The notes under the pieces were generated by a model, which saw nothing but the letters and a program-made list of their open reading frames with translations, was not told the origin of the DNA and ran no database searches. Positions 1-64,000 of a stretch of 64,000 nt of DNA are shown one piece after another (the first letter of the stretch is position 1; each line of letters opens with the position of its first letter). Origin of the DNA: Sulfuritalea sp. (GTDB lineage: Bacteria > Pseudomonadota > Gammaproteobacteria > Burkholderiales > Rhodocyclaceae); NCBI GenBank assembly GCA_030680805.1, contig JAUXUK010000047.1:1-64000 (forward strand), read 5' to 3'. The position numbers were made by a program, and so were the translations under genes.

Positions 1-519
1 GCGCTGAGCCAGTTCAAGAACCAGCTGCTCCTCGATATCACCACCGAAGGCCTGCGCAACCAGATCGTGGACGACAAGAATCGTCCCATGTTCGATTCGG
101 CCAGTTCCGACGTGAAGCCCTATACCCGCGCCATTTTGCGGGAAATTGGACTGGCCTTGAACAAGGTGGAGAATCGCATCAGCCTTTCCGGCCATACCGA
201 TGCACAGCCCTTTGCGGGCGGTGATCGGGGCTTCGGCAACTGGGAGCTTTCGACCAACCGCGCCAACGCATCGCGGCGCGAGATGGTGGCCGGCGGCATG
301 GATGATGCCAAGATCATGCGCGTGGTAGGTCTGGCCTCCACGGCTCTTTTCGACAAGCAGCAGCCCTACAGTCCAAGCAACCGCCGCATCAGCATCGTTG
401 TCCTCAACAAGCGAACCGAGGAAGCGATCCTCGCTGACGGCCGGCAGATGGACGCCGAGGCGACGCCAGAGATGGATGCGAAAGTTCCCGACGCGCCTGC
501 CACTGTAGCGGGAAGATAG
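1..519 (+). CDS. motB: Flagellar motor stator protein MotB, C-terminal part (5' end outside window)
   Basis: The reading frame is open from base 1 to a TAG at 519, so the N-terminal membrane anchor with the proton-binding Asp lies upstream of the window. What remains is the OmpA-like peptidoglycan-binding domain: SGHTDAQPF, then NWELSTNRAN and the closing PSNRRISIVV. This domain fixes the MotA/MotB proton channel to the cell wall. The tail after about residue 140 is acidic and low complexity. A motA is expected just upstream. A second stator pair (motC/motD) lies at 29.2-30.7 kb, so this cell probably carries two stators. The GTG at base 67 given in the ORF track is internal, not the start. 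Confidence 0.93.
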   Translation, partial: ALSQFKNQLLLDITTEGLRNQIVDDKNRPMFDSASSDVKPYTRAILREIGLALNKVENRISLSGHTDAQPFAGGDRGFGNWELSTNRANASRREMVAGGMDDAKIMRVVGLASTALFDKQQPYSPSNRRISIVVLNKRTEEAILADGRQMDAEATPEMDAKVPDAPATVAGR

Positions 520-690
520 ACGACAGCAGAATCCATGGTCTGCAAGGTCGTTCGGGAATCGTCAGTCCGGCTCTGAACTGGCAGGCCTTGTTCGACCTAT
601 CTGGCAACGTGAGCAACATCGAAATACTTGATATTGAAAGTGATTGGCCAGTGGTAAGATAGGGCCGCTTTACCGAGAACCAGAAGATCA

Positions 691-716
691 AACTGCCCGT
701 CCGCCGGGCAGTTTTT
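691..716 (+). terminator. Rho-independent terminator-like hairpin
   Basis: AACTGCCCG and CGGGCAGTT form a perfect 9-bp stem around a 5-base loop (TCCGC), and the second arm runs into a row of T (five in all, three past the stem). It lies about 170 bases after the motB stop and about 90 bases before the hemerythrin gene. It could end the mot transcript or act in the leader of the next gene. The stretch from 520 to 690 holds no credible ORF. Confidence 0.7.
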
Positions 717-802
717 AGTCGGGGCCCAAAAAACTGCCTCGCCTGTGAAATCCGTTGGCGCATTGCCGGATGCAATGCGTTGACGGGAACATGGAGCGAA
801 GC

Positions 803-1270
803 ATGGATAGATTCCACCCGACAACTGGCACTGGTCGTGACGCGGCCCCTTCCGGGGCAGGCATCGATCCCAAGTACAGCATAGGCATCCCCGAGATGGA
901 TGCCCAGCACGCCCGCTGGATTGGCCTCATCGAAAAGTTCAGGTCGGTCGGGTCCGCACACCTCATGGACCGGGCCGGAATCAACGCGGCAATCCACGCG
1001 CTGGAACAACTGCTGAAATACACACAAAGCCATTTCGCCAGCGAAGAGCAGTTCATCGCCGGGCACAACTTTCCTGATCTCGAAGCCCACAAAAAGCAGC
1101 ATCGCGAACTCGAGTCCGTACTGGTCAAACTTCTGGACGAAGCGCACGCGCACGCGACCGGCGGCACGCCGCTGAAGCTCAACCTCTTTGCCACCGTCTG
1201 GCTGCTGGAGCACATCATGCAGGAAGACGACAAGTACGCCCGCTTCATTCTCGGCAAGCCTTCGCTGTAG
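803..1270 (+). CDS. Bacteriohemerythrin (O2-binding di-iron protein)
   Basis: A single-domain hemerythrin of 155 residues. The expected di-iron ligands can be seen in order: the His in DAQH, the His and Glu in SHFASEE, the two His in HKKQH, and the His and Asp in EHIMQEDD. Such proteins bind O2 reversibly in the cytoplasm and often serve aerotaxis, O2 delivery or redox sensing in motile microaerophiles. ATG 803 is chosen because GGAG lies six bases upstream; ATG 791 and the 755 start of the ORF track lack a ribosome site. The next gene, a multi-PAS GGDEF-EAL protein, starts 13 bases downstream and is probably co-transcribed, which suggests an O2-linked c-di-GMP signal (inference). Confidence 0.9.
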
Positions 1271-1283
1271 GAAACAACCGCTC

Positions 1284-4200
1284 GTGCCGATTACCGCAAA
1301 AAACGCAGAACGAGAGATCGCGGCCCTTCGCCGCAGAATCCTGCTGGTCGACGACAGCAAGACCTTCCAGGGAATGTTCAAGTCCGCTCTTGGCGAGGAC
1401 GATTGCCAGCTGTTTCTCTGCAACGACGGCCAGCAAGCACTGGACCTGGTCGGCGCACACTACATCGACTTCGTCTGCTCCGGTTTCTACCTGCCGGACA
1501 TGGATGGCATCGAGCTTTGCCAACGGGTTCGTCACCTGACCAAATATGCCAGCAAACCTTTCGTCCTGTTGACTTCCGTCGATAGCGCCGACGCCCTGGC
1601 CAAAGCACTGCCGGCGGGCGTGACCGACATTTTTCACAGGAACGACATCGGACAGTTGCTGGCTTTCATCAAGCGCTTTCCTTCGTCGAACGAGCGCCTC
1701 GACGGGCGCGTGCTTTACGTCGAGGACAACCGGAGCCAGCGTGCCGTGCTCAAGGCGATGCTCGAGCAGAGAGGGCTGTCGGTGGATGCGTTTGCTTCGG
1801 CTGACGAAGCCTGGACGCATTTTCAGAACCATGACTACGACCTGGTGCTGACCGACATCGTTCTCGACGGCACCATGAGCGGTCTGGCCTTCGTCAATCG
1901 GATTCGTCGCCAAGCCGGGGAAAAGGGCGATACGCCGATCATCGCGGTGACGGCATTCGACGACAAGACGCGGCGCGTCGAACTGTTCAATCTGGGCGTG
2001 ACGGATTACCTCCCGAAGCCGGTCGCGGAAGAGGAGCTATACGTGCGTATCGGCGGTCTGCTGAAGATGCGCCGCCTCACGCGGGAAATCGAACTCGAAC
2101 GTCGGCAGCGACTATCGGACGAGTTGGCCCTGAGCGAAGTGCGCCTGCAAGCCGTGCTCGATGCCAGCCCGGATGCAATGCTGATCAGCGACGCGTCGGG
2201 AACCATTGTGCATGCCAGTCCGCAGATCGAACACCTGCTTGGCTATACGGCTGCCGAACTGATCGGCCGCTCGATCGAAGACCTCTTGCCGGAGCGTTTT
2301 CGCCTTGCGCATCCGCAGCGGCGTGCCGAATTTGCCGCCTCGCCGGTCGCGCGACGCATGGGGCAGGGGCGGACGGTCAGGGCCCAGCGCAAGGATGGCA
2401 GCGAATGCGACGTGGAAGTCAGCCTGAGTCGGATTCAGACCGGGCAAGGCTTTCTTTTCATCAGTGCCTTGCATGACATCACCGAGCGCAAGCAGGCCGA
2501 GTCGGCATTGCGAAACTCGGAGGCCCGCTATCGCAGTTTCGTCGCCGACCTGCCTATCGGCATCGTGATCACCCAGGATGGCCTGATCAAGTACGCCAAC
2601 CAGGCCACGGTAGACATGATCGGCTATCCCGAGAACGAACTGCTGGGCCGACCTTTCCTTCCCTTCGTTGCCGAGGCCGATCGGCCACGGCTGATGGACT
2701 TGCATCAACGCCGCATGAACGGCGAAGAGAGTGAGCGATCCTACGTGGTCGGCATGGTCCGCAAGGACGGCGACGTCAGGTTGTGGCAAGGCTACGTCAA
2801 CACCATCGACTGGGAAGGCAGGCCATCGGGGCTGGGCAGTTTCGTCGACATCACCGATCAAAAGCAGGCCGAAGCCGATCTGCGCATTGCCGCCATTGCG
2901 TTCGAGGCGCAGGAAGGCATCGTCGTCACCGATGCCGATGACGTGGTTCTGCGGGTCAATTACGCCTTCACCGAGATCACCGGCTACAGCGCCACGGAAG
3001 TCATCGGCAAGCGGATGAGTTTCCTGAAATCCGATCGTCATGACGAGCGCTTCTGGGCTGCGATGTGGAACATCATCGTGAACGATGGCGCGTGGCAAGG
3101 CGAAATCTGGAACCGGACCAGGAATGGCGAAGTGCATCCCCACCTGGTGGGGATTTCCGCGGTAAAGGGAAGCGACGGTGCGGTCACCCACTATGTCGGC
3201 ACCTATACCGACATTACCGAACGCAAGCGTACGGAGGAAGAACTGGACCTGATGGCCAAGGTGTTCACCGAAAGCGATCAGGCGATCGTCATCACCGATG
3301 CCGAAGCGCGTATCGTCAAGACCAACGCGGCGTTCAGCCGGCTGACCGGATATGCCGCGGAAGAAGTCGTCGGGAAAGACCCGAATATTCTCTCGGCAAA
3401 CCTGACGCCGCAAGAGACCTATCAGGAGATGTGGTCGTCACTCGAAGAACACGGGGTCTGGGCCGGCGAACTCTGGGATCGCCGCAAGACCGGCGAGCTC
3501 TACCCGAAATGGCTGTCGATTGCCGCCGTCCGCAACAAGACTGGTCAGACAACTCACTACGTTGGCAGTTTTGCTGACATCTCCGAGCGCAAGGCGGCAG
3601 AAACCAGAATCAAGTTCCTCGCACATCACGATGCCCTGACCCAGTTGCCCAACCGGCTGAACCTCCATGAGCGACTGGCGCAAGTCATCAACCTGGCCAA
3701 GCGCGGCAATACGAAATCAGCGGTGTTGATGATCGATCTGGATCGCTTCAAGGTCATCAACGATACCCTCGGCCATCACGTTGGCGACCAACTCCTGATC
3801 GAGGTGGCGCGCCGTCTGACACAGTCCGTGAGGGAAACCGACATCGTTGCGCGCCTCGGCGGAGACGAGTTCGTGGTCGTCTTGTCGACCATGGATTCGG
3901 CGGCCGATGCGACCATCGTCGCCGACAAGATCGTGCGCACCGTCTCGGCCCCCTACCAGATTGGCCGCCACGAGTTGCGCACCAGTCCCAGCATCGGCGT
4001 CTGCCTCTTCCCGGACGACGCCACCGAGATCGGCGAGTTGATCAAGTATGCCGACGTGGCCATGTATGCCGCCAAGGCCCGCGGCGGGCGCAATCATCAG
4101 TTCTTCACCACCGGGATGAACCTGGCAGTGACCAGTCGCATGGCCATCGAGGCCGACTTGCGAGCAGCTCTGGAGAAGCGCCAGTTTGTACTGCATTACC

Positions 4201-5036
4201 AGCCGCAACTCGACCTGAGAACCGGGCGGCTGACGGGTGTCGAAGCGCTGTTGCGCTGGCAGCACCCGAGCCGTGGCCTGATTCCGCCGATGGAGTTCAT
4301 TCCCATCGCGGAAGAAACCGGATTGATCGCGGCTATCGGTGCGTGGGTATTGCAGGAGGCGTGCAGGCAACTGAAGGAATGGCAGGAAGACGGCATCACG
4401 CACATCCGCATGTCGGTCAACCTGAGCGCCCTTCAGTTTCTCGATAAAGCACTTCCCGACCAGGTCCAGGCCGCGCTGAGCACAGCGGGTTTGGCCCCTG
4501 AATATCTCGATCTCGAAGTCACCGAATCGATGGCGATGGACTCGCCTGCCGACACGATCTCAACGCTGAAGCTGCTGGCCGCGGGCGGCATCTTTCTGTC
4601 CATGGACGACTTCGGCACCGGCTACTCGTCGCTGGCCCACCTGAAGCTGTTCCCGCTCCACGTGTTGAAGATCGACCGTTCGTTTGTCAAGGACATCGAA
4701 ACCGATCCCGACGATGCCGACATTTGCGATGTGATTGTCCTGCTGGCACACAGGCTGGGCCTGGAAGTGATTGCCGAAGGGGTGGAGACGGCAGCCCAGC
4801 TCAAGTTCCTGATCAGCATCGGCTGCGAAAAGATCCAGGGGTATCTGCTCAGCAAACCCTTGCCGGCCGACCAGGCCAAAGCCTTCATCAAGGGCCATGC
4901 GCCGATTTCGGATGTGGGCCATGTCGATCTGTGGCAGGGCTTCGACGAAAGGCGCAGCGAGGAGGCGATGAGCGGCGACCGGCAGCAATTGAGTATCATG
5001 GCGCCTGCCGCCGCAACGGATCAGCGATATGAGTAG
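1284..5036 (+). CDS. Receiver-receiver-PAS4-GGDEF-EAL c-di-GMP regulator
   Basis: A soluble protein of 1250 residues. Domains: REC1 (about 17-130), REC2 (about 141-262), four PAS units (about 283-775), GGDEF (about 775-940) and EAL (about 950-1200). GGDEF at 859-863 is intact and has the RETD inhibitory site five residues before it. The EAL domain keeps [40 protein letters not shown] and QGYLLSKP, so both synthesis and hydrolysis of c-di-GMP look possible. REC2 has its phosphoacceptor Asp191 (LTDIVLDG) and the LPKP lysine. REC1 has Gly67 where the Asp should be ([11 protein letters not shown]) and Arg at the conserved Lys, so it is a pseudo-receiver. GTG 1284 with AGGAAA upstream is preferred to the ORF-track start at 1188, which lies inside the hemerythrin gene. 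Confidence 0.92.
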
Positions 5037-5048
5037 AATCCATTCACC

Positions 5049-6269
5049 ATGAATTTCATCAATAAAAACCTCGGATTTGGCCTCGGCTGGATTGTTCTGG
5101 TCGGCAGCGGCGCATCGGTTGCTTCGGGCGGCGGCCTCGGTCTTTCGACATGGATCGCCTTGCTGCTGGTCGGGATTGGCTGGCAGGCCATTGCGGCGCT
5201 GGCGGGCAACGGGTCCGCCAGGCTTGCCGCGGAAGAGCAGCGCATGAAGGAGGAAGAGCAGGCGCTGCTGGTGGAGTTCCGCCGCCTGCTGGAAGAGTGT
5301 TCGAGCCAGTTTGCGAAGCAGATGGATGTCGCGCGCGGCGAGCTGTCCCAGGTGCAGACCTTGTTGTCAGAGGCCATCGCCAGCCTGGCGGACAGCTTCC
5401 ACAGCATGCACGAGCATACCCGCCGGCAGCGTGACGTGACGGTTTCCGTTGCGGCTGGCAGTGACGCCGAAAAGAGCACTCGCCAGTTCGACAGCTTCGT
5501 CACCGACACCTCGGCCGTGATGCAACGTGTGGTTGACAGCATTGTCGGCAACAGCAAGCTGGGGATGGAACTGGTCGACTTGACCGAGAACATCTCGGCG
5601 CGAACGCAGGACGTGCAGTCGATCCTGTCCGAAATCGGCGCGATCGCCAAGCAGACCAACCTGCTGGCACTGAATGCCGCCATCGAAGCGGCACGTGCCG
5701 GCGAAGCCGGGCGCGGCTTTGCCGTGGTGGCCGACGAAGTGCGAACGCTTTCGGAGCGCACGGGGCAGTTCAGCCAGCAGATCAACAAGGTGATCCAGAA
5801 CATGCAGGTCACCGTCAAGCAGACCGAAGTGGCGATCCAGCGCATGGCCGGTCAGGATCTGGGTTTTGCCTTCGAATCGAAGAAACGAGTCGAAGAGATC
5901 ATCACCACCATGGAGCAGCAGAACCGGTTGCGCGCAGTCGCTCTGGGACAGCTCGGCGGCATCGCCGACGACGTCGATGTGCAGGTCGGCCGTGCGGTGA
6001 CCGCACTGCAGTTCCAGGACATCGTGTCCCAGCTGCTGGGCCATGTCGGGCGGCGGGTTGACGCGATCGATGATGCCTCGCGACACCTCGGCGAATTGGC
6101 GCAGAGCCTGCAGCGCAACGCGGAGACGGCCGGCGCCGCCGATGCGATGCGATCCCTGCAAGCGGAAACCCGCCACGTTGCCGATCGGCTCAGGGATCTC
6201 GAGCAGCTCACCGGGAACAACCCGGTCAGCCAGCAGGGGTTGGATCAGGGTGGCGTAGAGTTGTTTTGA
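5049..6269 (+). CDS. Methyl-accepting chemotaxis protein, short, no periplasmic sensor
   Basis: A protein of 406 residues. Two hydrophobic segments (about 8-30 and 34-52) are separated by only a few residues, so there is almost no periplasmic loop. A coiled coil and the MCP signalling hairpin follow, with the conserved tip [28 protein letters not shown] at about 199-226. No HAMP or ligand domain is evident. It therefore probably reports on an internal state or through a partner such as the upstream hemerythrin or c-di-GMP protein (inference). The C-terminal part ([18 protein letters not shown]) resembles MCPs found next to CheY/CheA in betaproteobacteria. It starts 12 bases after the GGDEF-EAL stop; no strong ribosome site is visible. 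A CheY gene follows by 36 bases. Confidence 0.88.
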
Positions 6270-6305
6270 TTTTTGCTGTCGCGTGTTACTTAATGGAGTT
6301 CGCAT

Positions 6306-6671
6306 ATGTCCAAGACCATTCTTGCCGTTGATGATTCCGCGTCCATTCGCCAGATGGTCGCCTTTACCCTCAAGAGTTCCGGCTATGAAGTAGTCGAAGC
6401 CGTCGATGGCATGGATGGACTCGAAAAAGCCAAGTCGAAGAGCTTCAACCTGATCCTGACCGACCAGAACATGCCGCGCATGGACGGGCTGACGCTGGTC
6501 AAGAATTTGCGCGGCCTCGCGCAGTATTCGACCACGCCGATCCTGATGTTGACTACCGAGTCGTCCGACGCCATGAAGGCACAAGGCAAGGCCGCGGGGG
6601 CGACGGGTTGGCTGGTCAAGCCCTTCGATCCGCAGAAGCTGATAGAAGTGGTGAAGAAAGTCATTGGTTAA
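6306..6671 (+). CDS. cheY: CheY-type response regulator (first copy)
   Basis: A stand-alone receiver of 121 residues. The acidic pair is in LAVDDS, the phosphoacceptor Asp in LTDQNMPRMDG, the switch Thr in MLTTE and the Lys in LVKPFD. It opens the cheY-cheA-cheW-mcp-cheR-cheD-cheB run, so its kinase is probably the adjacent CheA. It differs clearly from the CheY at 19.4 kb, which carries the classic [10 protein letters not shown] motif. This copy may be a phosphate sink or an adaptor output rather than the main motor ligand, but the sequence alone does not settle that. GGAG lies upstream of ATG 6306. Confidence 0.92.
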   Translation: MSKTILAVDDSASIRQMVAFTLKSSGYEVVEAVDGMDGLEKAKSKSFNLILTDQNMPRMDGLTLVKNLRGLAQYSTTPILMLTTESSDAMKAQGKAAGATGWLVKPFDPQKLIEVVKKVIG

Positions 6672-6697
6672 GACCCTAACCATGACCGGGAGGCAGC

Positions 6698-8983
6698 ATG
6701 TCCATTGACATGAGCCAGTTCTATCAGGTGTTCTTCGAGGAAGCTCAGGAGCACCTCGACGGTATGGAATCCCTGCTGCTGGAACTGGACCTCGTCGACC
6801 CCGATCCGGAACAGCTCAACGCGATTTTTCGTGCGGCCCATTCGATCAAGGGCTCGGCCGGCACCTTCGGCTTTACCGATCTGGCCGAAGTCACCCACGT
6901 CCTCGAGAACCTGCTGGATCGCATCCGCAAGGGTGAGTTGGCCTTGCGACCGGAGATGATCGATGCGTTTCTCGATGCCGGCGATGTCCTGAAGCACTTG
7001 CTGGCTGCGCATCGGGGTGATGGCGAGGCAGACCAGTCGCAGGTCGCGGCCATGTGCAAACGGCTTTCCGAGTTGACAGTAAGCGCATCGCCGTCGGCGT
7101 CGGCGATGCCGGATCAGATCGCAGATCAGGCGATCGCCGGACCGGGGCCGGCCGAAGCGCTGGAAGTCAGCTTTGTGCTTGACCTGGACGGAGACGCCGC
7201 CGCCAAGGCGGTCGAGAATATTGTTGCAGAGCTGGGTCAGCACTGGACTGTTGAAGTAGTCGTGCGGGCAGCTGCCGCCGACGATCCGTGGCATTTGCGC
7301 CTTGCGGCCGAGGCCGATCCGGACATCGTGCGCGGCATGCTGGAATTTGTTGCCCGCAGCGACAGCATTCGCATCGGGCCGGCCGGATCCATTGCGGCAA
7401 CGGCGGATGACGGCGACGGCGCCTATGGCTTCTTCGACGACGCACCGGCCGCCGCCCCGAAGACCGAGACGGATGAGTCGTGGGGCCTTTTCAGCGACGA
7501 GCCCAAGCCTGCGGCTGCGCCGACTGATGACTCCTACGGATTCTTTGTGGACGTGCCGGCGCCGGAAACCGCTGCCGCCGTTGCTCGCCCGCGAAGCGGA
7601 ATCCCGGGCACGCAAAGCGAAGCAGCGCCGACTCTCTCTGCCGTAGCGGGAGACGAAGGCGAGGGCTTCGGATTCTTTGTCGATGTGCCGACCCCCGCGG
7701 CGACACCCGCATCGCCGGCCGTAGCCATCCCGGCCGCCGCCGTTGCGCCGGCCGAAAAACCCGGAGCCGCCAAGCGCGCGGCGCCCAAGCCGGCCGGCGG
7801 CGGCGAAACCTCGATTCGCGTCGACGTCGACAAGGTCGATCAACTGATCAACCTGATCGGCGAACTGGTGATCACCCAGGCGATGCTGGCGCAATCCGCC
7901 TCCACCCTCGATCCGGTCGAATTCGAGCGGCTGCACAACGGGCTGGCTCAATTGGAACGCAACACGCGCGACATGCAGGAATCGGTCATGTCGATTCGCA
8001 TGATGCCTATCTCCGTGGTGTTTTCGCGCTTCCCGCGCGTGGTGCGCGATCTGGCCCAGAAGCTGGGCAAGCAGATCGAGCTCAAGACCATCGGCGAAGG
8101 CACTGAACTCGACAAGAGCCTGATCGAGCGCATCAGCGACCCGTTGACCCACCTGGTACGCAACAGCCTCGATCATGGCGTCGAGATGCCGGCGGACCGT
8201 GTCGCCAAGGGCAAGTCGCCGATCGGCACCATTACCCTCAAGGCCTACCACCAGAGCGGCAACATCGTGATCGAGGTCGGTGATGACGGCGCCGGGCTGA
8301 ATCGCGAAAAGATTCTCGGCAAGGCGCGGGAAAAGGGTCTCGCCGTGCACGACCAGATGACCGATGGCGAAGTGTGGCTGCTGATTTTCGAAGCGGGATT
8401 TTCCACCGCGGACGTCGTTACCGAAGTCTCCGGGCGCGGCGTCGGCATGGACGTGGTCAAGCGCAACATCACTGCCATGGGGGGCCGGGTCGAGATCGAG
8501 TCGATGACCGGCATCGGCACCCGCATGACGGTGCGCTTGCCGCTGACGCTGGCGATCCTCGACGGCATGTCGGTCGCCGCGGGCAAGGAAACCTACATCA
8601 TTCCGCTGGGCTATGTCATCGAATCGCTGCAGGCCGAGCGCGGCATGATCAAGAGCGTATCGGGCGTCGAGCGGCTGCTTCAGGTGCGCGGCGAGTATCT
8701 TCCCGTGGTGCCCCTGTACGAGATTTTCGGGATTCCCGACACCGTCACGCGACTCGATCAGGGCATCATGGTGGTGATCGAGGCGGACGGTGTGAAGGCG
8801 GCGTTGTTCATCGACGCGCTGGTCGGCCAGCACCAGGTGGTGATCAAGAGCCTGGAATCGAATTACCGCAAGGTCCAGGGGATTTCGGGCGCAACCATCA
8901 TGGGCGACGGCCATGTCGCCATGATTCTGGATGTGGCGGCGCTGGTGCAGATGGCGAAAAGCGCCCTGCCTGCGGCAGCCTGA
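6698..8983 (+). CDS. cheA: Chemotaxis histidine kinase CheA (first copy, GFF-repeat linker)
   Basis: A kinase of 761 residues. HPt domain with the phospho-His in AAHSIKGSAGTFGF; after a long linker, the dimerisation helices, the ATPase (LVRNSLDHGVE, VGDDGAGLN, FSTADVVTEVSGRGVGMDVV) and a CheW-like P5 domain. No ordinary P2 domain is visible. Instead residues about 241-331 hold four copies of an aromatic motif (AYGFFDDAP, SWGLFSDEP, SYGFFVDVP, GFGFFVDVP) in Pro/Ala-rich sequence. A short dispersed DNA repeat sits in frame between the third and fourth copy. The motifs may dock CheY-type receivers in place of P2 (inference). GGGAGG precedes ATG 6698, 26 bases after cheY. Confidence 0.95.
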   Translation: MSIDMSQFYQVFFEEAQEHLDGMESLLLELDLVDPDPEQLNAIFRAAHSIKGSAGTFGFTDLAEVTHVLENLLDRIRKGELALRPEMIDAFLDAGDVLKHLLAAHRGDGEADQSQVAAMCKRLSELTVSASPSASAMPDQIADQAIAGPGPAEALEVSFVLDLDGDAAAKAVENIVAELGQHWTVEVVVRAAAADDPWHLRLAAEADPDIVRGMLEFVARSDSIRIGPAGSIAATADDGDGAYGFFDDAPAAAPKTETDESWGLFSDEPKPAAAPTDDSYGFFVDVPAPETAAAVARPRSGIPGTQSEAAPTLSAVAGDEGEGFGFFVDVPTPAATPASPAVAIPAAAVAPAEKPGAAKRAAPKPAGGGETSIRVDVDKVDQLINLIGELVITQAMLAQSASTLDPVEFERLHNGLAQLERNTRDMQESVMSIRMMPISVVFSRFPRVVRDLAQKLGKQIELKTIGEGTELDKSLIERISDPLTHLVRNSLDHGVEMPADRVAKGKSPIGTITLKAYHQSGNIVIEVGDDGAGLNREKILGKAREKGLAVHDQMTDGEVWLLIFEAGFSTADVVTEVSGRGVGMDVVKRNITAMGGRVEIESMTGIGTRMTVRLPLTLAILDGMSVAAGKETYIIPLGYVIESLQAERGMIKSVSGVERLLQVRGEYLPVVPLYEIFGIPDTVTRLDQGIMVVIEADGVKAALFIDALVGQHQVVIKSLESNYRKVQGISGATIMGDGHVAMILDVAALVQMAKSALPAAA
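7589..7619 (-). repeat. Short dispersed repeat B inside the cheA linker
   Basis: Thirty-one bases (read on the minus strand: CGCTTTGCGTGCCCGGG then ATTCCGCTTCGCGG) match 28 of 31 bases of a sequence in the fliP-fliQ gap (46747-46777), and partly match the start of the gene at 44938. In cheA it is read in frame as part of RPRSGIPGTQSE, in a region that is otherwise Pro/Ala-rich. It is a repeat that has become coding linker. Confidence 0.7.
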
Positions 8984-9016
8984 CAACAACCCGGCGAACA
9001 AGGGAGCGAGGAGACG

Positions 9017-9532
9017 ATGATGGTTCAGGAACAACATGCGGCCAAGGGCAAGGGGGCCGGCGACGAGGGTGGCTACGCCCAGGAATACCTGACCTACACC
9101 CTGGGGCCGGAGGAGTATGCGATCGACATCCTCAAGGTGCAGGAGATCCGCGGCTACGAGCCGCCCACCACCATCGCCAATGCGCCCAGCTTTCTCAAGG
9201 GTGTGATCAACCTGCGCGGCACCATCGTGCCGATCGTCGATCTGCGCATCAAGTTCAATGTCGGCAAGGCCGACTACACGCCCTTCACCGTGGTGATCAT
9301 TCTCAACATCGCCTCGCGCGTGGTCGGCATCGTGGTCGACAGCGTGTCCGACGTGACCATGCTGCGCCAGGAGCAGATACGCGCCGCGCCCGAGTTTGCC
9401 GCGACAGTGGATACCAAATACATCAACGGCCTATGTACCCTCGACGAGCGCATGCTCATCGTGGTCGACATAGAGCGGCTGATGCTGTCCCACGAGATGG
9501 CATTGGTTGACGCCGCCCAGAACGCACAATAA
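9017..9532 (+). CDS. cheW: Chemotaxis coupling protein CheW
   Basis: A CheW of 171 residues, the adaptor that joins CheA to receptors in the signalling array. It shows the usual order: [22 protein letters not shown], then [19 protein letters not shown], then [12 protein letters not shown]. The N-terminal 20 residues are a hydrophilic extension. It is the only stand-alone CheW in the window; the CheV proteins give further coupling capacity. It starts 33 bases after cheA, with GAGGAG upstream, and is followed by an MCP 26 bases on, so the three gene products are probably made together. A second ATG directly follows the first. Confidence 0.95.
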
Positions 9533-9558
9533 GCCGCACCGAAAAAGGAGCCAAGACA

Positions 9559-12387
9559 ATGAGAAGCAACCTGCCCGTGACCCAAAACGAGATCGTCCTG
9601 CGCGACGACCAGATGATCGTTTCCAAGACCGATCTCAAAGGCCAGATTACCTACATCAACCGGGATTTCCTGGACATCAGCGGCTTCACCGAAAGCGAAC
9701 TGATCGGGCAGCCGCACAACATCGTGCGCCACCCGGACATGCCCGAGGCGGCCTTTGCCGACCTGTGGCGGACGCTCAAGGCGGAGCGGCCCTGGATCGG
9801 CATGGTCAAGAACCGCTGCAAGAACGGCGACTACTACTGGGTCGAGGCCCACGCCACGCCGCTGCGCGAGAATGGCCAGCTGGTCGGTTACATGTCAGTG
9901 CGCAAGAAGCCGACACGTTCCCAGATCGACGCCACGGAGCAGGCCTACCGCATGTTCCGCGAGAACAAGGCGGGCGGTAAGCGCATCGAACTCGGGCGCG
10001 TGGTCTCGGGTGGCGGCTTGCGCCAGAAGCTGGCCGATATGAGCATCAAGGCCAAGCTGGGCAGCGTGATGACTCTTATGGCGTTGTTGTTGCTGGCGAT
10101 CGGCGCACTGGGCCTGTATGGCATCAACACTTCAAACCACGGCCTGCAGACGGTCTATGAGGACCGCACGGTTCCCCTGATGGATCTGGGGAAGATCATC
10201 GACAAGATCAACCTGGTGCGGCTGAATGCGGTCAGCGCGTCCAACGCGACGAGCCAGGACGTGGTGAAAGACGCCGTCGCAAAGACACAGCAGCGCGACA
10301 AGGAAATCGCCGAACTCTGGACAAAATACGTGGCGACCACCCTGACGCCGGAGGAAAAGCTGCTGGCTGACGCCTTTGGCAAGCAATTCAAGGCCTATCA
10401 GGAATCGCGCGACATCACGATGAAGGCCGCAGCCGACGGCAATTTCGAGGCCTCCAAGGCGAATGCGGCGAAAGATGCGGGACCCAAATACGCCGTGGCA
10501 CGGGAAACCGTCTTCAAGCTGATCGAACTTCAGGGAGCGGTGGCAAAGGAGGAGTTCACCAAGGCGCAGGCCCAGTTTGAATTTATTCTCAAGCTTTCGA
10601 TTGGCGCGATGGTGGCCGGTCTGCTGCTGGCAGTGGGTGCCGCCGTGGTGCTGATTCGCGCCATTACCGGGCCGCTGAACCAGGCCCGCGACATCTTTGC
10701 GCAGATCGGCCAGGGCATGTACGGCAACTTTGTCGATATCACCAGCAACGACGAGACCGGCAAGTTCCTGCAGAGCCTGGAAGTCATGCAGACCAAGCTC
10801 GGCTTCGACGTGGCCGAGGCAAGACGCCTTTCCGACGAAAACCTGCGCATCAAGATCGCGCTGGACAACGTCAGCACCGGCGTCATGATCGCCAACAACG
10901 AGCGCACCATCATCTACGCCAACAAGTCGGTGCAGAAGATCCTCAAGGGCGCCGAGTCGGCGATTCGGCAGCAGTTGCCGAACTTCGATGCAGACCGCAT
11001 GGTGGGCGTGAATATCGATACCTTCCACAAGAGCCCGGCGCACCAGGCCAACCTGCTGGCGACCTTCACCAGCACCTATGTCGCCAACCTGGAGATCAGT
11101 GGGCGCTACCTGCGGGTTTCGGCCAGTCCGGTGATCAATGCACGCAATGAGCGTCTCGGCGCGGTGGCCGAGTGGCTGGATCGCACCCCCGAAGTCCTGG
11201 TCGAGAAGGAAGTGGCGGGCATCGTCGAGGGCGCCCTGCGCGGCGACTTCGTCACGCGCCTCAGCATGGAAGGCAAGGAGGGCTTCTTCAAGCAACTGGC
11301 CGAGGGCCTCAACCAGTTGTCCAACGTGACCCAGACCGGTTTGTCGGATGTGGCGCGAGTCCTGCAACTGGTCGCCGCAGGCGACCTGACGCAGAAGATC
11401 GAGGCTGACTATCAAGGCATCTTCGGTCAGTTGAAGGACGATACCAACACCACGATCGAGCGCCTGCGCGAAGTGGTGGGGCGCATCAAGGATGCCACCG
11501 AGGCGATCAACATTGCGTCGCAGGAAATCGCTGCAGGAAACCAGGATCTGTCGAGCCGGACCGAAGAGCAGGCCAGCAGCCTGGAAGAGACATCCTCCTC
11601 GATGGAGCAACTCAACGCCACCGTCAAGCAGAACGCCGAGAACGCCAAGCAGGCCAACGAACTGGCCAAGACATCCAACGCCGGGGTGGTGAAGGGCGGC
11701 GAAGTGGTGAAGCAGGTGGTGGTCACCATGGGCGAGATTCAGGCCAGTTCGAAGAAGATCTCGGACATCATCGGCGTGATCGACAGCATCGCCTTCCAGA
11801 CCAACATCCTGGCGCTGAACGCGGCGGTGGAAGCCGCGCGAGCCGGCGAGCAGGGTCGCGGCTTCGCCGTGGTGGCAACGGAAGTGCGCAACCTGGCGCA
11901 GCGCAGCGCCACGGCGGCGAAGGAAATCAAGACCCTGATCGCCGAATCGGTAGACAAGGTGGAAAGCGGCGCAAAACTGGTGCAGCAGGCGGGCACCACC
12001 ATGGACGAAGTGGTGGCCAGCTTCCAGCAGGTAGCCAGTCTGGTGACTGAAATTGCATCGGCCTCGCGTGAGCAGAGTTCGGGCATCGAACAAACCACGC
12101 AGGCGGTAAGCCAGATGGATGAGGTGACCCAGCAGAACGCCGCCCTGGTGGAAGAAGCGGCGGCGGCGGCCGAGAGCCTGGAAGAGCAGGCGCGCGGCCT
12201 GGTGCAGACCATGAGCGTGTTCAAGCTGGCCGAAGGCGGCGGACGCAGCATGCCTGCGCCGTCGCTGCGCGATGCGACGCCAAGGCAGCTGGCAGGCGGC
12301 GGTCGCTCGCCGGCCAAACCGGGGATGGCGAAGAAAATTGCCCCCCCTCATCTGGCCGATGCCGGCGAGCAGTGGGAGGAGTTCTGA
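9559..12387 (+). CDS. Methyl-accepting chemotaxis protein with N-terminal Aer-type PAS and CheR-docking tail
   Basis: A protein of 942 residues. An Aer-like cytoplasmic PAS (about 20-120; INRDFLDISGF, NIVRHPDMPE, NGDYYWVEA) is followed by a membrane segment (about 167-195), a periplasmic helical bundle, a second membrane segment (about 342-370), HAMP, a further PAS-like unit, further HAMP-like segments and the MCP hairpin ([29 protein letters not shown]). It ends exactly in QWEEF, a match to the xWxxF pentapeptide that tethers CheR/CheB in enterobacterial Tar and Tsr. cheR and cheB follow directly, so this receptor is probably their main docking site. The PAS suggests redox or O2 sensing through FAD. 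AAGGAG precedes ATG 9559. Confidence 0.93.
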   Translation: MRSNLPVTQNEIVLRDDQMIVSKTDLKGQITYINRDFLDISGFTESELIGQPHNIVRHPDMPEAAFADLWRTLKAERPWIGMVKNRCKNGDYYWVEAHATPLRENGQLVGYMSVRKKPTRSQIDATEQAYRMFRENKAGGKRIELGRVVSGGGLRQKLADMSIKAKLGSVMTLMALLLLAIGALGLYGINTSNHGLQTVYEDRTVPLMDLGKIIDKINLVRLNAVSASNATSQDVVKDAVAKTQQRDKEIAELWTKYVATTLTPEEKLLADAFGKQFKAYQESRDITMKAAADGNFEASKANAAKDAGPKYAVARETVFKLIELQGAVAKEEFTKAQAQFEFILKLSIGAMVAGLLLAVGAAVVLIRAITGPLNQARDIFAQIGQGMYGNFVDITSNDETGKFLQSLEVMQTKLGFDVAEARRLSDENLRIKIALDNVSTGVMIANNERTIIYANKSVQKILKGAESAIRQQLPNFDADRMVGVNIDTFHKSPAHQANLLATFTSTYVANLEISGRYLRVSASPVINARNERLGAVAEWLDRTPEVLVEKEVAGIVEGALRGDFVTRLSMEGKEGFFKQLAEGLNQLSNVTQTGLSDVARVLQLVAAGDLTQKIEADYQGIFGQLKDDTNTTIERLREVVGRIKDATEAINIASQEIAAGNQDLSSRTEEQASSLEETSSSMEQLNATVKQNAENAKQANELAKTSNAGVVKGGEVVKQVVVTMGEIQASSKKISDIIGVIDSIAFQTNILALNAAVEAARAGEQGRGFAVVATEVRNLAQRSATAAKEIKTLIAESVDKVESGAKLVQQAGTTMDEVVASFQQVASLVTEIASASREQSSGIEQTTQAVSQMDEVTQQNAALVEEAAAAAESLEEQARGLVQTMSVFKLAEGGGRSMPAPSLRDATPRQLAGGGRSPAKPGMAKKIAPPHLADAGEQWEEF

Positions 12388-12466
12388 TCGCCAGTCGTTG
12401 AATCTCGCCTGAGGGCGCCCTCAGGCTCTTCATCCGATCAGTCCCTCCTCCGCGAGGCGATCCCAC

Positions 12467-13333
12467 TTGGACAACGAAAAAATGGAACAGCGCGACCGCG
12501 AATTCCACTTCACTGCTGCTGACTTCGAGCGGGTGCGCACGCTGATCTACAAGCACGCCGGGATTTCCCTGGCGCCGATCAAGCAGGACATGGTGTACAG
12601 CCGCCTGGCGCGGCGCCTGCGGGCGCTCGGCTACAGCACCTTCGAGCAGTACCTGGCACACCTGGAATCGAACGATGAAGCGGAATGGGAGATCTTCGTC
12701 AATTCGCTGACGACCAACCTCACATCGTTCTTTCGCGAGGCGCATCACTTCGACATCCTGATTCGCCATCTGCGCGAGCTGAAGCAGCGCCCCATACGCA
12801 TCTGGTGCTCGGCCGCGTCCACCGGCGAGGAACCCTACACCCTGGCCATGACGGCCTGCGAGGCATTCGACACGCTGACGCCGCCGGTCGCGATCGTCGC
12901 CAGCGACATCGATACCAATGTGCTGGCCACGGCGGGGAAGGGCGTCTATCCCCTGGAGCGGGTCGAGAAGCTGAGTGCCGACCGACTGCGCCGCTTTTTC
13001 CTGAAGGGCAGCGGCGCGCAGGAAGGTTACGTGCGGGTGCGGCCGGAGTTGCAGAAGCTGCTCAGCTTTACCCGCATCAACCTGCTCGATGCGCGCTTGC
13101 CGCTGCAAGGCCCGTTCGACGTCATGTTCTGCCGCAACGTCATGATCTATTTCGACAAGCCGACGCAGCGTGCGATCCTGAAGAAGTTCGCGCCCTTGCT
13201 GCGCGAGGACGGCCTGCTGTTTGCCGGCCATTCCGAGAGCTTTCTGCATGCTGCCGACGTGTTCCGCTCGCTCGGACGCACGGTGTACGAGCGCGCCGAC
13301 CGACCAGCGTCAGCGCCGGCGGTCAGGATCTGA
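12467..13333 (+). CDS. cheR: Chemotaxis protein methyltransferase CheR
   Basis: A SAM-dependent glutamate methyltransferase of 288 residues that methylates MCP adaptation helices. N-terminal helical domain (FTAADFERVRTLIYKHAGI) and Rossmann core with SAASTGEEPYTLAM and FDVMFCRNVMIYFDKPTQ, all typical. The start is uncertain: TTG 12467 has GAGG about ten bases upstream, while ATG 12482 has no clear ribosome site; the two differ by five residues. It sits 79 bases after the MCP that carries the QWEEF tail and 2 bases before cheD, with cheB next, forming an adaptation block cheR-cheD-cheB. Confidence 0.95.
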   Translation: MDNEKMEQRDREFHFTAADFERVRTLIYKHAGISLAPIKQDMVYSRLARRLRALGYSTFEQYLAHLESNDEAEWEIFVNSLTTNLTSFFREAHHFDILIRHLRELKQRPIRIWCSAASTGEEPYTLAMTACEAFDTLTPPVAIVASDIDTNVLATAGKGVYPLERVEKLSADRLRRFFLKGSGAQEGYVRVRPELQKLLSFTRINLLDARLPLQGPFDVMFCRNVMIYFDKPTQRAILKKFAPLLREDGLLFAGHSESFLHAADVFRSLGRTVYERADRPASAPAVRI

Positions 13334-13335
13334 CC

Positions 13336-13938
13336 ATGGAGGCGGGATTCGTCGAGCATCTGGCGGGCAATCGCTACTTCGACCCGACCTTCGGCGCCGA
13401 AGCGGTCAAGGTACTGCCGGGCGAGTATTTCGTAACGACCACCGACATGCTGCTGGTGACGGTGCTCGGCTCCTGCGTCTCCGCCTGCATTCGCGACAAG
13501 GAAAAAGGCATCGGCGGCATGAACCATTTCATGCTGGCCGACTCGGCCGAGCAGTCTCCCTTTTCGGCTTCGGCGCGTTACGGGACCTACGCCATGGAAA
13601 TCCTGATCAACCATCTGCTCAAGCTCGGCGCCCGGCGCGGCAGCCTGGAGGCCAAGGTGTTCGGCGGCGGCCGGGTCATGGCCGCGCTGTCGAGTTCCAA
13701 CGTCGGCGAGCGCAATTGCAGCTTCGTGCTTGATTTCCTGAGGACCGAAGGCATTTTTGTTTCCGCGCAGGATCTACTCGACGTTCATCCGCGCAAGGTC
13801 TATTTCTTTCCGACCACCGGTCGCGTTCTGGTCAAGAAGCTGACGCGCCTGCACAACGACACGCTGATCCGGCGCGAAACCGAATACGCGGCGCGCCTCA
13901 CCGAAGCGCCGGTATCGGGTGATATCGAGCTGTTCTAG
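13336..13938 (+). CDS. cheD: Chemoreceptor glutamine deamidase CheD
   Basis: A CheD of 200 residues that deamidates receptor glutamines and, in some species, is regulated by binding to a CheY phosphatase. The catalytic Cys lies in VLGSCVSACIRD and the His in GGMNHFML; the upstream Thr of the triad is in LVTVLG. The ORF track starts this frame at 12685 inside cheR; ATG 13336 is the real start, two bases after the cheR stop and with CAGGA upstream. Presence of CheD together with CheR and CheB, but with CheZ in the second cluster, means this cell has both deamidase-type adaptation and CheZ-type signal termination. Confidence 0.95.
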   Translation: MEAGFVEHLAGNRYFDPTFGAEAVKVLPGEYFVTTTDMLLVTVLGSCVSACIRDKEKGIGGMNHFMLADSAEQSPFSASARYGTYAMEILINHLLKLGARRGSLEAKVFGGGRVMAALSSSNVGERNCSFVLDFLRTEGIFVSAQDLLDVHPRKVYFFPTTGRVLVKKLTRLHNDTLIRRETEYAARLTEAPVSGDIELF

Positions 13939-13946
13939 AGGACCCC

Positions 13947-15020
13947 ATGCCCATCAAGGTACTTGTCGTTGATGACTCCGCACTGATGCGCGCCCTGCTG
14001 ACCGAGATCATCGGCGGCGCGCCGGATCTCGAGGTGGTCGGCGCGGCGCCGGACCCGATTGCCGCGCGCGAAATGATCAAGACGCTGAATCCCGACGTGT
14101 TGACCCTCGATGTCGAGATGCCGCGCATGAACGGCCTCGAATTTCTGGATCGGCTGATGCGTTTGCGGCCGATGCCGGTAATCATGATTTCCTCTTTTAC
14201 CGCAGCCGGTTCCGAAATCACGCTCAAGGCGCTCGAACTTGGCGCGGTGGACTATCTGGCCAAGCCGCGCGCAGAGAACATTTCCATGCTGCAGGACTAC
14301 GCCGCGGATATCCGCGACAAGATCCGCGCCGCAAGCGGCGCGCGCCTCAAGTCGACGTCGCGTATCGCCGTACCGCCAGCGCCGACTTTTGCTCAGCCCA
14401 AAGGCAGCTTCTCGTCGCGCCTGCTGGCCGAGAAGGTCATCGCCATCGGCGCCTCGACGGGTGGCACGGAGGCCATCAAGGAGGTGCTCGGCTCCCTGCC
14501 CGGAGAGATGCCGCCCATTGTCATGGTGCAGCACATGCCGGAAAGCTTCACGCCATCCTTCGCGCAACGGCTGAACAACTTGTCCAGAATGACCGTGATC
14601 GAGGCCCAGGGCGGCGAGCGCCTGCAGCCGGGCACGGCCTATCTGGCCCCGGGCCATTCGCACATGCGGGTACGGAAGAGCGGCGCGGGCCTTGTGCTCG
14701 AGTTGTCGCAGGAGGAACCGGTGAATCGTCATCGGCCCGCGGCCGATGTGCTGTTTCGGTCGGTCGCCGAGTACGTGGGGCAAAATGCACTGGGCGTGAT
14801 CCTGACCGGCATGGGCAAGGATGGTGCCCAGGGTTTGCTGGCCATGCGCCAGGCCGGAGCCTGGAATATCGGACAGGACCAAGCCTCCTGCGTTGTGTAT
14901 GGAATGCCGCGAGAGGCCGCCGAAGTGGGTGCGCTGGATGAAGTGGCAAGTCTCGCCGAGATCTCGGGAAGCATCATGGCAAAGCTGCGCGCACTGGACA
15001 AGCGCGGCAGCGGAGGCTGA
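13947..15020 (+). CDS. cheB: Chemotaxis methylesterase CheB
   Basis: A CheB of 357 residues: receiver (VVDDSALMR, phospho-Asp in LTLDVEMPRMNG, Lys in LAKPR), a linker, then the methylesterase with catalytic Ser in IGASTGGTEA, His in VQHMPESF and Asp in TGMGKDGAQG. It removes methyl groups from MCPs when phosphorylated by CheA. The linker (about residues 130-155) contains SRIAVPPAPTF, which is encoded by a short DNA repeat also present elsewhere in the window. ATG 13947 lies eight bases after the cheD stop. It closes the first chemotaxis block; a STAS gene follows after 67 bases. Confidence 0.95.
   Translation: MPIKVLVVDDSALMRALLTEIIGGAPDLEVVGAAPDPIAAREMIKTLNPDVLTLDVEMPRMNGLEFLDRLMRLRPMPVIMISSFTAAGSEITLKALELGAVDYLAKPRAENISMLQDYAADIRDKIRAASGARLKSTSRIAVPPAPTFAQPKGSFSSRLLAEKVIAIGASTGGTEAIKEVLGSLPGEMPPIVMVQHMPESFTPSFAQRLNNLSRMTVIEAQGGERLQPGTAYLAPGHSHMRVRKSGAGLVLELSQEEPVNRHRPAADVLFRSVAEYVGQNALGVILTGMGKDGAQGLLAMRQAGAWNIGQDQASCVVYGMPREAAEVGALDEVASLAEISGSIMAKLRALDKRGSGG
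14365..14390 (-). repeat. Short dispersed repeat A inside the cheB linker
   Basis: Read on the minus strand, this 26-base unit begins AAAAGTCGGCGCTGGCGG. Near-identical units occur at 35639-35664 (before flgF), 59302-59327 (inside fleR) and 61701-61726 (after the M48 gene). Here and in fleR it lies in an interdomain linker, read in the same frame as [IF]AV[PS]PAP[TS]F. Confidence 0.75.
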
Positions 15021-15087
15021 TTCGGTTCGCATCGAATCGGGCTATACTTGGTTCGCCAGCAACCGTTGTTTGAGCGAGGACAAATTC

Positions 15088-15390
15088 ATGCAGGCTTCTG
15101 TCACCGTTACTGAAGGTCGTGCCGTCATCCTGTTGCAGGGTCGTTTCGATTTCAATTCGCATCGTGATTTCCGCGAAGCGGTTGACACGGCTTTGGCGAG
15201 TCCCGGTTCAACCATCACAGTCGATCTGGCGGGTGTCGAATACCTCGACAGTTCCGCCTTGGGAATGTTGTTGATGCTGCGCGACCGGGCCAAGGGTGCG
15301 GCGCGTGAAGTCACCTTGACCGGATGTCGCAGCGCAGTGAAGCAGATTCTCGATATCGCCAACTTCGGCAAGCTGTTCAGCATGGATTGA
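15088..15390 (+). CDS. STAS-domain protein (anti-sigma factor antagonist type)
   Basis: A single STAS domain of 100 residues. The phosphorylatable serine region is YLDSSALGML, as in SpoIIAA-like anti-anti-sigma factors. No partner anti-sigma kinase is seen in the window, so the target is unknown; in beta/gammaproteobacterial chemotaxis and flagellar loci such proteins often belong to phosphorelays that tune motility or biofilm (family knowledge). The ORF track starts at 14821 inside cheB; ATG 15088 has GAGGA seven bases upstream. Upstream, TATACT at about 15047 could be a -10 element, but no convincing -35 is visible. Confidence 0.88.
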   Translation: MQASVTVTEGRAVILLQGRFDFNSHRDFREAVDTALASPGSTITVDLAGVEYLDSSALGMLLMLRDRAKGAAREVTLTGCRSAVKQILDIANFGKLFSMD

Positions 15391-15639
15391 GGAAGTACGT
15401 CCCTTGGGCGCAGCATCCGGTTCGCATGTTGCTCCAACAGGGCTCAGTCAGGCGTTTCCGCCATAAGCGGATTGATCGTTTCGGCCTTGAGTTCGGCTGT
15501 GGTTTTGCTACAGTGAACCCATAGAACAATGACGTTTTTGGCCGGTTGGCCGCTTCTTTTCTGTTTCCATGAGAGGTTGAAAAACGCAATGAGTCATTTA
15601 TGGCTTAAGCTATAGAAGACCTTGAGGAGGAGAGGAATA

Positions 15640-17340
15640 ATGGCTGGATCAGTGTCTCGTGTGCCGTGGGCACATATTGCTGCCGGATTGATCGTCGCTG
15701 GCGGCGGGGCCGGAGTCGTCAGCTATGCCGGCGGCGCGCTCGGACCGGATGTCATCGCCTTGCTGGCGGTATTGGGCGCCCTGGTTGTCGTGGTGCCATG
15801 GATGCACTTCAATTCAGCGGTCGCCGGTCCGATCAACCACATGCGCGAAGTGCTGCACACTACCCGCAATGACGGCGATCTGGCGCGTCGAGTGGTGGTT
15901 CCGCAGGCTTCCAGCGCCGCGCCGGCCGCCGCTGCCTACAACGAGTTGATGGCGAGTCTTCAGGGCATCATCACGCGAGTTCTGTTCAATTCCAATCAAT
16001 TGGCGCAGGCCGCCGACAAGCTGATTGCGGAAGCACGTGAGACGGCGTCGGGCTCGGAGCAGCAAAATGCCGCCGCCGAGTCGGCCGCCGTTGCATGTGC
16101 CGAGATGGCCGGAGAAATGAATGATGCGGCCGATCACGCCGAGGAAACCGCGCGCATTGCGCTTGCGGCGCGCGAAAACTCTTCGCGTGGCGCGGCGATC
16201 GTGCATGATGCCGCTGCCGAAATCGAACGCATAGCGTCGTCGGTCGAGCAGTCGGCGCAGGTGGTCGCGGCACTCGGCGAGCGTTCGGCGGAGATTTCCG
16301 GCATCGTCAAAGTGATCCACGACATCGCCGATCAAACCAATCTCCTCGCGCTCAATGCCGCCATCGAGGCGGCGCGGGCCGGCGAGCAGGGGCGTGGCTT
16401 CGCCGTTGTCGCCGACGAAGTGCGCAAGCTGGCCGAACGTACGACGGCCGCCACCAGCCAGATCAGTTCGGTGATTGCGGCAATCCAGAGCGAAACGGGC
16501 CACGCGATCACCACCATCAAGGCCGGATCACTGCAGGCGGGCAACGGCGCCCGGTTGGCGAAACAGGCTGCCGAGGCCCTGGGGCAGATCAACGCGGGCG
16601 CGCAGGAGACGCTGGACAAGGTCTCGAGCATCGCCAAGACGATGCACGAACAAAGTCGAAAAACCCAGACCATTGCGGAGCACGTCAGCAGCATCATGGG
16701 TCTGGCTGACCGCAATACGGAGTGTTCTAAGAACACCCTGGCCGAGGCGAATCAGCTCGACTATCTCGCCATGAATCTCGAGGAAGTCGGCACCATTTTC
16801 AAGCTCGGGGTGGCGGGTGAGCAGGCGCTCAAGGTGCATGAGCGTATGCCCGGCGTCGTGCAGGGTGTGGCGAAAGCCATGTCCAAGGCCTTCTCCGACG
16901 CGGTTGACCGCGGCCAGATCAAGCTCGACGACCTGTTCGACCCGAACTACGTGCCGATTGCCAACACCAAGCCGCAGAAGTTCCACACCAGGTTCGACAG
17001 CTTCTGCGACAAGTTGCTGCCGGGGATTCAGGAGCCGGTGCTGGATGGCAACAAGGAGGTCGCCTACTCGATCGCCTGCGACCGGCGCGGCTACGTGCCG
17101 ACGCACAACAACCGCTTCTGTCAGCCGCTCACTGGTGACGAGAAGAAGGACTTCGTGGGCAATCGGACCAAGCGCGTGTTCGGCGATCCGGTCGGCAAGC
17201 GTTGCGGCGATCACGAACTGCCGTTCCTGCTGCAAACCTACCGGCGGGATACGGGGGAAATCATGCATGACATTTCGGCGCCGGTGTATGTCAAGGGCCG
17301 TCATTGGGGTGGCGTGCGCATCGGCTATCGCACCGAGTGA
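15640..17340 (+). CDS. Methyl-accepting chemotaxis protein with C-terminal cytoplasmic sensor domain
   Basis: A protein of 566 residues with an inverted layout: two N-terminal membrane segments (about 10-55) with almost no periplasmic loop, a HAMP-like stretch, the MCP hairpin ([32 protein letters not shown]) at about 230-270, and then a globular C-terminal domain (about 420-566). That domain has [46 protein letters not shown] and ends [17 protein letters not shown]. It looks like a PAS/Cache-type sensor, known from other proteobacterial MCPs, here with several cysteines and histidines. ATG 15640 is preceded by a strong GAGGAGGAG. The 249 bases upstream hold no gene. Confidence 0.92.
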
Positions 17341-17463
17341 ATGAGGCCCCTTGACGCGAACATTCCGCGGCCCGCGACGGCCGCTTCCGCAGCAAAGTGG
17401 CGTAGTATTGGTTGTCGCGCGAGGGGCTTGTTTGTGTTGCCGCCGGCGCTGAAAGGCTTGTAA

Positions 17464-18435
17464 ATGTCGGATCTCTTCAACAGCATTGACGCTCGGACCC
17501 GGTTGGCAGGAACCAACAAGCTGGAGATATTGCTGTTCGCGCTGGGTCTGGACAATCGTACCGGTCGTCGCGAAACATTCGGCATCAACGTGTTCAAGGT
17601 TCGTGAAGTGATGCGTACGCCGCCGATTACGTCGGCGCCCGATATGCCTCCCGCAGTCAAGGGCATGGTCAGTCTGCGCGGCGCCCTGGTCCCCGTGGTT
17701 GATCTCGCCGATTACATCGGCATGCAGCCGGACAGCCCCCGCGACATCATGATCGTCACCGAATACAACGGCAAGACCCAGGGCTTTCTGGTGGAGTCCG
17801 TCGATACCATCCTGCGCCTCGACTGGTCGCAAATGCGCGTTCCACCGCAAATGCTGACCTCCAATCTGGGCGGCCTGGTGACGGCAGTTACCGAGTTGGA
17901 CGACAATCGTTTGGTCATGATGCTCGATGTCGAGCGTGTCCTGGCAGAGACCGCCAAGGAGGACGACGCCATGATATTCAATGGCATATCAGCGCTTGGT
18001 CGTGACGATCTGACCATACTGTTTGCTGACGATTCCTCGGTGGCGCGCGGCCAGATCGAACGGACCCTTGCCGTTCTGGGCGTCAAACACGTCAGCGCCG
18101 TGAATGGGCGTGCCGCGTGGGAAGAGTTACAGCGTATTGCCACGCTTGCCGAGAACACCGGCAGACCCGTCAAAGACTATGTGCAGCTGGTGTTGACCGA
18201 CGTCGAGATGCCGGAAATGGACGGCTATCTCCTGACCAAGAATATCAAGGCCGATCCGCGCTTTGTCGGGATACCTGTGATCATGCATTCGTCTTTGTCA
18301 TCCATGTCCAACCAGCAGTTGGGCCGTTCGGTGGGCGTCGATGAGTATGTACCGAAATTCGAACCCCATCGCCTGGCGGAAACGCTGGGGCGTCTGCTGC
18401 TTGGCCAGAAGCCCGCGGCGACAACCACACACTGA
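17464..18435 (+). CDS. cheV: Chemotaxis protein CheV (CheW-receiver fusion), intact copy
   Basis: A protein of 323 residues: a CheW-like domain (KLEILLFALG, NVFKVREVMRTPPIT, VKGMVSLRGALVPVVDL) followed by a receiver (FADDSS, phospho-Asp in LTDVEMPEMDGY, MHSSLSS at the switch, Lys in VPKFEPH). CheV couples receptors to CheA and is itself phosphorylated, giving an adaptation-like brake. ATG 17464 with AAAGG upstream. The next gene is a close paralogue that carries a nonsense codon. It is probably part of the cheV-cheY-cheZ-cheA unit. Confidence 0.95.
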   Translation: MSDLFNSIDARTRLAGTNKLEILLFALGLDNRTGRRETFGINVFKVREVMRTPPITSAPDMPPAVKGMVSLRGALVPVVDLADYIGMQPDSPRDIMIVTEYNGKTQGFLVESVDTILRLDWSQMRVPPQMLTSNLGGLVTAVTELDDNRLVMMLDVERVLAETAKEDDAMIFNGISALGRDDLTILFADDSSVARGQIERTLAVLGVKHVSAVNGRAAWEELQRIATLAENTGRPVKDYVQLVLTDVEMPEMDGYLLTKNIKADPRFVGIPVIMHSSLSSMSNQQLGRSVGVDEYVPKFEPHRLAETLGRLLLGQKPAATTTH

Positions 18436-18453
18436 ACGGGAGTGCCGACTGCC

Positions 18454-19428
18454 ATGAACTCCACCCAGACATATGCGGGCACCGATTCGAACAGTTCTTC
18501 GTTGATGGAGAACGTCGATGCGCGCACCAAACTGGCGGGTTCGAACCGGATGGAGATTCTGCTGTTCTCGCTGGGGACCCACGAAACCTTCGGTAACAAT
18601 GTGTTCAAGGTGCGCTAAGTCAGCCAGACGCCGACCATCACCAAGGCGCCGAACATGCCCGGCGGAGTCGAGGGCCTGATCAGCCTGCGCGGCAATGTCA
18701 TACCTGTGCTCTCCCTGTCGAAGGTCATGAATCTGACTGACGCACCTGCCACCCGCGGCGGCTCGATGATGGTGACGGAATACAGCAAGCGCACGCTGGG
18801 TTTTCTGGTGCACGGGGTTGACCGGATCATCCGTGTCGACTGGGACAAGGTGCGCGCACCGGAGTCGGTGACCAGCGGTTCGCATGCCTACATCACGGCC
18901 ATCACGGAACTGCCCAACGGCAAGCTGGTGTCGATCGTCGACGTCGAGCAGATCATGGCCAATACCTTTGGCGAGGCGGTGATCGGCCAGATCGAGCGCA
19001 TGCAGGATGCAGAAAGTTTCAACGTCTTCTTCGTCGATGATTCCGTCGTCGCGCGCAAGAAAATTGCCGAAGTCATGGACAAGCTCGGCGTCAAGCACAA
19101 GCATGCCCAGAACGGCATGGAGGCCTGGACCCGGCTTTCAGGCATGGCCAGCCATTCGCAACAGACCGGACAGAGCCTGCGCGACGAGGTCAATCTGATT
19201 CTGGTTGATGCCGAGATGCCGGAAATGGACGGCTATGTGCTGACCAAGCACATCAAGTCCGACGCGCGCTTTGCGGGAATTCCCGTGGTGATGCATTCGT
19301 CGCTTTCGTCGGAAGCCAATCGGGCGATGGGCAAGAGCGTGGGCGTGGATGCCTACGTGGCAAAGTTCGACGCCGATGCGCTGGCGGAAACCCTGCGTCC
19401 GATGCTGATCAAATCCGCTCGCGATTGA
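18454..19428 (+). pseudogene. cheV: Second cheV, interrupted by in-frame TAA at codon 55
   Basis: From ATG 18454 the frame reads a good CheV N-terminus (ENVDARTKLAGSNRMEILLFSLGTHETFGNNVFKVR), meets TAA at 18616-18618, then resumes in the same frame as VSQTPTITKAPNMPGGVEGLISLRGN and continues to a normal receiver (VDDSVV, LVDAEMPEMDGY, VAKFDADA) and stop at 19428. The intact neighbour has Glu (GAA) at exactly this place, so a single G-to-T change explains it. Restarts at ATG 18655 would give a 257-residue protein without the first third of the CheW domain. It could be a recent nonsense mutation, a phase-like polymorphism or a base-call error. GGGAG lies somewhat far (about 13 bases) from ATG 18454. 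Confidence 0.85.
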
Positions 19429-19443
19429 TGGAGCGAAGAATCC

Positions 19444-19845
19444 ATGGCAATTGAACCCGGCAAGCTCAAGATTCTGGTGGTCGATGACTTCTCGACCATG
19501 CGACGGATTGTGCGCAATCTGCTCAAGGAACTGGGTTACACCAATGTCGACGAGGCCGAAGACGGCGCGATCGCGTTGGGCAAGTTGAAGGCGGGTGGTT
19601 TCGAGTTTGTCGTATCGGACTGGAACATGCCCAATATGGATGGACTGACCCTTTTGCAGTCGGTGCGGGCCGACCCGGCGCTCAAGCATTTGCCGTTTCT
19701 CATGATTACCGCGGAGGCGAAAAAGGAAAACATCATCGCCGCTGCTCAGGCGGGTGCTTCGGGCTACATTGTCAAACCCTTTACGGCGGCTACCTTGAAC
19801 GAGAAGTTGGCCAAGATATTCGAGAAGATGGGGCAGGGCGCCTGA
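19444..19845 (+). CDS. cheY: Chemotaxis response regulator CheY (motor-binding type)
   Basis: A CheY of 133 residues very close to the enterobacterial type: [22 protein letters not shown], phospho-Asp in [11 protein letters not shown], switch Thr in MITAEA, conserved aromatic in SGYIVKPF and the Lys there. It should bind FliM and switch the motor; its phosphatase CheZ is the next gene, 28 bases away. Between the two CheY proteins, this one is the better candidate for the main motor ligand. GGAG precedes ATG 19444. Confidence 0.96.
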
Positions 19846-19873
19846 GGGCGCCAGGCGATCAGGAAGAAACGCG

Positions 19874-20710
19874 ATGGCAAATCCGATCAAAGCAGACGAC
19901 GGCAGCGATTCCGAAGACCTTCAGGCACTGTTCGACAGTATTGCCGCGGGTGCGCCGCCGGCGCCGCCACCTGCTCCGGCACGTTCGGACGCCACGGGCG
20001 ACTCCGATGACCTGCAGGCCTTGTTCGACAGCGTTGCCCAGGCCCAGCCTGCCGGCGCCGCAGCCGGCGCTCCCCAGGGGAGTGCGGACGGCGGCGGTCC
20101 CCAGGAGGAGGTGGTCTTCAATCGCTTGGGCCATCTGGCGCGGCAACTGCATGACAGCCTGCGTGGGCTGGGTGTCGACAAGTTGCTGGAGGATACCGCG
20201 CAGCACGTAATCCCCGACGCCCGCCAGCGGCTGCAATACATCGCGCAAATGACGGAGCAGGCTGCCTCCAAGGTATTGAACGCAGCCGATATCGCCAAGC
20301 CTGTTCAGGACGAATTGATCGCCCGTTCGGAGGCGATGTCAAAACGCTGGGACAAGATGTTCGCCAACCAGCTCTCGGTGGATGAGTTCAAGATGCTGGC
20401 CGCCGACACGCGTACCTACTTTGCCGAAGCACCGCCCAAGCTCAAGATCACCAACGATCAGCTGATGGAAATCATGATGGCTCAGGATTTTCAGGACCTG
20501 ACAGGGCAGGTGATCAAGAAGATAGTGGACGTGGTACAGAACATGGAGACCCAACTGCTTGCCCTGCTGATCGAGGCCATGCCGGAACAACGCAAGGCCG
20601 AGGCGCCGGAAGGTTTGCTCAACGGGCCGGTTATCAGTGCAGCAGGACGCAGCGACGTGGTCACGAGCCAGACGCAAGTAGATGACCTTTTGGAGAGCCT
20701 CGGGTTCTGA
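19874..20710 (+). CDS. cheZ: CheY-P phosphatase CheZ, with duplicated N-terminal motif
   Basis: A CheZ of 278 residues, longer than the usual 210-220. The active-site region AQDFQDLTGQVIKK carries the catalytic Gln, and the C-terminus VDDLLESLGF is the usual CheY-binding helix. The extra N-terminal 65 residues hold two copies of a motif, SEDLQALFDSIA (about 13-24) and SDDLQALFDSVA (about 44-55), separated by Pro/Ala-rich spacers. They resemble the C-terminal VDDLLESLGF tail and may be extra receiver-docking peptides (inference). AGGAAG precedes ATG 19874. cheA follows after a short leader ORF. Confidence 0.94.
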   Translation: MANPIKADDGSDSEDLQALFDSIAAGAPPAPPPAPARSDATGDSDDLQALFDSVAQAQPAGAAAGAPQGSADGGGPQEEVVFNRLGHLARQLHDSLRGLGVDKLLEDTAQHVIPDARQRLQYIAQMTEQAASKVLNAADIAKPVQDELIARSEAMSKRWDKMFANQLSVDEFKMLAADTRTYFAEAPPKLKITNDQLMEIMMAQDFQDLTGQVIKKIVDVVQNMETQLLALLIEAMPEQRKAEAPEGLLNGPVISAAGRSDVVTSQTQVDDLLESLGF

Positions 20711-20743
20711 TTCAGAGTCCTGTTGCTTGCAAGGGAGACAGCA

Positions 20744-20824
20744 ATGAGCGATTTTAGTTTCGGCATAACGCGCGCTTCGCGCGCATTCGCCTGCACTGAA
20801 GTCGCTCCAGGGAGGTGGGTATGA
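20744..20824 (+). CDS. 26-codon leader ORF (MSDFSFG...) overlapping the cheA start
   Basis: ATG 20744 has a good GGGAG ribosome site and opens a 26-codon frame beginning MSDF, the same four residues that begin the following CheA (MSDFQGM). Its TGA overlaps the cheA ATG as ATGA. The frame contains a GC-rich stem (GCGCG/CGCGC, about 20770-20782). It may couple translation to cheA, or be the scar of a duplicated cheA start. No peptide function can be inferred. Confidence 0.4.
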   Translation: MSDFSFGITRASRAFACTEVAPGRWV

Positions 20825-22752
20825 GCGACTTTCAAGGAATGGAAGACCTGCTTCAGGATTTCCTGGTCGAGGCCGGTGACCTGTTGTCCGGGGTTGATAA
20901 CAAGCTGGTCGATCTCGAGCAGAATCCCGAAGATCATGCCTTGCTTAACGAAATTTTTCGCGGGTTTCACACGATCAAGGGCGGCGCGGGCTTTCTCAAT
21001 GCCGCTGAACTGGTCACGCTCTGCCATCTGACGGAAAATCTTTTTGACCGCCTGCGCAATGGCGAGCTGAGCATCACCGGCGAACTCATGGATGTGATCA
21101 TGGCGGCGACGGCAGGGGTGCGCGACATGTTCGGCGTGCTGGAGCGCGGCGCGCAACCCGAGCCTGCTGATCCCGATGTGCTGGCAAGGCTCAAGGCGGC
21201 CCTGGCGGGGGAACCGCTGGCTTCGGTCGCGAAGCCCGCTGCTGCCCCTGCTGCTGCCCCCGTCGCGACCGTAGCCGCGTCTGCGGCGAGTCCGCAGGCA
21301 CCTGCCGGCGCCGGCCCCGATTGGGGCAACCTGTTCAACGCCGTGACGGGTGCTGCCGCACCGGCCGCTGCAATAGCCGCTACCGGAACGACGGTCGCAG
21401 GACCTCACGTCAGTCACGATGTCGCCGGCGAGACGCCGGAACAGATCATCCATGCCGCCGTCGGGCGCCGCGCCAGCGACAAGCCGGGGGCGCAGGTTCC
21501 GGTGGGGCGTCGCGATACGGAGAAAACGCGCGACAACTCGATACGGGTCGATACCACGCGGCTCGACCAGGTGCTCAACTTGTCGGGCGAAATCGGGCTG
21601 ACCAAGAATCGTTTGAACGCCTTGCGCTCGGACATTCTCAATGGCCGCTCGGATACCGAGACCTTGCACGCGCTTGATCAGGCGGTGAGCCAGCTCGATC
21701 TGCTGGTGTCGGACCTGCAAAACGCGGTGATGAAGACCCGCATGCAGCCTGTGGGCCGCCTGTTCCAGAAGTATCCGCGCATTGCCCGCGATCTGGCCCG
21801 CAGTCTGGGCAAGGATGTCGAGCTCGTGCTGGTGGGCGAAGATACCGAGATAGACAAGACCATGATCGAGGACTTGTCCGATCCGATCATTCACCTGATC
21901 CGCAATGCCGTCGACCATGGTGTCGAGTCCACCGAGGACAGGCGCGCGGCAGGCAAGCCGGAGAAGTCCCAGGTGCGGCTCGAGGCGCGCCAGGAGGGCG
22001 ATCACATCGTTCTGATCGTGTCCGATGACGGCCGCGGAATGAATCCCGAGAGATTGCGGGCGAAGGCGCTGGAAAAGGGCATCATCACCGACGAAGAAGC
22101 CAACACGATGGACGAGCGGCAGAGCTTCCAGCTCGTCATGCTGCCGGGATTCTCGACCAAGGATGTGGCTTCCGACGTATCCGGACGCGGCGTCGGCATG
22201 GATGTGGTCAAGACCAACATCCAGAAGCTCAATGGCTCCATCGAGATCAAGAGCGTGCTGGGCAAGGGGTCGACTTTCGTCATTTCGCTGCCGCTGACGC
22301 TGGCGATCCTGCCGGTCCTGCTGGTGAAGCTTGGCGAGCAGCCATTCGCCGTGCCGCTGTCCATGGTCAGGGAAATCCTTCCGATCAAGATCGAGGCGGT
22401 CCAGGAGGTCGGCGGATGCGCCACCATGGTGGTCCGCGGCGAGGTCATGCAGATGTATCCGCTGAGCCACCTGCTCGGCTGGTCATCCGATCTGGTTCCC
22501 GAGTATGGCGTTTTGATGCAGATGGCTGAGCATGCCTTCATTCTCGCCATCGACGGCTTCATGGGTCGTGAAGATGCCGTGATCAAGTCGCTTGACGATT
22601 TTCGTCCCAAGGGCGTCGCCGGTGTCACCACGCTGTCGAACGGGCAGATCGTGCTGATTCTCGACATGAAGGAAGTCCTCGGCGCCTTCGGAGAAGGCCG
22701 CGGCGTTCCGCGCTCCACCTTTATTCCGGTGGAGAAGCTGGCAGCCGCCTGA
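20821..22752 (+). CDS. cheA: Chemotaxis histidine kinase CheA (second copy)
   Basis: A kinase of 643 residues. HPt domain with FRGFHTIKGGAGFLN, a long Ala/Pro linker (about 120-225), dimerisation helices, ATPase (LIRNAVDHGVES, VSDDGRGMN, LPGFSTKDVASDVSGRGVGMDVV) and the CheW-like P5 domain. No clear P2. The linker contains PDWGNLFNAV, reminiscent of the WG-LF motif repeated in the first CheA. It is the last gene of the cheV-cheY-cheZ-cheA unit and is likely the main kinase for the motor-type CheY. ATG 20821 has GGGAGG close upstream; the ORF-track GTG at 20815 is less likely. Confidence 0.95.
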   Translation: MSDFQGMEDLLQDFLVEAGDLLSGVDNKLVDLEQNPEDHALLNEIFRGFHTIKGGAGFLNAAELVTLCHLTENLFDRLRNGELSITGELMDVIMAATAGVRDMFGVLERGAQPEPADPDVLARLKAALAGEPLASVAKPAAAPAAAPVATVAASAASPQAPAGAGPDWGNLFNAVTGAAAPAAAIAATGTTVAGPHVSHDVAGETPEQIIHAAVGRRASDKPGAQVPVGRRDTEKTRDNSIRVDTTRLDQVLNLSGEIGLTKNRLNALRSDILNGRSDTETLHALDQAVSQLDLLVSDLQNAVMKTRMQPVGRLFQKYPRIARDLARSLGKDVELVLVGEDTEIDKTMIEDLSDPIIHLIRNAVDHGVESTEDRRAAGKPEKSQVRLEARQEGDHIVLIVSDDGRGMNPERLRAKALEKGIITDEEANTMDERQSFQLVMLPGFSTKDVASDVSGRGVGMDVVKTNIQKLNGSIEIKSVLGKGSTFVISLPLTLAILPVLLVKLGEQPFAVPLSMVREILPIKIEAVQEVGGCATMVVRGEVMQMYPLSHLLGWSSDLVPEYGVLMQMAEHAFILAIDGFMGREDAVIKSLDDFRPKGVAGVTTLSNGQIVLILDMKEVLGAFGEGRGVPRSTFIPVEKLAAA

Positions 22753-22784
22753 CGATTTCCCGCGTCGAGCGGGAGCCTATCGTC
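22751..22784 (+). other. Nested hairpin at the end of cheA (no U-tract)
   Basis: GACGAT/ATCGTC encloses CCCGC/GCGGG around a five-base loop, beginning in the cheA stop codon. There is no run of T after it, so it is not a standard intrinsic terminator. It may protect the 3' end of the che message or assist Rho-dependent ending before flhB. Confidence 0.4.
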
Positions 22785-22864
22785 GGGATACCGTCTCCTC
22801 GTCCCTCGGAGACATAATTAACGGGCGTTTCGGCGCCTGTTCACGGGTTCTCCACGAGGGCCGG

Positions 22865-22879
22865 CGGCAATAATTGCCG
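22865..22879. promoter_or_regulatory. Palindromic box CGGCAA-TAA-TTGCCG upstream of flhB
   Basis: Perfect 6+6 inverted repeat with a 3-base spacer, 18 bases before the flhB GTG. The same CGGCAA-N3-TTGCCG box occurs before flgB, flgK and between fliF and fleS. A poor GG-N10-GC element (22823-22836) starts 42 bases before the box; in flgK the same distance is 40, which hints at shared promoter architecture. Confidence 0.6.
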
Positions 22880-22897
22880 GTATGAGCGAGAACCTCC

Positions 22898-24043
22898 GTG
22901 GCTGAAGAAAGCGACCTCGAACGAACCGAGCCCGCGTCGACGCGGCGCCTTGAACAGGCGCGCGAAGAGGGCAATGTTCCGCAGTCGCGCGAACTAATGG
23001 CCTTCATGGTCTTGGCCGCCGGCGCGGGCGCTTTCTGGATTCTCGGTGGCTGGCTCGCGCAGCGATCATCGAGCCTGTTGCGGAATGGTTTGAGTTTCAG
23101 CCGCGAAGCCGCTTTTGATACGGCCTTGATGACCGGTTCGGCGCTATCGCTGACCGCCGAAGCCTTCGTCATTGCCGGGCCGATTTTCCTTCTCGCCATC
23201 GCAGCGGCCATTGCCGCTCCCTTCATGATCGGCGGCGGCGTGATTTCCCCCAAGGCGTTCAAGCTGGATCTCAACCGGATGGATCCCATCAAGGGTCTCG
23301 GGCGAATGTTCTCTGTGCAAAGCCTGGCCGAACTGGTCAAGGCGGTGCTCAAGGCGCTGCTGATTGCTGGTGTTCTGTATTGGGTGGTGAAGCATGAGCA
23401 GGATCGCCTGTTCGCCTTGCTCGGCCAGCCGATCGAAACCGCGCTGATTTCGTTTGCGCAGGTGCTGCTCTACAGCTTTGTCGCGATTGTCGTCGGCCTT
23501 GCTGTTATCGCTGCAATCGATGTCCCGTTTCAGCTCTGGCAATACCATGACCGGCTGAAGATGACCAAAGAGGAGTTGAAGCGGGAAGCCAGGGAGAGTG
23601 AGGGCGATCCGTATCTCAAGGCACGCATCCGCAGCCAGCAGCGGGAACTGGCGCGCAGTCGCATGATGTCGGCAGTGCCCAAGGCCGACGTGGTGGTCAC
23701 CAACCCGACGCATTTTGCCGTCGCCCTGAAGTACGAGAGCGGCACCATGGGCGCACCAACCGTGGTCGCCAAGGGGATGAACCTGATTGCGCAAAGGATC
23801 CGTGAACTGGCGGACGAAAATCAGGTGCCGATCCTCGAAGCGCCGCCGTTGGCACGGGCGCTGTACCGTCATACGGATGTCGGCGAGCAGATCCCGGCGC
23901 CGCTCTATAGGGCAGTGGCCGAGGTCATGGCCTATGTCTACCAGTTGAACCAGTTTGCGATATCGGCGGGAAATCTGCTGCCCCCGGTTGCGCCTGCGGC
24001 GATCGCCGTGCCGGAAGGAATGGATCCGGGGACTCCTGAATGA
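22898..24043 (+). CDS. flhB: Flagellar export switch protein FlhB
   Basis: A protein of 381 residues: charged N-terminus (ESDLERTEPASTRRLEQAREEGNVPQSREL), four membrane segments (about 30-210) and a cytoplasmic domain with the autocleavage site NPTH in VVVTNPTHFAVALKY. It sets export specificity from rod/hook to filament substrates. The start is GTG 22898; ATG 22881 is in another frame and soon stops. The stop overlaps the flhA start (ATGA). A short paralogue of its C-domain lies at 62.6 kb. Confidence 0.96.
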   Translation: MAEESDLERTEPASTRRLEQAREEGNVPQSRELMAFMVLAAGAGAFWILGGWLAQRSSSLLRNGLSFSREAAFDTALMTGSALSLTAEAFVIAGPIFLLAIAAAIAAPFMIGGGVISPKAFKLDLNRMDPIKGLGRMFSVQSLAELVKAVLKALLIAGVLYWVVKHEQDRLFALLGQPIETALISFAQVLLYSFVAIVVGLAVIAAIDVPFQLWQYHDRLKMTKEELKREARESEGDPYLKARIRSQQRELARSRMMSAVPKADVVVTNPTHFAVALKYESGTMGAPTVVAKGMNLIAQRIRELADENQVPILEAPPLARALYRHTDVGEQIPAPLYRAVAEVMAYVYQLNQFAISAGNLLPPVAPAAIAVPEGMDPGTPE

Positions 24044-26136
24044 ACGACGCGCTGACACTGCAGGGATTCCTCGGGCGGATGAATATCCGTCAGATGCTGG
24101 CGCCGCTGTTGATAGTCCTCATCCTGTCGATGATGGTGCTGCCCCTGCCGCCTTTTGTGCTGGACGTATTTTTTACCTTCAACATAGCCATTTCGGTCAT
24201 GGTGCTGCTGGTGGCGATGTACACCCTGCGGCCGCTTGATTTCTCGATATTCCCTACGGTACTGCTGGTCACCACGTTGCTGCGCCTGTCGCTCAACGTG
24301 GCGTCGACGCGGATCGTCCTGTTGCATGGACACAATGGCCCGGACGCCGCCGGCAAGGTGATCGAAGCCTTCGGCCATTTTCTGGTCGGTGGCAACTATG
24401 CAGTGGGCATTGTTGTGTTCTTCATATTGACGCTCATCAATTTCATCGTGATCACCAAGGGCGCCGGCCGCATCGCCGAAGTCACCGCGCGCTTCACCCT
24501 TGATGCCATGCCGGGCAAGCAGATGGCCATCGATGCCGATCTGAACGCCGGTTTGATCGGTGAAGATGAGGCGCGCAAGCGCCGCGCCGAGGTCGCGCAG
24601 GAGGCTGATTTTTACGGCTCCATGGATGGCGCTTCGAAGTTCGTTCGCGGCGATGCGGTTGCCGGGATACTGATCCTGTTCATCAATATCATCGGCGGTT
24701 TGATCATTGGCGTACTCCAGCACGACATGTCGGCGGGCGACGCAGCGCGGACCTACACCCTGCTGACCATCGGCGACGGGCTGGTGGCACAGATTCCCGC
24801 GTTGATCATCTCAACCGCGGCGGGCCTGGTGGTCACCCGCGTCGCGACCGGGCAGGACATCGGCCAGCAACTGGTGGCGCAGTTGTTCGGCAATCCGATG
24901 ATCCTTGCCATCACGGCGGCCATCCTCGGAATACTCGGGCTGATTCCCGGCATGCCCAATCTTGTTTTCCTGATGCTCGGATCGATTTTCGGATTCCTGG
25001 CATGGCGGATGTTGAGAAAGTCCGCCGCGACCGGGCGTGCTGCCGAAGTTGCCGCGGCCGAACAGCCGTCTGCCACGATGCCGGAAAGCGTCGAGGCAAG
25101 CTGGTCGGATGTCGCGCCGGTAGACGTTCTTGGCCTTGAAGTCGGCTATCGCCTGATTCCACTGGTTGATCGGGGGCAGGATGGCGAGTTGCTCAAGCGC
25201 ATTCGCGGCCTGCGCAAGAAGTTTGCCCAGGAGATCGGCTTCCTGTCCGCTCCGGTGCACATTCGCGACAACCTGGAACTGCGTCCCAATGCCTATCGCC
25301 TGACGCTGAAGGGTGTAGCCATAGGCAGCGGCGAGGCGTTTCCGGGGATGTACCTGGCGATCAATCCCGGGCGCGTTTCCGGCCAACTGGCCGGCACGCC
25401 AACCCAGGATCCGGCCTTCGGTCTGCCGGCGGTCTGGATCGAGGCTGGGCTGCGCGAGCAGGCGCATGTTTTCGGCTACACCGTGGTGGATGCCAGTACG
25501 GTAGTGGCAACCCATCTGAATCACATCATCCTGTCGCATTCAGCAGAGTTGCTGGGACGCCAGGAAACCCAGGCCTTGCTTGACCACATTGCGGTCGAGT
25601 CGCCCAAGCTGGTCGAGGATCTGGTGCCGAAGCAGCTGCCCCTGTCTGTGCTGCAGCGCGTGTTGCAGAATCTGCTCGAGGAGGGGGTGACCATCCGCGA
25701 CATGCGGACCATCATCGAAACCCTGGCCGAACACGCGCCACGCAATCAGGACCCCTTGGTACTGACCTCTCTGGTGCGGATTGCCTTGGGTCGCGCCATC
25801 GTGCAGCAGCTGTATCCGGGCAGCAATGAAATGCAGGTCATGGCCCTCGAACCGGGTCTGGAGCGGGTACTCGGACAGGCCCTGCAGGGTGGAGGAGAAG
25901 ATGCGTCCGGGATCGAGCCGGGGCTTGCCGACACGCTGATGCGCGAGACCGCAACCGCGTCCCAGCGACAGGAAGACCTCGGGTTGCCCCCCGTCCTGCT
26001 GGTCCCCGGCAACGTGCGCTGGCTGCTGTCCCGTTTCCTGCGACGCGTGGTTCCCCAGCTCAAGGTAATCGCCAACGCCGAAGTGCCGGATTCCAGAACG
26101 ATCAAGGTGACGACTATCATCGGAGCAACTAAATGA
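24040..26136 (+). CDS. flhA: Flagellar export gate protein FlhA
   Basis: A protein of 698 residues, the standard FlhA length. The N-terminal half has eight hydrophobic segments and the FHIPEP-type signature region (LRPLDFSIFPTVLLVTTLLRLSLNVASTR), followed by the conserved VITKGAGRIAEVTARFTLDAMPGKQMAIDADL loop. The C-terminal half is the soluble chaperone/substrate-docking domain. Start and stop overlap flhB and flhF by ATGA, so flhB-flhA-flhF are translationally coupled. Confidence 0.97.
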   Translation: MNDALTLQGFLGRMNIRQMLAPLLIVLILSMMVLPLPPFVLDVFFTFNIAISVMVLLVAMYTLRPLDFSIFPTVLLVTTLLRLSLNVASTRIVLLHGHNGPDAAGKVIEAFGHFLVGGNYAVGIVVFFILTLINFIVITKGAGRIAEVTARFTLDAMPGKQMAIDADLNAGLIGEDEARKRRAEVAQEADFYGSMDGASKFVRGDAVAGILILFINIIGGLIIGVLQHDMSAGDAARTYTLLTIGDGLVAQIPALIISTAAGLVVTRVATGQDIGQQLVAQLFGNPMILAITAAILGILGLIPGMPNLVFLMLGSIFGFLAWRMLRKSAATGRAAEVAAAEQPSATMPESVEASWSDVAPVDVLGLEVGYRLIPLVDRGQDGELLKRIRGLRKKFAQEIGFLSAPVHIRDNLELRPNAYRLTLKGVAIGSGEAFPGMYLAINPGRVSGQLAGTPTQDPAFGLPAVWIEAGLREQAHVFGYTVVDASTVVATHLNHIILSHSAELLGRQETQALLDHIAVESPKLVEDLVPKQLPLSVLQRVLQNLLEEGVTIRDMRTIIETLAEHAPRNQDPLVLTSLVRIALGRAIVQQLYPGSNEMQVMALEPGLERVLGQALQGGGEDASGIEPGLADTLMRETATASQRQEDLGLPPVLLVPGNVRWLLSRFLRRVVPQLKVIANAEVPDSRTIKVTTIIGATK

Positions 26137-27566
26137 CTGTAAAACGCTTCTTCGGCGCATCTGCGCGGGAATGTCTGCGTCGGGTAAAGGATGAACTTGG
26201 GCCCGACGCCGTGGTGATTTCGAACAAACCGGTGGACAACGGCGTCGAAATCGTCGCCATGACGCCCGACAGCCTCGATGCGATTTCGCAGCAGGCCGCG
26301 GTTCCACGTGCCGACGTTTCGCGTGCCGCGGCTGCGTCAGGCAGTTCCGCGCCATCGGCGCAGAAGCCGCGAGCGCAGGATGACGACTACACCGTGACCC
26401 TGTCTCCGGCGGCGCGCAAGGCCCCGGTGGTGCGCCCCTGGACACCTTACGAGACGGCTCCGGCGGCTGCCGCGGCCCAGGAGAGCCCTTCCCGCTTGCG
26501 GCCCCTGCCGCCGCGGAGTTCGACCGAGCGGGATGTGGTGTCTCCTCCCCGGGTTGCAGGCTCTCAGCGTCCGGCGGCAGAGCAGGCCCTGCATGCCGCT
26601 GTCGAGGCGCCGCCCGCGGTGGCGGAACTGAGGGATGAGATGCGTGTCATCAAGAGCCTTCTTGAGCGACAGCTGGCCGGCTTTGCCTGGGGTGAAATGG
26701 CGCGCGACACACCGGTCCGTGCGTTGCTGCTGGGGGAAATGATTGAAGCCGGATTCTCCGGCCAACTCGCGCGACGTCTGGCAGGGGACATGCCCGAGGA
26801 CATGAATCTGGACGACGGACGCAAGTGGCTGAAGGCGGCTGTCAATCGTCGCTTGCGCACCTTGCCGACGGAATCGGACTTCATCGACCGTGGCGGCGTG
26901 TACGCCATTGTCGGGCCGACCGGCGTCGGCAAGACCACCACCACGGCCAAACTGGCAGCGCGCTGCGTGGTGCGCTACGGCGCCGATCGCCTCGCGCTCC
27001 TGACCACCGACGGCTACCGGATCGGCGCGCAGGAACAGCTGCGCATCTATGGCCGCATCCTCGGCGTACCCGTGTTCGTGGTTCGTGACGGCGAGGACTT
27101 GCGGCGCACGCTGGCCGATCTGCGCGACAAGCATATGGTCCTGATCGACACGGTCGGCATGAGCCAGCGCGACCGCATGGTGGCCGAACAGGCGGCGATG
27201 CTGATGCGCTCGGGCGAAGTGAATCGCCTGTTGCTGCTCAACGCCGGCAGTCGCGGCGATACGCTGGACGACGTGGTGCGCGCCTACTCCGGCGAGGATC
27301 TGGCGGGTTGCATCATGACCAAGGTCGATGAAGCGACGGCGCTGGCTCCGGCACTGGATTGCATTGTGCGCCATGGTTTGACCCTCAGTTACGTCGCCAA
27401 TGGCCAGCGGGTTCCCGAGGACCTGCACCTTCCCAATCGAAACTATTTGCTGCATCGCGCCTTCAAAGTCGGCGCTGGCGACACGGCGCACAGCCTGCGC
27501 GATGAGGAAGTGGCCCTCGCGATCTCGCCGCGTAGCTCTTCGGCGCTCGGAGCCTCCTTTGCTTGA
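26133..27566 (+). CDS. flhF: SRP-type GTPase FlhF
   Basis: A protein of 477 residues. The N-terminal segment (MTVKRFFGASARECLRRVKDELGPDAVVIS) is typical, followed by a Pro/Ala-rich stretch (about 60-150) and the NG domain with P-loop GPTGVGKTTTTAKLAA, DTVGMSQRD and TKVDEA. FlhF places the flagellum, usually at a pole, and acts with FlhG. Its presence suggests polar flagellation. Stop TGA 27564-27566 overlaps the flhG start region. Confidence 0.96.
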   Translation: MTVKRFFGASARECLRRVKDELGPDAVVISNKPVDNGVEIVAMTPDSLDAISQQAAVPRADVSRAAAASGSSAPSAQKPRAQDDDYTVTLSPAARKAPVVRPWTPYETAPAAAAAQESPSRLRPLPPRSSTERDVVSPPRVAGSQRPAAEQALHAAVEAPPAVAELRDEMRVIKSLLERQLAGFAWGEMARDTPVRALLLGEMIEAGFSGQLARRLAGDMPEDMNLDDGRKWLKAAVNRRLRTLPTESDFIDRGGVYAIVGPTGVGKTTTTAKLAARCVVRYGADRLALLTTDGYRIGAQEQLRIYGRILGVPVFVVRDGEDLRRTLADLRDKHMVLIDTVGMSQRDRMVAEQAAMLMRSGEVNRLLLLNAGSRGDTLDDVVRAYSGEDLAGCIMTKVDEATALAPALDCIVRHGLTLSYVANGQRVPEDLHLPNRNYLLHRAFKVGAGDTAHSLRDEEVALAISPRSSSALGASFA

Positions 27567-28407
27567 GGCGCCACACCACGCGTCAGGGGATCAGGCGGCC
27601 GGCTTGCGCCGTCTGTTTGGCGCACGCGCACCTCAGGTGATCGCGTTTGTTTCCGGTCGGGACGCCTGCGGGCGGACGACCTTGCTGGTCCAGACCGCCG
27701 CGGCGCTGGCGCAAGCCGGGCACGGGGTGGTGATCATCGACGAGAACCCCGGACCCAACAATGTGCTGGCGGCCTTTGGCATGACGTCGCGCTATGACCT
27801 GATGGACGTGGTCCAGAATGGCCGTTCGACACAGCAGGTCATGCGGCCGGCCGCGCCCCTGGTGAGGGCGGTTGCGGCGTCGCGTTTTGCCAATGAACTG
27901 ATTCATGTGGATCCCGTTAGCGCAGGCTACCTGAACGCAGGTCTGCGGGAGATTCAACAAGGCGCTTCCTTCGTCATGATCGATTGCGCGTCACGCCGTG
28001 GCGGCCACATTTCTCCGCTGGCGCTCGCGGCCCGCCATATTGCGGTGGTGGTGGCGGCGCAAGGTTCCGCAATCACCCATGCCTATGCGCTGATCAAGCG
28101 GCTGGCGCGCGAATGCGGGCGCGAATCCTTCCAGGTGGTGATCACACGCGCACGATCGGAGGAGGAGGCGCAGGCCATATTCGATAACTTGCGACGCACC
28201 GCACGCGAGCATCTCGGGGTTCGGCTCGACTATCTTGGCGGCTCGCGCGTGCCGGTGACCGACCATCTGGCGGATGCACTGCAAAGCCGCCTGCCGCTTG
28301 GTGCGAGCGATGTGGACGTCGGCGGATTTCTTCCATTCGACGTGCGCCCGGCACCGCGTCGCGGCGTGTCGGGACATGCGGCGAAGCATCTGGAATCGGT
28401 GTTATAG
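27559..28407 (+). CDS. flhG: MinD-type ATPase FlhG (FleN) with deviant P-loop
   Basis: A protein of 282 residues. The N-terminal GDQAAGLRRLFG matches the FlhF-activating DQAxxLR motif. The deviant Walker A loop reads SGRDACGRTTLL: both lysines of the usual SGKGGVGKT are Arg here. The Walker B-like VIIDENPG and a VMIDCASRRGGH motif follow. FlhG limits flagellar number and restrains the master regulator. The start TTG 27559 has GGAG six bases upstream and overlaps the flhF end by eight bases; the ORF-track start at 27400 lies in flhF. Whether it hydrolyses ATP normally is open. Confidence 0.88.
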   Translation: MLEAPHHASGDQAAGLRRLFGARAPQVIAFVSGRDACGRTTLLVQTAAALAQAGHGVVIIDENPGPNNVLAAFGMTSRYDLMDVVQNGRSTQQVMRPAAPLVRAVAASRFANELIHVDPVSAGYLNAGLREIQQGASFVMIDCASRRGGHISPLALAARHIAVVVAAQGSAITHAYALIKRLARECGRESFQVVITRARSEEEAQAIFDNLRRTAREHLGVRLDYLGGSRVPVTDHLADALQSRLPLGASDVDVGGFLPFDVRPAPRRGVSGHAAKHLESVL

Positions 28408-28441
28408 TCATTCCGTCTCGATGGCCTGATCGACTGGATCG

Positions 28442-29209
28442 ATGTACACCGCACAGGGCGTGCTCGCCAAAGAGCAGCTCGTTTCCAAGTATGTTCCCTT
28501 CGTCAAGCGGATCGCCTTTCACATGATGGCGAAGCTGCCGGCGAGTGTCGAAGTCGACGATCTGGTTCAAAACGGGATGATCGGCCTGCTTGATGCGATG
28601 GGCCGCTACGAGGAAGGCCTTGGCGCCCAGTTCGAGACCTACGCCGCACAGCGGATACGCGGCGCCATGCTTGACGGCCTGCGCGACAATGACTGGCTGC
28701 CACGTGGCGCGCGCCGCGAGATGCGACGCGTCGAGGCGGCAATCCACAAACTGGAGCACGAAAACGGGCGCCAGCCTTCGGAAAGCGAACTGGCGGCGGC
28801 TCTGGATCTGAATCTGGCCGATTACCAGAAGCTGCTGCTTGAGGCGCGGGGCCACCAGCTGGTGTATCTGGAGGATCTGGGCGAAGGCCAGGACAGCGAT
28901 TTCCTTGAGCGCCACGGCGCAATCCCGGGGCTTGATCCATTGGCCTTGCTTGAGGAAGCGGGTACCCGCCAGGCGTTGACGAGTGCCATCGAAACCTTGC
29001 CGGAACGCGAAAAAATGATGATGGCACTGTATTATGAGCAGGATCTGAATCTACGGGAGATCGGTGAAGTGCTGGGGGTGACTGAATCGCGGGTATGCCA
29101 GTTGCACAGCCAGGCCATCGCCCGTTTGCGGGCTGCAGTGGTTGGCGAAGGCAAGCCCGTGAGCAAGAGCCGTCGCGGGGCCAAGCCGCCCCCCGCAACC
29201 AGGACCTGA
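28442..29209 (+). CDS. fliA: Flagellar sigma factor FliA (sigma-28)
   Basis: A sigma factor of 255 residues. Region 2 is YVPFVKRIAFHMMAKLPASVEVDDLVQNGMIGLLDA with FETYAAQRIRGAMLDGLRDNDW, region 4 LREIGEVLGVTESRVCQLHSQAIARLR. It directs late flagellar genes and is held by FlgM, which is encoded at 31.3 kb. It is the fifth gene of the flhB-flhA-flhF-flhG-fliA run; no separate promoter is convincing in the 34 bases before it. The lysine/arginine-rich tail of about 20 residues is an extension. Confidence 0.96.
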   Translation: MYTAQGVLAKEQLVSKYVPFVKRIAFHMMAKLPASVEVDDLVQNGMIGLLDAMGRYEEGLGAQFETYAAQRIRGAMLDGLRDNDWLPRGARREMRRVEAAIHKLEHENGRQPSESELAAALDLNLADYQKLLLEARGHQLVYLEDLGEGQDSDFLERHGAIPGLDPLALLEEAGTRQALTSAIETLPEREKMMMALYYEQDLNLREIGEVLGVTESRVCQLHSQAIARLRAAVVGEGKPVSKSRRGAKPPPATRT

Positions 29210-29214
29210 CCACT

Positions 29215-29955
29215 ATGGACAAGATCAGTATTGTCGGCCTCGGGCTCGGACTTGCCACAATTCTGGTTGGCCAGGTGCTGGAGGGCGGGCATGTCTCGTC
29301 ATTGATTCAGCCCACCGCGATGTTGATCGTGTTTGGCGGTACCCTGGGGGCGGTCATGCTGCAAAGCCCGATGCCCGTGTTCCTGGCAGGAATGCGGATG
29401 GGCGTTTGGGTGTTTTTCCCGCCCGCCATTGACCCGCAGAAGCTGATCAGCGACATTGGCCACTGGAGCCAGGTGGCGCGCAAGGAGGGCCTGCTGGCTC
29501 TCGAAGAGCAGATCCCTTCCGTCCCCGATCCATTTGCGCGGAAAGGATTGCAACTTCTGGTCGATGGCGCCGAGCCGGATCGCTTGCGTCAAGTCCTCGA
29601 CGTTGAAATCGGCGCCTATGAAGCCAAGCTGAAACTGGCTTCGAAGATATGGGAGTCTGCCGGGGGCTATTCGCCGACCATAGGAATCATCGGCGCGGTC
29701 ATGGGCCTGATCCATGTGATGGAAAACCTGGCCGATCCGGCGAAACTGGGCAGTGGAATCGCGGTGGCTTTTGTCGCAACGATCTATGGGGTCGGCGCCG
29801 CCAACCTGGTTTTTCTCCCGATCGCCAAGAAACTCATGGCCATCATTTCGATTCTGGTCATTCAGCGCGAGATGCTGGTCGATGGCCTGGTGGGAATCGC
29901 CAATGGCGACAATCCGCGGATTGTGGAAAGTCGCCTGCAAGGATACCTGGCCTGA
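29215..29955 (+). CDS. motC: Flagellar stator protein, MotA/MotC type
   Basis: A protein of 246 residues with four membrane segments. The conserved GGYSPTIGIIGAVMGLIHVMENL and VAFVATIYGVGAANLVFLPIAKKL segments identify a MotA/PomA-like stator ring. Position after fliA and pairing with motD match the motC-motD arrangement of Pseudomonas. ATG 29215 lies five bases after the fliA stop; the ORF-track start at 29095 lies in fliA. It is the second stator set because a motB fragment is present at the start of the window. Confidence 0.93.
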   Translation: MDKISIVGLGLGLATILVGQVLEGGHVSSLIQPTAMLIVFGGTLGAVMLQSPMPVFLAGMRMGVWVFFPPAIDPQKLISDIGHWSQVARKEGLLALEEQIPSVPDPFARKGLQLLVDGAEPDRLRQVLDVEIGAYEAKLKLASKIWESAGGYSPTIGIIGAVMGLIHVMENLADPAKLGSGIAVAFVATIYGVGAANLVFLPIAKKLMAIISILVIQREMLVDGLVGIANGDNPRIVESRLQGYLA

Positions 29956-30749
29956 TGGCGGGCTATCGTCGCCGTCGTCGGCGCGAGGCCGATGATCACG
30001 AGAACCACGAACGCTGGCTGGTGTCATACGCCGATTTCATCACGCTGTTGTTCGCCTTCTTTGTCGTGATGTATGCCCTGTCATCGATCAATGAGGGCAA
30101 GTATCGGATCATGTCGGATTCGATCAGCTCCGCGTTCCGCAGCGTTCCCGGTGGGGCCGGTCAGATAGCGGTCAATACCAGCATCAATTCGCCGATGTCG
30201 ATCGCCATTCCGACCAAGCGCCTTCCGCCTAACGTCAAGACCGATGCGGCGCAGACCGTGAAGAGGGAAAACCTGCGGAAGATGGCCAAGGAGCTCAACA
30301 AGGCCCTGGCCCCCTTGGTCGAGGAAGGCAAGGTCAAAGTCACGGAAGGGGCACTCGGCATCACGGTCGATATCAATGCCAGCGTGCTCTTTGCACCGGG
30401 TGACGCCCGCCTCGATCTGGCTGCCGTCAGGGCCCTGGCTGCGGTTGCACAGATTCTGGTGCCGACCGATTTTCCGGTGATTGTCGAAGGTCACACCGAC
30501 AACACGCCGATCAATACGCCGCAGTTTCCATCCAACTGGGAACTCTCCGGAATGCGCGCATCGAGCGTGGTGCGCTTGTTCATCGAGACGGGAGTGGACG
30601 GCCGCCGCCTCACCGCAACGGGTTATGCCGACCAGCGACCGCAAGCCGACAACGCCACCGCCGAAGGCCGGCAGCGCAACCGCCGGGTGGCAATCACGAT
30701 CGAGTCGCGGGCGCCCGACAATGCGGTGGAGGTGCCGATTTCGGAGTAA
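29955..30749 (+). CDS. motD: Flagellar stator protein, MotB/MotD type
   Basis: A protein of 264 residues. A basic N-terminus (GYRRRRRREADDHENHERW) precedes the single membrane helix SYADFITLLFAFFVVMYAL, in which the Asp is the expected proton-binding residue. The C-terminal OmpA-like domain has VEGHTDNTPINTPQFPSNWELSGMRAS and GRQRNRRVAITIES. The ATG overlaps the motC TGA (TGATG), so both are made together. The ORF-track start at 29649 is inside motC. It ends convergently with flgN, 36 bases away. Confidence 0.94.
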   Translation: MAGYRRRRRREADDHENHERWLVSYADFITLLFAFFVVMYALSSINEGKYRIMSDSISSAFRSVPGGAGQIAVNTSINSPMSIAIPTKRLPPNVKTDAAQTVKRENLRKMAKELNKALAPLVEEGKVKVTEGALGITVDINASVLFAPGDARLDLAAVRALAAVAQILVPTDFPVIVEGHTDNTPINTPQFPSNWELSGMRASSVVRLFIETGVDGRRLTATGYADQRPQADNATAEGRQRNRRVAITIESRAPDNAVEVPISE

Positions 30750-30785
30750 GGGCCGGCGGCAGGACCTTGCCAGCGCCGCCAGGAT

Positions 30786-31250
30786 TCAACCTGTGCCGAA
30801 AGATCGTTTTCCGGCAATCAGGCTGCGCGGCTGGCCGTCGGCGCCGTAGATCGATTCGGCGCCACCGGAGATCAATACCGACAGCGCCTCCTGATTCTGT
30901 TTCAAGAGCAGGTTGATCAGTCGGCCATTGGTTTCGTTTCCATCACGGGCTTGCGTGGCGAGTTCCAGCAGCTCGTGCCAGCGCCGTGTTTCAACACCAA
31001 GGTCAGGCCGGGCTGCCAGCCACGCTTCCATGCCTGGACGCCCCTTGGCGAAGCCGTCCCGCGTCAGCAGCGCATCGCGCCCCGCTTCAAGCTGGCTCAA
31101 TTGCCCCGCCAGTGATGACTTCTCGGTTGCGATATCGGGCAGGCGATCGGCTTGAGCTCCGGTGATGACTTTGCGTTCTTCCTCGAGCAGAGCACAGAAC
31201 CGTCTCACTTCGGAGAGTTCTCTGGCCAGCAACTCCGACAAGGATTCCAC
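30786..31250 (-). CDS. flgN: Flagellar export chaperone FlgN
   Basis: A helical protein of 154 residues. FlgN escorts the hook-filament junction proteins FlgK and FlgL to the export gate. The sequence is mostly heptad-like helix (SELLARELSEVRRFCALLEEERKVI, LATQARDGNETNGRLINLLLKQNQEAL), the latter typical of the family. It is the last gene of a minus-strand flgA-flgM-flgN run and is probably co-transcribed with flgM from the sigma-28 promoter. Confidence 0.88.
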   Translation of the reverse strand: MESLSELLARELSEVRRFCALLEEERKVITGAQADRLPDIATEKSSLAGQLSQLEAGRDALLTRDGFAKGRPGMEAWLAARPDLGVETRRWHELLELATQARDGNETNGRLINLLLKQNQEALSVLISGGAESIYGADGQPRSLIAGKRSFGTG

Positions 31251-31294
31251 AGAGAGGGGCGAACCTGCTGAAACTCAGAATGCCGTGTTGGCCG

Positions 31295-31603
31295 TCACGC
31301 GGGGCGACGATTCTGGTCGAGCATTTCCCGTACGCTGCTGATCAAGCCATCCGCGATTCGCTCGGAATTGACCTGGAAGCGGCCCTCGCTGATGGCCTGC
31401 CTGATCTCGGCAACTTTCTCTGCATTGAAAGCCGGTTCGGAACCGCCCACGGATTGCATGGCTACCGACACCACTGTCGCCGGCTGTCCGGCAGAGGGGC
31501 TTGCCGTAGCGGCATGTGCAGTAGCGGGCTTGGACCCAGCCGCGCGGGAACCCGCCGGGCTTTGTCCGGAGCCGATGGTCTTGGCAGTGTTGTCGATCTT
31601 CAT
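31295..31603 (-). CDS. flgM: Anti-sigma-28 factor FlgM
   Basis: A protein of 102 residues with a disordered, Ala/Ser-rich N-terminal half and the conserved C-terminal FliA-binding part (FNAEKVAEIRQAISEGRFQVNSERIADGLI). It inhibits FliA until exported through the completed hook. The start codon is preceded by GGAGG (read on the minus strand). A sigma-28 type promoter lies just upstream, as is usual for this feedback gene. flgN follows by 44 bases. Confidence 0.95.
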   Translation of the reverse strand: MKIDNTAKTIGSGQSPAGSRAAGSKPATAHAATASPSAGQPATVVSVAMQSVGGSEPAFNAEKVAEIRQAISEGRFQVNSERIADGLISSVREMLDQNRRPA

Positions 31604-31642
31604 GGGTGGAGGATTCCGTCGTATATGCAGCGTCTGCTAGCG

Positions 31643-31669
31643 TTTACGGCATATCTAGCAATAACTTGA
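31643..31669 (-). promoter_or_regulatory. Predicted sigma-28 (FliA) promoter of flgM
   Basis: Read on the minus strand: TCAAGTTA, exactly 11 bases, then GCCGTAAA, against the consensus TAAAGTTT-N11-GCCGATAA (6 of 8 in each half). The start would be near 31636, about 33 bases before the flgM ATG. It fits the known FliA-FlgM feedback circuit. Confidence 0.65.
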
Positions 31670-31712
31670 TGCAATTCCAGGTGATTCGGGTCGGCTGAAA
31701 TCGCCAATACAA

Positions 31713-32396
31713 TCAAAATCTTATCTCTATCGTTCCGTCGGCGCGGACGACTCCGCTCAGGATTTGACCGGAGTTTAGCCGCACCTGCGTGACTTGTCCA
31801 ACCACCGCGTTGGTGAGCGCTCGCCCCTCATTGGTGACTTGAAAACCGCTGCCGGTGCCGACGATCTTGACGCTCTGGCCCTGCTGCACGACGGTCGGTT
31901 GTCTGAGCATATCGGCTCGCAGCGGGCGACCGGCAGCGAGCGAAGCGATCGCGGCGCGCCCGATGGCCTGTTCCTTGTCCATCAGTACGCCGTTGGGCAG
32001 ATCGGAAAGCTCGCCGAGCTGGGCGCGAACATCGGCGTCGGTGAGCATTTGACCGGCGTTGATGGGGCGCGCGATAATCAGGTATTCCGCGACCACGCGA
32101 ATGTGCACCGGCACCCAAAGGCTCCAGCTTCCACCGCGACAGCGCACGGCGACTTGGGTCTTGCCCCACGGGCGCGCGCCGCTTCCCATTGACACATCAA
32201 AGCCCTCGCAGCTACCCGCCAGCCTTTCTGCATCGATGGTTCCGATACTGTAGCTGGCTTTCCCGGGCAGGCCCTTGATCTGGACGCGCAAGAACTCGTC
32301 AACCGCTCCGCGGATTGCGACGGAATCGGCGGCAAGAGCGGGCCGGTTGGGAGCCATCAGCAGCAAGACGGTCAGGAATCCAAGAAGTTTTTGCAT
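31713..32396 (-). CDS. flgA: Flagellar P-ring chaperone FlgA
   Basis: A periplasmic protein of 227 residues that helps FlgI form the P-ring. Signal peptide MQKLLGFLTVLLLMAPNRPALA, SAF-type C-terminal domain (ARPINAGQMLTDADVRAQ, LRADMLRQPTVVQQGQSVKI, GQVTQVRLNSGQILSGVV). The start at 32396 is preferred to the ORF-track start at 32435 because it places the signal peptide at the N-terminus. It is divergent from flgB across a 407-base region with a repeat and a regulatory box. No clear promoter of its own was found. Confidence 0.94.
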   Translation of the reverse strand: MQKLLGFLTVLLLMAPNRPALAADSVAIRGAVDEFLRVQIKGLPGKASYSIGTIDAERLAGSCEGFDVSMGSGARPWGKTQVAVRCRGGSWSLWVPVHIRVVAEYLIIARPINAGQMLTDADVRAQLGELSDLPNGVLMDKEQAIGRAAIASLAAGRPLRADMLRQPTVVQQGQSVKIVGTGSGFQVTNEGRALTNAVVGQVTQVRLNSGQILSGVVRADGTIEIRF

Positions 32397-32529
32397 AGTC
32401 GTGCATTCAATCACGAATCGATTGCGCGCATGCACTCAGCAGCATCCCGGTACCCCCTCAATTCTCAACCTGATTAACGTAAAGTCAGCCACTCTCAAAG
32501 GAACGCCACTTCTTTGACCCCTCCGGTTC

Positions 32530-32605
32530 GTCATTCCGGGCTTGACCCGGAATCCAGGAGGGTTTTCGACCGCCCGCTCTGGATTCCGGCGTGCGCCGGA
32601 ATGAC
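32530..32605. repeat. REP/MITE-like inverted repeat in the flgA-flgB gap (copy 1)
   Basis: A unit opens GTCATTCCGGG, contains CCCGGAATCCAG, and closes CTGGATTCCGG then CGCCGGAATGAC; its ends are inverted copies, so the whole can fold into a long hairpin. A second member lies at 37800-37866. Such GTCATTCC...GGAATGAC elements are common non-autonomous repeats in proteobacteria. The rest of the 407-base gap (32397-32803) holds the palindromic box and sigma-54 element listed separately and no gene. Confidence 0.85.
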
Positions 32606-32658
32606 AAGCTGACGTTCGTTGCTAATCAGGATTCTCAACGTGCCTGTTTGCAGGTTGG

Positions 32659-32673
32659 CGGCAAGTTTTGCCG
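32659..32673. promoter_or_regulatory. Palindromic box CGGCAA-GTT-TTGCCG upstream of flgB
   Basis: Perfect 6+6 inverted repeat with spacer GTT, identical to the box before flgK. It lies about 75 bases before the predicted flgB sigma-54 element, a normal distance for an upstream enhancer site. It could also serve flgA, which diverges. Confidence 0.65.
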
Positions 32674-32747
32674 AGTGCCAACCGCGGCTTGCCGCCTGTA
32701 ACGATCGCAAGCGCCGATTTGCTTGCTGCTGGCTGCGGAAACGGCCA

Positions 32748-32763
32748 TGGCACGGATGATGCA
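32748..32763 (+). promoter_or_regulatory. Predicted sigma-54 promoter of flgB
   Basis: TGGCACGGATGATGCA has GG-N10-GC spacing with a perfect -24 half (TGGCACG) and ATGC at -12 instead of TTGC. The start would be near 32774, 30 bases before the flgB GTG. It would drive flgBCDEF and the genes after. Confidence 0.75.
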
Positions 32764-32803
32764 TTGCTCACCGTACTCGAACCAACGATGCCCATCCAAT
32801 ACC

Positions 32804-33211
32804 GTGACAGACAGAATCGACGCCCTTCTCCAAGTCAAGCGCAGTGCCCTGAACCTGCGGGCCTATCGTCAGGAGCTGCTCGCTTCGAATATCGCCAACG
32901 CGGACACACCGAATTACAAGGCGCGGGACATTGATTTCAAAGGGGCTCTCGAAAGCGCGCTCTCGGGTCGTACCGAAGGAAGCCTGACTTTGGCCAGAAC
33001 TTCCTCGCGCCATCTGGGCAGTGAGATCAATCAGCCGTCTGGCGCTACCGCCAAGTACCGCACCGAGTTTCAGCCGAACGTGGATGGCAACACGGTGAAT
33101 ATGGATGTCGAACGCGCCGCGTTTGCCGAGAACGCAGTACAGATGGAAGCAATGCTGACCTTCATCCGCGGCAATTTGAACACCCTGCAGACCGCAATGC
33201 AGAGCCAGTAA
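32804..33211 (+). CDS. flgB: Flagellar proximal rod protein FlgB
   Basis: A rod protein of 135 residues: [44 protein letters not shown] at the start and [23 protein letters not shown] at the end, both typical. The start is taken as GTG 32804 by alignment to the family, not the ORF-track start at 32723, which would include leader sequence before the predicted sigma-54 start site. No clear ribosome site precedes it. flgC follows after 11 bases. Confidence 0.93.
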
Positions 33212-33222
33212 GCGGAGAAATC

Positions 33223-33624
33223 ATGAGCCTGTTCAACATCTTTTCAATTGCGGGATCTGCGCTTACGGCGCAGTCGGCCCGTCTCAACGCGGTTGCCAGC
33301 AATTTGGCCAACGCGGACAGCGTGGTGGGTGCCGACGGCCAGCCTTACCGGGCCAAGCAGGTGATGTTCAAGGCAACGGCCGTGGAAGGTGGCGGCATCG
33401 GCGTGCGCGTCACCCAAGTGGTCGAAAGTGCGGCGCCGCTGCGCATGATGTACGAGCCGGCGAACCCGGCAGCAAACGAGCAGGGTTACGTCGCCATGCC
33501 GAACGTCAATGTGGTCGACGAGATGGTCAACATGATCTCTGCGTCGCGGTCATACCAGAACAATGTCGAGGTAATGAACACCGCCAAGTCGTTGATGCAG
33601 AAGACGCTGGCGATCGGGCAGTAG
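33223..33624 (+). CDS. flgC: Flagellar proximal rod protein FlgC
   Basis: A rod protein of 133 residues. N-terminal [28 protein letters not shown] and C-terminal [32 protein letters not shown] match the rod/hook family signature. It forms the proximal rod with FlgB and FlgF. AGCGGAGAAATC precedes ATG 33223. It is 11 bases after flgB and 20 bases before flgD. Confidence 0.96.
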
Positions 33625-33644
33625 GCTCTTGAAAGGAACATGAA

Positions 33645-34328
33645 ATGACAACTGGCGCTACTTCCGGCATCGCGGGGAATACCCAATCGTTGATCGACTC
33701 GGTCAATGGCACGGTGAACACCAAGGCCAAGAGCACGACGGCCGATACGCAAGACCGGTTTCTGAAGCTCCTGACCACGCAATTGAAGAACCAGGATCCA
33801 CTGAATCCGATGGACAACGCACAACTGACCTCGCAACTGGCGCAGATCAGCACCGTCGATGGCATCGAGAGGCTCAACGCCACGCTGCAAAAGCTGGTGT
33901 CGAGCTCGGTTGATGCGGAGGCCGTGCAGGCGGCGGGCTTGGTGGGACATCAGGTGATGGTCGCCGGCAGCGGACTCACGCTGACCGATGCCGGCGCGGC
34001 GGGTGGCGTGGAACTCGCGGCTGCAGCGGATCAGGTGACTCTGACCATCAAGGACACCAACGGCCTGACCATCAGGACCATCGAACTGGGCAATCTGAAC
34101 GCGGGAATGCATAACTTCGGATGGGATGGCAAGGCCGACTCGGGTGCGCAAGCCGTGAATGGCGCCTACAGCGTATCGGTGGCGGCCAAACGCGGAAGCG
34201 AAACGGTTCAGGCATCGTCGCTACAGCTTGCCGGAGTGCTGAGCGTCAATCGCAGCAGCCAGGGCGTGACGCTCGATCTCGGGCAACTCGGATTGGCAAA
34301 AATGAGCGACATCAAACAAATTTTCTGA
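33645..34328 (+). CDS. flgD: Hook scaffolding (cap) protein FlgD
   Basis: A hook-cap protein of 227 residues. The N-terminal segment DTQDRFLKLLTTQLKNQDPLNPMDNAQLTSQLAQISTVDGIERLN is the conserved FlgD signature; the C-terminal part holds the Tudor-like and FnIII-like domains (GLTIRTIELGNLNAGMHNFGWDGK). It caps the growing hook and is discarded later. AAAGGAAC precedes ATG 33645; flgE follows after 13 bases. Confidence 0.95.
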   Translation: MTTGATSGIAGNTQSLIDSVNGTVNTKAKSTTADTQDRFLKLLTTQLKNQDPLNPMDNAQLTSQLAQISTVDGIERLNATLQKLVSSSVDAEAVQAAGLVGHQVMVAGSGLTLTDAGAAGGVELAAAADQVTLTIKDTNGLTIRTIELGNLNAGMHNFGWDGKADSGAQAVNGAYSVSVAAKRGSETVQASSLQLAGVLSVNRSSQGVTLDLGQLGLAKMSDIKQIF

Positions 34329-34341
34329 GAAGGAGAACAGC

Positions 34342-35640
34342 ATGGGCTTTCAACAAGGTTTGAGTGGTCTTAACGCGTCTTCCAAGTCGCTCGACACCAT
34401 TGGCAACAATATTGCCAACTCGGGTACGGTTGGTTTCAAGAGCGGCTCGGCACAATTTGCCGACGTGTTCGCGGCCTCCTTGAGCGGTGCGGGCGCGGCG
34501 CCTGTCGGTATCGGTACCAAGGTCGCGGCCATCGTGCAGCAATTCAGCCAGGGCAATATCTCCTCGACCAACAACCCCCTCGATACGGCCATCAATGGCG
34601 GCGGCTTCTTCCAGATGGACGACGGCTCGGGCGGCACGGTGTACGGCCGCAACGGACAGTTCCAGCTCAACAAGGACGGCTATATCGTTAACGCCCAAGG
34701 CTTGCAGCTCAAGGGCGTCCCGGCGGCCAACGGCGTGATCGCCACCGGCGCCCCGGCGGTACCACTGCGTCTGTTCGATCCGACCCAAAGCCTGGCGGGC
34801 GCACCGCAGCGAACCGGATCCAGTGCGGCTGCGCTCGGGATTCAGGCCAACGTCAATCTCGATTCGCGCGTCGCCGTACCGTCCGTTGGGGTATTCAACT
34901 ACGCCAATCCGGCGTCCTACAACCAGTCAACGGCAGTCACCGTCTATGACAGCCTTGGCAATCCGCACACTTACTCGATGTATTTCGTCAAGGCCGCAGC
35001 GGCGAATACCTGGAGAGTCTATTCGACGCTCACCAACCCGGCCGGCGCCGTGCCGACGTTTACTGATCTCTCGGCGGCGGGCGCAACTTCTTTGGGAACC
35101 CTGACCTTCAACAGCTCGGGTGTCCTGACATCGCTCCCTCTCTCCGAGTCACTGACCGACGTTGAAATGGGGTTCACCGGTGCCGTCACCTCGCCGCAGG
35201 TAATCCCGGTGAATTTTTCGGGCTCCACGCAATTCGGCTCGGATTTCTCCGTAAACGCCTTGGCCCAGGACGGTTTCGCCGCAGGCACGCTGGCAGGCTT
35301 CAACATCGGCGACGACGGCGTTCTGCTGGGCCGCTACTCAAATGGACAGACCAAGGCGGTAGGCCAGATCGTGCTGGCGACTTTCCGCAATCCGCAGGGC
35401 TTGCAGCCTCTGGGCGACAACCGGTGGGCACCCTCCGCCGCCAGCGGTGATCCGCTTACCGGAGCACCGGGATCCTCGGGGCAGTACGGGGCATTGCAGA
35501 GTTCCGCGCTGGAAGACTCGAACGTGGACTTGACCGCCGAACTGGTTCAGATGATCACTCAGCAGCGCTCCTATCAGGCCAATGCACAGACCATCAAGAC
35601 CGTGGATAGCATTCTGCAGACCCTGGTCAACCTGCGGTAA
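34342..35640 (+). CDS. flgE: Flagellar hook protein FlgE
   Basis: A hook protein of 432 residues. It starts MGFQQGLSGLNASSKSLDTIGNNIANSGTVGFKSG and ends DLTAELVQMITQQRSYQANAQTIKTVDSILQTLVNLR, the standard rod/hook ends. The middle has the FlgE D2 region (DSRVAVP, TVYDSLGNPHTYSMYF). It lies in the usual place, directly after flgD (GAAGGAG ribosome site). A diverged paralogue of similar length is encoded at 36.5 kb between flgF and flgG, so two hook-type subunits may be made. Confidence 0.95.
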   Translation: MGFQQGLSGLNASSKSLDTIGNNIANSGTVGFKSGSAQFADVFAASLSGAGAAPVGIGTKVAAIVQQFSQGNISSTNNPLDTAINGGGFFQMDDGSGGTVYGRNGQFQLNKDGYIVNAQGLQLKGVPAANGVIATGAPAVPLRLFDPTQSLAGAPQRTGSSAAALGIQANVNLDSRVAVPSVGVFNYANPASYNQSTAVTVYDSLGNPHTYSMYFVKAAAANTWRVYSTLTNPAGAVPTFTDLSAAGATSLGTLTFNSSGVLTSLPLSESLTDVEMGFTGAVTSPQVIPVNFSGSTQFGSDFSVNALAQDGFAAGTLAGFNIGDDGVLLGRYSNGQTKAVGQIVLATFRNPQGLQPLGDNRWAPSAASGDPLTGAPGSSGQYGALQSSALEDSNVDLTAELVQMITQQRSYQANAQTIKTVDSILQTLVNLR

Positions 35641-35664
35641 AAGTCGGCGCTGACGACACGGCGA
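35639..35664 (+). repeat. Short dispersed repeat A, flgE-flgF gap
   Basis: The 26-base unit (AAAAGTCGGCGCTGACGAC...) overlaps the flgE stop codon and fills most of the 37-base gap to flgF. It differs by two bases from the unit at 61701-61726 and by few from those inside cheB and fleR. Confidence 0.75.
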
Positions 35665-35677
35665 TTCGGATAACGAC

Positions 35678-36430
35678 ATGGACAGATTGATCTACACCGC
35701 AATGACCGGCGCCAGCCAGACGTTGAACCGGCAGGCTGCGGTGACGCACAATCTGGCGAATGTGGCCTCGGCGGGCTATCGCGCCGAGGAGCATCGCTTG
35801 CGTGCCGTCCAGGTGCAGTCGAATGCCCAGCAGAAGGGCCTGGCGACGCGCGCTTTTGTGGTCGACGCCAGTACCCATACCGACTTCACGCCCGGTCCGA
35901 TAATGATCACCGGCCGGCCGCTGGACATCGCGGTACAGGGCGCCGGCTGGCTGGCGGTGCAACTCGCGGATGGCAGCGAGGCCTATACGCGGAATGGCAG
36001 CTTCGAAATCAATGTCAACGGAATTGTCCAGACCCGTAGCGGCCTGACGGTGCTCGGTGACGGCGGTGCGATCTCCATCCCGCCCGAGGTTGCGATCAGC
36101 GTCGGCGCCGACGGCACGATTTCGGCGCTACCGGAAACCGGTGCGCGGAATACGGTGAGCGTTGTCGGCCGCTTCAAGCTGGTCAATCCGCCGGAAACCG
36201 ATCTGGTTCGCGGCGACGATGGCCTGTTTCGCTTGCGTGACGGCAGCGCGGCGCCGACTGATGAGCGTGTCACGGTCGCGGCGGGGAGCCTCGAAAGCAG
36301 CAACGTCAATGCAGCCGCGCAAATGGTGAGCATGATTTCCCTGGCGCGCCAGTTTGAAATGCAAATGAAAGTATTGTCGGCGGCGGATGCCAACGACCGG
36401 GCCGCAACCCAGATACTGGCTTCACGCTAG
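35678..36430 (+). CDS. flgF: Flagellar proximal rod protein FlgF
   Basis: A rod protein of 250 residues. It begins DRLIYTAMTGASQTLNRQAAVTHNLANVASAGYRAEEHR, has the FlgF/FlgG core (GRPLDIAVQGAGWLAVQLADGSEAYTRNGSF) and ends SNVNAAAQMVSMISLARQFEMQMKVLSAADANDRAATQIL. No good ribosome site is visible before ATG 35678, where a dispersed repeat fills the gap; translation may depend on coupling to flgE. The next gene is an extra flgE-like gene rather than flgG. Confidence 0.94.
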   Translation: MDRLIYTAMTGASQTLNRQAAVTHNLANVASAGYRAEEHRLRAVQVQSNAQQKGLATRAFVVDASTHTDFTPGPIMITGRPLDIAVQGAGWLAVQLADGSEAYTRNGSFEINVNGIVQTRSGLTVLGDGGAISIPPEVAISVGADGTISALPETGARNTVSVVGRFKLVNPPETDLVRGDDGLFRLRDGSAAPTDERVTVAAGSLESSNVNAAAQMVSMISLARQFEMQMKVLSAADANDRAATQILASR

Positions 36431-36508
36431 GAGCCTGCCATGAGCCTCGCTTTCCCGATTACCAGAACCGACCTGAATGCACGGCACACGAAAGAGGAGG
36501 GCTGAATC

Positions 36509-37771
36509 ATGGGCTTTGCAGCTAGCCTGAGCGGACTGACCGGCGCCGCGACGGCGATTGACATCATCGGCAACAATATCTCGAATCTGCAAACTGTCGG
36601 CTTCAAGACCTCGAAGGCGCGCTTCGCCGATGTGCTGGCGGCCTCGCTCCCCGGGGGGCCGTCCGCGGATGTGGCAAGTGCGGGGGTCAGCGTTACCATC
36701 ATCAGACAAGGCGACCAGGGAATTTTTGCCGGGAGCGACAACCCGCTGGATATGGCGATCAGCGGGCAGGGGTTCTTCCGCTTCAACAAGGGCGGCGAGA
36801 TCACCTATTCGCGGGACGGCCGATTCCAGCTGGCCTATGACACCATCAATCCGAACACGCGCTTTCTGGTCAATCAAACCGGGCGCAATGTGACCGGATA
36901 TCTCGCGACCTACACCACTGATCCGCAAGGCGTGATCGTGACCGGATCTGCGCCCCAGGACATCACGATTGACCCGGTCATGCCGGCGTCCCCCACCAGC
37001 CAGGTATTCGTCGGCGCCAACCTCGATTCGCGCTCCGCGCCTCCGGCAGTTGCGCTGTTCGATCCGGCCAACGCGTTGAGCTACAACAGCACGACGGCGC
37101 TCACTGTCTATGATGCGGCAGGCACCTCGCACAATCTGCAGATGTACTTTGCCAAGCCAGCCGCGGGAAGCGCCTGGAACCTCTATACCACTCTGGACAA
37201 CGCTTCGCAGACCGGACCGGTCCCTATCGGTTTCGATGCCGATGGCTTGTTGACCACGGCGATGCCGCTGGCGGCGCAGACCTATGCCCTGGGCGGTGGC
37301 GGGAGCCTGTCGGTCGCCCTTGATCTGACGGGAACCGTCCAGTACGGCCTGCCTTTCCACGTCGACTCGCTGACCCAGGACGGCTGGCGTGTAGGCACCC
37401 TCGCCAGCTCGAGCGGATTCAGTGTCGGCAACGATGGCGTGATTCGGGGGTTCTACACCAATGGTCAGTCGCGCAAGTTGGCGCAGATCGCGATCTCCAA
37501 TTTCATCAATCCCGACGCGATGATCGGACTGGGAGACAGCCAGTGGAAGGCCAATGATGATCCAGTGAGCGGATCGGGCAGGGAGATTCTCGGTGTTCCA
37601 GGCGGTTTGGGCCTGGGCTCCATCCAGGGCAACACGACCGAGCAATCCAACGTGGACCTGAATACGGAATTGGTCGCCCTGATCGAACAGCAGCGCAACT
37701 ACCAGGCCAGCGCCCAGACCTTCAAGATTCTCGATCAGGTCATGCAGAACCTGGCGAACCTCGGCAAGTGA
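36509..37771 (+). CDS. Second FlgE-like hook protein, between flgF and flgG
   Basis: A protein of 420 residues with full hook-protein layout: N-terminal MGFAASLSGLTGAATAIDIIGNNISNLQTVGFKTSKARFADVLAASL, core DNPLDMAISGQGFFRF, D2-type segment (ALTVYDAAGTSHNLQMYFAKP) and C-terminal NVDLNTELVALIEQQRNYQASAQTFKILDQVMQNLANL. Its size and D2 region fit FlgE better than FlgF or FlgG. It differs clearly from the flgE at 34.3 kb, so the duplication is old. A GAGGAGG ribosome site indicates good expression. Its location inside the operon is unusual; it may be a second hook subunit, a hook-rod adaptor or a hook variant for other conditions (inference). Confidence 0.85.
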   Translation: MGFAASLSGLTGAATAIDIIGNNISNLQTVGFKTSKARFADVLAASLPGGPSADVASAGVSVTIIRQGDQGIFAGSDNPLDMAISGQGFFRFNKGGEITYSRDGRFQLAYDTINPNTRFLVNQTGRNVTGYLATYTTDPQGVIVTGSAPQDITIDPVMPASPTSQVFVGANLDSRSAPPAVALFDPANALSYNSTTALTVYDAAGTSHNLQMYFAKPAAGSAWNLYTTLDNASQTGPVPIGFDADGLLTTAMPLAAQTYALGGGGSLSVALDLTGTVQYGLPFHVDSLTQDGWRVGTLASSSGFSVGNDGVIRGFYTNGQSRKLAQIAISNFINPDAMIGLGDSQWKANDDPVSGSGREILGVPGGLGLGSIQGNTTEQSNVDLNTELVALIEQQRNYQASAQTFKILDQVMQNLANLGK

Positions 37772-37799
37772 TGAGCACTAAGGAACTGCTGAATAGGCC

Positions 37800-37866
37800 G
37801 TCACACCGGCGAAAGCCGGTGTCCAGTGCCTTGATTCCTCTGGATTCCGGCTTTCGCCGGAATGAC
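37800..37866. repeat. REP/MITE-like inverted repeat upstream of flgG (copy 2)
   Basis: GTCACACCGGCGAAAGCCGG at one end and CCGGCTTTCGCCGGAATGAC at the other can pair into a long stem. It belongs to the same family as 32530-32605. It lies between the extra hook gene and flgG, where it may act as an RNA processing or stabilising structure or weaken read-through. Confidence 0.85.
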
Positions 37867-37916
37867 GATATGGCACTTGATCAGCGTGTCCTAAATCAAA
37901 ACAGGAGCAAGCCCCG

Positions 37917-38699
37917 ATGATCCGTTCCCTCTGGATTGCCAAGACCGGTCTGGATGCCCATCAGACGTCGATGGATGTCATTACCAACAACCTGGCCAAC
38001 GTCAGTACCAACGGCTACAAGCGCTCGCGCCCGGTGTTCGAGGATCTGCTGTACCAGACTCTGCGCCAGCCGGGTGCTGCCTCTTCGCAGGCGACCACCG
38101 TTCCCTCGGGCTTGACACTCGGCACCGGCGTGCGCACGGTTGCCACGGAACATATCTTTACCCAGGGCAGCTTGCTGAAGACCGAGGGGCCACTCGATCT
38201 CGCCATCCAGGGCAACGGCTTCTTCCAGGTACAACTGCCCGACGGGACACTGTCCTACACACGTGACGGTTCGCTCACCAAGGACGCCAATGGCCAGGTG
38301 GTTACCGCCAACGGCTATCCGCTGAGTCCGGCCATCACCATTCCGTCCACGGCGCTGAGCGTTTCCGTTTCGCGCGACGGGATTGTCACCATCAGCCAGC
38401 CCGGGGTCACTACGCCGACGCAGATCGGCAACATACAGCTGGCCAACTTTGTCAATAACGGCGGATTGCAAAGCACCGGCCAAAATCTCTTCGTGGAAAC
38501 GGCCTCGTCGGGAACGCCGACGCCCAATACGCCCGGAACCAACGGTACGGGTGTGCTCAATCAGGGCTACGTCGAAACCTCCAACGTGAACGTGGCCGAG
38601 GAACTGGTGAACATGATCGTGGCGCAACGCGGCTACGAGATGAACTCGAAGGCCATTACCACCACGGACCAGATGCTTGCGCGCTTGTCTCAACTCTAA
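37917..38699 (+). CDS. flgG: Flagellar distal rod protein FlgG
   Basis: A rod protein of 260 residues, the standard length. It starts [47 protein letters not shown] and ends [48 protein letters not shown] precedes ATG 37917. The gap from the extra hook gene (145 bases) is longer than elsewhere in the operon because of the inverted repeat. flgH starts at the last base of its stop. Confidence 0.97.
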
Positions 38700-39406
38700 T
38701 GAATGCGAGTGACATCATGAAGACACAAAGAAATAGGGGACAGACCCCAATCTTGTTGATCGCGAGTCTTGCTGCGTTGCTTGCCGGCTGTGTCACAACC
38801 GCACCGACCACGGCCATTCATCAACCGATGAGCGTTCGTCCGGAAGCCCGCAACTATGCGCCGCCGAGCAATGGCGCCATCTTCAATATCGCTTCAGCCC
38901 GGCCGCTCTTCGAGGACCGGCGCGCCCGATTCGTGGGCGACACGATCACCATCAACATCGCGGAAAAAGTCCAGGCCTCCAAGAAGTCGGAGAACAAGAC
39001 CACGCGCAGCCAGACGGTCGACGTCAGCGTGCCGACCATTGTCGGCCTGCCCTTCAAAGGCGCACAGGGAACCACGCTGTCCGCCAGCGACAGCAACAAT
39101 TTCAATGGCAAGGGCGAGAACACCTCGTCCAACGACTTCACCGGCACGATTACGGTGACCGTGATCGAGGTGTACCCCAACGGCAACTTGCTGGTGTCGG
39201 GTGAAAAGCAGATCGGCCTCAAGGAAGGCGAAGAGTTCGTTCGCTTCTCGGGTGTGGTCAATCCGAACACCATCACTTCCGCCAATACCGTCACGTCCAC
39301 CCAGGTGGCTGATGCGCGCATCGAGTACAAGGCAAACGGGTTTCTTGACTCGGCGCAGGTCATGGGATGGCTGGGACGCTTCTTCCTGACTTTCATGCCT
39401 TTCTGA
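38699..39406 (+). CDS. flgH: Flagellar L-ring lipoprotein FlgH
   Basis: An outer-membrane L-ring lipoprotein of up to 235 residues. The lipobox is LLAGC at about residue 29-33, and the body has SARPLFEDRRARFVGDTITINIAEKVQA and the C-terminal LDSAQVMGWLGRFFLTFMPF typical of FlgH. ATG 38699 overlaps the flgG stop; ATG 38717 is equally possible and gives a more usual signal peptide. The N-terminal signal region is partly encoded by a short repeat (GGGGACAGACCCC), read as NRGQTP. flgI follows after 10 bases. Confidence 0.95.
   Translation: MNASDIMKTQRNRGQTPILLIASLAALLAGCVTTAPTTAIHQPMSVRPEARNYAPPSNGAIFNIASARPLFEDRRARFVGDTITINIAEKVQASKKSENKTTRSQTVDVSVPTIVGLPFKGAQGTTLSASDSNNFNGKGENTSSNDFTGTITVTVIEVYPNGNLLVSGEKQIGLKEGEEFVRFSGVVNPNTITSANTVTSTQVADARIEYKANGFLDSAQVMGWLGRFFLTFMPF
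38731..38750 (+). repeat. GGGGACAGACCCC repeat tag in the flgH signal peptide
   Basis: AAATAGGGGACAGACCCCAA includes the palindrome GGGG-ACAGA-CCCC. This sequence type is recognised from repeats linked to REP-associated tyrosine transposases in many proteobacteria (general knowledge). Here it is translated within the flgH leader. Confidence 0.55.
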
Positions 39407-39416
39407 GGAGCCTGAC

Positions 39417-40529
39417 ATGACGCGAATTGAAAAGAGCTTCCTGGCGTTTCTCTGGATGCTTATGGCGCTGCTGGTCATGGACACCGCGCGAGCGGAACGG
39501 ATCAAGGATCTGGCATCGATCGCCGGTGTCCGAAATAACCAGCTGGTGGGCTACGGAATCGTTGTCGGTCTGGATGGCAGTGGCGACCAGACGACCCAAA
39601 CGCCGTTTACCGTGCAGAGCATCATCAGCATGTTGTCCGCCATGGGCGTCAACCTGCCCCCGGGACAGTCATTGCAGCTGAAGAACGTCGCGGCCGTGAT
39701 GGTGACCTCCAACTTGCCGCCTTTCGCCCGCGCCGGGCAGCCGATTGACATCACCGTATCGTCGATCGGGAACGCCAAGAGCCTGAAGGGTGGCACCCTG
39801 ATCCTTACGCCGCTGAAGGGTGCCGACGGACAAACCTATGCCATGGCTCAAGGCAATGTCGTGGTGGTGGGTGCCGGGGCGTCCGGCGCCGGTTCCAAGA
39901 CCACGGTCAATCATCTTTCGGTGGGCCGCATTACCGGTGGCGCGACGGTGGAACGTGAAGTGCCCATGCCGCTGGGGCAAGGGGACTTCGTCTATCTCGA
40001 TCTGAATACCACTGATTTCGGTACTACCAAGTTGATGGTCGAGGCAATCAACAAGGTTGCGCCGGGCGCCGCAACGGCGGCCGATGCCCGGCAGATCCGC
40101 GTGCGCGCCCCGACCAATCCGGATGAGCGCGTGGCCTTCATCGGACGCATCGAAAATGTCCAGCTGACCCCGGCGAGAACCTCGGCAAAGGTCATTGTCA
40201 ATAGTCGTACCGGCTCGGTGGTGATGAATCAGTCCGTGCTGCTTGACAACTGTGCGGTGGCCCACGGCAATCTTTCCGTGTCAGTCAGCACCGACAACGC
40301 CGTGAGTCAGCCGGGTGCGCTTTCGGGCGGCCAGACGGCAGGTGTCAGCAATGCCCAGATCGACATCAGGCAGGAGGGCGGCGCGATGATGAACCTCAAG
40401 GCAAGCGCCAACCTCGCGGACATCGTCAAGGCCTTGAATGCCCTTGGTGCCAATCCGCAGGACCTGATGGCTATTCTGCAGGCGATGAAATCGGCCGGGG
40501 CCCTGCGCGCAGAGCTTGAAATAATCTGA
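39417..40529 (+). CDS. flgI: Flagellar P-ring protein FlgI
   Basis: A periplasmic P-ring protein of 370 residues. The signal peptide FLAFLWMLMALLVMDTARA ends before ERIKDLASIAGVRNNQLVGYGIVVGLDGSGDQT, the family signature. The C-terminal part (LVKALNALGANPQDLMAILQAMKSAGAL, here with IV) is also typical. GAGGAG precedes ATG 39417. FlgA, encoded on the minus strand at 32 kb, should assist its assembly. Confidence 0.97.
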   Translation: MTRIEKSFLAFLWMLMALLVMDTARAERIKDLASIAGVRNNQLVGYGIVVGLDGSGDQTTQTPFTVQSIISMLSAMGVNLPPGQSLQLKNVAAVMVTSNLPPFARAGQPIDITVSSIGNAKSLKGGTLILTPLKGADGQTYAMAQGNVVVVGAGASGAGSKTTVNHLSVGRITGGATVEREVPMPLGQGDFVYLDLNTTDFGTTKLMVEAINKVAPGAATAADARQIRVRAPTNPDERVAFIGRIENVQLTPARTSAKVIVNSRTGSVVMNQSVLLDNCAVAHGNLSVSVSTDNAVSQPGALSGGQTAGVSNAQIDIRQEGGAMMNLKASANLADIVKALNALGANPQDLMAILQAMKSAGALRAELEII

Positions 40530-40606
40530 TCATTCGAGTCAGGAATATTTTGCCGCCCTGATCCGGCGAATGGCAGCCGCGATCTTCTGACATCCTCAAG
40601 ACTGCC

Positions 40607-41587
40607 ATGAGTGCCAACGCAATCGCCGCCGCCAACCCGAACGTCTTTGACGCCAGCAGCCTCACGGCCTTGAAGCGCCAGGTGAAGGGCGGCGATCCCA
40701 AGGCCTTGAAGGTGGTTGCGCAGCAGTTCGAGGCCATGTTTCTGCAGATGGTATTGAAGTCGATGCGCGATGCCATCCCGCGCGAGGGATTGTTCGATAG
40801 CGACCAGAGCCGGATGTACGAATCCCTGCTGGATCAACAAATGGCCCAGGTCCTCGGGTCGAAGAGCGGGGGCACGGGTCTCGCCGCCATGATCGAAAAG
40901 CAGTTGCTGCAGCAGAACGCGGAACCGCAGGCGTTTGACGGCCCCCTGCCATTGGCGCCACCCACCCGGTACTTTCGTTTTTCGGAAGGGAAGGCAATTC
41001 CCCTGACGCCCGAAGTGAATCAGGCGCCCCGGCCTGTGCCCGGTTCGCCGCCGACGCGAAGCATTCCCGGGCCTGGTTCGGCGATTGATTCGACCGTCAC
41101 CGGCGATGGTGTCAGCCCCGCCCTGCGCGAGTTTGCCGCCCGGCTTTGGCCGGCGGCTGAGGAATCTGCCCGAGCCACGGGCGTTCCTGCACATTTCATG
41201 GTGGCCCAGGCAGCACTGGAGACCGGCTGGGGAAAATCCGAGCTGCGTCATGCAGATGGCAGTACCAGTTTCAATGTGTTCGGCATCAAGGCAGGGCGCA
41301 ACTGGCAGGGCCCGGTGGTCGAAGCGACGACCACCGAGTACGTGAATGGCGTTGCGCAAAAGCAGCTTGAGCGCTTCCGGGCCTACGGCTCGTACGCCGA
41401 GGCGTTCCGCGACTACTCCAGCGTGTTGTCGGCCAATCCCCGCTACGCCGGCGTGCTCGGCACGCAGGATGCCGGCAGTTTCGCCCGCGGTTTGCAACGC
41501 GCGGGTTATGCCACCGACCCGATGTATGCCGCCAAGCTCGAGCGAATCATCGGCGGAACGACGCTGAGACAGGTTCTGGCGGGTTGA
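40607..41587 (+). CDS. flgJ: Rod cap and peptidoglycan hydrolase FlgJ
   Basis: A protein of 326 residues with two domains. The N-terminal rod-cap part (LKVVAQQFEAMFLQMVLKSMRDAIPREGLFDSDQSRMYESLLDQQMAQ) is joined by a Pro-rich linker to a glucosaminidase-type hydrolase (HFMVAQAALETGWGKSELRHADGSTSFNVFGIKAG), in which the Glu in LETGWG is the expected catalytic residue. It opens the cell wall for rod growth. It ends the flgB-to-flgJ run. Before it, 40541-40555 carries an imperfect version of the palindromic box (right half TTGCCG intact). Confidence 0.95.
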   Translation: MSANAIAAANPNVFDASSLTALKRQVKGGDPKALKVVAQQFEAMFLQMVLKSMRDAIPREGLFDSDQSRMYESLLDQQMAQVLGSKSGGTGLAAMIEKQLLQQNAEPQAFDGPLPLAPPTRYFRFSEGKAIPLTPEVNQAPRPVPGSPPTRSIPGPGSAIDSTVTGDGVSPALREFAARLWPAAEESARATGVPAHFMVAQAALETGWGKSELRHADGSTSFNVFGIKAGRNWQGPVVEATTTEYVNGVAQKQLERFRAYGSYAEAFRDYSSVLSANPRYAGVLGTQDAGSFARGLQRAGYATDPMYAAKLERIIGGTTLRQVLAG

Positions 41588-41609
41588 TTCAATCCATTGC
41601 TTTCCCGGG

Positions 41610-41625
41610 TGGCACGCCCATTGCT
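41610..41625 (+). promoter_or_regulatory. Predicted sigma-54 promoter of flgK
   Basis: TGGCACGCCCATTGCT matches the consensus TGGCACG-N4-TTGCW at every fixed position. The start would be near 41637. The palindromic box follows at 41651-41665, so a regulator site would lie downstream of the start, as described for FlrC at Vibrio flagellar promoters. Confidence 0.88.
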
Positions 41626-41650
41626 CTAATTCACGTGAAGACTTAACTAA

Positions 41651-41665
41651 CGGCAAGTTTTGCCG
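41651..41665. promoter_or_regulatory. Palindromic box CGGCAA-GTT-TTGCCG in the flgK leader
   Basis: Perfect 6+6 inverted repeat, identical to the flgB box. It lies about 15-29 bases after the predicted transcription start and 27 bases before the flgK ATG. As RNA it could also form a small hairpin. Confidence 0.7.
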
Positions 41666-41692
41666 TTATTGAGTTCAATTCACGGAGCAATC

Positions 41693-43621
41693 ATGGGCCT
41701 TTTCAATGTTGGCGTCAGCGGTCTCAATGCCGCGCAGGCTGGCATCCTCACCGCCAGTCACAATATCTCGAATGCGTCGACGCCGGGCTTCAGCCGGCAG
41801 CAGATTCTTCAAGGTACCAACATACCCATGGTCACCGGCTCGGGTTTTCAGGGGCAAGGCACGCACGTACAGACCGTCAGCCGCATCTATGACGCGTTTC
41901 TTGCGCGACAGGTACTCAGCGCAGAGGCGTCGGCTACCGAGATGGACAGCTATCTCGCGCAGATCGTGCAGATTGACAACATTCTGGCCGATCCCAGCGC
42001 CGGTCTGTCGCCGGCACTGACCGCGTTCTTCAAGGGTGTCCAGGACGTGGCGGCCAATCCATCCTCGATTCCCGGCCGTCAATCGATGCTTTCAGCGGCG
42101 CAGGCGCTGGTGGCGCGGTTTCAGTCGCTGGATCAGCGCCTGTCGGAAATCCGCAGCGGTACCAATCAACAGATCACGGTCCAGATCGGCCAGATCAATG
42201 CCTACACCTCGCAACTGGCCGACATCAATCAGCGCATCATTCTGGCGCAGACCATTGGCGGCAATCAGCCGCCGAACGATCTGCTCGACCAACGCGACCA
42301 GATGATCAAGGATCTCAACAAGCTGGTGCGGGTGACCACCATCACGCAGGGCGATGGTAGCTTCAGCGTGTTCATGGGCAGCGGCCAGCCTTTGGTGATC
42401 GGCACCCAGTCTTATCAATTACAGGCAGTTCAGGCGGTCGACGATCCCGAACGCACTACCGTCGCAATAGTCGGCGTTGGCGGTACGGCGCTTACTCTCC
42501 CTGAAACCCAGGTTACCGGCGGCAGCCTCGGCGGCTTGATAAGCTTCCGCAGCCAGACGCTGGATGCGGCGCAAAACGCCATCGGCCGGATTGCCCTGAC
42601 CCTGGCGCAGAACTTCAACGACCAGAACAAACTGGGACAGGATCTGACCGGTGCGCTGGGACAAAGTCTGTTCACTGTTTCGACGCCAACCGTGCGGTCC
42701 AGCAGTCTGAATACCGGAACAGGGGTGGCGACCGCGAGCATCGATACCAGCACCATCGATCGACTCACCAGCAGCGACTATCGCCTGACCTTCAATGGTG
42801 GGGGCAACTACACTCTGACGCGTCTGTCTGACAACTCGGTCCTGGTGAACGGCGCGCCTCTGCCAGCGAGCGTCGATGGCATGGCGATCGCTGTCGGCGG
42901 CGTTCCGGTAGCTGGCGACAGCTTTCTGATTCAACCAACGCGCAGCGGCGCTCGCGACATTGCGGTGGCGTTTTCGGATGCGCGCATGATTGCCGCCGCG
43001 GCACCGATACGCACGGCTACGGCGCTGGCCAATACCGGCACAGCCAGCATCAGTTCGGGGACGGTGAATGCGCCGCCGCCGACCAATGTGAACCTGCAGC
43101 AAACGGTGACCATCACCTTTACCGGAGCGGCGACCTTCAACGTTACGGGTATCGGCGTGGGTCTTCCTGCAATCGGCGTGGCCTACACCAGCGGCGCAAA
43201 CATAAGCTACAACGGCTGGACGACACAGATCACCGGCAACCCGGTAGCCGGGGACGTGTTTTCCGTTGCCGCCAATGCCGGCGGAGTTGCCGACAACCGC
43301 AATGCAATGCTGATGGGCGCGCTGCAAACCAAGGCGACGATGATCGGGAGTTCCACCAGCAGTCCGACCGCGTCCTATCAGTCGGCCTATTCGCAGATTG
43401 TCGGTTCCGTCGGCAGCAAGACGAACGAAGTGCAGGCAATAGCAGCGGCGCAGCAAGGCCTGCTCGATCATGCCACGCAAGCCTTGCAGTCGACCTCCGG
43501 CGTCAACCTGGACGAGGAGGCGGCCAACCTGTTGCGCTATCAGCAAGCGTATCAGGCATCGGCCAAGGTGCTGGAAATCGCCAGCAAGGTATTCGATGAG
43601 ATTCTCGCTCTGGGCCGATGA
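41693..43621 (+). CDS. flgK: Hook-filament junction protein FlgK (HAP1)
   Basis: A junction protein of 642 residues. The N-terminus MGLFNVGVSGLNAAQAGILTASHNISNASTPGFSRQQ and the C-terminus VNLDEEAANLLRYQQAYQASAKVLEIASKVFDEILALG are typical. The central variable domain (about 330-550) is Gly/Thr-rich. ATG 41693 with GGAG five bases upstream is chosen instead of the ORF-track 41660, which would include the regulatory palindrome. flgL follows after 27 bases. Confidence 0.96.
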   Translation: MGLFNVGVSGLNAAQAGILTASHNISNASTPGFSRQQILQGTNIPMVTGSGFQGQGTHVQTVSRIYDAFLARQVLSAEASATEMDSYLAQIVQIDNILADPSAGLSPALTAFFKGVQDVAANPSSIPGRQSMLSAAQALVARFQSLDQRLSEIRSGTNQQITVQIGQINAYTSQLADINQRIILAQTIGGNQPPNDLLDQRDQMIKDLNKLVRVTTITQGDGSFSVFMGSGQPLVIGTQSYQLQAVQAVDDPERTTVAIVGVGGTALTLPETQVTGGSLGGLISFRSQTLDAAQNAIGRIALTLAQNFNDQNKLGQDLTGALGQSLFTVSTPTVRSSSLNTGTGVATASIDTSTIDRLTSSDYRLTFNGGGNYTLTRLSDNSVLVNGAPLPASVDGMAIAVGGVPVAGDSFLIQPTRSGARDIAVAFSDARMIAAAAPIRTATALANTGTASISSGTVNAPPPTNVNLQQTVTITFTGAATFNVTGIGVGLPAIGVAYTSGANISYNGWTTQITGNPVAGDVFSVAANAGGVADNRNAMLMGALQTKATMIGSSTSSPTASYQSAYSQIVGSVGSKTNEVQAIAAAQQGLLDHATQALQSTSGVNLDEEAANLLRYQQAYQASAKVLEIASKVFDEILALGR

Positions 43622-43648
43622 GCGTGCAGAGCTAGAAGGAGGGAAGCC

Positions 43649-44941
43649 ATGCGTGTCAGTACCGGAATGATTTTCGATGCGGGAGTGTCCAGCATCAATC
43701 GGCAAACAGCCTCACTGCTGCATGTGCAGCAGCAGGTGGCGGCCGGCCGGCGGATTCTCAGGCCCAGCGATGACCCGGTGGCTGCCGCGCGGGCGCTGGA
43801 GGTGACGCAGGCCAGCGATCTCATCGCCCAGTTCAAGCAAAATCAGGACAACGCCTCGGCCGCCCTGGGGCTTGAGGAAACGCAACTGACAAGTGCCATC
43901 GACGTGTTGGGGCGAGTCCAGGAGTTGGCGGTCCTGGGCGGCACGACGAGTCTCTCAGCGACCGCGCGCAGGGGCATCGCCACCGAACTGCGCTCGCGTT
44001 TCGATCAGCTGCTCGGTATCGCCAATTCCACTGACGCCAACGGGCAGAGCGCCTTTTCCGGCTTCATGGGGGCCACCACGCCCTTTGGCGGATCGGTCGA
44101 TAGCATTCTTGCCGGCAACGAAATTACCTATTTGGGCGATGATGGCCAGCGCAAGTTGCAGGTCTCGCCGAACCGCTTCGTCGACGTGAGCGACTCCGGC
44201 AACGATGTATTCAAGCGCATCAAGAACGGCAACGGCTACTTCGTCGCCGACTATGCCATCGGAAATACTGGTACCGGCATCGTCGGTTCCGGTGCGGTGA
44301 CCAATCCGGCGACCTGGAATGCGGCGACCACGAAGAACGTCGCGATCCGGTTTACGGTGACGGGGCCAGTTACCACCTATGACCTCGTTGACACCGTTAG
44401 CGGCAACTCTCTCCTCACCGGCGCTGCGGCACCGGCGCCACTGGTCAGTCAGCGGACGTACCAGAGCGGCCAACCGATCATTCTCAGTCAGGTAGGTCCG
44501 CCGGCCTTCGATCTCGGCGCGAGCATTTCCGTCAAGGGCGCTCCAGCGAGCGGAGATAGTTTCTCCATCGCGCCCAGTGCATCGCAGAGCGTCTTCGTCA
44601 CGCTGGCCAAGTTGATCGGGGCGCTGGAGGTGCCGCCAGGGACGCCGGCCGACGACGCCAAATACATGAATCAAATCGACTTGGCCTTGACCAATATCGG
44701 TCAGGCGAGCAATAACATTCTGCGTGTCCGAACCGGGATCGGTGCGCGCATGAACGAGCTCGAGTCCCTCGGCAGTTTGAACGAGAACCTCAGCCTGCAG
44801 TATCAGCAGACCTTGTCGAACCTGCAAGACCTCGACTATGCCAAGGCGATTACGGATCTCACGCGCAACCAGACCAACCTGGAAGCGGCGCAGAAATCCT
44901 TCGCCAGGATTTCGCAACTTTCGCTGTTCAACTACCTATGA
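43649..44941 (+). CDS. flgL: Hook-filament junction protein FlgL (HAP3)
   Basis: A junction protein of 430 residues, flagellin-like at both ends: MRVSTGMIFDAGVSSINRQTASLLHVQQQVAAGRRILRPSDDPVAAARAL and TLSNLQDLDYAKAITDLTRNQTNLEAAQKSFARISQLSLFNYL. AAGGAGGGAAG precedes ATG 43649. The stop overlaps the start of an unknown lipoprotein gene (ATGA). FlgN is the likely export chaperone. Confidence 0.95.
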   Translation: MRVSTGMIFDAGVSSINRQTASLLHVQQQVAAGRRILRPSDDPVAAARALEVTQASDLIAQFKQNQDNASAALGLEETQLTSAIDVLGRVQELAVLGGTTSLSATARRGIATELRSRFDQLLGIANSTDANGQSAFSGFMGATTPFGGSVDSILAGNEITYLGDDGQRKLQVSPNRFVDVSDSGNDVFKRIKNGNGYFVADYAIGNTGTGIVGSGAVTNPATWNAATTKNVAIRFTVTGPVTTYDLVDTVSGNSLLTGAAAPAPLVSQRTYQSGQPIILSQVGPPAFDLGASISVKGAPASGDSFSIAPSASQSVFVTLAKLIGALEVPPGTPADDAKYMNQIDLALTNIGQASNNILRVRTGIGARMNELESLGSLNENLSLQYQQTLSNLQDLDYAKAITDLTRNQTNLEAAQKSFARISQLSLFNYL

Positions 44942-45516
44942 CGCCGTTACCTGTCCGGGCCTTGCCTGCCGGGAAATCCCCTTCGGGGGCCGGCAAAGCG
45001 GCGTTCCAGGTACGCAGAGCGAGCCACCGCCAGCGCTTTGCGTCCCTGCGGGAACTTTTGCTTGTGTCCATGGTGTCCTGCGCACTCGCTGGCTGCGCCG
45101 TCATGGATTACCCGGGGCCGACCAGTCTCAGCGGTGCTCTTCCCGCCCAAGGGCCGATCATTCCCGATACCACACTGAATCTCACCAATGCGGTACAGAT
45201 TCCACTGGAGAAACTTGTCACGTGGGGTTTGTATGCCGGCGCTGCCTACCTGATCCTTGATCCGCTGGCGCCCAACTGGGATATCGAGCAGGCTGCATTT
45301 CCAGACGGCCACTTCCACTTCTCTCTGAAAATGAAGCGCTTCTATGCGGGTGGCGCGGGCGAGTCGCGGGTGGTATTCCACCAGCGTGCCAAGGAACTCA
45401 TGCGCCAGGGCGGTTACAGCGGTTATCAGGTGGTGGAGTATTCGGAAGGCATGGAGTCTTCAGTACTGGGTTCGCAGCGCGTGTCGCAGGGCGTAATCCG
45501 TTTGACCAGAAAATGA
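44938..45516 (+). CDS. Unknown lipoprotein with a repeat-derived N-terminus
   Basis: A reading frame of 192 residues whose ATG overlaps the flgL stop. A lipobox (SCALAGC) lies at about residue 48-54, so the signal peptide would be unusually far inside. The first 40 codons are encoded partly by a dispersed repeat (44990-45021), so translation may really start nearer, for example at ATG 45070 or an upstream TTG/GTG. The mature part has NAVQIPLEKLVTWGLYAGAAYLILDPLAPNWDIEQA and GESRVVFHQRAKELMRQGGYSGYQVVEYSEG. I do not recognise the family. Its position suggests an envelope role connected with the flagellum, but that is inference only. Confidence 0.7.
   Translation: MTPLPVRALPAGKSPSGAGKAAFQVRRASHRQRFASLRELLLVSMVSCALAGCAVMDYPGPTSLSGALPAQGPIIPDTTLNLTNAVQIPLEKLVTWGLYAGAAYLILDPLAPNWDIEQAAFPDGHFHFSLKMKRFYAGGAGESRVVFHQRAKELMRQGGYSGYQVVEYSEGMESSVLGSQRVSQGVIRLTRK
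44990..45021 (-). repeat. Short dispersed repeat B, degenerate copy at the lipoprotein start
   Basis: Read on the minus strand, CGCTCTGCGTACCTGG is identical to the first 16 bases of the copy at 46747-46777; the rest (CCGCTTTGCCGG) is a variant of its second half. It is translated within the N-terminal extension of the 44938 gene. Confidence 0.6.
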
Positions 45517-45592
45517 AATTTCATTTCGGTCAAGGCTAAGGCCGGCAGTATCGGCGTTGAGCAGGGCGGCCACAACCAGAAGTTCAGCGCGT

Positions 45593-46384
45593 TCAAATTG
45601 GATTGCCTGCAGTCCGCATGAGCATGCCCATGGCCTGGAAACCGCTCGCGAACAGGCCTTCCATGGCTGCCCCGATATAGGGCAGCGACAGCATCAGGAC
45701 CAGAAACCCAAGTGCCAGCGTGACGGGGAAGCCGACCGCAAACAGGTTCAACTGTTGAGCGATTCGTGCCAGCACGCCCAAGGCAATGTTGGCGATCAGC
45801 AGGGCCGTGATCAGCGGGAGCGCCAGCAGCAGCCCGGTTGAAAACAGCGTTGCCGACCAGGCCAGCAGGAATGAAAAGGCGGCAGCGTGGATTGGTGTCG
45901 TGCTCACCGGCAACAGGGTGAAGCTCTCGGTGAGAACGGTCAGGGCCAGCAAGTGACCGTTCAGGCTTAGAAATATCAGTGCCGTCAACAGGCCAAGAAA
46001 TTCGGAGACAACCGGTGTCATGCCGCCACTGGTCGGGTCGAAAAACGTGGCAAATCCCAGGCCCATCTGCAAACCGATCAACTCGCCGGCCAGATCGACC
46101 GCGGCAAAGATGATGCGCAACGTGAAGCCGAGAAGAACGCCGATCAGTATCTGCTCGCCAAGGACCACCAGCCCGATCCATGAGCCGGCCGGAATGGCTG
46201 GCAACGGCGGCAGCGCGGGTGCCACGGCGAGGGTGATGGCCAGGCCGGCAATCAGCCGCACCCGCACCGGCAATGCGGCATTGTTGAACACCGGGGCGGT
46301 TGCCAGCAGGCCCAGAATTCGTGTCAGCGGAAAGACGAACAGGGCAAGCCAGGTATCGAGCTGTACCGAACTGATCGAGATCAC
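45593..46384 (-). CDS. fliR: Flagellar export apparatus protein FliR
   Basis: A membrane protein of 263 residues with about six hydrophobic segments, part of the FliPQR export gate. Typical segments are LTRILGLLATAPVFNNAALPVRVRLIAGLAITLAVAP, GFATFFDPTSGGMTPVVSEFLGLLTALIFLSLNGH and GVLARIAQQLNLFAVGFPVTLALGFLVL. It is the last gene of the fliK-to-fliR run and lies 13 bases after fliQ. It converges with the lipoprotein gene; the 76 bases between hold no clear terminator. Confidence 0.96.
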   Translation of the reverse strand: MISISSVQLDTWLALFVFPLTRILGLLATAPVFNNAALPVRVRLIAGLAITLAVAPALPPLPAIPAGSWIGLVVLGEQILIGVLLGFTLRIIFAAVDLAGELIGLQMGLGFATFFDPTSGGMTPVVSEFLGLLTALIFLSLNGHLLALTVLTESFTLLPVSTTPIHAAAFSFLLAWSATLFSTGLLLALPLITALLIANIALGVLARIAQQLNLFAVGFPVTLALGFLVLMLSLPYIGAAMEGLFASGFQAMGMLMRTAGNPI

Positions 46385-46397
46385 GTTCCGACCTCTG

Positions 46398-46667
46398 TCA
46401 GCCGATGATGGCTGGAATCGATTCGTATAGGCGGCGCATGTAGTCGGTCATCAACGTAAGCATCCACGGCCCGGCGACGATGAGGGTGACGAAAATGGCG
46501 ATCAGCTTGGGTACGAAGGACAGCGTGGCCTCGTTGATTTGCGTTGCCGCCTGAAAAATGCTGACGATCAGGCCTGTCACCAGTGCGGCAATGAACAACG
46601 GGGCCGAGATCAGCAGCGTAATTTCAACGGCGTTGCGACCGATCTCGATTACGGTAGTGGGCGTCAT
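46398..46667 (-). CDS. fliQ: Flagellar export apparatus protein FliQ
   Basis: A protein of 89 residues with two membrane helices: MTPTTVIEIGRNAVEITLLISAPLFIAALVTGLIVSIFQAATQINEATLSFVPKLI. The length and QINEATL-FVPK motif are standard for FliQ. The ORF-track start at 46784 would add 39 residues read from intergenic repeat sequence, so 46667 is the correct start. The 152-base gap from fliP is unusual for this operon. Confidence 0.95.
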   Translation of the reverse strand: MTPTTVIEIGRNAVEITLLISAPLFIAALVTGLIVSIFQAATQINEATLSFVPKLIAIFVTLIVAGPWMLTLMTDYMRRLYESIPAIIG

Positions 46668-46819
46668 GGCGTCCGCGCTGGGCCGCCCCAAGCGGACAGC
46701 GTCAATACACTGAGCAGGCAAGGCCTGCGAACCGTGGTTGTCGCCTCGCTCTGCGTACCTGGGATTCCGCTTCGCGGCAGGCATCGCGGAAAGGGGGTCA
46801 GGGGGAATGTACTCATGGT
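46668..46819 (-). repeat. Repeat-filled gap between fliP and fliQ
   Basis: In an operon with tight spacing this 152-base gap stands out. It holds repeat B at 46747-46777 (GGGATTCCGCTTCGCGG core, 28 of 31 bases shared with the cheA copy) and, at 46680-46697, GGGCCGCCCCAAGCGGAC, which is also found at 49520-49537 between fliM and fliL (one base different). No gene or terminator was seen. Confidence 0.65.
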
Positions 46820-47551
46820 CTACCCGAAACTCAGCACAAGCGAGCCGATGAGCAGGTTCCAGCCATCGACCAATACAAACAGCATGAGCTTGAACGGCAG
46901 GGCGACGATGACGGGCGACATCATCATCATGCCCATCGACATCAGTACCGAGGCCACCACCATGTCAATAATCAGAAATGGAATGAAAACGATAAAGCCG
47001 ATCTGGAACGCCGTCTTCAGTTCGGAGGTAACGAAGGCCGGGATCAGGACGCGCATCGGTATGTCGTCTGCATTGGTTGGCGCCGGTAGCTTGGCGACTT
47101 TGGTGAACGTTGCCAGATCGGCCTGGCGAACCTGCTTGAGCATGAAGGCGCGCAAGGGCACGGCACCCTTGTCCAGCGCAGCCTGGAAACTGATCTTGTT
47201 TTCGGAGAGCGGCAGATAGGCATCAATGTAGATGCGCTCGGTGACGGGAGCCATGATGAAAAGCGTCAGGAACAGGGCCAGGCCGATAATCACCTGATTG
47301 GGCGGCGAGGTCTGTGTGCCCAGGGCGTGGCGCAGCAGCGACAGGACAATGATGATGCGCGTGAAGCTGGTCATCATCAGCAGCATCGCCGGCAGGAAGG
47401 TCAGGCCCGTCAGCAGCAGCAGGGTCTGGATGGACAGCGACCATTGCGTGCCCCCTCCCGCGGCGGGACTGCTGGTCACTGCGGGCAATGCCTGCGCGTC
47501 GGCGAACAGTGGCACCAGCAACAGAGCGCAGCCCAGGAGTCTTGCCAGCAT
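46820..47551 (-). CDS. fliP: Flagellar export apparatus protein FliP
   Basis: A membrane protein of 243 residues with a cleavable signal ([21 protein letters not shown]). The signatures [55 protein letters not shown] and [53 protein letters not shown] are typical. It forms the core of the export gate with FliQ and FliR. It starts three bases after the fliO stop. Confidence 0.97.
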
Positions 47552-47554
47552 CGT

Positions 47555-47986
47555 CTATCGCCTCTGCGTCAGCTTGCGCAGCCAGTCGGGGAACCCTCCG
47601 CCTGACAAGGAGTTCGGGCTTGCCGCTTGAGCAGGGGTGGGCTGGCGAGGAACTTCGGCGAGCGCCGAGACGCGACCGGGCGCAACCCCGAGTACCAGCC
47701 AGGTGCTGCCCACTTCGACAATGACGACGCGCTCGCGCGTGCCCACCGCGGTACCCGCGACCACGCGCAGCAACCCCGCGTTTTCGCCACGCGGGGCAAC
47801 CAGTTTCTTCAGTATCCACAGGCTGCCGACGACCAGTGCCAGGACGATGGCCAAGCCAAAAAAAAGCTGCCACAGGCTGCTGCCAAGCTCTGTCGCGGGC
47901 ATGGCAACAGGCGCGCCCTGGGCGGCTTGCGCAGACGCCTCCGCCATGGCGAAAAGCAGCAACGGGACGGGAATGAAACGAATCAT
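47555..47986 (-). CDS. fliO: Flagellar export assembly protein FliO
   Basis: A small membrane protein of 143 residues. A signal-like N-terminus (MIRFIPVPLLLFAMAEASAQA) and one membrane helix (LFFGLAIVLALVVGSLWILKKLV) are followed by a cytoplasmic part with VVAGTAVGTRERVVIVEVGSTWLVLGVAPG, the FliO signature. The start at 47986 replaces the ORF-track 48061, whose extra 25 residues do not look like a signal peptide. FliO helps to assemble FliP. Confidence 0.92.
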   Translation of the reverse strand: MIRFIPVPLLLFAMAEASAQAAQGAPVAMPATELGSSLWQLFFGLAIVLALVVGSLWILKKLVAPRGENAGLLRVVAGTAVGTRERVVIVEVGSTWLVLGVAPGRVSALAEVPRQPTPAQAASPNSLSGGGFPDWLRKLTQRR

Positions 47987-48085
47987 GCTCGCAACCGGGG
48001 TGACCGGAGTGACCTTGTAGGGCGCGAGCTTAGGCTTTCGCCGCCAGCAAAAAACCCCCAAGTAGAGGGGGGAAGGCGGGACTTA

Positions 48086-48505
48086 TCAGCGGTTCAGTTT
48101 GCGAATGCGTTCTTGCTGCGTAATGACGTCGGTGAGGCGGATGCCGAATTTTTCATTGACCACCACCACCTCGCCTTGGGCGATCAGGGTGCCATTGACC
48201 AGCACATCCATCGGCTCGCCGGCCATGCCCTCGAGTTCCACTACCGAGCCGTGGGCCAGTTGCAACAGGTTTCGAATCGATATCTTGGTGCGCCCCAACT
48301 CCACGGTGAGGTTCACCGGGATGTCGAGGATCATGTCGAAGCCCTGGGGCGTCGCCGTGTTCTCTGTACCGCCGGAGAACTGCTCGAATATCTCCGCCGG
48401 CTTGGCATCGACCGCGGCCGCGCCTTCAACCGCGGTCTGTTCGCCCATGGCTGCTGCCCAATCGTCTTCGGAGACCTGCTCTTCGGTTTCGTTCGTTTCG
48501 CTCAT
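48086..48505 (-). CDS. fliN: Flagellar motor switch protein FliN
   Basis: A switch protein of 139 residues. An acidic N-terminal extension (about 50 residues) is followed by the SpoA domain (MILDIPVNLTVELGRTKISIRNLLQLAHGSVVELEGMAGEPMDVLVNGTLIAQGEVVVVNEKFGIRLTDVI). It forms the C-ring with FliM and FliG and docks FliH. It lies 24 bases after fliM. Confidence 0.97.
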   Translation of the reverse strand: MSETNETEEQVSEDDWAAAMGEQTAVEGAAAVDAKPAEIFEQFSGGTENTATPQGFDMILDIPVNLTVELGRTKISIRNLLQLAHGSVVELEGMAGEPMDVLVNGTLIAQGEVVVVNEKFGIRLTDVITQQERIRKLNR

Positions 48506-48529
48506 TGCATGCTCCCTGCGTATAAGTGC

Positions 48530-49504
48530 CTAGGCTTCTTCCTCGGCGACGAAGTGCTCGATCTTGAGTGCGTACTGGCCGTTCCGTATCCCGTAGCGAC
48601 AGTCCAGCACATGAACGCCATTGACCGCGACCGGGACCATGTCGTCGATCGAGATCGGAATGACGTCCCCGACTTTCATCTCGATAATGTCGCCGAAGGT
48701 CACGCTGGTATTGCCCAGTTTCGCCACCAGTTCGACTTCGGCAGTCTGCAACTGGCGCGTCAGGGTGCCGGTCCAGCGCTTGTCGGATGAAGCCTGTTCG
48801 CTGTGCATGGTGCTGTAGAGCACGTCGCGGATTGGCTCGACCATCGAGTAAGGCAGGCAGAAGTGCATCTCGGCCGTGGTGCCGGAGAGTTCGATGGTGA
48901 AGGTGACCGAAACGATCACCTCGGACGGCGTTGCGATGTTCGCAAACTGGGTGTTCATCTCCGACCGGATGAACTCGAAACTCAGCGGATAAACCGGGGC
49001 CCAGGCTCTCTGGTATTCCTCGAAAACAACCCCGAGGATTCCTTGAATAATGCGCTGTTCGGTGGCGGTAAAGTCGCGACCTTCAACCCGGGTATGGAAG
49101 CGGCCATCGCCGCCGAACATGTTGTCGACGACGAGAAACACCAGGTTCGGATCAAACACGATCAAGCCGGTGCCGCGCAGCGGCTTGGCCTGAATCAGGT
49201 TCAGATTGGTCGGAACCACCAGGTTGCGGATGAACTCGCTGTATTTCTGCACCTTGATCGGCCCGACCGAAACTTCCGTGCTGCGGTGCATGTAGCTGAA
49301 CAGCCCGATGCGCAAGTAGCGGGCGAAGCGCTCGTTGATGAGCTCGAGCGTCGGCATCCTGCCGCGCACGATCCTCTCCTGCCGGCCGAGGTCGTAGTTC
49401 TTGACAGACCCGGTATCGGCTTCGGGCGGAGCTTCGTCGGCTTCGCCGGTGACGCCCTTGAGCAGGGCATCGACTTCTTCCTGGGAGAGGAAATCCTGGC
49501 TCAT
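48530..49504 (-). CDS. fliM: Flagellar motor switch protein FliM
   Basis: A switch protein of 324 residues. The N-terminal MSQDFLSQEEVDALLKGV carries the CheY-P binding peptide, followed by the CheC-like middle domain and a C-terminal SpoA domain (LGNTSVTFGDIIEMKVGDVIPISID). The start at 49504 is preferred to the ORF-track 49531, because MSQDFLSQ is the family start and the extra nine residues come from the repeat-rich gap. Confidence 0.97.
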   Translation of the reverse strand: MSQDFLSQEEVDALLKGVTGEADEAPPEADTGSVKNYDLGRQERIVRGRMPTLELINERFARYLRIGLFSYMHRSTEVSVGPIKVQKYSEFIRNLVVPTNLNLIQAKPLRGTGLIVFDPNLVFLVVDNMFGGDGRFHTRVEGRDFTATEQRIIQGILGVVFEEYQRAWAPVYPLSFEFIRSEMNTQFANIATPSEVIVSVTFTIELSGTTAEMHFCLPYSMVEPIRDVLYSTMHSEQASSDKRWTGTLTRQLQTAEVELVAKLGNTSVTFGDIIEMKVGDVIPISIDDMVPVAVNGVHVLDCRYGIRNGQYALKIEHFVAEEEA

Positions 49505-49519
49505 TTCGCCGTCCCCGCC

Positions 49520-49601
49520 GGGCCGCCCCAAGAGGACGGCACGTCAACGAAGCGGAAGGCGCGCAGCGCCTGAACCATGGTCACCCCCCTGTGAAGGGGG
49601 G
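49520..49601. repeat. Repeat and GC hairpin in the fliL-fliM gap
   Basis: The 121-base gap holds GGGCCGCCCCAAGAGGAC (49520-49537; near-copy at 46680-46697) and a CCCCCC-TGTGAA-GGGGGG stem-loop (49584-49601). There is no T-run on the minus (transcribed) side, so it should not end the operon message, although it could slow or process it. Confidence 0.55.
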
Positions 49602-49625
49602 ACGGGGGGGAGGGACGTTTGTTCA

Positions 49626-50222
49626 TTACTGGATTATGAACGAGGTGAACAGCACGGCCTGGACCGGCGCATCGGGAGCGGCAGCATCAGCGGGTTCCTT
49701 GGCATCGACCTTGTCCTTGCCTTTCTTGGGGACCGGGGGTTCCAGCGTGTTATTGACGGTTTCGCGAATCTCGTTCGACAGCCGCTGTACGCCCTGGGCG
49801 GTCACCAGGTCGGACGCCTTCTTGGCCAGAAGAATCAGCATGATGCGGTGTTTTAGTTCGGGATCATAGGGCTTGAGCATTTCCAGTGCGGCCGCATCCA
49901 GTACCCGCAACTGGACCTCCGCCTGCAGGTAGGCCTCCTGTTGCTCGGTCTGCAGTTTTACCGTAAAGGCCTTGTCAAACTTGTAGAACGACGGAGGAGC
50001 GTGATCGGCTTTCTTGTCCTTCTTCTTCGCCTTGGCTTCCTTCACGGGCTCGTCTCCGTCTGCGAGCTCTTCCACCGGCTTTTTCTTCATCAGAAAATAG
50101 GCAGCGCCGCCTCCGCCCAGCACCAGAACGAGAACGCCGATGGCAATAAAAATGATCAGCTTGCCCTTCTTCTTGGGAGGGGGGGCTTCACCTTCAGTTT
50201 CGGTTTTCTTTGCTTCCGCCAT
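49626..50222 (-). CDS. fliL: Flagellar basal body-associated protein FliL
   Basis: A protein of 198 residues: lysine-rich N-terminus, one membrane helix (LIIFIAIGVLVLVLGGGGAAYFLM), a charged linker and the periplasmic stator-interacting domain (FYKFDKAFTVKLQTEQQEAYLQAEVQLRVLD, KHRIMLILLAKKASDLVTAQGVQRLSNEIRETVNNTL). The long Pro/Lys/Ala-rich stretch near the end is an extension. It lies about 110 bases after fliK. Confidence 0.94.
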   Translation of the reverse strand: MAEAKKTETEGEAPPPKKKGKLIIFIAIGVLVLVLGGGGAAYFLMKKKPVEELADGDEPVKEAKAKKKDKKADHAPPSFYKFDKAFTVKLQTEQQEAYLQAEVQLRVLDAAALEMLKPYDPELKHRIMLILLAKKASDLVTAQGVQRLSNEIRETVNNTLEPPVPKKGKDKVDAKEPADAAAPDAPVQAVLFTSFIIQ

Positions 50223-50333
50223 CAGTTCTCTCCGTGTTCAGAAGGCAGCCAAGACAAGACAGGGTTCCACAGGCGGTTCGCGCCGTGCTGATTCCAGTCG
50301 CCCGCCTTCTGCCTGCCGTCCTCTGTCATTCGC

Positions 50334-51596
50334 TCAAGCAAATACATCTATCATGCTACGTCCGGAGCTGCTTCTTGCAACTGCCTCGACTCCCTGCAAC
50401 GGGACGGTCGAAGCATAGCGCACGCTTTCATTCATTCCCGAATCCGGTTCATTTTTGGCGGACGACTGATGGGGTGACTCGGAACCCACCTGGGCTTGGC
50501 CAAGGCTGATGCCGGCATCGGCCAGCACTTCGCGCAACCGGTTCAGCGAGCTTTCCAGCGCTTCGCGGACCGCCGGGTTGGGCGAGGTGAATATGGCCGT
50601 GGCCTGATCACCGTTCATTGTCAGCGAAACCTCGATGCGACCAAGCTGGGGCGGGTTCAGCACCAGGTCCGCCTGCTGGCGGTTGTTGCCAACCATCCAG
50701 GTCAGTCTCTGGCCCATTTCTTCATGCCAGCCGGTTTGCCCCATAGGTGTGTCGAGACGCAGGCTCTGAGTTGATGAGGATCCGCTGGCCGCGCTGGTCG
50801 CACTGGTGGCGCCGGGAGCCATGGCCATGGCACGCTCCATGAGGGCATGGAAATCGCCGGCAGGGAGTTCGGGCGCAATATTCTCGCCGCTCTTGTGGCC
50901 CGCATCGGCATTAATTGCCGCATCAAACGCAATCTTGCCGGGAACCTGGCCTGTTCCGCCGGATTTTGCGGGGCCGGCAGCGGTGAAGGTCTCGTTTCGT
51001 GGCTCACCCTCTTGTTTGCGCGAGGCTGTATCCATGGCCGTGCCGGGTGCGCCGGACAGTGCTGCAGGCGCGATGGGCAGCGCTGCGGTGGGTGCCACAG
51101 GCTGGGCTGCGGCTGGTGCGACAGGCAGGGCTGCCACTGGTGCGACAGGCAGCGTCGCAGCAGGTGCAGCGGCCAAGGCTGCAGGAATTTGAGTCGGCGG
51201 CAGTGAAGCCGCTGTGTCAAGCGCAGGCAACAACGGCTGATCGGGGAGAGCTTCCGTAGTGGCCCCTGGAGCCACGGCGACGCCTGCCGGCCCCGCCAGA
51301 TTGGCCGCCAGAAGAGGGAAAAGTACTGTTAGATCAAGGCTGTTGGTATTGCCCTCCGCATCAGTTTGAGCCTCGGCGACAGCGGACTTGGAGTTGTTGT
51401 CAGTATCCGCGGCTGAGGTTTTCTTTTCCGTCCGGGCCTTGAGCACAGCGGCGAACGGAGATCCTGTCCCGTCTTCCCGGTCCGTCCTGCCGCTCTCGCC
51501 GGCGCGACTGGCCGCGTCGCTCTGCCCGAGCGCATTTGCATTCCCGGTGCCGCTCGAAGGAGGCGTTGGTGTAGCGTTGATCATCAATTCGGACAT
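50334..51596 (-). CDS. fliK: Hook-length control protein FliK
   Basis: A protein of 420 residues. The N-terminal two thirds are low complexity, with a short tandem PVAP-type repeat (about 140-180). The C-terminal domain (GQRLTWMVGNNRQQADLVLNPPQLGRIEVSLTMNGDQATAIFTSPNPAVREALESSLNRLREVLADAGISLGQAQV) is the FliK domain that switches FlhB. The start at 51596 with GGGAG upstream replaces the ORF-track 51803. A sigma-54 element lies just before it. A second FliK-like gene is at 62.9 kb. Confidence 0.95.
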   Translation of the reverse strand: MSELMINATPTPPSSGTGNANALGQSDAASRAGESGRTDREDGTGSPFAAVLKARTEKKTSAADTDNNSKSAVAEAQTDAEGNTNSLDLTVLFPLLAANLAGPAGVAVAPGATTEALPDQPLLPALDTAASLPPTQIPAALAAAPAATLPVAPVAALPVAPAAAQPVAPTAALPIAPAALSGAPGTAMDTASRKQEGEPRNETFTAAGPAKSGGTGQVPGKIAFDAAINADAGHKSGENIAPELPAGDFHALMERAMAMAPGATSATSAASGSSSTQSLRLDTPMGQTGWHEEMGQRLTWMVGNNRQQADLVLNPPQLGRIEVSLTMNGDQATAIFTSPNPAVREALESSLNRLREVLADAGISLGQAQVGSESPHQSSAKNEPDSGMNESVRYASTVPLQGVEAVARSSSGRSMIDVFA

Positions 51597-51637
51597 GGGT
51601 GCTCCCTCGCGGCTTGGGGTTTCATCAGACCGACAAA

Positions 51638-51654
51638 TGCAAGGGATGTGCCAA
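51638..51654 (-). promoter_or_regulatory. Predicted sigma-54 promoter of fliK-fliR
   Basis: Read on the minus strand, TTGGCACATCCCTTGCA matches TTGGCAC-N5-TTGCW. It begins directly after the fliJ stop and would start transcription near 51628, about 30 bases before the fliK ATG. It makes fliKLMNOPQR a unit separate from fliFGHIJ. Confidence 0.88.
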
Positions 51655-51655
51655 C

Positions 51656-52102
51656 TCAGTCTTTTCCCTTCTCTTCGTGGCGCCGAGAACCATGTTCGTC
51701 GCTCGCCTTCTGTTCCTGACGCTGATCCTGGTAGGCGATTCGGGACTGGTGGCGGTCCGACAAGGTATCGAAGGCCTTGACCCGGCCTTTCTTGACCACC
51801 CATTCCTGCTGGCCGGCGGCCGTCTGCTGTCTAGTATGAGTCATGGCAGAATCGGCCTGGCCAATGGCTTCATCCAGTTTGGCGAGGAAGCCGGCGTAGT
51901 TCTGCCATTCGCCCGGACTCAGCCCGCCTTGTGCGGCGACGACAAAACGCGTCCGGTACTCCTCGCGATATTGCACCAGCAGGCCATGACGCCGTGAAGC
52001 CTCCTTCTCGCCCGCGATCAATTCACCCAGCTTTCGCCCCGCTTCATCAAGGCGCAACTGCGAAAGATCGAGCAAGGACTGGAGCGGGAAAGTGCGAGGC
52101 AT
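51656..52102 (-). CDS. fliJ: Flagellar export protein FliJ
   Basis: A coiled-coil protein of 148 residues that acts as the stalk of the FliI ATPase ring. It begins FPLQSLLDLSQLRLDEAGRKLGELIAGEKEASRRHGLLVQYREEY and remains helical and charged throughout. It follows fliI by 39 bases. The gene after it, fliK, has its own sigma-54 element in the gap. Confidence 0.92.
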   Translation of the reverse strand: MPRTFPLQSLLDLSQLRLDEAGRKLGELIAGEKEASRRHGLLVQYREEYRTRFVVAAQGGLSPGEWQNYAGFLAKLDEAIGQADSAMTHTRQQTAAGQQEWVVKKGRVKAFDTLSDRHQSRIAYQDQRQEQKASDEHGSRRHEEKGKD

Positions 52103-52141
52103 GGCCGGGATAGTCAGTGGGCAACATCGGAAATTATTATC

Positions 52142-53536
52142 TTACGCTCCGCCAAACAACTCGGCCAGACGCTGCCGCGACGAGTTCCAGTCAGCCCGTT
52201 CATTGATCTGTTGCTCAAGAAAGGTCTCCAGTCTGGGATTCATCATGATGGCCCGGTCGAGCAGCGGATCGGAACCGGCGGCATAGGCGCCGACCGCAAT
52301 CAGGTCGCGCGCCCGCTGGTAGCGGGAATAGAGCTGTTTGAACTGGCGCACCTGTTCCAGATGGTCTGTCGCGATCAGGTTGGCCATCACCCGGGAGATG
52401 GATTGCTCGATGTCAATCGCCGGGTAGTGTCCGGCATCGGCCAGAAACCGGTTGAGCACGATGTGGCCATCGAGAATGGCACGCGCCGCATCGGCAATCG
52501 GGTCCTGCGGGTCGTCGCCCTCGGTCAGCACCGTGTAGAAGGCGGTAATCGAGCCACCGCCGGCGGAACCGTTGCCCGCGCGTTCGACAAGTTGCGGCAG
52601 GCGGGCAAACACCGAGGGCGGATAGCCCCGCGTGACCGGAGGTTCGCCGATGGCCAGCGCGATTTCGCGTTGCGCCATGGCGTAGCGAGTCAGGGAATCC
52701 ATGATCAAGAGAACGTGCTTGCCCTCATCGCGGAAATGTTCGGCAATTGATGTGGCATAGGCGGCCCCCTGCAGCCTCATCAGCGGGCTGACGTCGGCCG
52801 GAGCCGCAACCACCACCGACCGGGCACGGCCTTCGTCGCCCAGATTGAGTTCGATGAACTCCTTGACTTCCCGTCCGCGCTCGCCGATCAGGCCGACGAC
52901 GATCACATCCGCTTCCGTGTAGCGGGCCATCATGCCGAGCAGGACGCTCTTGCCCACGCCTGACCCCGAAAAGAGGCCGAGACGCTGGCCGCGACCGACG
53001 GTCAGCAAGGCGTTGATGGCGCAGATGCCGACATCCATGGTGTGCCGTATCGGCTCGCGCAGCAGGGGGTTCAACGGGCGGCTGGCAAGAGACCGGGTGC
53101 TCTTGTTGTTCAGCGGGCCAAGGCTGTCCAGCGGGCGGCCATTGCCGTCAACCACGCGCCCCAGCAATTCATCGCCCACCGGCAGATGCTTGGCGCGGTC
53201 CGGCGCCCGCCGCAGCGGCGACGAAGCCTGGCCCGGAACGGGCGGGGGTGGCGGCGCCTCCATCGGAATGACCAATGCGCCTGGCGAAAGCCCGTAGACA
53301 TCCTCGGCCGGCATCATGAACAGGCGGTCACCGGAAAAGCCGACCACCTCGGCCTCGACCGTGCCGCCGCCCGGTATCTGTATGAGGCACCCCGATCCCA
53401 GCGGCAGTTTGAGGCCCGATGCTTCCATCACCAGTCCATTGATGCGGGTCAGCCTGCCGGCAATCAGCCAGGGCCGAACGTCAGCCACATGTTCGCGGCA
53501 ATCGGCGAGGAAGTGCGACAGATCCGATGGATTCAT
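52142..53536 (-). CDS. fliI: Flagellar export ATPase FliI
   Basis: An ATPase of 464 residues, homologous to F1-beta. Walker A is [34 protein letters not shown], the Walker B region [27 protein letters not shown] and [20 protein letters not shown] follow. A Pro-rich segment ([12 protein letters not shown]) sits in the early beta-barrel linker. The start overlaps the fliH stop by four bases. Confidence 0.97.
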
Positions 53537-54180
53537 CTTTCGACGAGGTCAACCCATGAAGCGTTTTGACCAAGGGCTTCCACCACGCGCCGCCAGCGGG
53601 TCGCCAGGCTTGCGTCAAGATGGCTGCCGCCCGCTTCGATGACCACGTCTCCCCGCTTGAGCTTGGGGTCTTCGTGAATCCGGTGTCCGGCATGGGCCAG
53701 TTGGTCGCCGGCACGCAGACGAGCGAGCGATGCGTCTTCCGGGTGCAGATGAATGGCGGCGTGCAGCAGGGGCAGTTGTTCCAGGGCTTCGCGGATCACT
53801 CCCAGCAGCACTTCCGGCTTCACGTCGACGGTCTGGCGGACAACCTGTCGAGCCACCTCAATGCTCAAGGCCAGCAAATCGTTGGCGACCGCCTGATTGA
53901 CTTCCGCGATGCATTGCTCAAGATTCCGCAGGGTTTCCGCCAGAAGCAAGGCCTGCTCGCGTCCCATGTTCTCGGCCTGTGCTTGCCCGGCGGCATAGCC
54001 GGCTTGATGCCCCTCCAGCCGCGCCTTTTCGCGAATCCTGTGAACCTCGTCGTCGCTGACCGCGGGCAATCCTGGTTCGGTCGCCGTGCCGACGGACGAC
54101 CCGACGGTCGAATCGAAGCTGGCAAGTTCCCAGCGCTCCCAGGCGGTAAGCGTTGATTTCGGGTGTTCGTCCATGGACAT
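53533..54180 (-). CDS. fliH: Flagellar export ATPase regulator FliH
   Basis: A protein of 215 residues. The N-terminal [12 protein letters not shown] holds the two tryptophans expected to touch FliN/FlhA. A coiled-coil middle ([23 protein letters not shown]) contains a short GxxxG-type stretch, and the C-domain ([57 protein letters not shown]) binds FliI. It overlaps fliG by one base and fliI by four, which suggests coupled translation. Confidence 0.95.
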
Positions 54181-55190
54181 CAGACGAAGGCGTCGCCTTC
54201 ACCTCCGCCGCCAAGTTGGAGCTGACCTTCGTCGGCAAGCCGGCGGGCGATCTTGAGGATTTCCTTCTGCTCGCCTTCGACTTCGGAAAGGCGCACGGGA
54301 CCCTTGGATTCGAGATCCTCCCGCAACATTTCGGCGGCTCGTTGCGACATGTTCTTGAATACTTTTTCACGCAGTTCCTGCGAAGCGCCCTTCAGCGCGA
54401 TGATCAGCGAGTCCGACTGCACTTCGCGCAACAGCAGCTGGATGCCGCGGTCATCGATGTCCAGCAGGTTCTCGAAGACGAACATTTCATCGAGAATTTT
54501 CTGCGCGAGTTCAGGGTCGTATTCGCGCACGTTGTCGACAATGGCGGTTTCCACCTGCTGGCCGACAAAGTTGAGAATTTCCGCGGCGTGGCGAATCCCT
54601 CCCATGGCGGCCTTCTTGACGTTGCCGGAGGAACTGGCGAGGATCCGCTTCAGCGCCTCGTTCAGCTCGCGCAGTGCGGTGGGCTGCACGCCGTCGAGGG
54701 TGGCAATGCGCAACAGCACATCATTGCGCAGGCGTTCCGTGAAGTGCTTCAGAATCTCTCCGGCCTGGTCGAATTCGAGGTGCACCAGGATGGTGGCAAT
54801 GATTTGCGGGTGTTCGTTGCGAATCATGTCGGCCACCGTGGCGGCATCCATCCATTTCAGGCCTTCGATGCCGGCGGTGTCTCCGCCCTGCATGATGCGG
54901 CTGATCAGGTTGGCGGCACGATCATCGCCCAGCGCCTTGGTCAGCATGGCCTTGATGGTTTCGTTGTCGACGGCAACGGGCGCGCCCTTGGCCGCATGAT
55001 CCTCGAACTCGTCGATCACCTTCTCGATGCGGTCGCGTGGCACCTGCTTCAAGGCGGCCATGGCGTGGCCGAGCTTCTGCACCTCTTTCGGACCAAGGTT
55101 CTTCAGTATCTCGGCAGCCTCGTCCTGCCCGAGGGAAAGCAGCAGGATGGCGGCCTTTTCTACGCCTTCACTTTCAGTGCTCGCCGCCAT
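54180..55190 (-). CDS. fliG: Flagellar motor switch protein FliG
   Basis: A rotor protein of 336 residues. N-terminal EKAAILLLSLGQDEAAEILKNLGPKEVQKLGHAMAAL; middle domain EHPQIIATILVHLEFDQAGEILKHF; and the torque-generating C-domain (MFVFENLLDIDDRGIQLLLREVQSDSLIIALKGASQELREKVFKNMSQRAAEMLREDLESKGPVRLSEVE) are all standard. It overlaps the end of fliF by 17 bases. Confidence 0.97.
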   Translation of the reverse strand: MAASTESEGVEKAAILLLSLGQDEAAEILKNLGPKEVQKLGHAMAALKQVPRDRIEKVIDEFEDHAAKGAPVAVDNETIKAMLTKALGDDRAANLISRIMQGGDTAGIEGLKWMDAATVADMIRNEHPQIIATILVHLEFDQAGEILKHFTERLRNDVLLRIATLDGVQPTALRELNEALKRILASSSGNVKKAAMGGIRHAAEILNFVGQQVETAIVDNVREYDPELAQKILDEMFVFENLLDIDDRGIQLLLREVQSDSLIIALKGASQELREKVFKNMSQRAAEMLREDLESKGPVRLSEVEGEQKEILKIARRLADEGQLQLGGGGEGDAFV

Positions 55191-56790
55191 CTACCCAGTC
55201 CTTGATCATGCCGGCGACTGCCTTGGGGTCCTTCTTTGCAATTTCGCGGGCATCGGCCAGCTTTTCGTCATAGCCACGATGACGGTGCAGCATGCCGTCG
55301 GCACCGACCTCGAACTCGCTCTTCTTCGGCGCCATTCGCGGCGGTGGCGGTTCCAGCAGTTTCTCGAACACCGGCCGCAACAGGCGGGTCCACAACCAGA
55401 AGGCCGCGCCGGCAATGATCAAGTACCTTGCCAGTTCTTTCAGGGTCGCAATCAGTTCCTGATTGGCCCAGATCGGCGCATCGGCAATGACTTCCTTTTC
55501 CGCCGCCGTGAAGGGCGCATTGGCGACATTCAGGGTGTCGCCACGCTCCTTGCTGAAGCCCATGGCCTGGCGGGCAAGATCGGTAATCTGGGTGAGTTCG
55601 GCGGGTGTCAGCGGAATCGGTTTGGGCTTGGTCGGGTCCTTGCGGTGATTCACCACCACGGCCACCGAGAGGCGGCGCACCGAGCCAGGCGTTCCCTTGG
55701 TATGCCGAATGGTTTTGTCGACTTCATAGTTGATGGTCGCGTTGCGGGTGAAGTTTTGCGAGCTGCCGGCTGCAGCGCCTGCGGCGCCGGCCTGCCCGGG
55801 CTGGGTCAAGGGGGCGGTCGCCGGTACCGGCGGCTGGTTGCTCAGCGCACCCGGAATGCCCGCTGCCGAGGGCGATCCACTGCCGGCTTCCGCGGTCTGC
55901 TGGCTGCGAATCACGGTTTCCGCAGCGGGGTTGGGCTTGTAGGTCTCCGCGACCTGGTCGGTCTGCGAAAAGTCGAGATCGGCGGCGACCTGTGCGCGGA
56001 CGTTGTTCGGGCCCACCACCGGCGTCAGGATCGCCTCGATACGCTTGCCATAGTCAGCCTCGACTTCCCTCAGGAACTTGAGCTGGGTGGCATCGAGCCC
56101 GGCATCGCGCTGCGGGTCGCGCCGTTGCGAGATCAGTTTGCCTTCCTGGTCGATCACGCTGACGTTGTTCGCGCTGAGCTGCGGCACGCTCGATGCAACC
56201 AGATTGATGATGCCCGCTACCTGGATCGAATCCAGCGTACGTCCGGGGTGCAGGTTGACCAGTACCGAGGCAGAGGTCTTCTGGTCATCACGCAGGAAAG
56301 CCGTTTGTTTGGGAATGGCCAGATGCACCCGGGCGCCCCGCACGGCCGACAGCGACTGGACCGAACGGGCCAATTCGCCTTCCAGCGCGCGCTGGTAGTT
56401 GACCTGCTCGGCGAACTGGCTGACGCCGAGCTTCTGCGTCTCCATCAGTTCGAAGCCGACCAGTCCGCCCTTGGGCAGCCCCTGGGACGCCAGCTTCAGG
56501 CGCGTGTCATGCACCACCGTCTGCGGCACCAGAATGCCGCGGCCACCCTCGCTGAACCGGTAGGGTATGTTCTGCTGTGACAGTGCGGCAACGATCTGGC
56601 CGCCGTCTTTCTCGTCATGGATCGAGAACAGCAGGGCATAGGGAGGGTCCTTGGTCCACATCCAGCCGCCGGTGAGGACCGCCAGAAACAGCGCGACACC
56701 TACCAGTCCGGTCAGCTTCTGACGGGGGTCAAGGCGGAGAAATGCCTCAAACGATATCGGGAACGAATCGGTCGCTGTGTTTTCTGCCAT
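55174..56790 (-). CDS. fliF: Flagellar MS-ring protein FliF
   Basis: A protein of 538 residues with membrane helices near residues 27-46 and about 445-462. It shows YALLFSIHDEKDGGQIVAALSQQNIPYRFSEGGRGILVP, QRALEGELARSVQSLSAVRGARVHLAIPKQTAFLRD and VNHRKDP, all typical. The C-terminus (ADAREIAKKDPKAVAGMIKDWVDGGEH) binds FliG. It begins the minus-strand fliFGHIJ unit, with a sigma-54 element and the palindromic box just upstream. Confidence 0.97.
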   Translation of the reverse strand: MAENTATDSFPISFEAFLRLDPRQKLTGLVGVALFLAVLTGGWMWTKDPPYALLFSIHDEKDGGQIVAALSQQNIPYRFSEGGRGILVPQTVVHDTRLKLASQGLPKGGLVGFELMETQKLGVSQFAEQVNYQRALEGELARSVQSLSAVRGARVHLAIPKQTAFLRDDQKTSASVLVNLHPGRTLDSIQVAGIINLVASSVPQLSANNVSVIDQEGKLISQRRDPQRDAGLDATQLKFLREVEADYGKRIEAILTPVVGPNNVRAQVAADLDFSQTDQVAETYKPNPAAETVIRSQQTAEAGSGSPSAAGIPGALSNQPPVPATAPLTQPGQAGAAGAAAGSSQNFTRNATINYEVDKTIRHTKGTPGSVRRLSVAVVVNHRKDPTKPKPIPLTPAELTQITDLARQAMGFSKERGDTLNVANAPFTAAEKEVIADAPIWANQELIATLKELARYLIIAGAAFWLWTRLLRPVFEKLLEPPPPRMAPKKSEFEVGADGMLHRHRGYDEKLADAREIAKKDPKAVAGMIKDWVDGGEH

Positions 56791-56853
56791 GCTTTGTTTG
56801 TCTTATCGGTACATGTGCGCGCAATTTGCCCGCTCGCGGATTGTGTACTGCCC

Positions 56854-56870
56854 TAGCAAGAGCGGTTCCT
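56854..56870 (-). promoter_or_regulatory. Predicted sigma-54 promoter of fliF
   Basis: Read on the minus strand, AGGAACCGCTCTTGCTA has GG-N10-GC spacing and a full TTGCT at -12; the -24 half is GGAAC rather than GGCAC. The start would be near 56844, about 53 bases before the fliF ATG. Confidence 0.65.
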
Positions 56871-56878
56871 GAAAGAAG

Positions 56879-56893
56879 CGGCAATTTTTGCCG
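56879..56893. promoter_or_regulatory. Palindromic box CGGCAA-TTT-TTGCCG between fliF and fleS
   Basis: Perfect 6+6 inverted repeat in the divergent fliF/fleS region. Its centre lies about 42 bases upstream of the predicted fliF start and about 67 bases before the fleS ATG. If FleR binds it, the box would give the regulator access to its own operon and to fliF. Confidence 0.65.
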
Positions 56894-56952
56894 GCATATC
56901 GACAGCCTGCTTTCCTTGTCCAGTCCAGATGATTCTGCCATCATCGGGTGTC

Positions 56953-58137
56953 ATGAACATCCCTGCGGTCTCAACCGCTCAATCCACCAGCGCAAGCGTT
57001 GCCCCCGGCGAGGCCGAGCATCTTGCCGAAGCCTTTCGGATTTTCAGCCAGGCATCGGAGGAACTCGCCAGCGCCTACAGCGAGTTGCAGGGGCAGGTGG
57101 CCCAGCTGACCGAAGAACTGGCGGCCGCCAACGGCGCGCTGCGCCAGCAGTATCAGGAGAAGGCGGCGATTACCGAGCGCCTGACGCTGCTGCTGGACGC
57201 CTTGCCTGCCGGTGTCGTGGTACTGGATGGAGTTGGCCGCGTGGTGCAGGCGAATCCTGCCGCGAATGAGGTTCTGGGCAATGCCATAGTCGGCGCTGGC
57301 TGGACGGCGATCGAGGCCGGGGCGCTGGCAGCCAGTGAAACACCGGGCGAATATCTCGCCGGCGACAGACGGCTGGCCGTCGCCGTTACGCCGCTGGATT
57401 CGGCGGGAGGGCGCATCGTGCTGCTGCATGACGTGACTGAAACCCAGCATCTCAAGACGCAGGCCGAACGCAACCAGCGACTGGCGGCGATGGGCGAAAT
57501 GGCGGCGCAACTGGCCCATCAGCTGCGCACACCGCTCGCGGCGGCGCTGCTGTATGCGGGCAATCTGGAGAACCCCGAACTGCCGGCGGCCAGCCGTGTT
57601 TCCATCGCCCAAAAGACCGTGGCGCGCCTGAAGCACCTCGAGCACCTGATTCAGGACATGCTGATGTTCGCCCGCGGCGAAGTGCTCGGGCGCGAGACCT
57701 TCGCCGTCGCCGACCTGCTGGCCGAACTGGCGCAAACCTTCGAGCCGCTGGCGAAAAGCCGCGGCATCGCCCTTCTGGTGACTGAGGAGAGCCGGGGCGG
57801 TGTGCTGACCGGGCATCGCAAATCGCTGGTCGGAGCGCTGACCAATCTGCTGGAGAACGCGCTGCAGGCCGTCGAGAGCGGCGGCCGCATTGATCTCGAT
57901 GCGAGGCGCGATGGGTCCCTGATTCTGCTTGCGGTGCGCGACAACGGGCGCGGCATGAACGCCGAGACCGCTGCGCGCCTGTTCGATCCGTTTTTCACTA
58001 CCCGGGCCGAAGGCACGGGCCTCGGACTTTCAATTGCACGCGGCGTTGCCCGTGCCCACGGCGGCGGCATCGAAGTTGTCTCCAGCCCCGGTGCGGGCGC
58101 CGAATTCATCCTCACACTGCCATGCCCGACGCTCTGA
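56953..58137 (+). CDS. fleS: Flagellar sensor histidine kinase FleS (FlrB)
   Basis: A soluble kinase of 394 residues: coiled coil (AEHLAEAFRIFSQASEELASAYSELQGQVAQLTEEL), PAS domain (LLDALPAGVVVLDGVGRVVQANPAANEVLG), HisKA with the phospho-His in MAAQLAHQLRTPLAAALLY, and HATPase (NLLENALQAV, DNGRGMN, TRAEGTGLGLSIARGVARAHGG). No membrane segment, as in FlrB/FleS. Start ATG 56953 is preferred, ATG 56929 is possible. It overlaps the fleR start by 16 bases. Confidence 0.94.
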   Translation: MNIPAVSTAQSTSASVAPGEAEHLAEAFRIFSQASEELASAYSELQGQVAQLTEELAAANGALRQQYQEKAAITERLTLLLDALPAGVVVLDGVGRVVQANPAANEVLGNAIVGAGWTAIEAGALAASETPGEYLAGDRRLAVAVTPLDSAGGRIVLLHDVTETQHLKTQAERNQRLAAMGEMAAQLAHQLRTPLAAALLYAGNLENPELPAASRVSIAQKTVARLKHLEHLIQDMLMFARGEVLGRETFAVADLLAELAQTFEPLAKSRGIALLVTEESRGGVLTGHRKSLVGALTNLLENALQAVESGGRIDLDARRDGSLILLAVRDNGRGMNAETAARLFDPFFTTRAEGTGLGLSIARGVARAHGGGIEVVSSPGAGAEFILTLPCPTL

Positions 58138-59525
58138 AGATACTGGTTGTCGAAGACGACGCCGCCTTGCGCGACGCCCTTCTGATCACGCTTGAAACGG
58201 CCGGACATCGCGTGTCGGGCGCCGACAGTGGCCCGGCGGCACTGGCCGCGCTGGCGGCAATGGCCCGCGATCCATTCAGCATGGTGGTTTCGGATCTGCG
58301 CATGGATCCGATGGACGGCCTCACCCTGTTGGGCGAAATACGGAGCCGGTATCCGGGCCTGCCGGTGCTGCTGATGACGGCCTTTGGTGATGTGGACAAG
58401 GCCGTCGCGGCGATGCGTGGCGGCGCCTGCGATTTCATGTTGAAGCCCTTCGAGCCGAAGACCCTGATCGACCAGATTGCGCGCTATGCCGTACCCCCCC
58501 CGGCCGCCGACGGGGTGATTGTTGCCGATCCAAAAACGCGCGAAACGCTGCTCCTCGCGGCGCGCGTGGCAAAGACTGACGCGACCGTGCTGCTTACCGG
58601 GGAATCCGGCGTTGGCAAGGAAGTGTTCGCTCGCTATATCCACGATCAATCAGCGCGGGCAGGCGGGCCTTTTGTGGCGATCAACTGCGCCGCGATTCCC
58701 GACAATCTCCTCGAAGCAACGCTCTTCGGCTACGAGAAGGGCGCTTTCACGGGCGCCCAGACGGCGCAGGCGGGGAAGTTCGAGCAGGCCAATGGCGGCA
58801 CCCTGCTGCTGGATGAAATATCCGAAATGCCGCTCGGACTGCAAGCCAAGCTGCTGCGCGTGTTGCAGGAACGCGAAGTCGAGCGCGTCGGCGGCAAGAA
58901 GCCGGTGGCCCTGGATATCCGCGTGTTGGCCACCAGCAATCGCGACATGGGCGGCGAGGTCCGCGTCGGGCGTTTTCGCGAAGACCTCTACTATCGGCTC
59001 AATGTCTTCCCGCTGGAGATTCCCGCCCTGCGCCAGCGTCCCGCCGACATCCTGCCCCTGGCTCGGCACTGGCTGGCAAGGCAGGCGGCTACCTCGCGCC
59101 GCGCGGCAAGATTTGCCGCTGCTGCCGAAGCACGGCTGGTGGCCTACCCCTGGCCGGGCAATGTGCGCGAGCTCGAAAATGTTGTCCAGCGTGCGCTGAT
59201 CATGACGGCCGGTGAAGTGATCGAGGCTGACAGTCTCCCGCTTGAGGGCGCGATGGCGCCTGCCGGACGGGTAGCTCCCGAGGCGGCGGCAGGCGCCCAA
59301 TTCGCCGTGTCGCCAGCGCCGAGTTTTGGCGAAACCCCGGCGACCACGGGCTCTCCGGTCAACATGAAGGATCTGGAACGGCAGCACATTCTGGATACCC
59401 TGGCCAGATGCGGCGGCTCGCGCAAGAAGGCGGTGGCGATTCTCGGCATCTCCGAGCGCACCCTGCGCTACAAATTGTCCCAGTATCGCGCCGAGGGGTT
59501 TTTCAATGACGAAGAAGAAGTTTGA
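58122..59525 (+). CDS. fleR: Sigma-54 activator FleR (FlrC), flagellar response regulator
   Basis: A protein of 467 residues: receiver (VVEDDAALRD, phospho-Asp in VSDLRMDPMDG, Lys in MLKPFEP), AAA+ sigma-54 interaction domain (TGESGVGKEVFAR, GAFTGAQT, GGTLLLDEISEMPL, REDLYYRLNVFPL) and a Fis-type helix-turn-helix (GGSRKKAVAILGISERTLRYKLSQYR). GAFTGA is intact, so it should activate the sigma-54 promoters in this window. The linker before the HTH includes repeat A (FAVSPAPSF). It precedes fliE, which has its own sigma-54 element. Confidence 0.95.
   Translation: MPDALKILVVEDDAALRDALLITLETAGHRVSGADSGPAALAALAAMARDPFSMVVSDLRMDPMDGLTLLGEIRSRYPGLPVLLMTAFGDVDKAVAAMRGGACDFMLKPFEPKTLIDQIARYAVPPPAADGVIVADPKTRETLLLAARVAKTDATVLLTGESGVGKEVFARYIHDQSARAGGPFVAINCAAIPDNLLEATLFGYEKGAFTGAQTAQAGKFEQANGGTLLLDEISEMPLGLQAKLLRVLQEREVERVGGKKPVALDIRVLATSNRDMGGEVRVGRFREDLYYRLNVFPLEIPALRQRPADILPLARHWLARQAATSRRAARFAAAAEARLVAYPWPGNVRELENVVQRALIMTAGEVIEADSLPLEGAMAPAGRVAPEAAAGAQFAVSPAPSFGETPATTGSPVNMKDLERQHILDTLARCGGSRKKAVAILGISERTLRYKLSQYRAEGFFNDEEEV
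59302..59327 (-). repeat. Short dispersed repeat A inside the fleR linker
   Basis: Read on the minus strand, AAAACTCGGCGCTGGCGACA opens a 26-base unit that differs from the 35639 copy by two bases. It encodes FAVSPAPSF between the AAA+ and HTH domains, in the same frame as the cheB copy. Confidence 0.75.
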
Positions 59526-59540
59526 TCGACAAGTGAAAGC

Positions 59541-59556
59541 CGGCACGGCGATTGCT
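59541..59556 (+). promoter_or_regulatory. Predicted sigma-54 promoter of fliE
   Basis: CGGCACGGCGATTGCT has exact GG-N10-GC spacing, GGCACG at -24 and TTGCT at -12. The start would be near 59567, about 26 bases before ATG 59593. A degenerate right half of the palindromic box (TTGCCA) overlaps the start codon region. Confidence 0.85.
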
Positions 59557-59592
59557 ATTCCCTTCGTGAACGAATTCATGTAAGGTTTTGCC

Positions 59593-59919
59593 ATGGCCAT
59601 CGATACACGACAAATCGACCAGATGCTCTCCGAACTGCGTTCCGCCTCAGCCCTGGCGGGCGGCAAACCGGCGGCCAACGCCGCGCCTGCGGATGGGCCG
59701 GATTTCTCGCAGGTGCTGAAGTCCACCATCGATCAGGTTAACGCGGCCCAGTTGCAGGCTCGCACGATGGCCGACGACTTTTCCAGCGGACAGAGCAACG
59801 TCAATCTGCAGGACGTCATGATCAACCTGCAAAAGGCCAACCTGTCGTTCCAGCAGATGGTGCAGGTCAGGAACAAACTGGTGTCGGCCTATCAAGACAT
59901 CATGCACATTCAGGTCTGA
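59593..59919 (+). CDS. fliE: Flagellar hook-basal body junction protein FliE
   Basis: A protein of 108 residues connecting the MS-ring to the rod. DFSQVLKSTIDQVNAAQLQARTMADDFSSGQSNVNLQDVMINLQKANLSFQQMVQVRNKLVSAYQDIMHIQV is the complete family signature. TAAGG lies about eight bases before ATG 59593. It is transcribed away from fliF, after fleS/fleR, with its own sigma-54 element. Confidence 0.97.
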   Translation: MAIDTRQIDQMLSELRSASALAGGKPAANAAPADGPDFSQVLKSTIDQVNAAQLQARTMADDFSSGQSNVNLQDVMINLQKANLSFQQMVQVRNKLVSAYQDIMHIQV

Positions 59920-60008
59920 GTTTTTCAGAAGACAGGCGGCAGGCATGAATGCGGCGCAATGCGCCGGTAGAATTCAGCCTTCCATCCTTCGGCTCCTGTC
60001 CTCTGACC

Positions 60009-60905
60009 ATGTGGTTCCGCAATCTCCAGATTTTCCGGCTCACTTCCGACTGGGCCCATGGCACCGACTCGTTGTCGGCAGCCCTGCACAAGGGCATTTT
60101 CCACGGCTGCGGCGCAACTGATCGTGTAGCGCGCGGCTGGGTGCCACCCCGCGGCGAAGGCGAACTGGTGTTTTCCGTCGAACATCAGCAATTGATCGCC
60201 CTCGGCATCGAACAAAAGCTGCTGCCGGCCTCCGTCGTGCGCCAGTATGCTCAGGCAAAGCTGGCCGAGATCGAAGCAGCGCAAGGCTACAAGCCGGGTC
60301 GGAAGCAGTCGCGCGAAGTGATCGATCAGGTCGAGGCCGAGTTGCTGCCGCGGGCGTTCGTCAAGCGTGGCCTCACCTATGTCTGGGTCGACCCTATCAA
60401 TCGCTGGTTGCTGGTGGACGCCTCATCGAGCGCTCGCGCCGATGAAGTCATGGAGCATCTCAAGCTGTCACTCGGCGAGCTGCCCCTCACTCTGGTCAAA
60501 ACCCAGGTCGCACCGGCGACTGCCATGACAAACTGGTTGGCGGCGGGACATGCGCCCGGCAACTTCACGATCGACCGCGATTGCGAACTGCAGGCGGCGG
60601 CGGAGGAGCGCGCCGCCGTGCGCTACGTGCGTCACAACCTCGACAGCGACGAGGTGCGCAGCCACATAGCGGGCGGCAAGTCGGCCACCCGGTTGGCGTT
60701 GACCTGGAATGATCGCGTTTCGTTTGTATTGACCGAGCAATTGCAGATCAAGCGCCTGGCGTTTCTTGATCTGCTGAAGGAGGATGCCGAGCGTCAGTCC
60801 GAGAATGCGGACGATCTGTTTGCCGCCAACTTCACGCTGATGTGCGGAGAGCTGGCGCAGTTGCTGGGACATCTGCTGGAAGTGCTGGGCGGAGAGGGCG
60901 AGTGA
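60009..60905 (+). CDS. rdgC: Recombination-associated protein RdgC
   Basis: A protein of 298 residues, the usual RdgC length. MWFRNLQIFRLTSDW, then GWVPPRGEGELVFSVEHQQLIALGIEQKLLPASVVRQ, PGRKQSREVIDQVEAELLPRAF, WVDPINRWLLVDASSSARADEVM and FTIDRDCELQAAAEERAAVRYVRHNL are family features. RdgC forms a ring on DNA and limits RecA activity. ATG 60009 replaces the ORF-track 59949. It has no evident motility role; the flagellar genes on either side suggest insertion of an unrelated two-gene unit. Its stop overlaps the next start (GTGA). Confidence 0.95.
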   Translation: MWFRNLQIFRLTSDWAHGTDSLSAALHKGIFHGCGATDRVARGWVPPRGEGELVFSVEHQQLIALGIEQKLLPASVVRQYAQAKLAEIEAAQGYKPGRKQSREVIDQVEAELLPRAFVKRGLTYVWVDPINRWLLVDASSSARADEVMEHLKLSLGELPLTLVKTQVAPATAMTNWLAAGHAPGNFTIDRDCELQAAAEERAAVRYVRHNLDSDEVRSHIAGGKSATRLALTWNDRVSFVLTEQLQIKRLAFLDLLKEDAERQSENADDLFAANFTLMCGELAQLLGHLLEVLGGEGE

Positions 60906-61699
60906 CTCTGCGTGGGCTGATCGCCCTGGCGGCGTTCGCGCTGGGTCTGCCCGCGCTGGCGGAGGGTGTCAACGTCGGCAAGCCGTCCAGCGTGCGCAAT
61001 CTGGTGCCGGCCGGTGCGATCGAACAGCAAGCGGCGCAGCAGTACGAACAGCTCAAGCGTCAGGCGTCCGCGAAAGGCGCACTTGGGCCCGGTGATCATC
61101 CTCAGGTCCTGCGTTTGCGGGCGATCGCCGCGCGCATGATCCCCTTTGTTGATCGCTTCAATCCTCGCGCCCGAACCTGGAGGTGGGAGGTGAACCTGAT
61201 CGGCTCGAAGCAGATCAATGCGTTCTGCATGCCCGGTGGCAAGATCGCGTTTTATTCAGGGATTCTCGACACCCTCAAGCTGACGGATGACGAGGCGGCG
61301 ATGGTGATGGGCCACGAGATCGCCCATGCCTTGCGCGAGCACGCCCGCGAGCGCATGGCCAAGAGCCAGATCACCCAGTTTGGCGCCCATCTGCTGGGGG
61401 AACTGGTGGGCGGCGGACGTTATGCCGGCGCCTTCCAGATGGGTGGCAATTTGCTGTCGCTGAAGTTTTCGCGCGATGACGAGTCGGAGGCCGATGTGGT
61501 CGGGCTCGAGCTGGCTGCACGCGCCGGTTACGACCCCCGTGCCGGGGTCAGCTTGTGGCAGAAAATGGCCGCCGCCAATAGCCGGGCGCCGCTCGAGTTT
61601 CTCTCAACCCACCCGGCGGGCGATCATCGCATCAAGGAAATCGAAAAGCACCTGCCGGAAGTGATGCCGCTCTACGAGAAAGCTCGCCGGGCCAACTGA
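60902..61699 (+). CDS. Exported M48-family zinc metallopeptidase
   Basis: A protein of 265 residues. A signal peptide (TLRGLIALAAFALGLPALA) is followed by a peptidase domain with the zinc motif HEIAH (MGHEIAHALREHARERM), an upstream substrate region (INAFCMPGGKIAFYSGIL) and the third ligand in RDDESEADVVGLELAARAGYDP. It resembles LoiP/BepA-type periplasmic proteases in quality control of the outer membrane. GTG 60902 overlaps the rdgC stop, so the pair is coupled. Confidence 0.93.
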   Translation: MTLRGLIALAAFALGLPALAEGVNVGKPSSVRNLVPAGAIEQQAAQQYEQLKRQASAKGALGPGDHPQVLRLRAIAARMIPFVDRFNPRARTWRWEVNLIGSKQINAFCMPGGKIAFYSGILDTLKLTDDEAAMVMGHEIAHALREHARERMAKSQITQFGAHLLGELVGGGRYAGAFQMGGNLLSLKFSRDDESEADVVGLELAARAGYDPRAGVSLWQKMAAANSRAPLEFLSTHPAGDHRIKEIEKHLPEVMPLYEKARRAN

Positions 61700-61700
61700 A

Positions 61701-61726
61701 AAAAGTCGGCGCTGGCGATACGGCGA
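61701..61726 (+). repeat. Short dispersed repeat A after the M48 gene, with hairpin
   Basis: AAAAGTCGGCGCTGGCGATA opens the 26-base unit. CGCTGGC pairs with GCCAGCG about 20 bases further on, and on the minus strand the hairpin is followed by TTTTTT, so it may help to end the convergent PilZ transcript. Confidence 0.65.
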
Positions 61727-61744
61727 ACGCAGCGCGAGCCAGCG

Positions 61745-62572
61745 TCAGCTCATTCCCGATTCGCGTGCTTTGCGTTCGCGTTCCACCTTGATGATGTAAC
61801 GCTGGATCAGCGTCAGCATGGACCCCGGCAGCTTCACGAACTCACAGCCGGCACGCTTCGACTTGACGCCGGTGCGGCTTACCGATTCGAATACGCTGCG
61901 CACCACAATCGTTCCCGCCACCAGGCCGACTTCCGGCAGTTCGATCTTGCAGGAGAGCTCAAGACCGCGTTCAAGCGGGATATCGAGAGGAATCGAGATG
62001 ACGCCGAGGCCTCCGCCGCTGATGTCAACCACGTGGACATCGATGGCCCGGCGTTCGCCCGTGGCGGTAGGAAAGGGTATGACGCATTTCAGCGGGCGCG
62101 CGATGGGTGCAGCCAGCCGGTAGTACTCGCGGCGCTGCAGGCGCAGCACGCTGTCGGGCAGGGGGGCGAAGAACGCAGGCACGCCATTGGCTTCGGCGCG
62201 CTGCACGCTGCGCAGGATGAACTGGATCTTGACCTTGTCGAGCTGCGTGACACAGAACAGCTTGTTTGCTTCGAGCGCCTTGCGGTTCGCCTCGGCACTG
62301 GCGCTGAGTTCGAGGAAAAGACCGTTGTCCTTGTAGCTGATCATGCTGGTCAGCAGCATGTCCCTGCCTTCGTTGAAGAACATGGTGATCTGCGAAACAT
62401 GCTCGACGATTCCGCGAAAGACCGAGAATATCTCGCTCCTGGAATTCAGCATGTACTGGCTGAATTCATCCGTCGACAAGAGCTCGGCCGCCAGCTTATT
62501 GGCGGCGGAACCCGGGTCAATGGGCGCAGACCCCGTCAAAGTGGGGGCGTTGTTGGCTTCGGTGCCGCTCAT
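61745..62572 (-). CDS. Flagellar brake protein, YcgR type (YcgR-N plus PilZ)
   Basis: A c-di-GMP effector of 275 residues. The N-terminal YcgR domain (about 50-140; LLTSMISYKDNGLFLELS) precedes a PilZ domain with the binding arginines in LQRREYYRLAAP and the DISGGGLGV motif. YcgR-like proteins act on the motor or stator to slow rotation at high c-di-GMP. Its natural partner in this window is the GGDEF-EAL protein at 1.3 kb. The start at 62572 replaces the ORF-track 62779. It is adjacent to the FliK-like/FlhB-like pair. Confidence 0.93.
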   Translation of the reverse strand: MSGTEANNAPTLTGSAPIDPGSAANKLAAELLSTDEFSQYMLNSRSEIFSVFRGIVEHVSQITMFFNEGRDMLLTSMISYKDNGLFLELSASAEANRKALEANKLFCVTQLDKVKIQFILRSVQRAEANGVPAFFAPLPDSVLRLQRREYYRLAAPIARPLKCVIPFPTATGERRAIDVHVVDISGGGLGVISIPLDIPLERGLELSCKIELPEVGLVAGTIVVRSVFESVSRTGVKSKRAGCEFVKLPGSMLTLIQRYIIKVERERKARESGMS

Positions 62573-62612
62573 TGTTCGATAAACGCCGGGCAGGAACTTC
62601 GGGCCTCGAATT

Positions 62613-62927
62613 TTAGCCGAGATTTTCCGGAACCAGACGCTCCCCCGGGACCCCTTCGCGCTCAACCTGGTAGATCCAGGCCAGCAGTTCGGCGACCGCA
62701 ATGTAAAGCTGGGGGGGGATCTCTCCGTCAAGGTTGACTTGGGACAGCAATGCGACCAGTTCGGGCGATTCGTGCACAAAAATGCCGTGCTCGCGGGCGC
62801 GAGAGATGATCTCTTCAGCGATCAGGCCTCGTCCTTTTGCCACCACCGTCGGTGCCGAGTCGCCCGGTGAATACTTCAGCGCCACGGCAAGCGCCCGCGG
62901 TTCGCCGTCCTTACTCTTCGGCGGCAT
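62613..62927 (-). CDS. FlhB C-terminal-domain protein (FhlB/YlqH type)
   Basis: A protein of 104 residues equal to the cytoplasmic C-domain of FlhB: ALAVALKYSPGDSAPTVVAKGRGLIAEEIISRAREHGIFVHESPELVALLSQVNLDGEIPPQLYIAVAELLAWIYQVERE. It begins just where FlhB is cut, so NPTH itself is absent. It overlaps the upstream FliK-like gene by 17 bases; this pair is known in other bacteria (for example ylqG-ylqH). It might replace or compete with the cleaved FlhB C-fragment. The ORF-track start at 63431 is in the FliK-like frame. Confidence 0.92.
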   Translation of the reverse strand: MPPKSKDGEPRALAVALKYSPGDSAPTVVAKGRGLIAEEIISRAREHGIFVHESPELVALLSQVNLDGEIPPQLYIAVAELLAWIYQVEREGVPGERLVPENLG

Positions 62928-64000
62928 GCTTGACCTGCAAGGCGAGCAGCGGCACGCCGGCCGCGGCCATGGATTTTTCCAGTGACGGCGCGGCTTCGAG
63001 CAGATCAGCGGCACTGGCGCCCGCTGGCGTGGCGATGACAATTCGCACCCCTTCCGGCGCCAGGCTGAGCCGGGCGTCGATCTCGCCGAGTCGCGGCGTG
63101 ACAAGTCGCAGCGATGTAATCCAGCTCCCTTCGGAATCCGTTTGTTCGCCGCCCGTTCGCTGTCCATCCGGCTCGATCTGCCAGTCCAGCGATTGACCCG
63201 GCCAGACTTCCCCCTGCCAGGCCATGCGCTGAGTCGCAGCGGCATCCAGTTGCTGCTGTACCAGTGGCCGCAGATCCTCAGGCACGATCTGCACCGGATT
63301 TCCGGGCGGCGCTTGTTGCGCGGCGACTTGCCGGCGGGCTTCTTCATTGCCGAACAGGCTTTGCAGGATTGCCATGGGACCGGATTGTTGAGGCGGACTC
63401 GCATTTGCGGCCGGCCGCGCGGGCAAGCCACCGGATTCCTGGCCCGGCGCGGGCGCCTCCCTGGGCGCGTGCCTGGCCTGAGGTTCGACCAGCAGGTCTT
63501 TCATCGGGCGCTGCCCCATGACCCACTGCACCTGATGGGCTTCGTAGAACAGCCCGCTCTGGCCGACGGCTTTGGCCAGTTGCGGCGCGAGTTCGGCGGC
63601 CAATCTGGCCGTATCGGCGAACGCTGCGGGCAGCAACGCCCGCCCTCGCGTGAGCGCTGCCGGAGGTGGCGGCGCGCCATCCCGGGCAAGCAGCGAACCG
63701 ATCAACTGGGCGGTCCGTGACAAGTTGGCAAACTGGGGGTTGGCGCCTGCTGCGGCATCGCCGGGGCTGTTGCGATGGGTGAGTTGGGCGACGACCAGAG
63801 ACGGCGTACGGTCGACCACCACCAGTTCCAGGGTGTCGCCGGCTTTCGCTCCCTGGGGAAGCGCCAGCGTCAGGCTGCGACCGGCAACCAGGGCCTTGTA
63901 GGTGTTCTCCGGCAGGACTTCCTGGATTCGCGCGGAGAAGGTTTGACCGGGTCGCAGCTCAACCAGATCGGCCGGGATTTCGCTGACCGGCGCAACCGGA
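62911..64000 (-). CDS. Second FliK-like hook-length control protein (5' end outside window)
   Basis: The frame is open to the window edge, so the N-terminus is missing; the GTG at 63822 in the ORF track is internal. The visible part has an N-side domain (VELRPGQTFSARIQEVLPENTYKALVAGRSLTLALP), a Pro/Ala-rich middle, and a C-terminal domain typical of the FliK/Flg_hook group (SWITSLRLVTPRLGEIDARLSLAPEGVRIVIATPAGASAADLLEAAPSLEKSMAAAGVPLLALQVKHA). It is different from the FliK at 50.3 kb and is coupled to the FlhB-like gene. Confidence 0.88.
   Translation of the reverse strand, partial: PVAPVSEIPADLVELRPGQTFSARIQEVLPENTYKALVAGRSLTLALPQGAKAGDTLELVVVDRTPSLVVAQLTHRNSPGDAAAGANPQFANLSRTAQLIGSLLARDGAPPPPAALTRGRALLPAAFADTARLAAELAPQLAKAVGQSGLFYEAHQVQWVMGQRPMKDLLVEPQARHAPREAPAPGQESGGLPARPAANASPPQQSGPMAILQSLFGNEEARRQVAAQQAPPGNPVQIVPEDLRPLVQQQLDAAATQRMAWQGEVWPGQSLDWQIEPDGQRTGGEQTDSEGSWITSLRLVTPRLGEIDARLSLAPEGVRIVIATPAGASAADLLEAAPSLEKSMAAAGVPLLALQVKHAAEE

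Follow-up and report, generated by a model that had tools for sequence, protein, structure and literature searches.

What is a short palindrome doing in front of several flagellar operons, and which protein would read it? The window, i.e., the whole 64,000-nucleotide stretch of Sulfuritalea DNA that was analysed, contains flhB-flhA-flhF, fliA, flgA/flgB with the rod-hook operon, flgK, the fli operon from fliF to fliP, and fleS-fleR-fliE. The original prediction had described four perfect palindromes of the form CGGCAA-N3-TTGCCG (CGGCAANNNTTGCCG), and the positions given for them (22865, 32659, 41651, and 56879) were exact. It had also remarked that the perfect form was not seen elsewhere. A fifth perfect copy, at 59104 within fleR, had been overlooked. 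The expectation for the window is 0.01 copies, and no shuffle out of 100 gave five. When only the core CGGCA-N5-TGCCG was sought, eight copies were found in the window against 0.34 expected. Those beyond the five perfect ones lie at 50906 (in fliK, conserved, and likewise missed before), 10966, and 34448. Each intergenic box is close to a start codon (that of flhB, flgK, fliF, or flgB), at a distance of about 19 to 130 bases, while two boxes of this window lie in coding sequence, one in fleR and one (the core) in fliK.

Counts were extended by pattern searches to the whole assembly (3.14 Mb, 86% complete). Six perfect copies were obtained, five of them in the flagellar cluster; the sixth, on contig C84, falls in a coding sequence that is SixA-type phosphatase-like and has no flagellar link. 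The reversed pattern, used as control, gave one perfect match. When up to one mismatch was allowed, 44 copies appeared in the assembly, compared to 19 for the reversed control; hence the imperfect palindrome is mostly background. Within the genus, genomes with flagellar genes carry a mean of 4.8 perfect boxes, and those without carry 1.0. Two outcomes had been named beforehand as damaging to the idea, namely many copies unrelated to motility and a lack of conservation in relatives. Neither occurred: all but one of the six perfect copies fall within the flagellar cluster, and relatives retain the boxes. That the palindromes are functionless products of chance or common descent could draw on the perfect copy in a non-flagellar coding sequence and on the background nature of the one-mismatch copies. 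Set against the five copies where 0.01 was expected, the difference between flagellar and non-flagellar members of the genus, and a box geometry that is kept between species, we give this explanation next to no credence. Chance had already been ruled out for the flgB, flgK, fliE, and fliF boxes, and for the flhB box it is possible.

Sigma-54 elements were located by a consensus scan in which the GG was set at −25/−24, so that all start sites mentioned here are predictions. Four strong and well-placed elements were found, for fliK (51653, minus strand), flgK (41610), flgB (32748), and fliE (59541). Boxes were found for flgB, flgK, fliE, and fliK; therefore, none of the strong sigma-54 elements in the cluster is without one. 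The placement of the box relative to these promoters varies, being upstream, just downstream, or in coding DNA.

The flgB box (CGGCAAGTTTTGCCG, 32659–32673) is of the upstream kind. It spans about −115 to −101 from the start predicted for the sigma-54 promoter TGGCACGGATGATGCA (32748–32763, plus strand), which precedes flgB (32804–33211, plus strand) and is kept in 13/13 genus loci. The box itself is perfect in 16 of 17 loci of the genus and has a single mismatch in the remaining one. It may be noted that two inverted intergenic repeats of the GTCATTCCGG...CCGGAATCCAG type occupy 32530–32610 in the flgA/flgB gap, just upstream of this box. At flgK (41693–43621, plus strand), the predicted promoter TGGCACGCCCATTGCT (41610–41625, plus strand) is kept in all 19 genus loci, and the box (CGGCAAGTTTTGCCG, 41651–41665) lies past the predicted start site, at about +16 to +30, as had been claimed for it earlier. 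The box is perfect in 19/19 loci, and the distance between its start and that of the −24 element is constant at 41 bp.

The remaining two strong promoters are associated with boxes inside genes. For fliE (59593–59919, plus strand), the predicted sigma-54 promoter CGGCACGGCGATTGCT (59541–59556, plus strand; consensus scan) follows the fleR stop, and an element is present there in 20/20 genus members. The box CGGCAAGATTTGCCG (59104–59118) lies within fleR, at about −463 to −449 of fliE, and is perfect in 14 of the 20, the core being retained in 19. For fliK (50334–51593, minus strand, start codon approximate), the predicted promoter TGGCACATCCCTTGCA (51638–51653, minus strand) is conserved and has the top score of the window. 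The box CGGCATTAATTGCCG (50906–50920), with the core CGGCA-N5-TGCCG, is internal to the gene at about +708 to +722. After six regions without fliK had been left out, the core was found in 11/11 fliK genes of the genus, and likewise in G034, G048, G050, and G032.

Having located two boxes within genes, we asked if they could be by-products of coding that have no regulatory role. Both copies do share one reading phase on short alanine-containing stretches, and in fliK the codon test was hampered by poor alignment of the region. In fleR, however, the box codons (xCG, GCA, TTT, GCC) showed no synonymous variation in 20 genes, compared with a mean diversity of 0.44; among 456 four-codon windows, just two were as low, and the box window is one of them. 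The residue above the box spacer, by contrast, is variable (R, G, T, K, or V). Elsewhere, the box occupies a different place in fleR (G034, G036, G048, and G056), and in L012, L013, L014, and L060 (Accumulibacter, Propionivibrio, and a Rhodocyclales relative) a perfect box lies in fliE, across the promoter, where the local residues are AANFA as against ADDFS in this genome. In G049, G050, G051, and G037, neither a fleR box nor a strong sigma-54 element behind fleR was found. A coding by-product is thus a very unlikely account of the two copies; a coding accident had been our first idea for the fleR copy, and the codon test ruled it out. We conclude that, in the Accumulibacter group, the predicted fliE enhancer has moved out of fleR and now lies in fliE. 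As a separate observation, a stretch resembling the C-terminal domain of FlhB stands on its own near fliE (62661–62903, minus strand), and similar short ones occur in most relatives.

The two other intergenic copies differ from these. Between fliF (55174–56790, minus strand) and fleS lies the box CGGCAATTTTTGCCG (56879–56893), adjoined by a degenerate sigma-54-like element for fliF, AGGAACCGCTCTTGCT (56855–56870, minus strand). Among 20 genus members the box is perfect in 14, has one mismatch in four and two mismatches in two; the sigma-54-like element is kept in most members and lost in some. At this locus the four-box claim stood as regards conservation, but the element is degenerate, and repression is possible instead of activation. 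The flhB box (CGGCAATAATTGCCG, 22865–22879; flhB 22898–24043, plus strand) is the weakest of the set. In 13 genus loci it was perfect in five, had one mismatch in two and was lost in six, and the consensus scan found no sigma-54 element for flhB in the genus loci. It covers AATAAT, the sole part invariant among these loci, which may overlap a −10 element. Here the claim stood in so far as the copy is present; its conservation is poor, a sigma-54 promoter is absent, and it counts as a putative member of the set. Two further features were seen at these loci. Just before flhB (22881–22904), an ATG and six codons lead to a TGA, which overlaps, out of frame, the flhB start; the arrangement is kept in 12 aligned genomes and may be a coupled mini-ORF or mere ribosome-binding context. 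Before or at the fleS start (56929–56945), GATTCTGCCATCATC is near-invariant in 20 genus members, and it seems similar to half of the FlhDC site of enterobacteria.

Could the fliF/fleS and flhB boxes be repressor sites through which FleR shuts the early genes at the rod-hook stage, the one box serving both roles? The fliF box abuts a putative promoter, the flhB box is without a sigma-54 element and lies over the invariant AATAAT, a potential −10 element, and in Caulobacter FlbD represses fliF via ftr4 (PMC3930126). On the other hand, most members of the genus have the degenerate sigma-54-like element beside the fliF box, which would suit activation, and six of the 13 species have lost the palindrome at flhB. 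We regard the matter as evenly balanced.

To which protein could such a box be assigned? In the window, fleS (56929–58137, plus strand) encodes a sensor kinase with PAS, HisKA, and HATPase domains, and fleR (58122–59525, plus strand) encodes the presumed box binder, with a receiver, a sigma-54 AAA+ domain, and a Fis-type HTH (Pfam Response_reg, Sigma54_activat, and HTH_8). The best NCBIfam model for FleR is FlbD, with a score of 421.7 bits that is under the 750 cut-off of the Caulobacter equivalog; hence FleR is a homologue of FlbD and not FlbD itself. The closest solved structure is that of Vibrio cholerae FlrC. Judged by FleR, the nearest named relatives belong to the Rhodocyclaceae and their allies (Sulfuritalea, Azoarcus, Propionivibrio, and Accumulibacter).

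Outside the genus, the flgB box was present in all of the 14 sampled genomes with FleR (11 perfect, three with one mismatch) and in none of eight flagellate genomes without it. The order was then surveyed with a compound pattern, i.e., the box with a sigma-54 element 48–78 bp behind it, FleR-type HTHs being called at E = 1e-16, a value that lies in a broad gap in the list of scores. Among 399 genomes, the pattern occurred in 46/154 with a FleR-type HTH and in 0/245 without, although these genomes are kin to one another and Fisher values overstate their independence. Counted by family, the figures were 12/28 and 0/23, respectively. The reversed-pattern control gave none over the 399 genomes. 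That only 46 of the 154 have the exact compound pattern is partly because spacing and mismatches vary. This dependence on FleR across genomes is read from the sequences themselves, as are the boxes, their geometry to the sigma-54-like elements, and their conservation. One genome, G058, lacks a full FleR; a stand-alone protein of about 82 residues, corresponding to the FleR HTH only and homologous to no more than the C-terminus of FleR, is encoded directly before fliE (L295:2409-2687, contig C21), and perfect boxes are retained upstream of flgB and at fliD. This HTH-only protein may constitute a new, small FleR-derived regulator.

FleR would be a bystander if the box were instead the site of FlhDC or of a FleQ-type regulator. 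An FlhC gene is present in this genome outside the window, almost every member of the genus encodes FlhC, and the flhB and fliF/fleS copies stand at early genes, which are expected FlhDC targets. The flgB box, however, is kept in genomes without FlhC (G040, G049, and G050) and is absent from FlhC genomes that lack FleR; non-flagellate genus members retain FlhC with a mean of only 1.0 box. The box is also unlike the long FlhDC consensus. As for FleQ, no convincing one was found in the genome (assembly 86% complete), the sole match in G000 being one of 25 bits to the FleQ receiver family. This alternative is therefore quite unlikely; as binders, FlhDC and FleQ were both rejected on distribution, the box being independent of FlhC and FleQ not found. 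On the sequence evidence, FleR is most likely the box binder. It was also observed that eight genus genomes (G003, G004, G005, G011, G012, G013, G023, and G028) give a strong FlhC match and no flgK/fliF matches; FlhC is thus kept where the flagellar genes seem lost.

The nearest described site is that of FlbD in Caulobacter, reported as CCCGGCA-N5-TGCCGGG (PMC3333781). All the boxes fit its core palindrome, GGCA-N5-TGCC. FlbD is described as one that activates middle genes and represses fliF via ftr sites (PMC3930126). Boxes lie at the predicted flagellar sigma-54 promoters of flgB, flgK, fliE, and fliK, and a copy (56879, perfect in 14/20) lies at the fliF promoter. Since the core, the location at sigma-54 promoters, and the fliF copy are all found, the box agrees with ftr elements as far as sequence can show. 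The two systems share the core CGGCA-N5-TGCCG with equal spacing, its use at several flagellar sigma-54 promoters, the fliF copy, and a homologous activator. They differ in that Caulobacter FlbD has FliX as partner, no cognate kinase, and a position under CtrA, whereas here there are a FleS kinase and FlhDC. For copies in fleR, fliE, and fliK under synonymous constraint, no counterpart was found in those portions of the FlbD/ftr literature that were searched. A FlbD-like flagellar regulator of Desulfovibrio vulgaris, DVU1063, has the motif GGCAxxxxTGCC (PMC3333781); its printed spacing is one base shorter, and it belongs to another phylum.

Among the FleR-type regulators, Vibrio cholerae FlrC is part of a two-component system, FlrBC, that is orthologous in role, and its sites are true enhancers typically downstream of the start, like the flgK box (PMC6504787, citing Correa and Klose 2005). 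It differs in being under FlrA, a regulator of the FleQ type. In Pseudomonas, the same two-component system is present, and in P. syringae FleR sites have been reported at fliE and fliH (PMC7532196, PMC8335546); there FleSR answers to FleQ, a protein not found in the present genome. The original prediction of a FlrC/FlbD-type enhancer that FleR would bind is thus supported by the match to the FlbD site, the co-occurrence with FleR, the promoter geometry, and the FlrC-like downstream location.

In gammaproteobacterial loci, the box with the three-base spacer showed no convincing enrichment. With one extra spacer base, the half-site CGGCA gave 14 (rank 1/30), whereas permuted half-sites averaged 1.97. 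CGGCAA-N4-TTGCCG, with up to one mismatch, was found in the fliJ-fliK region of 13/30 loci, where permuted half-sites averaged 0.28; examples are L042:17158, L047:17338, L058:16328, and L061:8282, and the loci include Vibrio (L029, L030, L033, L037, and L039) and Shewanella. Hardly any enrichment of the four-base-spacer box was seen around gammaproteobacterial fliE. The gammaproteobacterial fliJ-fliK box therefore has one spacer base more than the box here, and the enrichment early in fliK marks it as a candidate FlrC site.

We think it highly probable that the palindrome is an ftr-type enhancer by which FleR would open the flgB, flgK, fliE, and fliK promoters and would more probably limit than activate fliF/fleS. 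For this model we infer binding, phosphorylation, the direction of regulation, and the use of the sigma-54-like elements as promoters. FleS would phosphorylate FleR, and the Fis-type HTH dimer of FleR would read the two CGGCA half-sites. Box-bound FleR would then contact sigma-54 RNA polymerase at flgB, flgK, fliE, and fliK, so opening the rod, hook, and hook-length promoters. The box would act from upstream (flgB), from just downstream (flgK), or from within a gene, fleR carrying the box for fliE and fliK its own. At the fliF/fleS box, which lies against an early-gene promoter, FleR would more probably limit expression, as FlbD does at Caulobacter fliF; that the flhB box limits expression likewise is more doubtful.

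As predicted from sequence, then, the enhancer set is real, conserved, and of an already known kind, the ftr type. Less expected are coding-sequence enhancers that switch the side of the promoter, and the presence of FleSR in a genome that has FlhDC and gave no detectable FleQ. We lean slightly towards a joint view in which a FleR enhancer code extends over the betaproteobacterial order and lies partly in coding sequence (in fleR for the operon behind, in fliK for itself), the fliE enhancer crossed its promoter, and in one FlhDC genome the activator shrank to its DNA-binding domain, the sigma-54 activation domain being dispensable and the boxes kept. A limited literature search yielded no recognition consensus for FleR/FlrC-type activators, for which the box provides a concrete candidate recognition sequence. 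It would tie the Caulobacter FlbD site to betaproteobacteria and, via one extra spacer base, to gammaproteobacteria. It also suggests that coding DNA in bacteria can conceal enhancers, which are then subject to synonymous constraint and can relocate in evolution, and that in this genome a FleSR layer would stand alongside FlhDC instead of FleQ.
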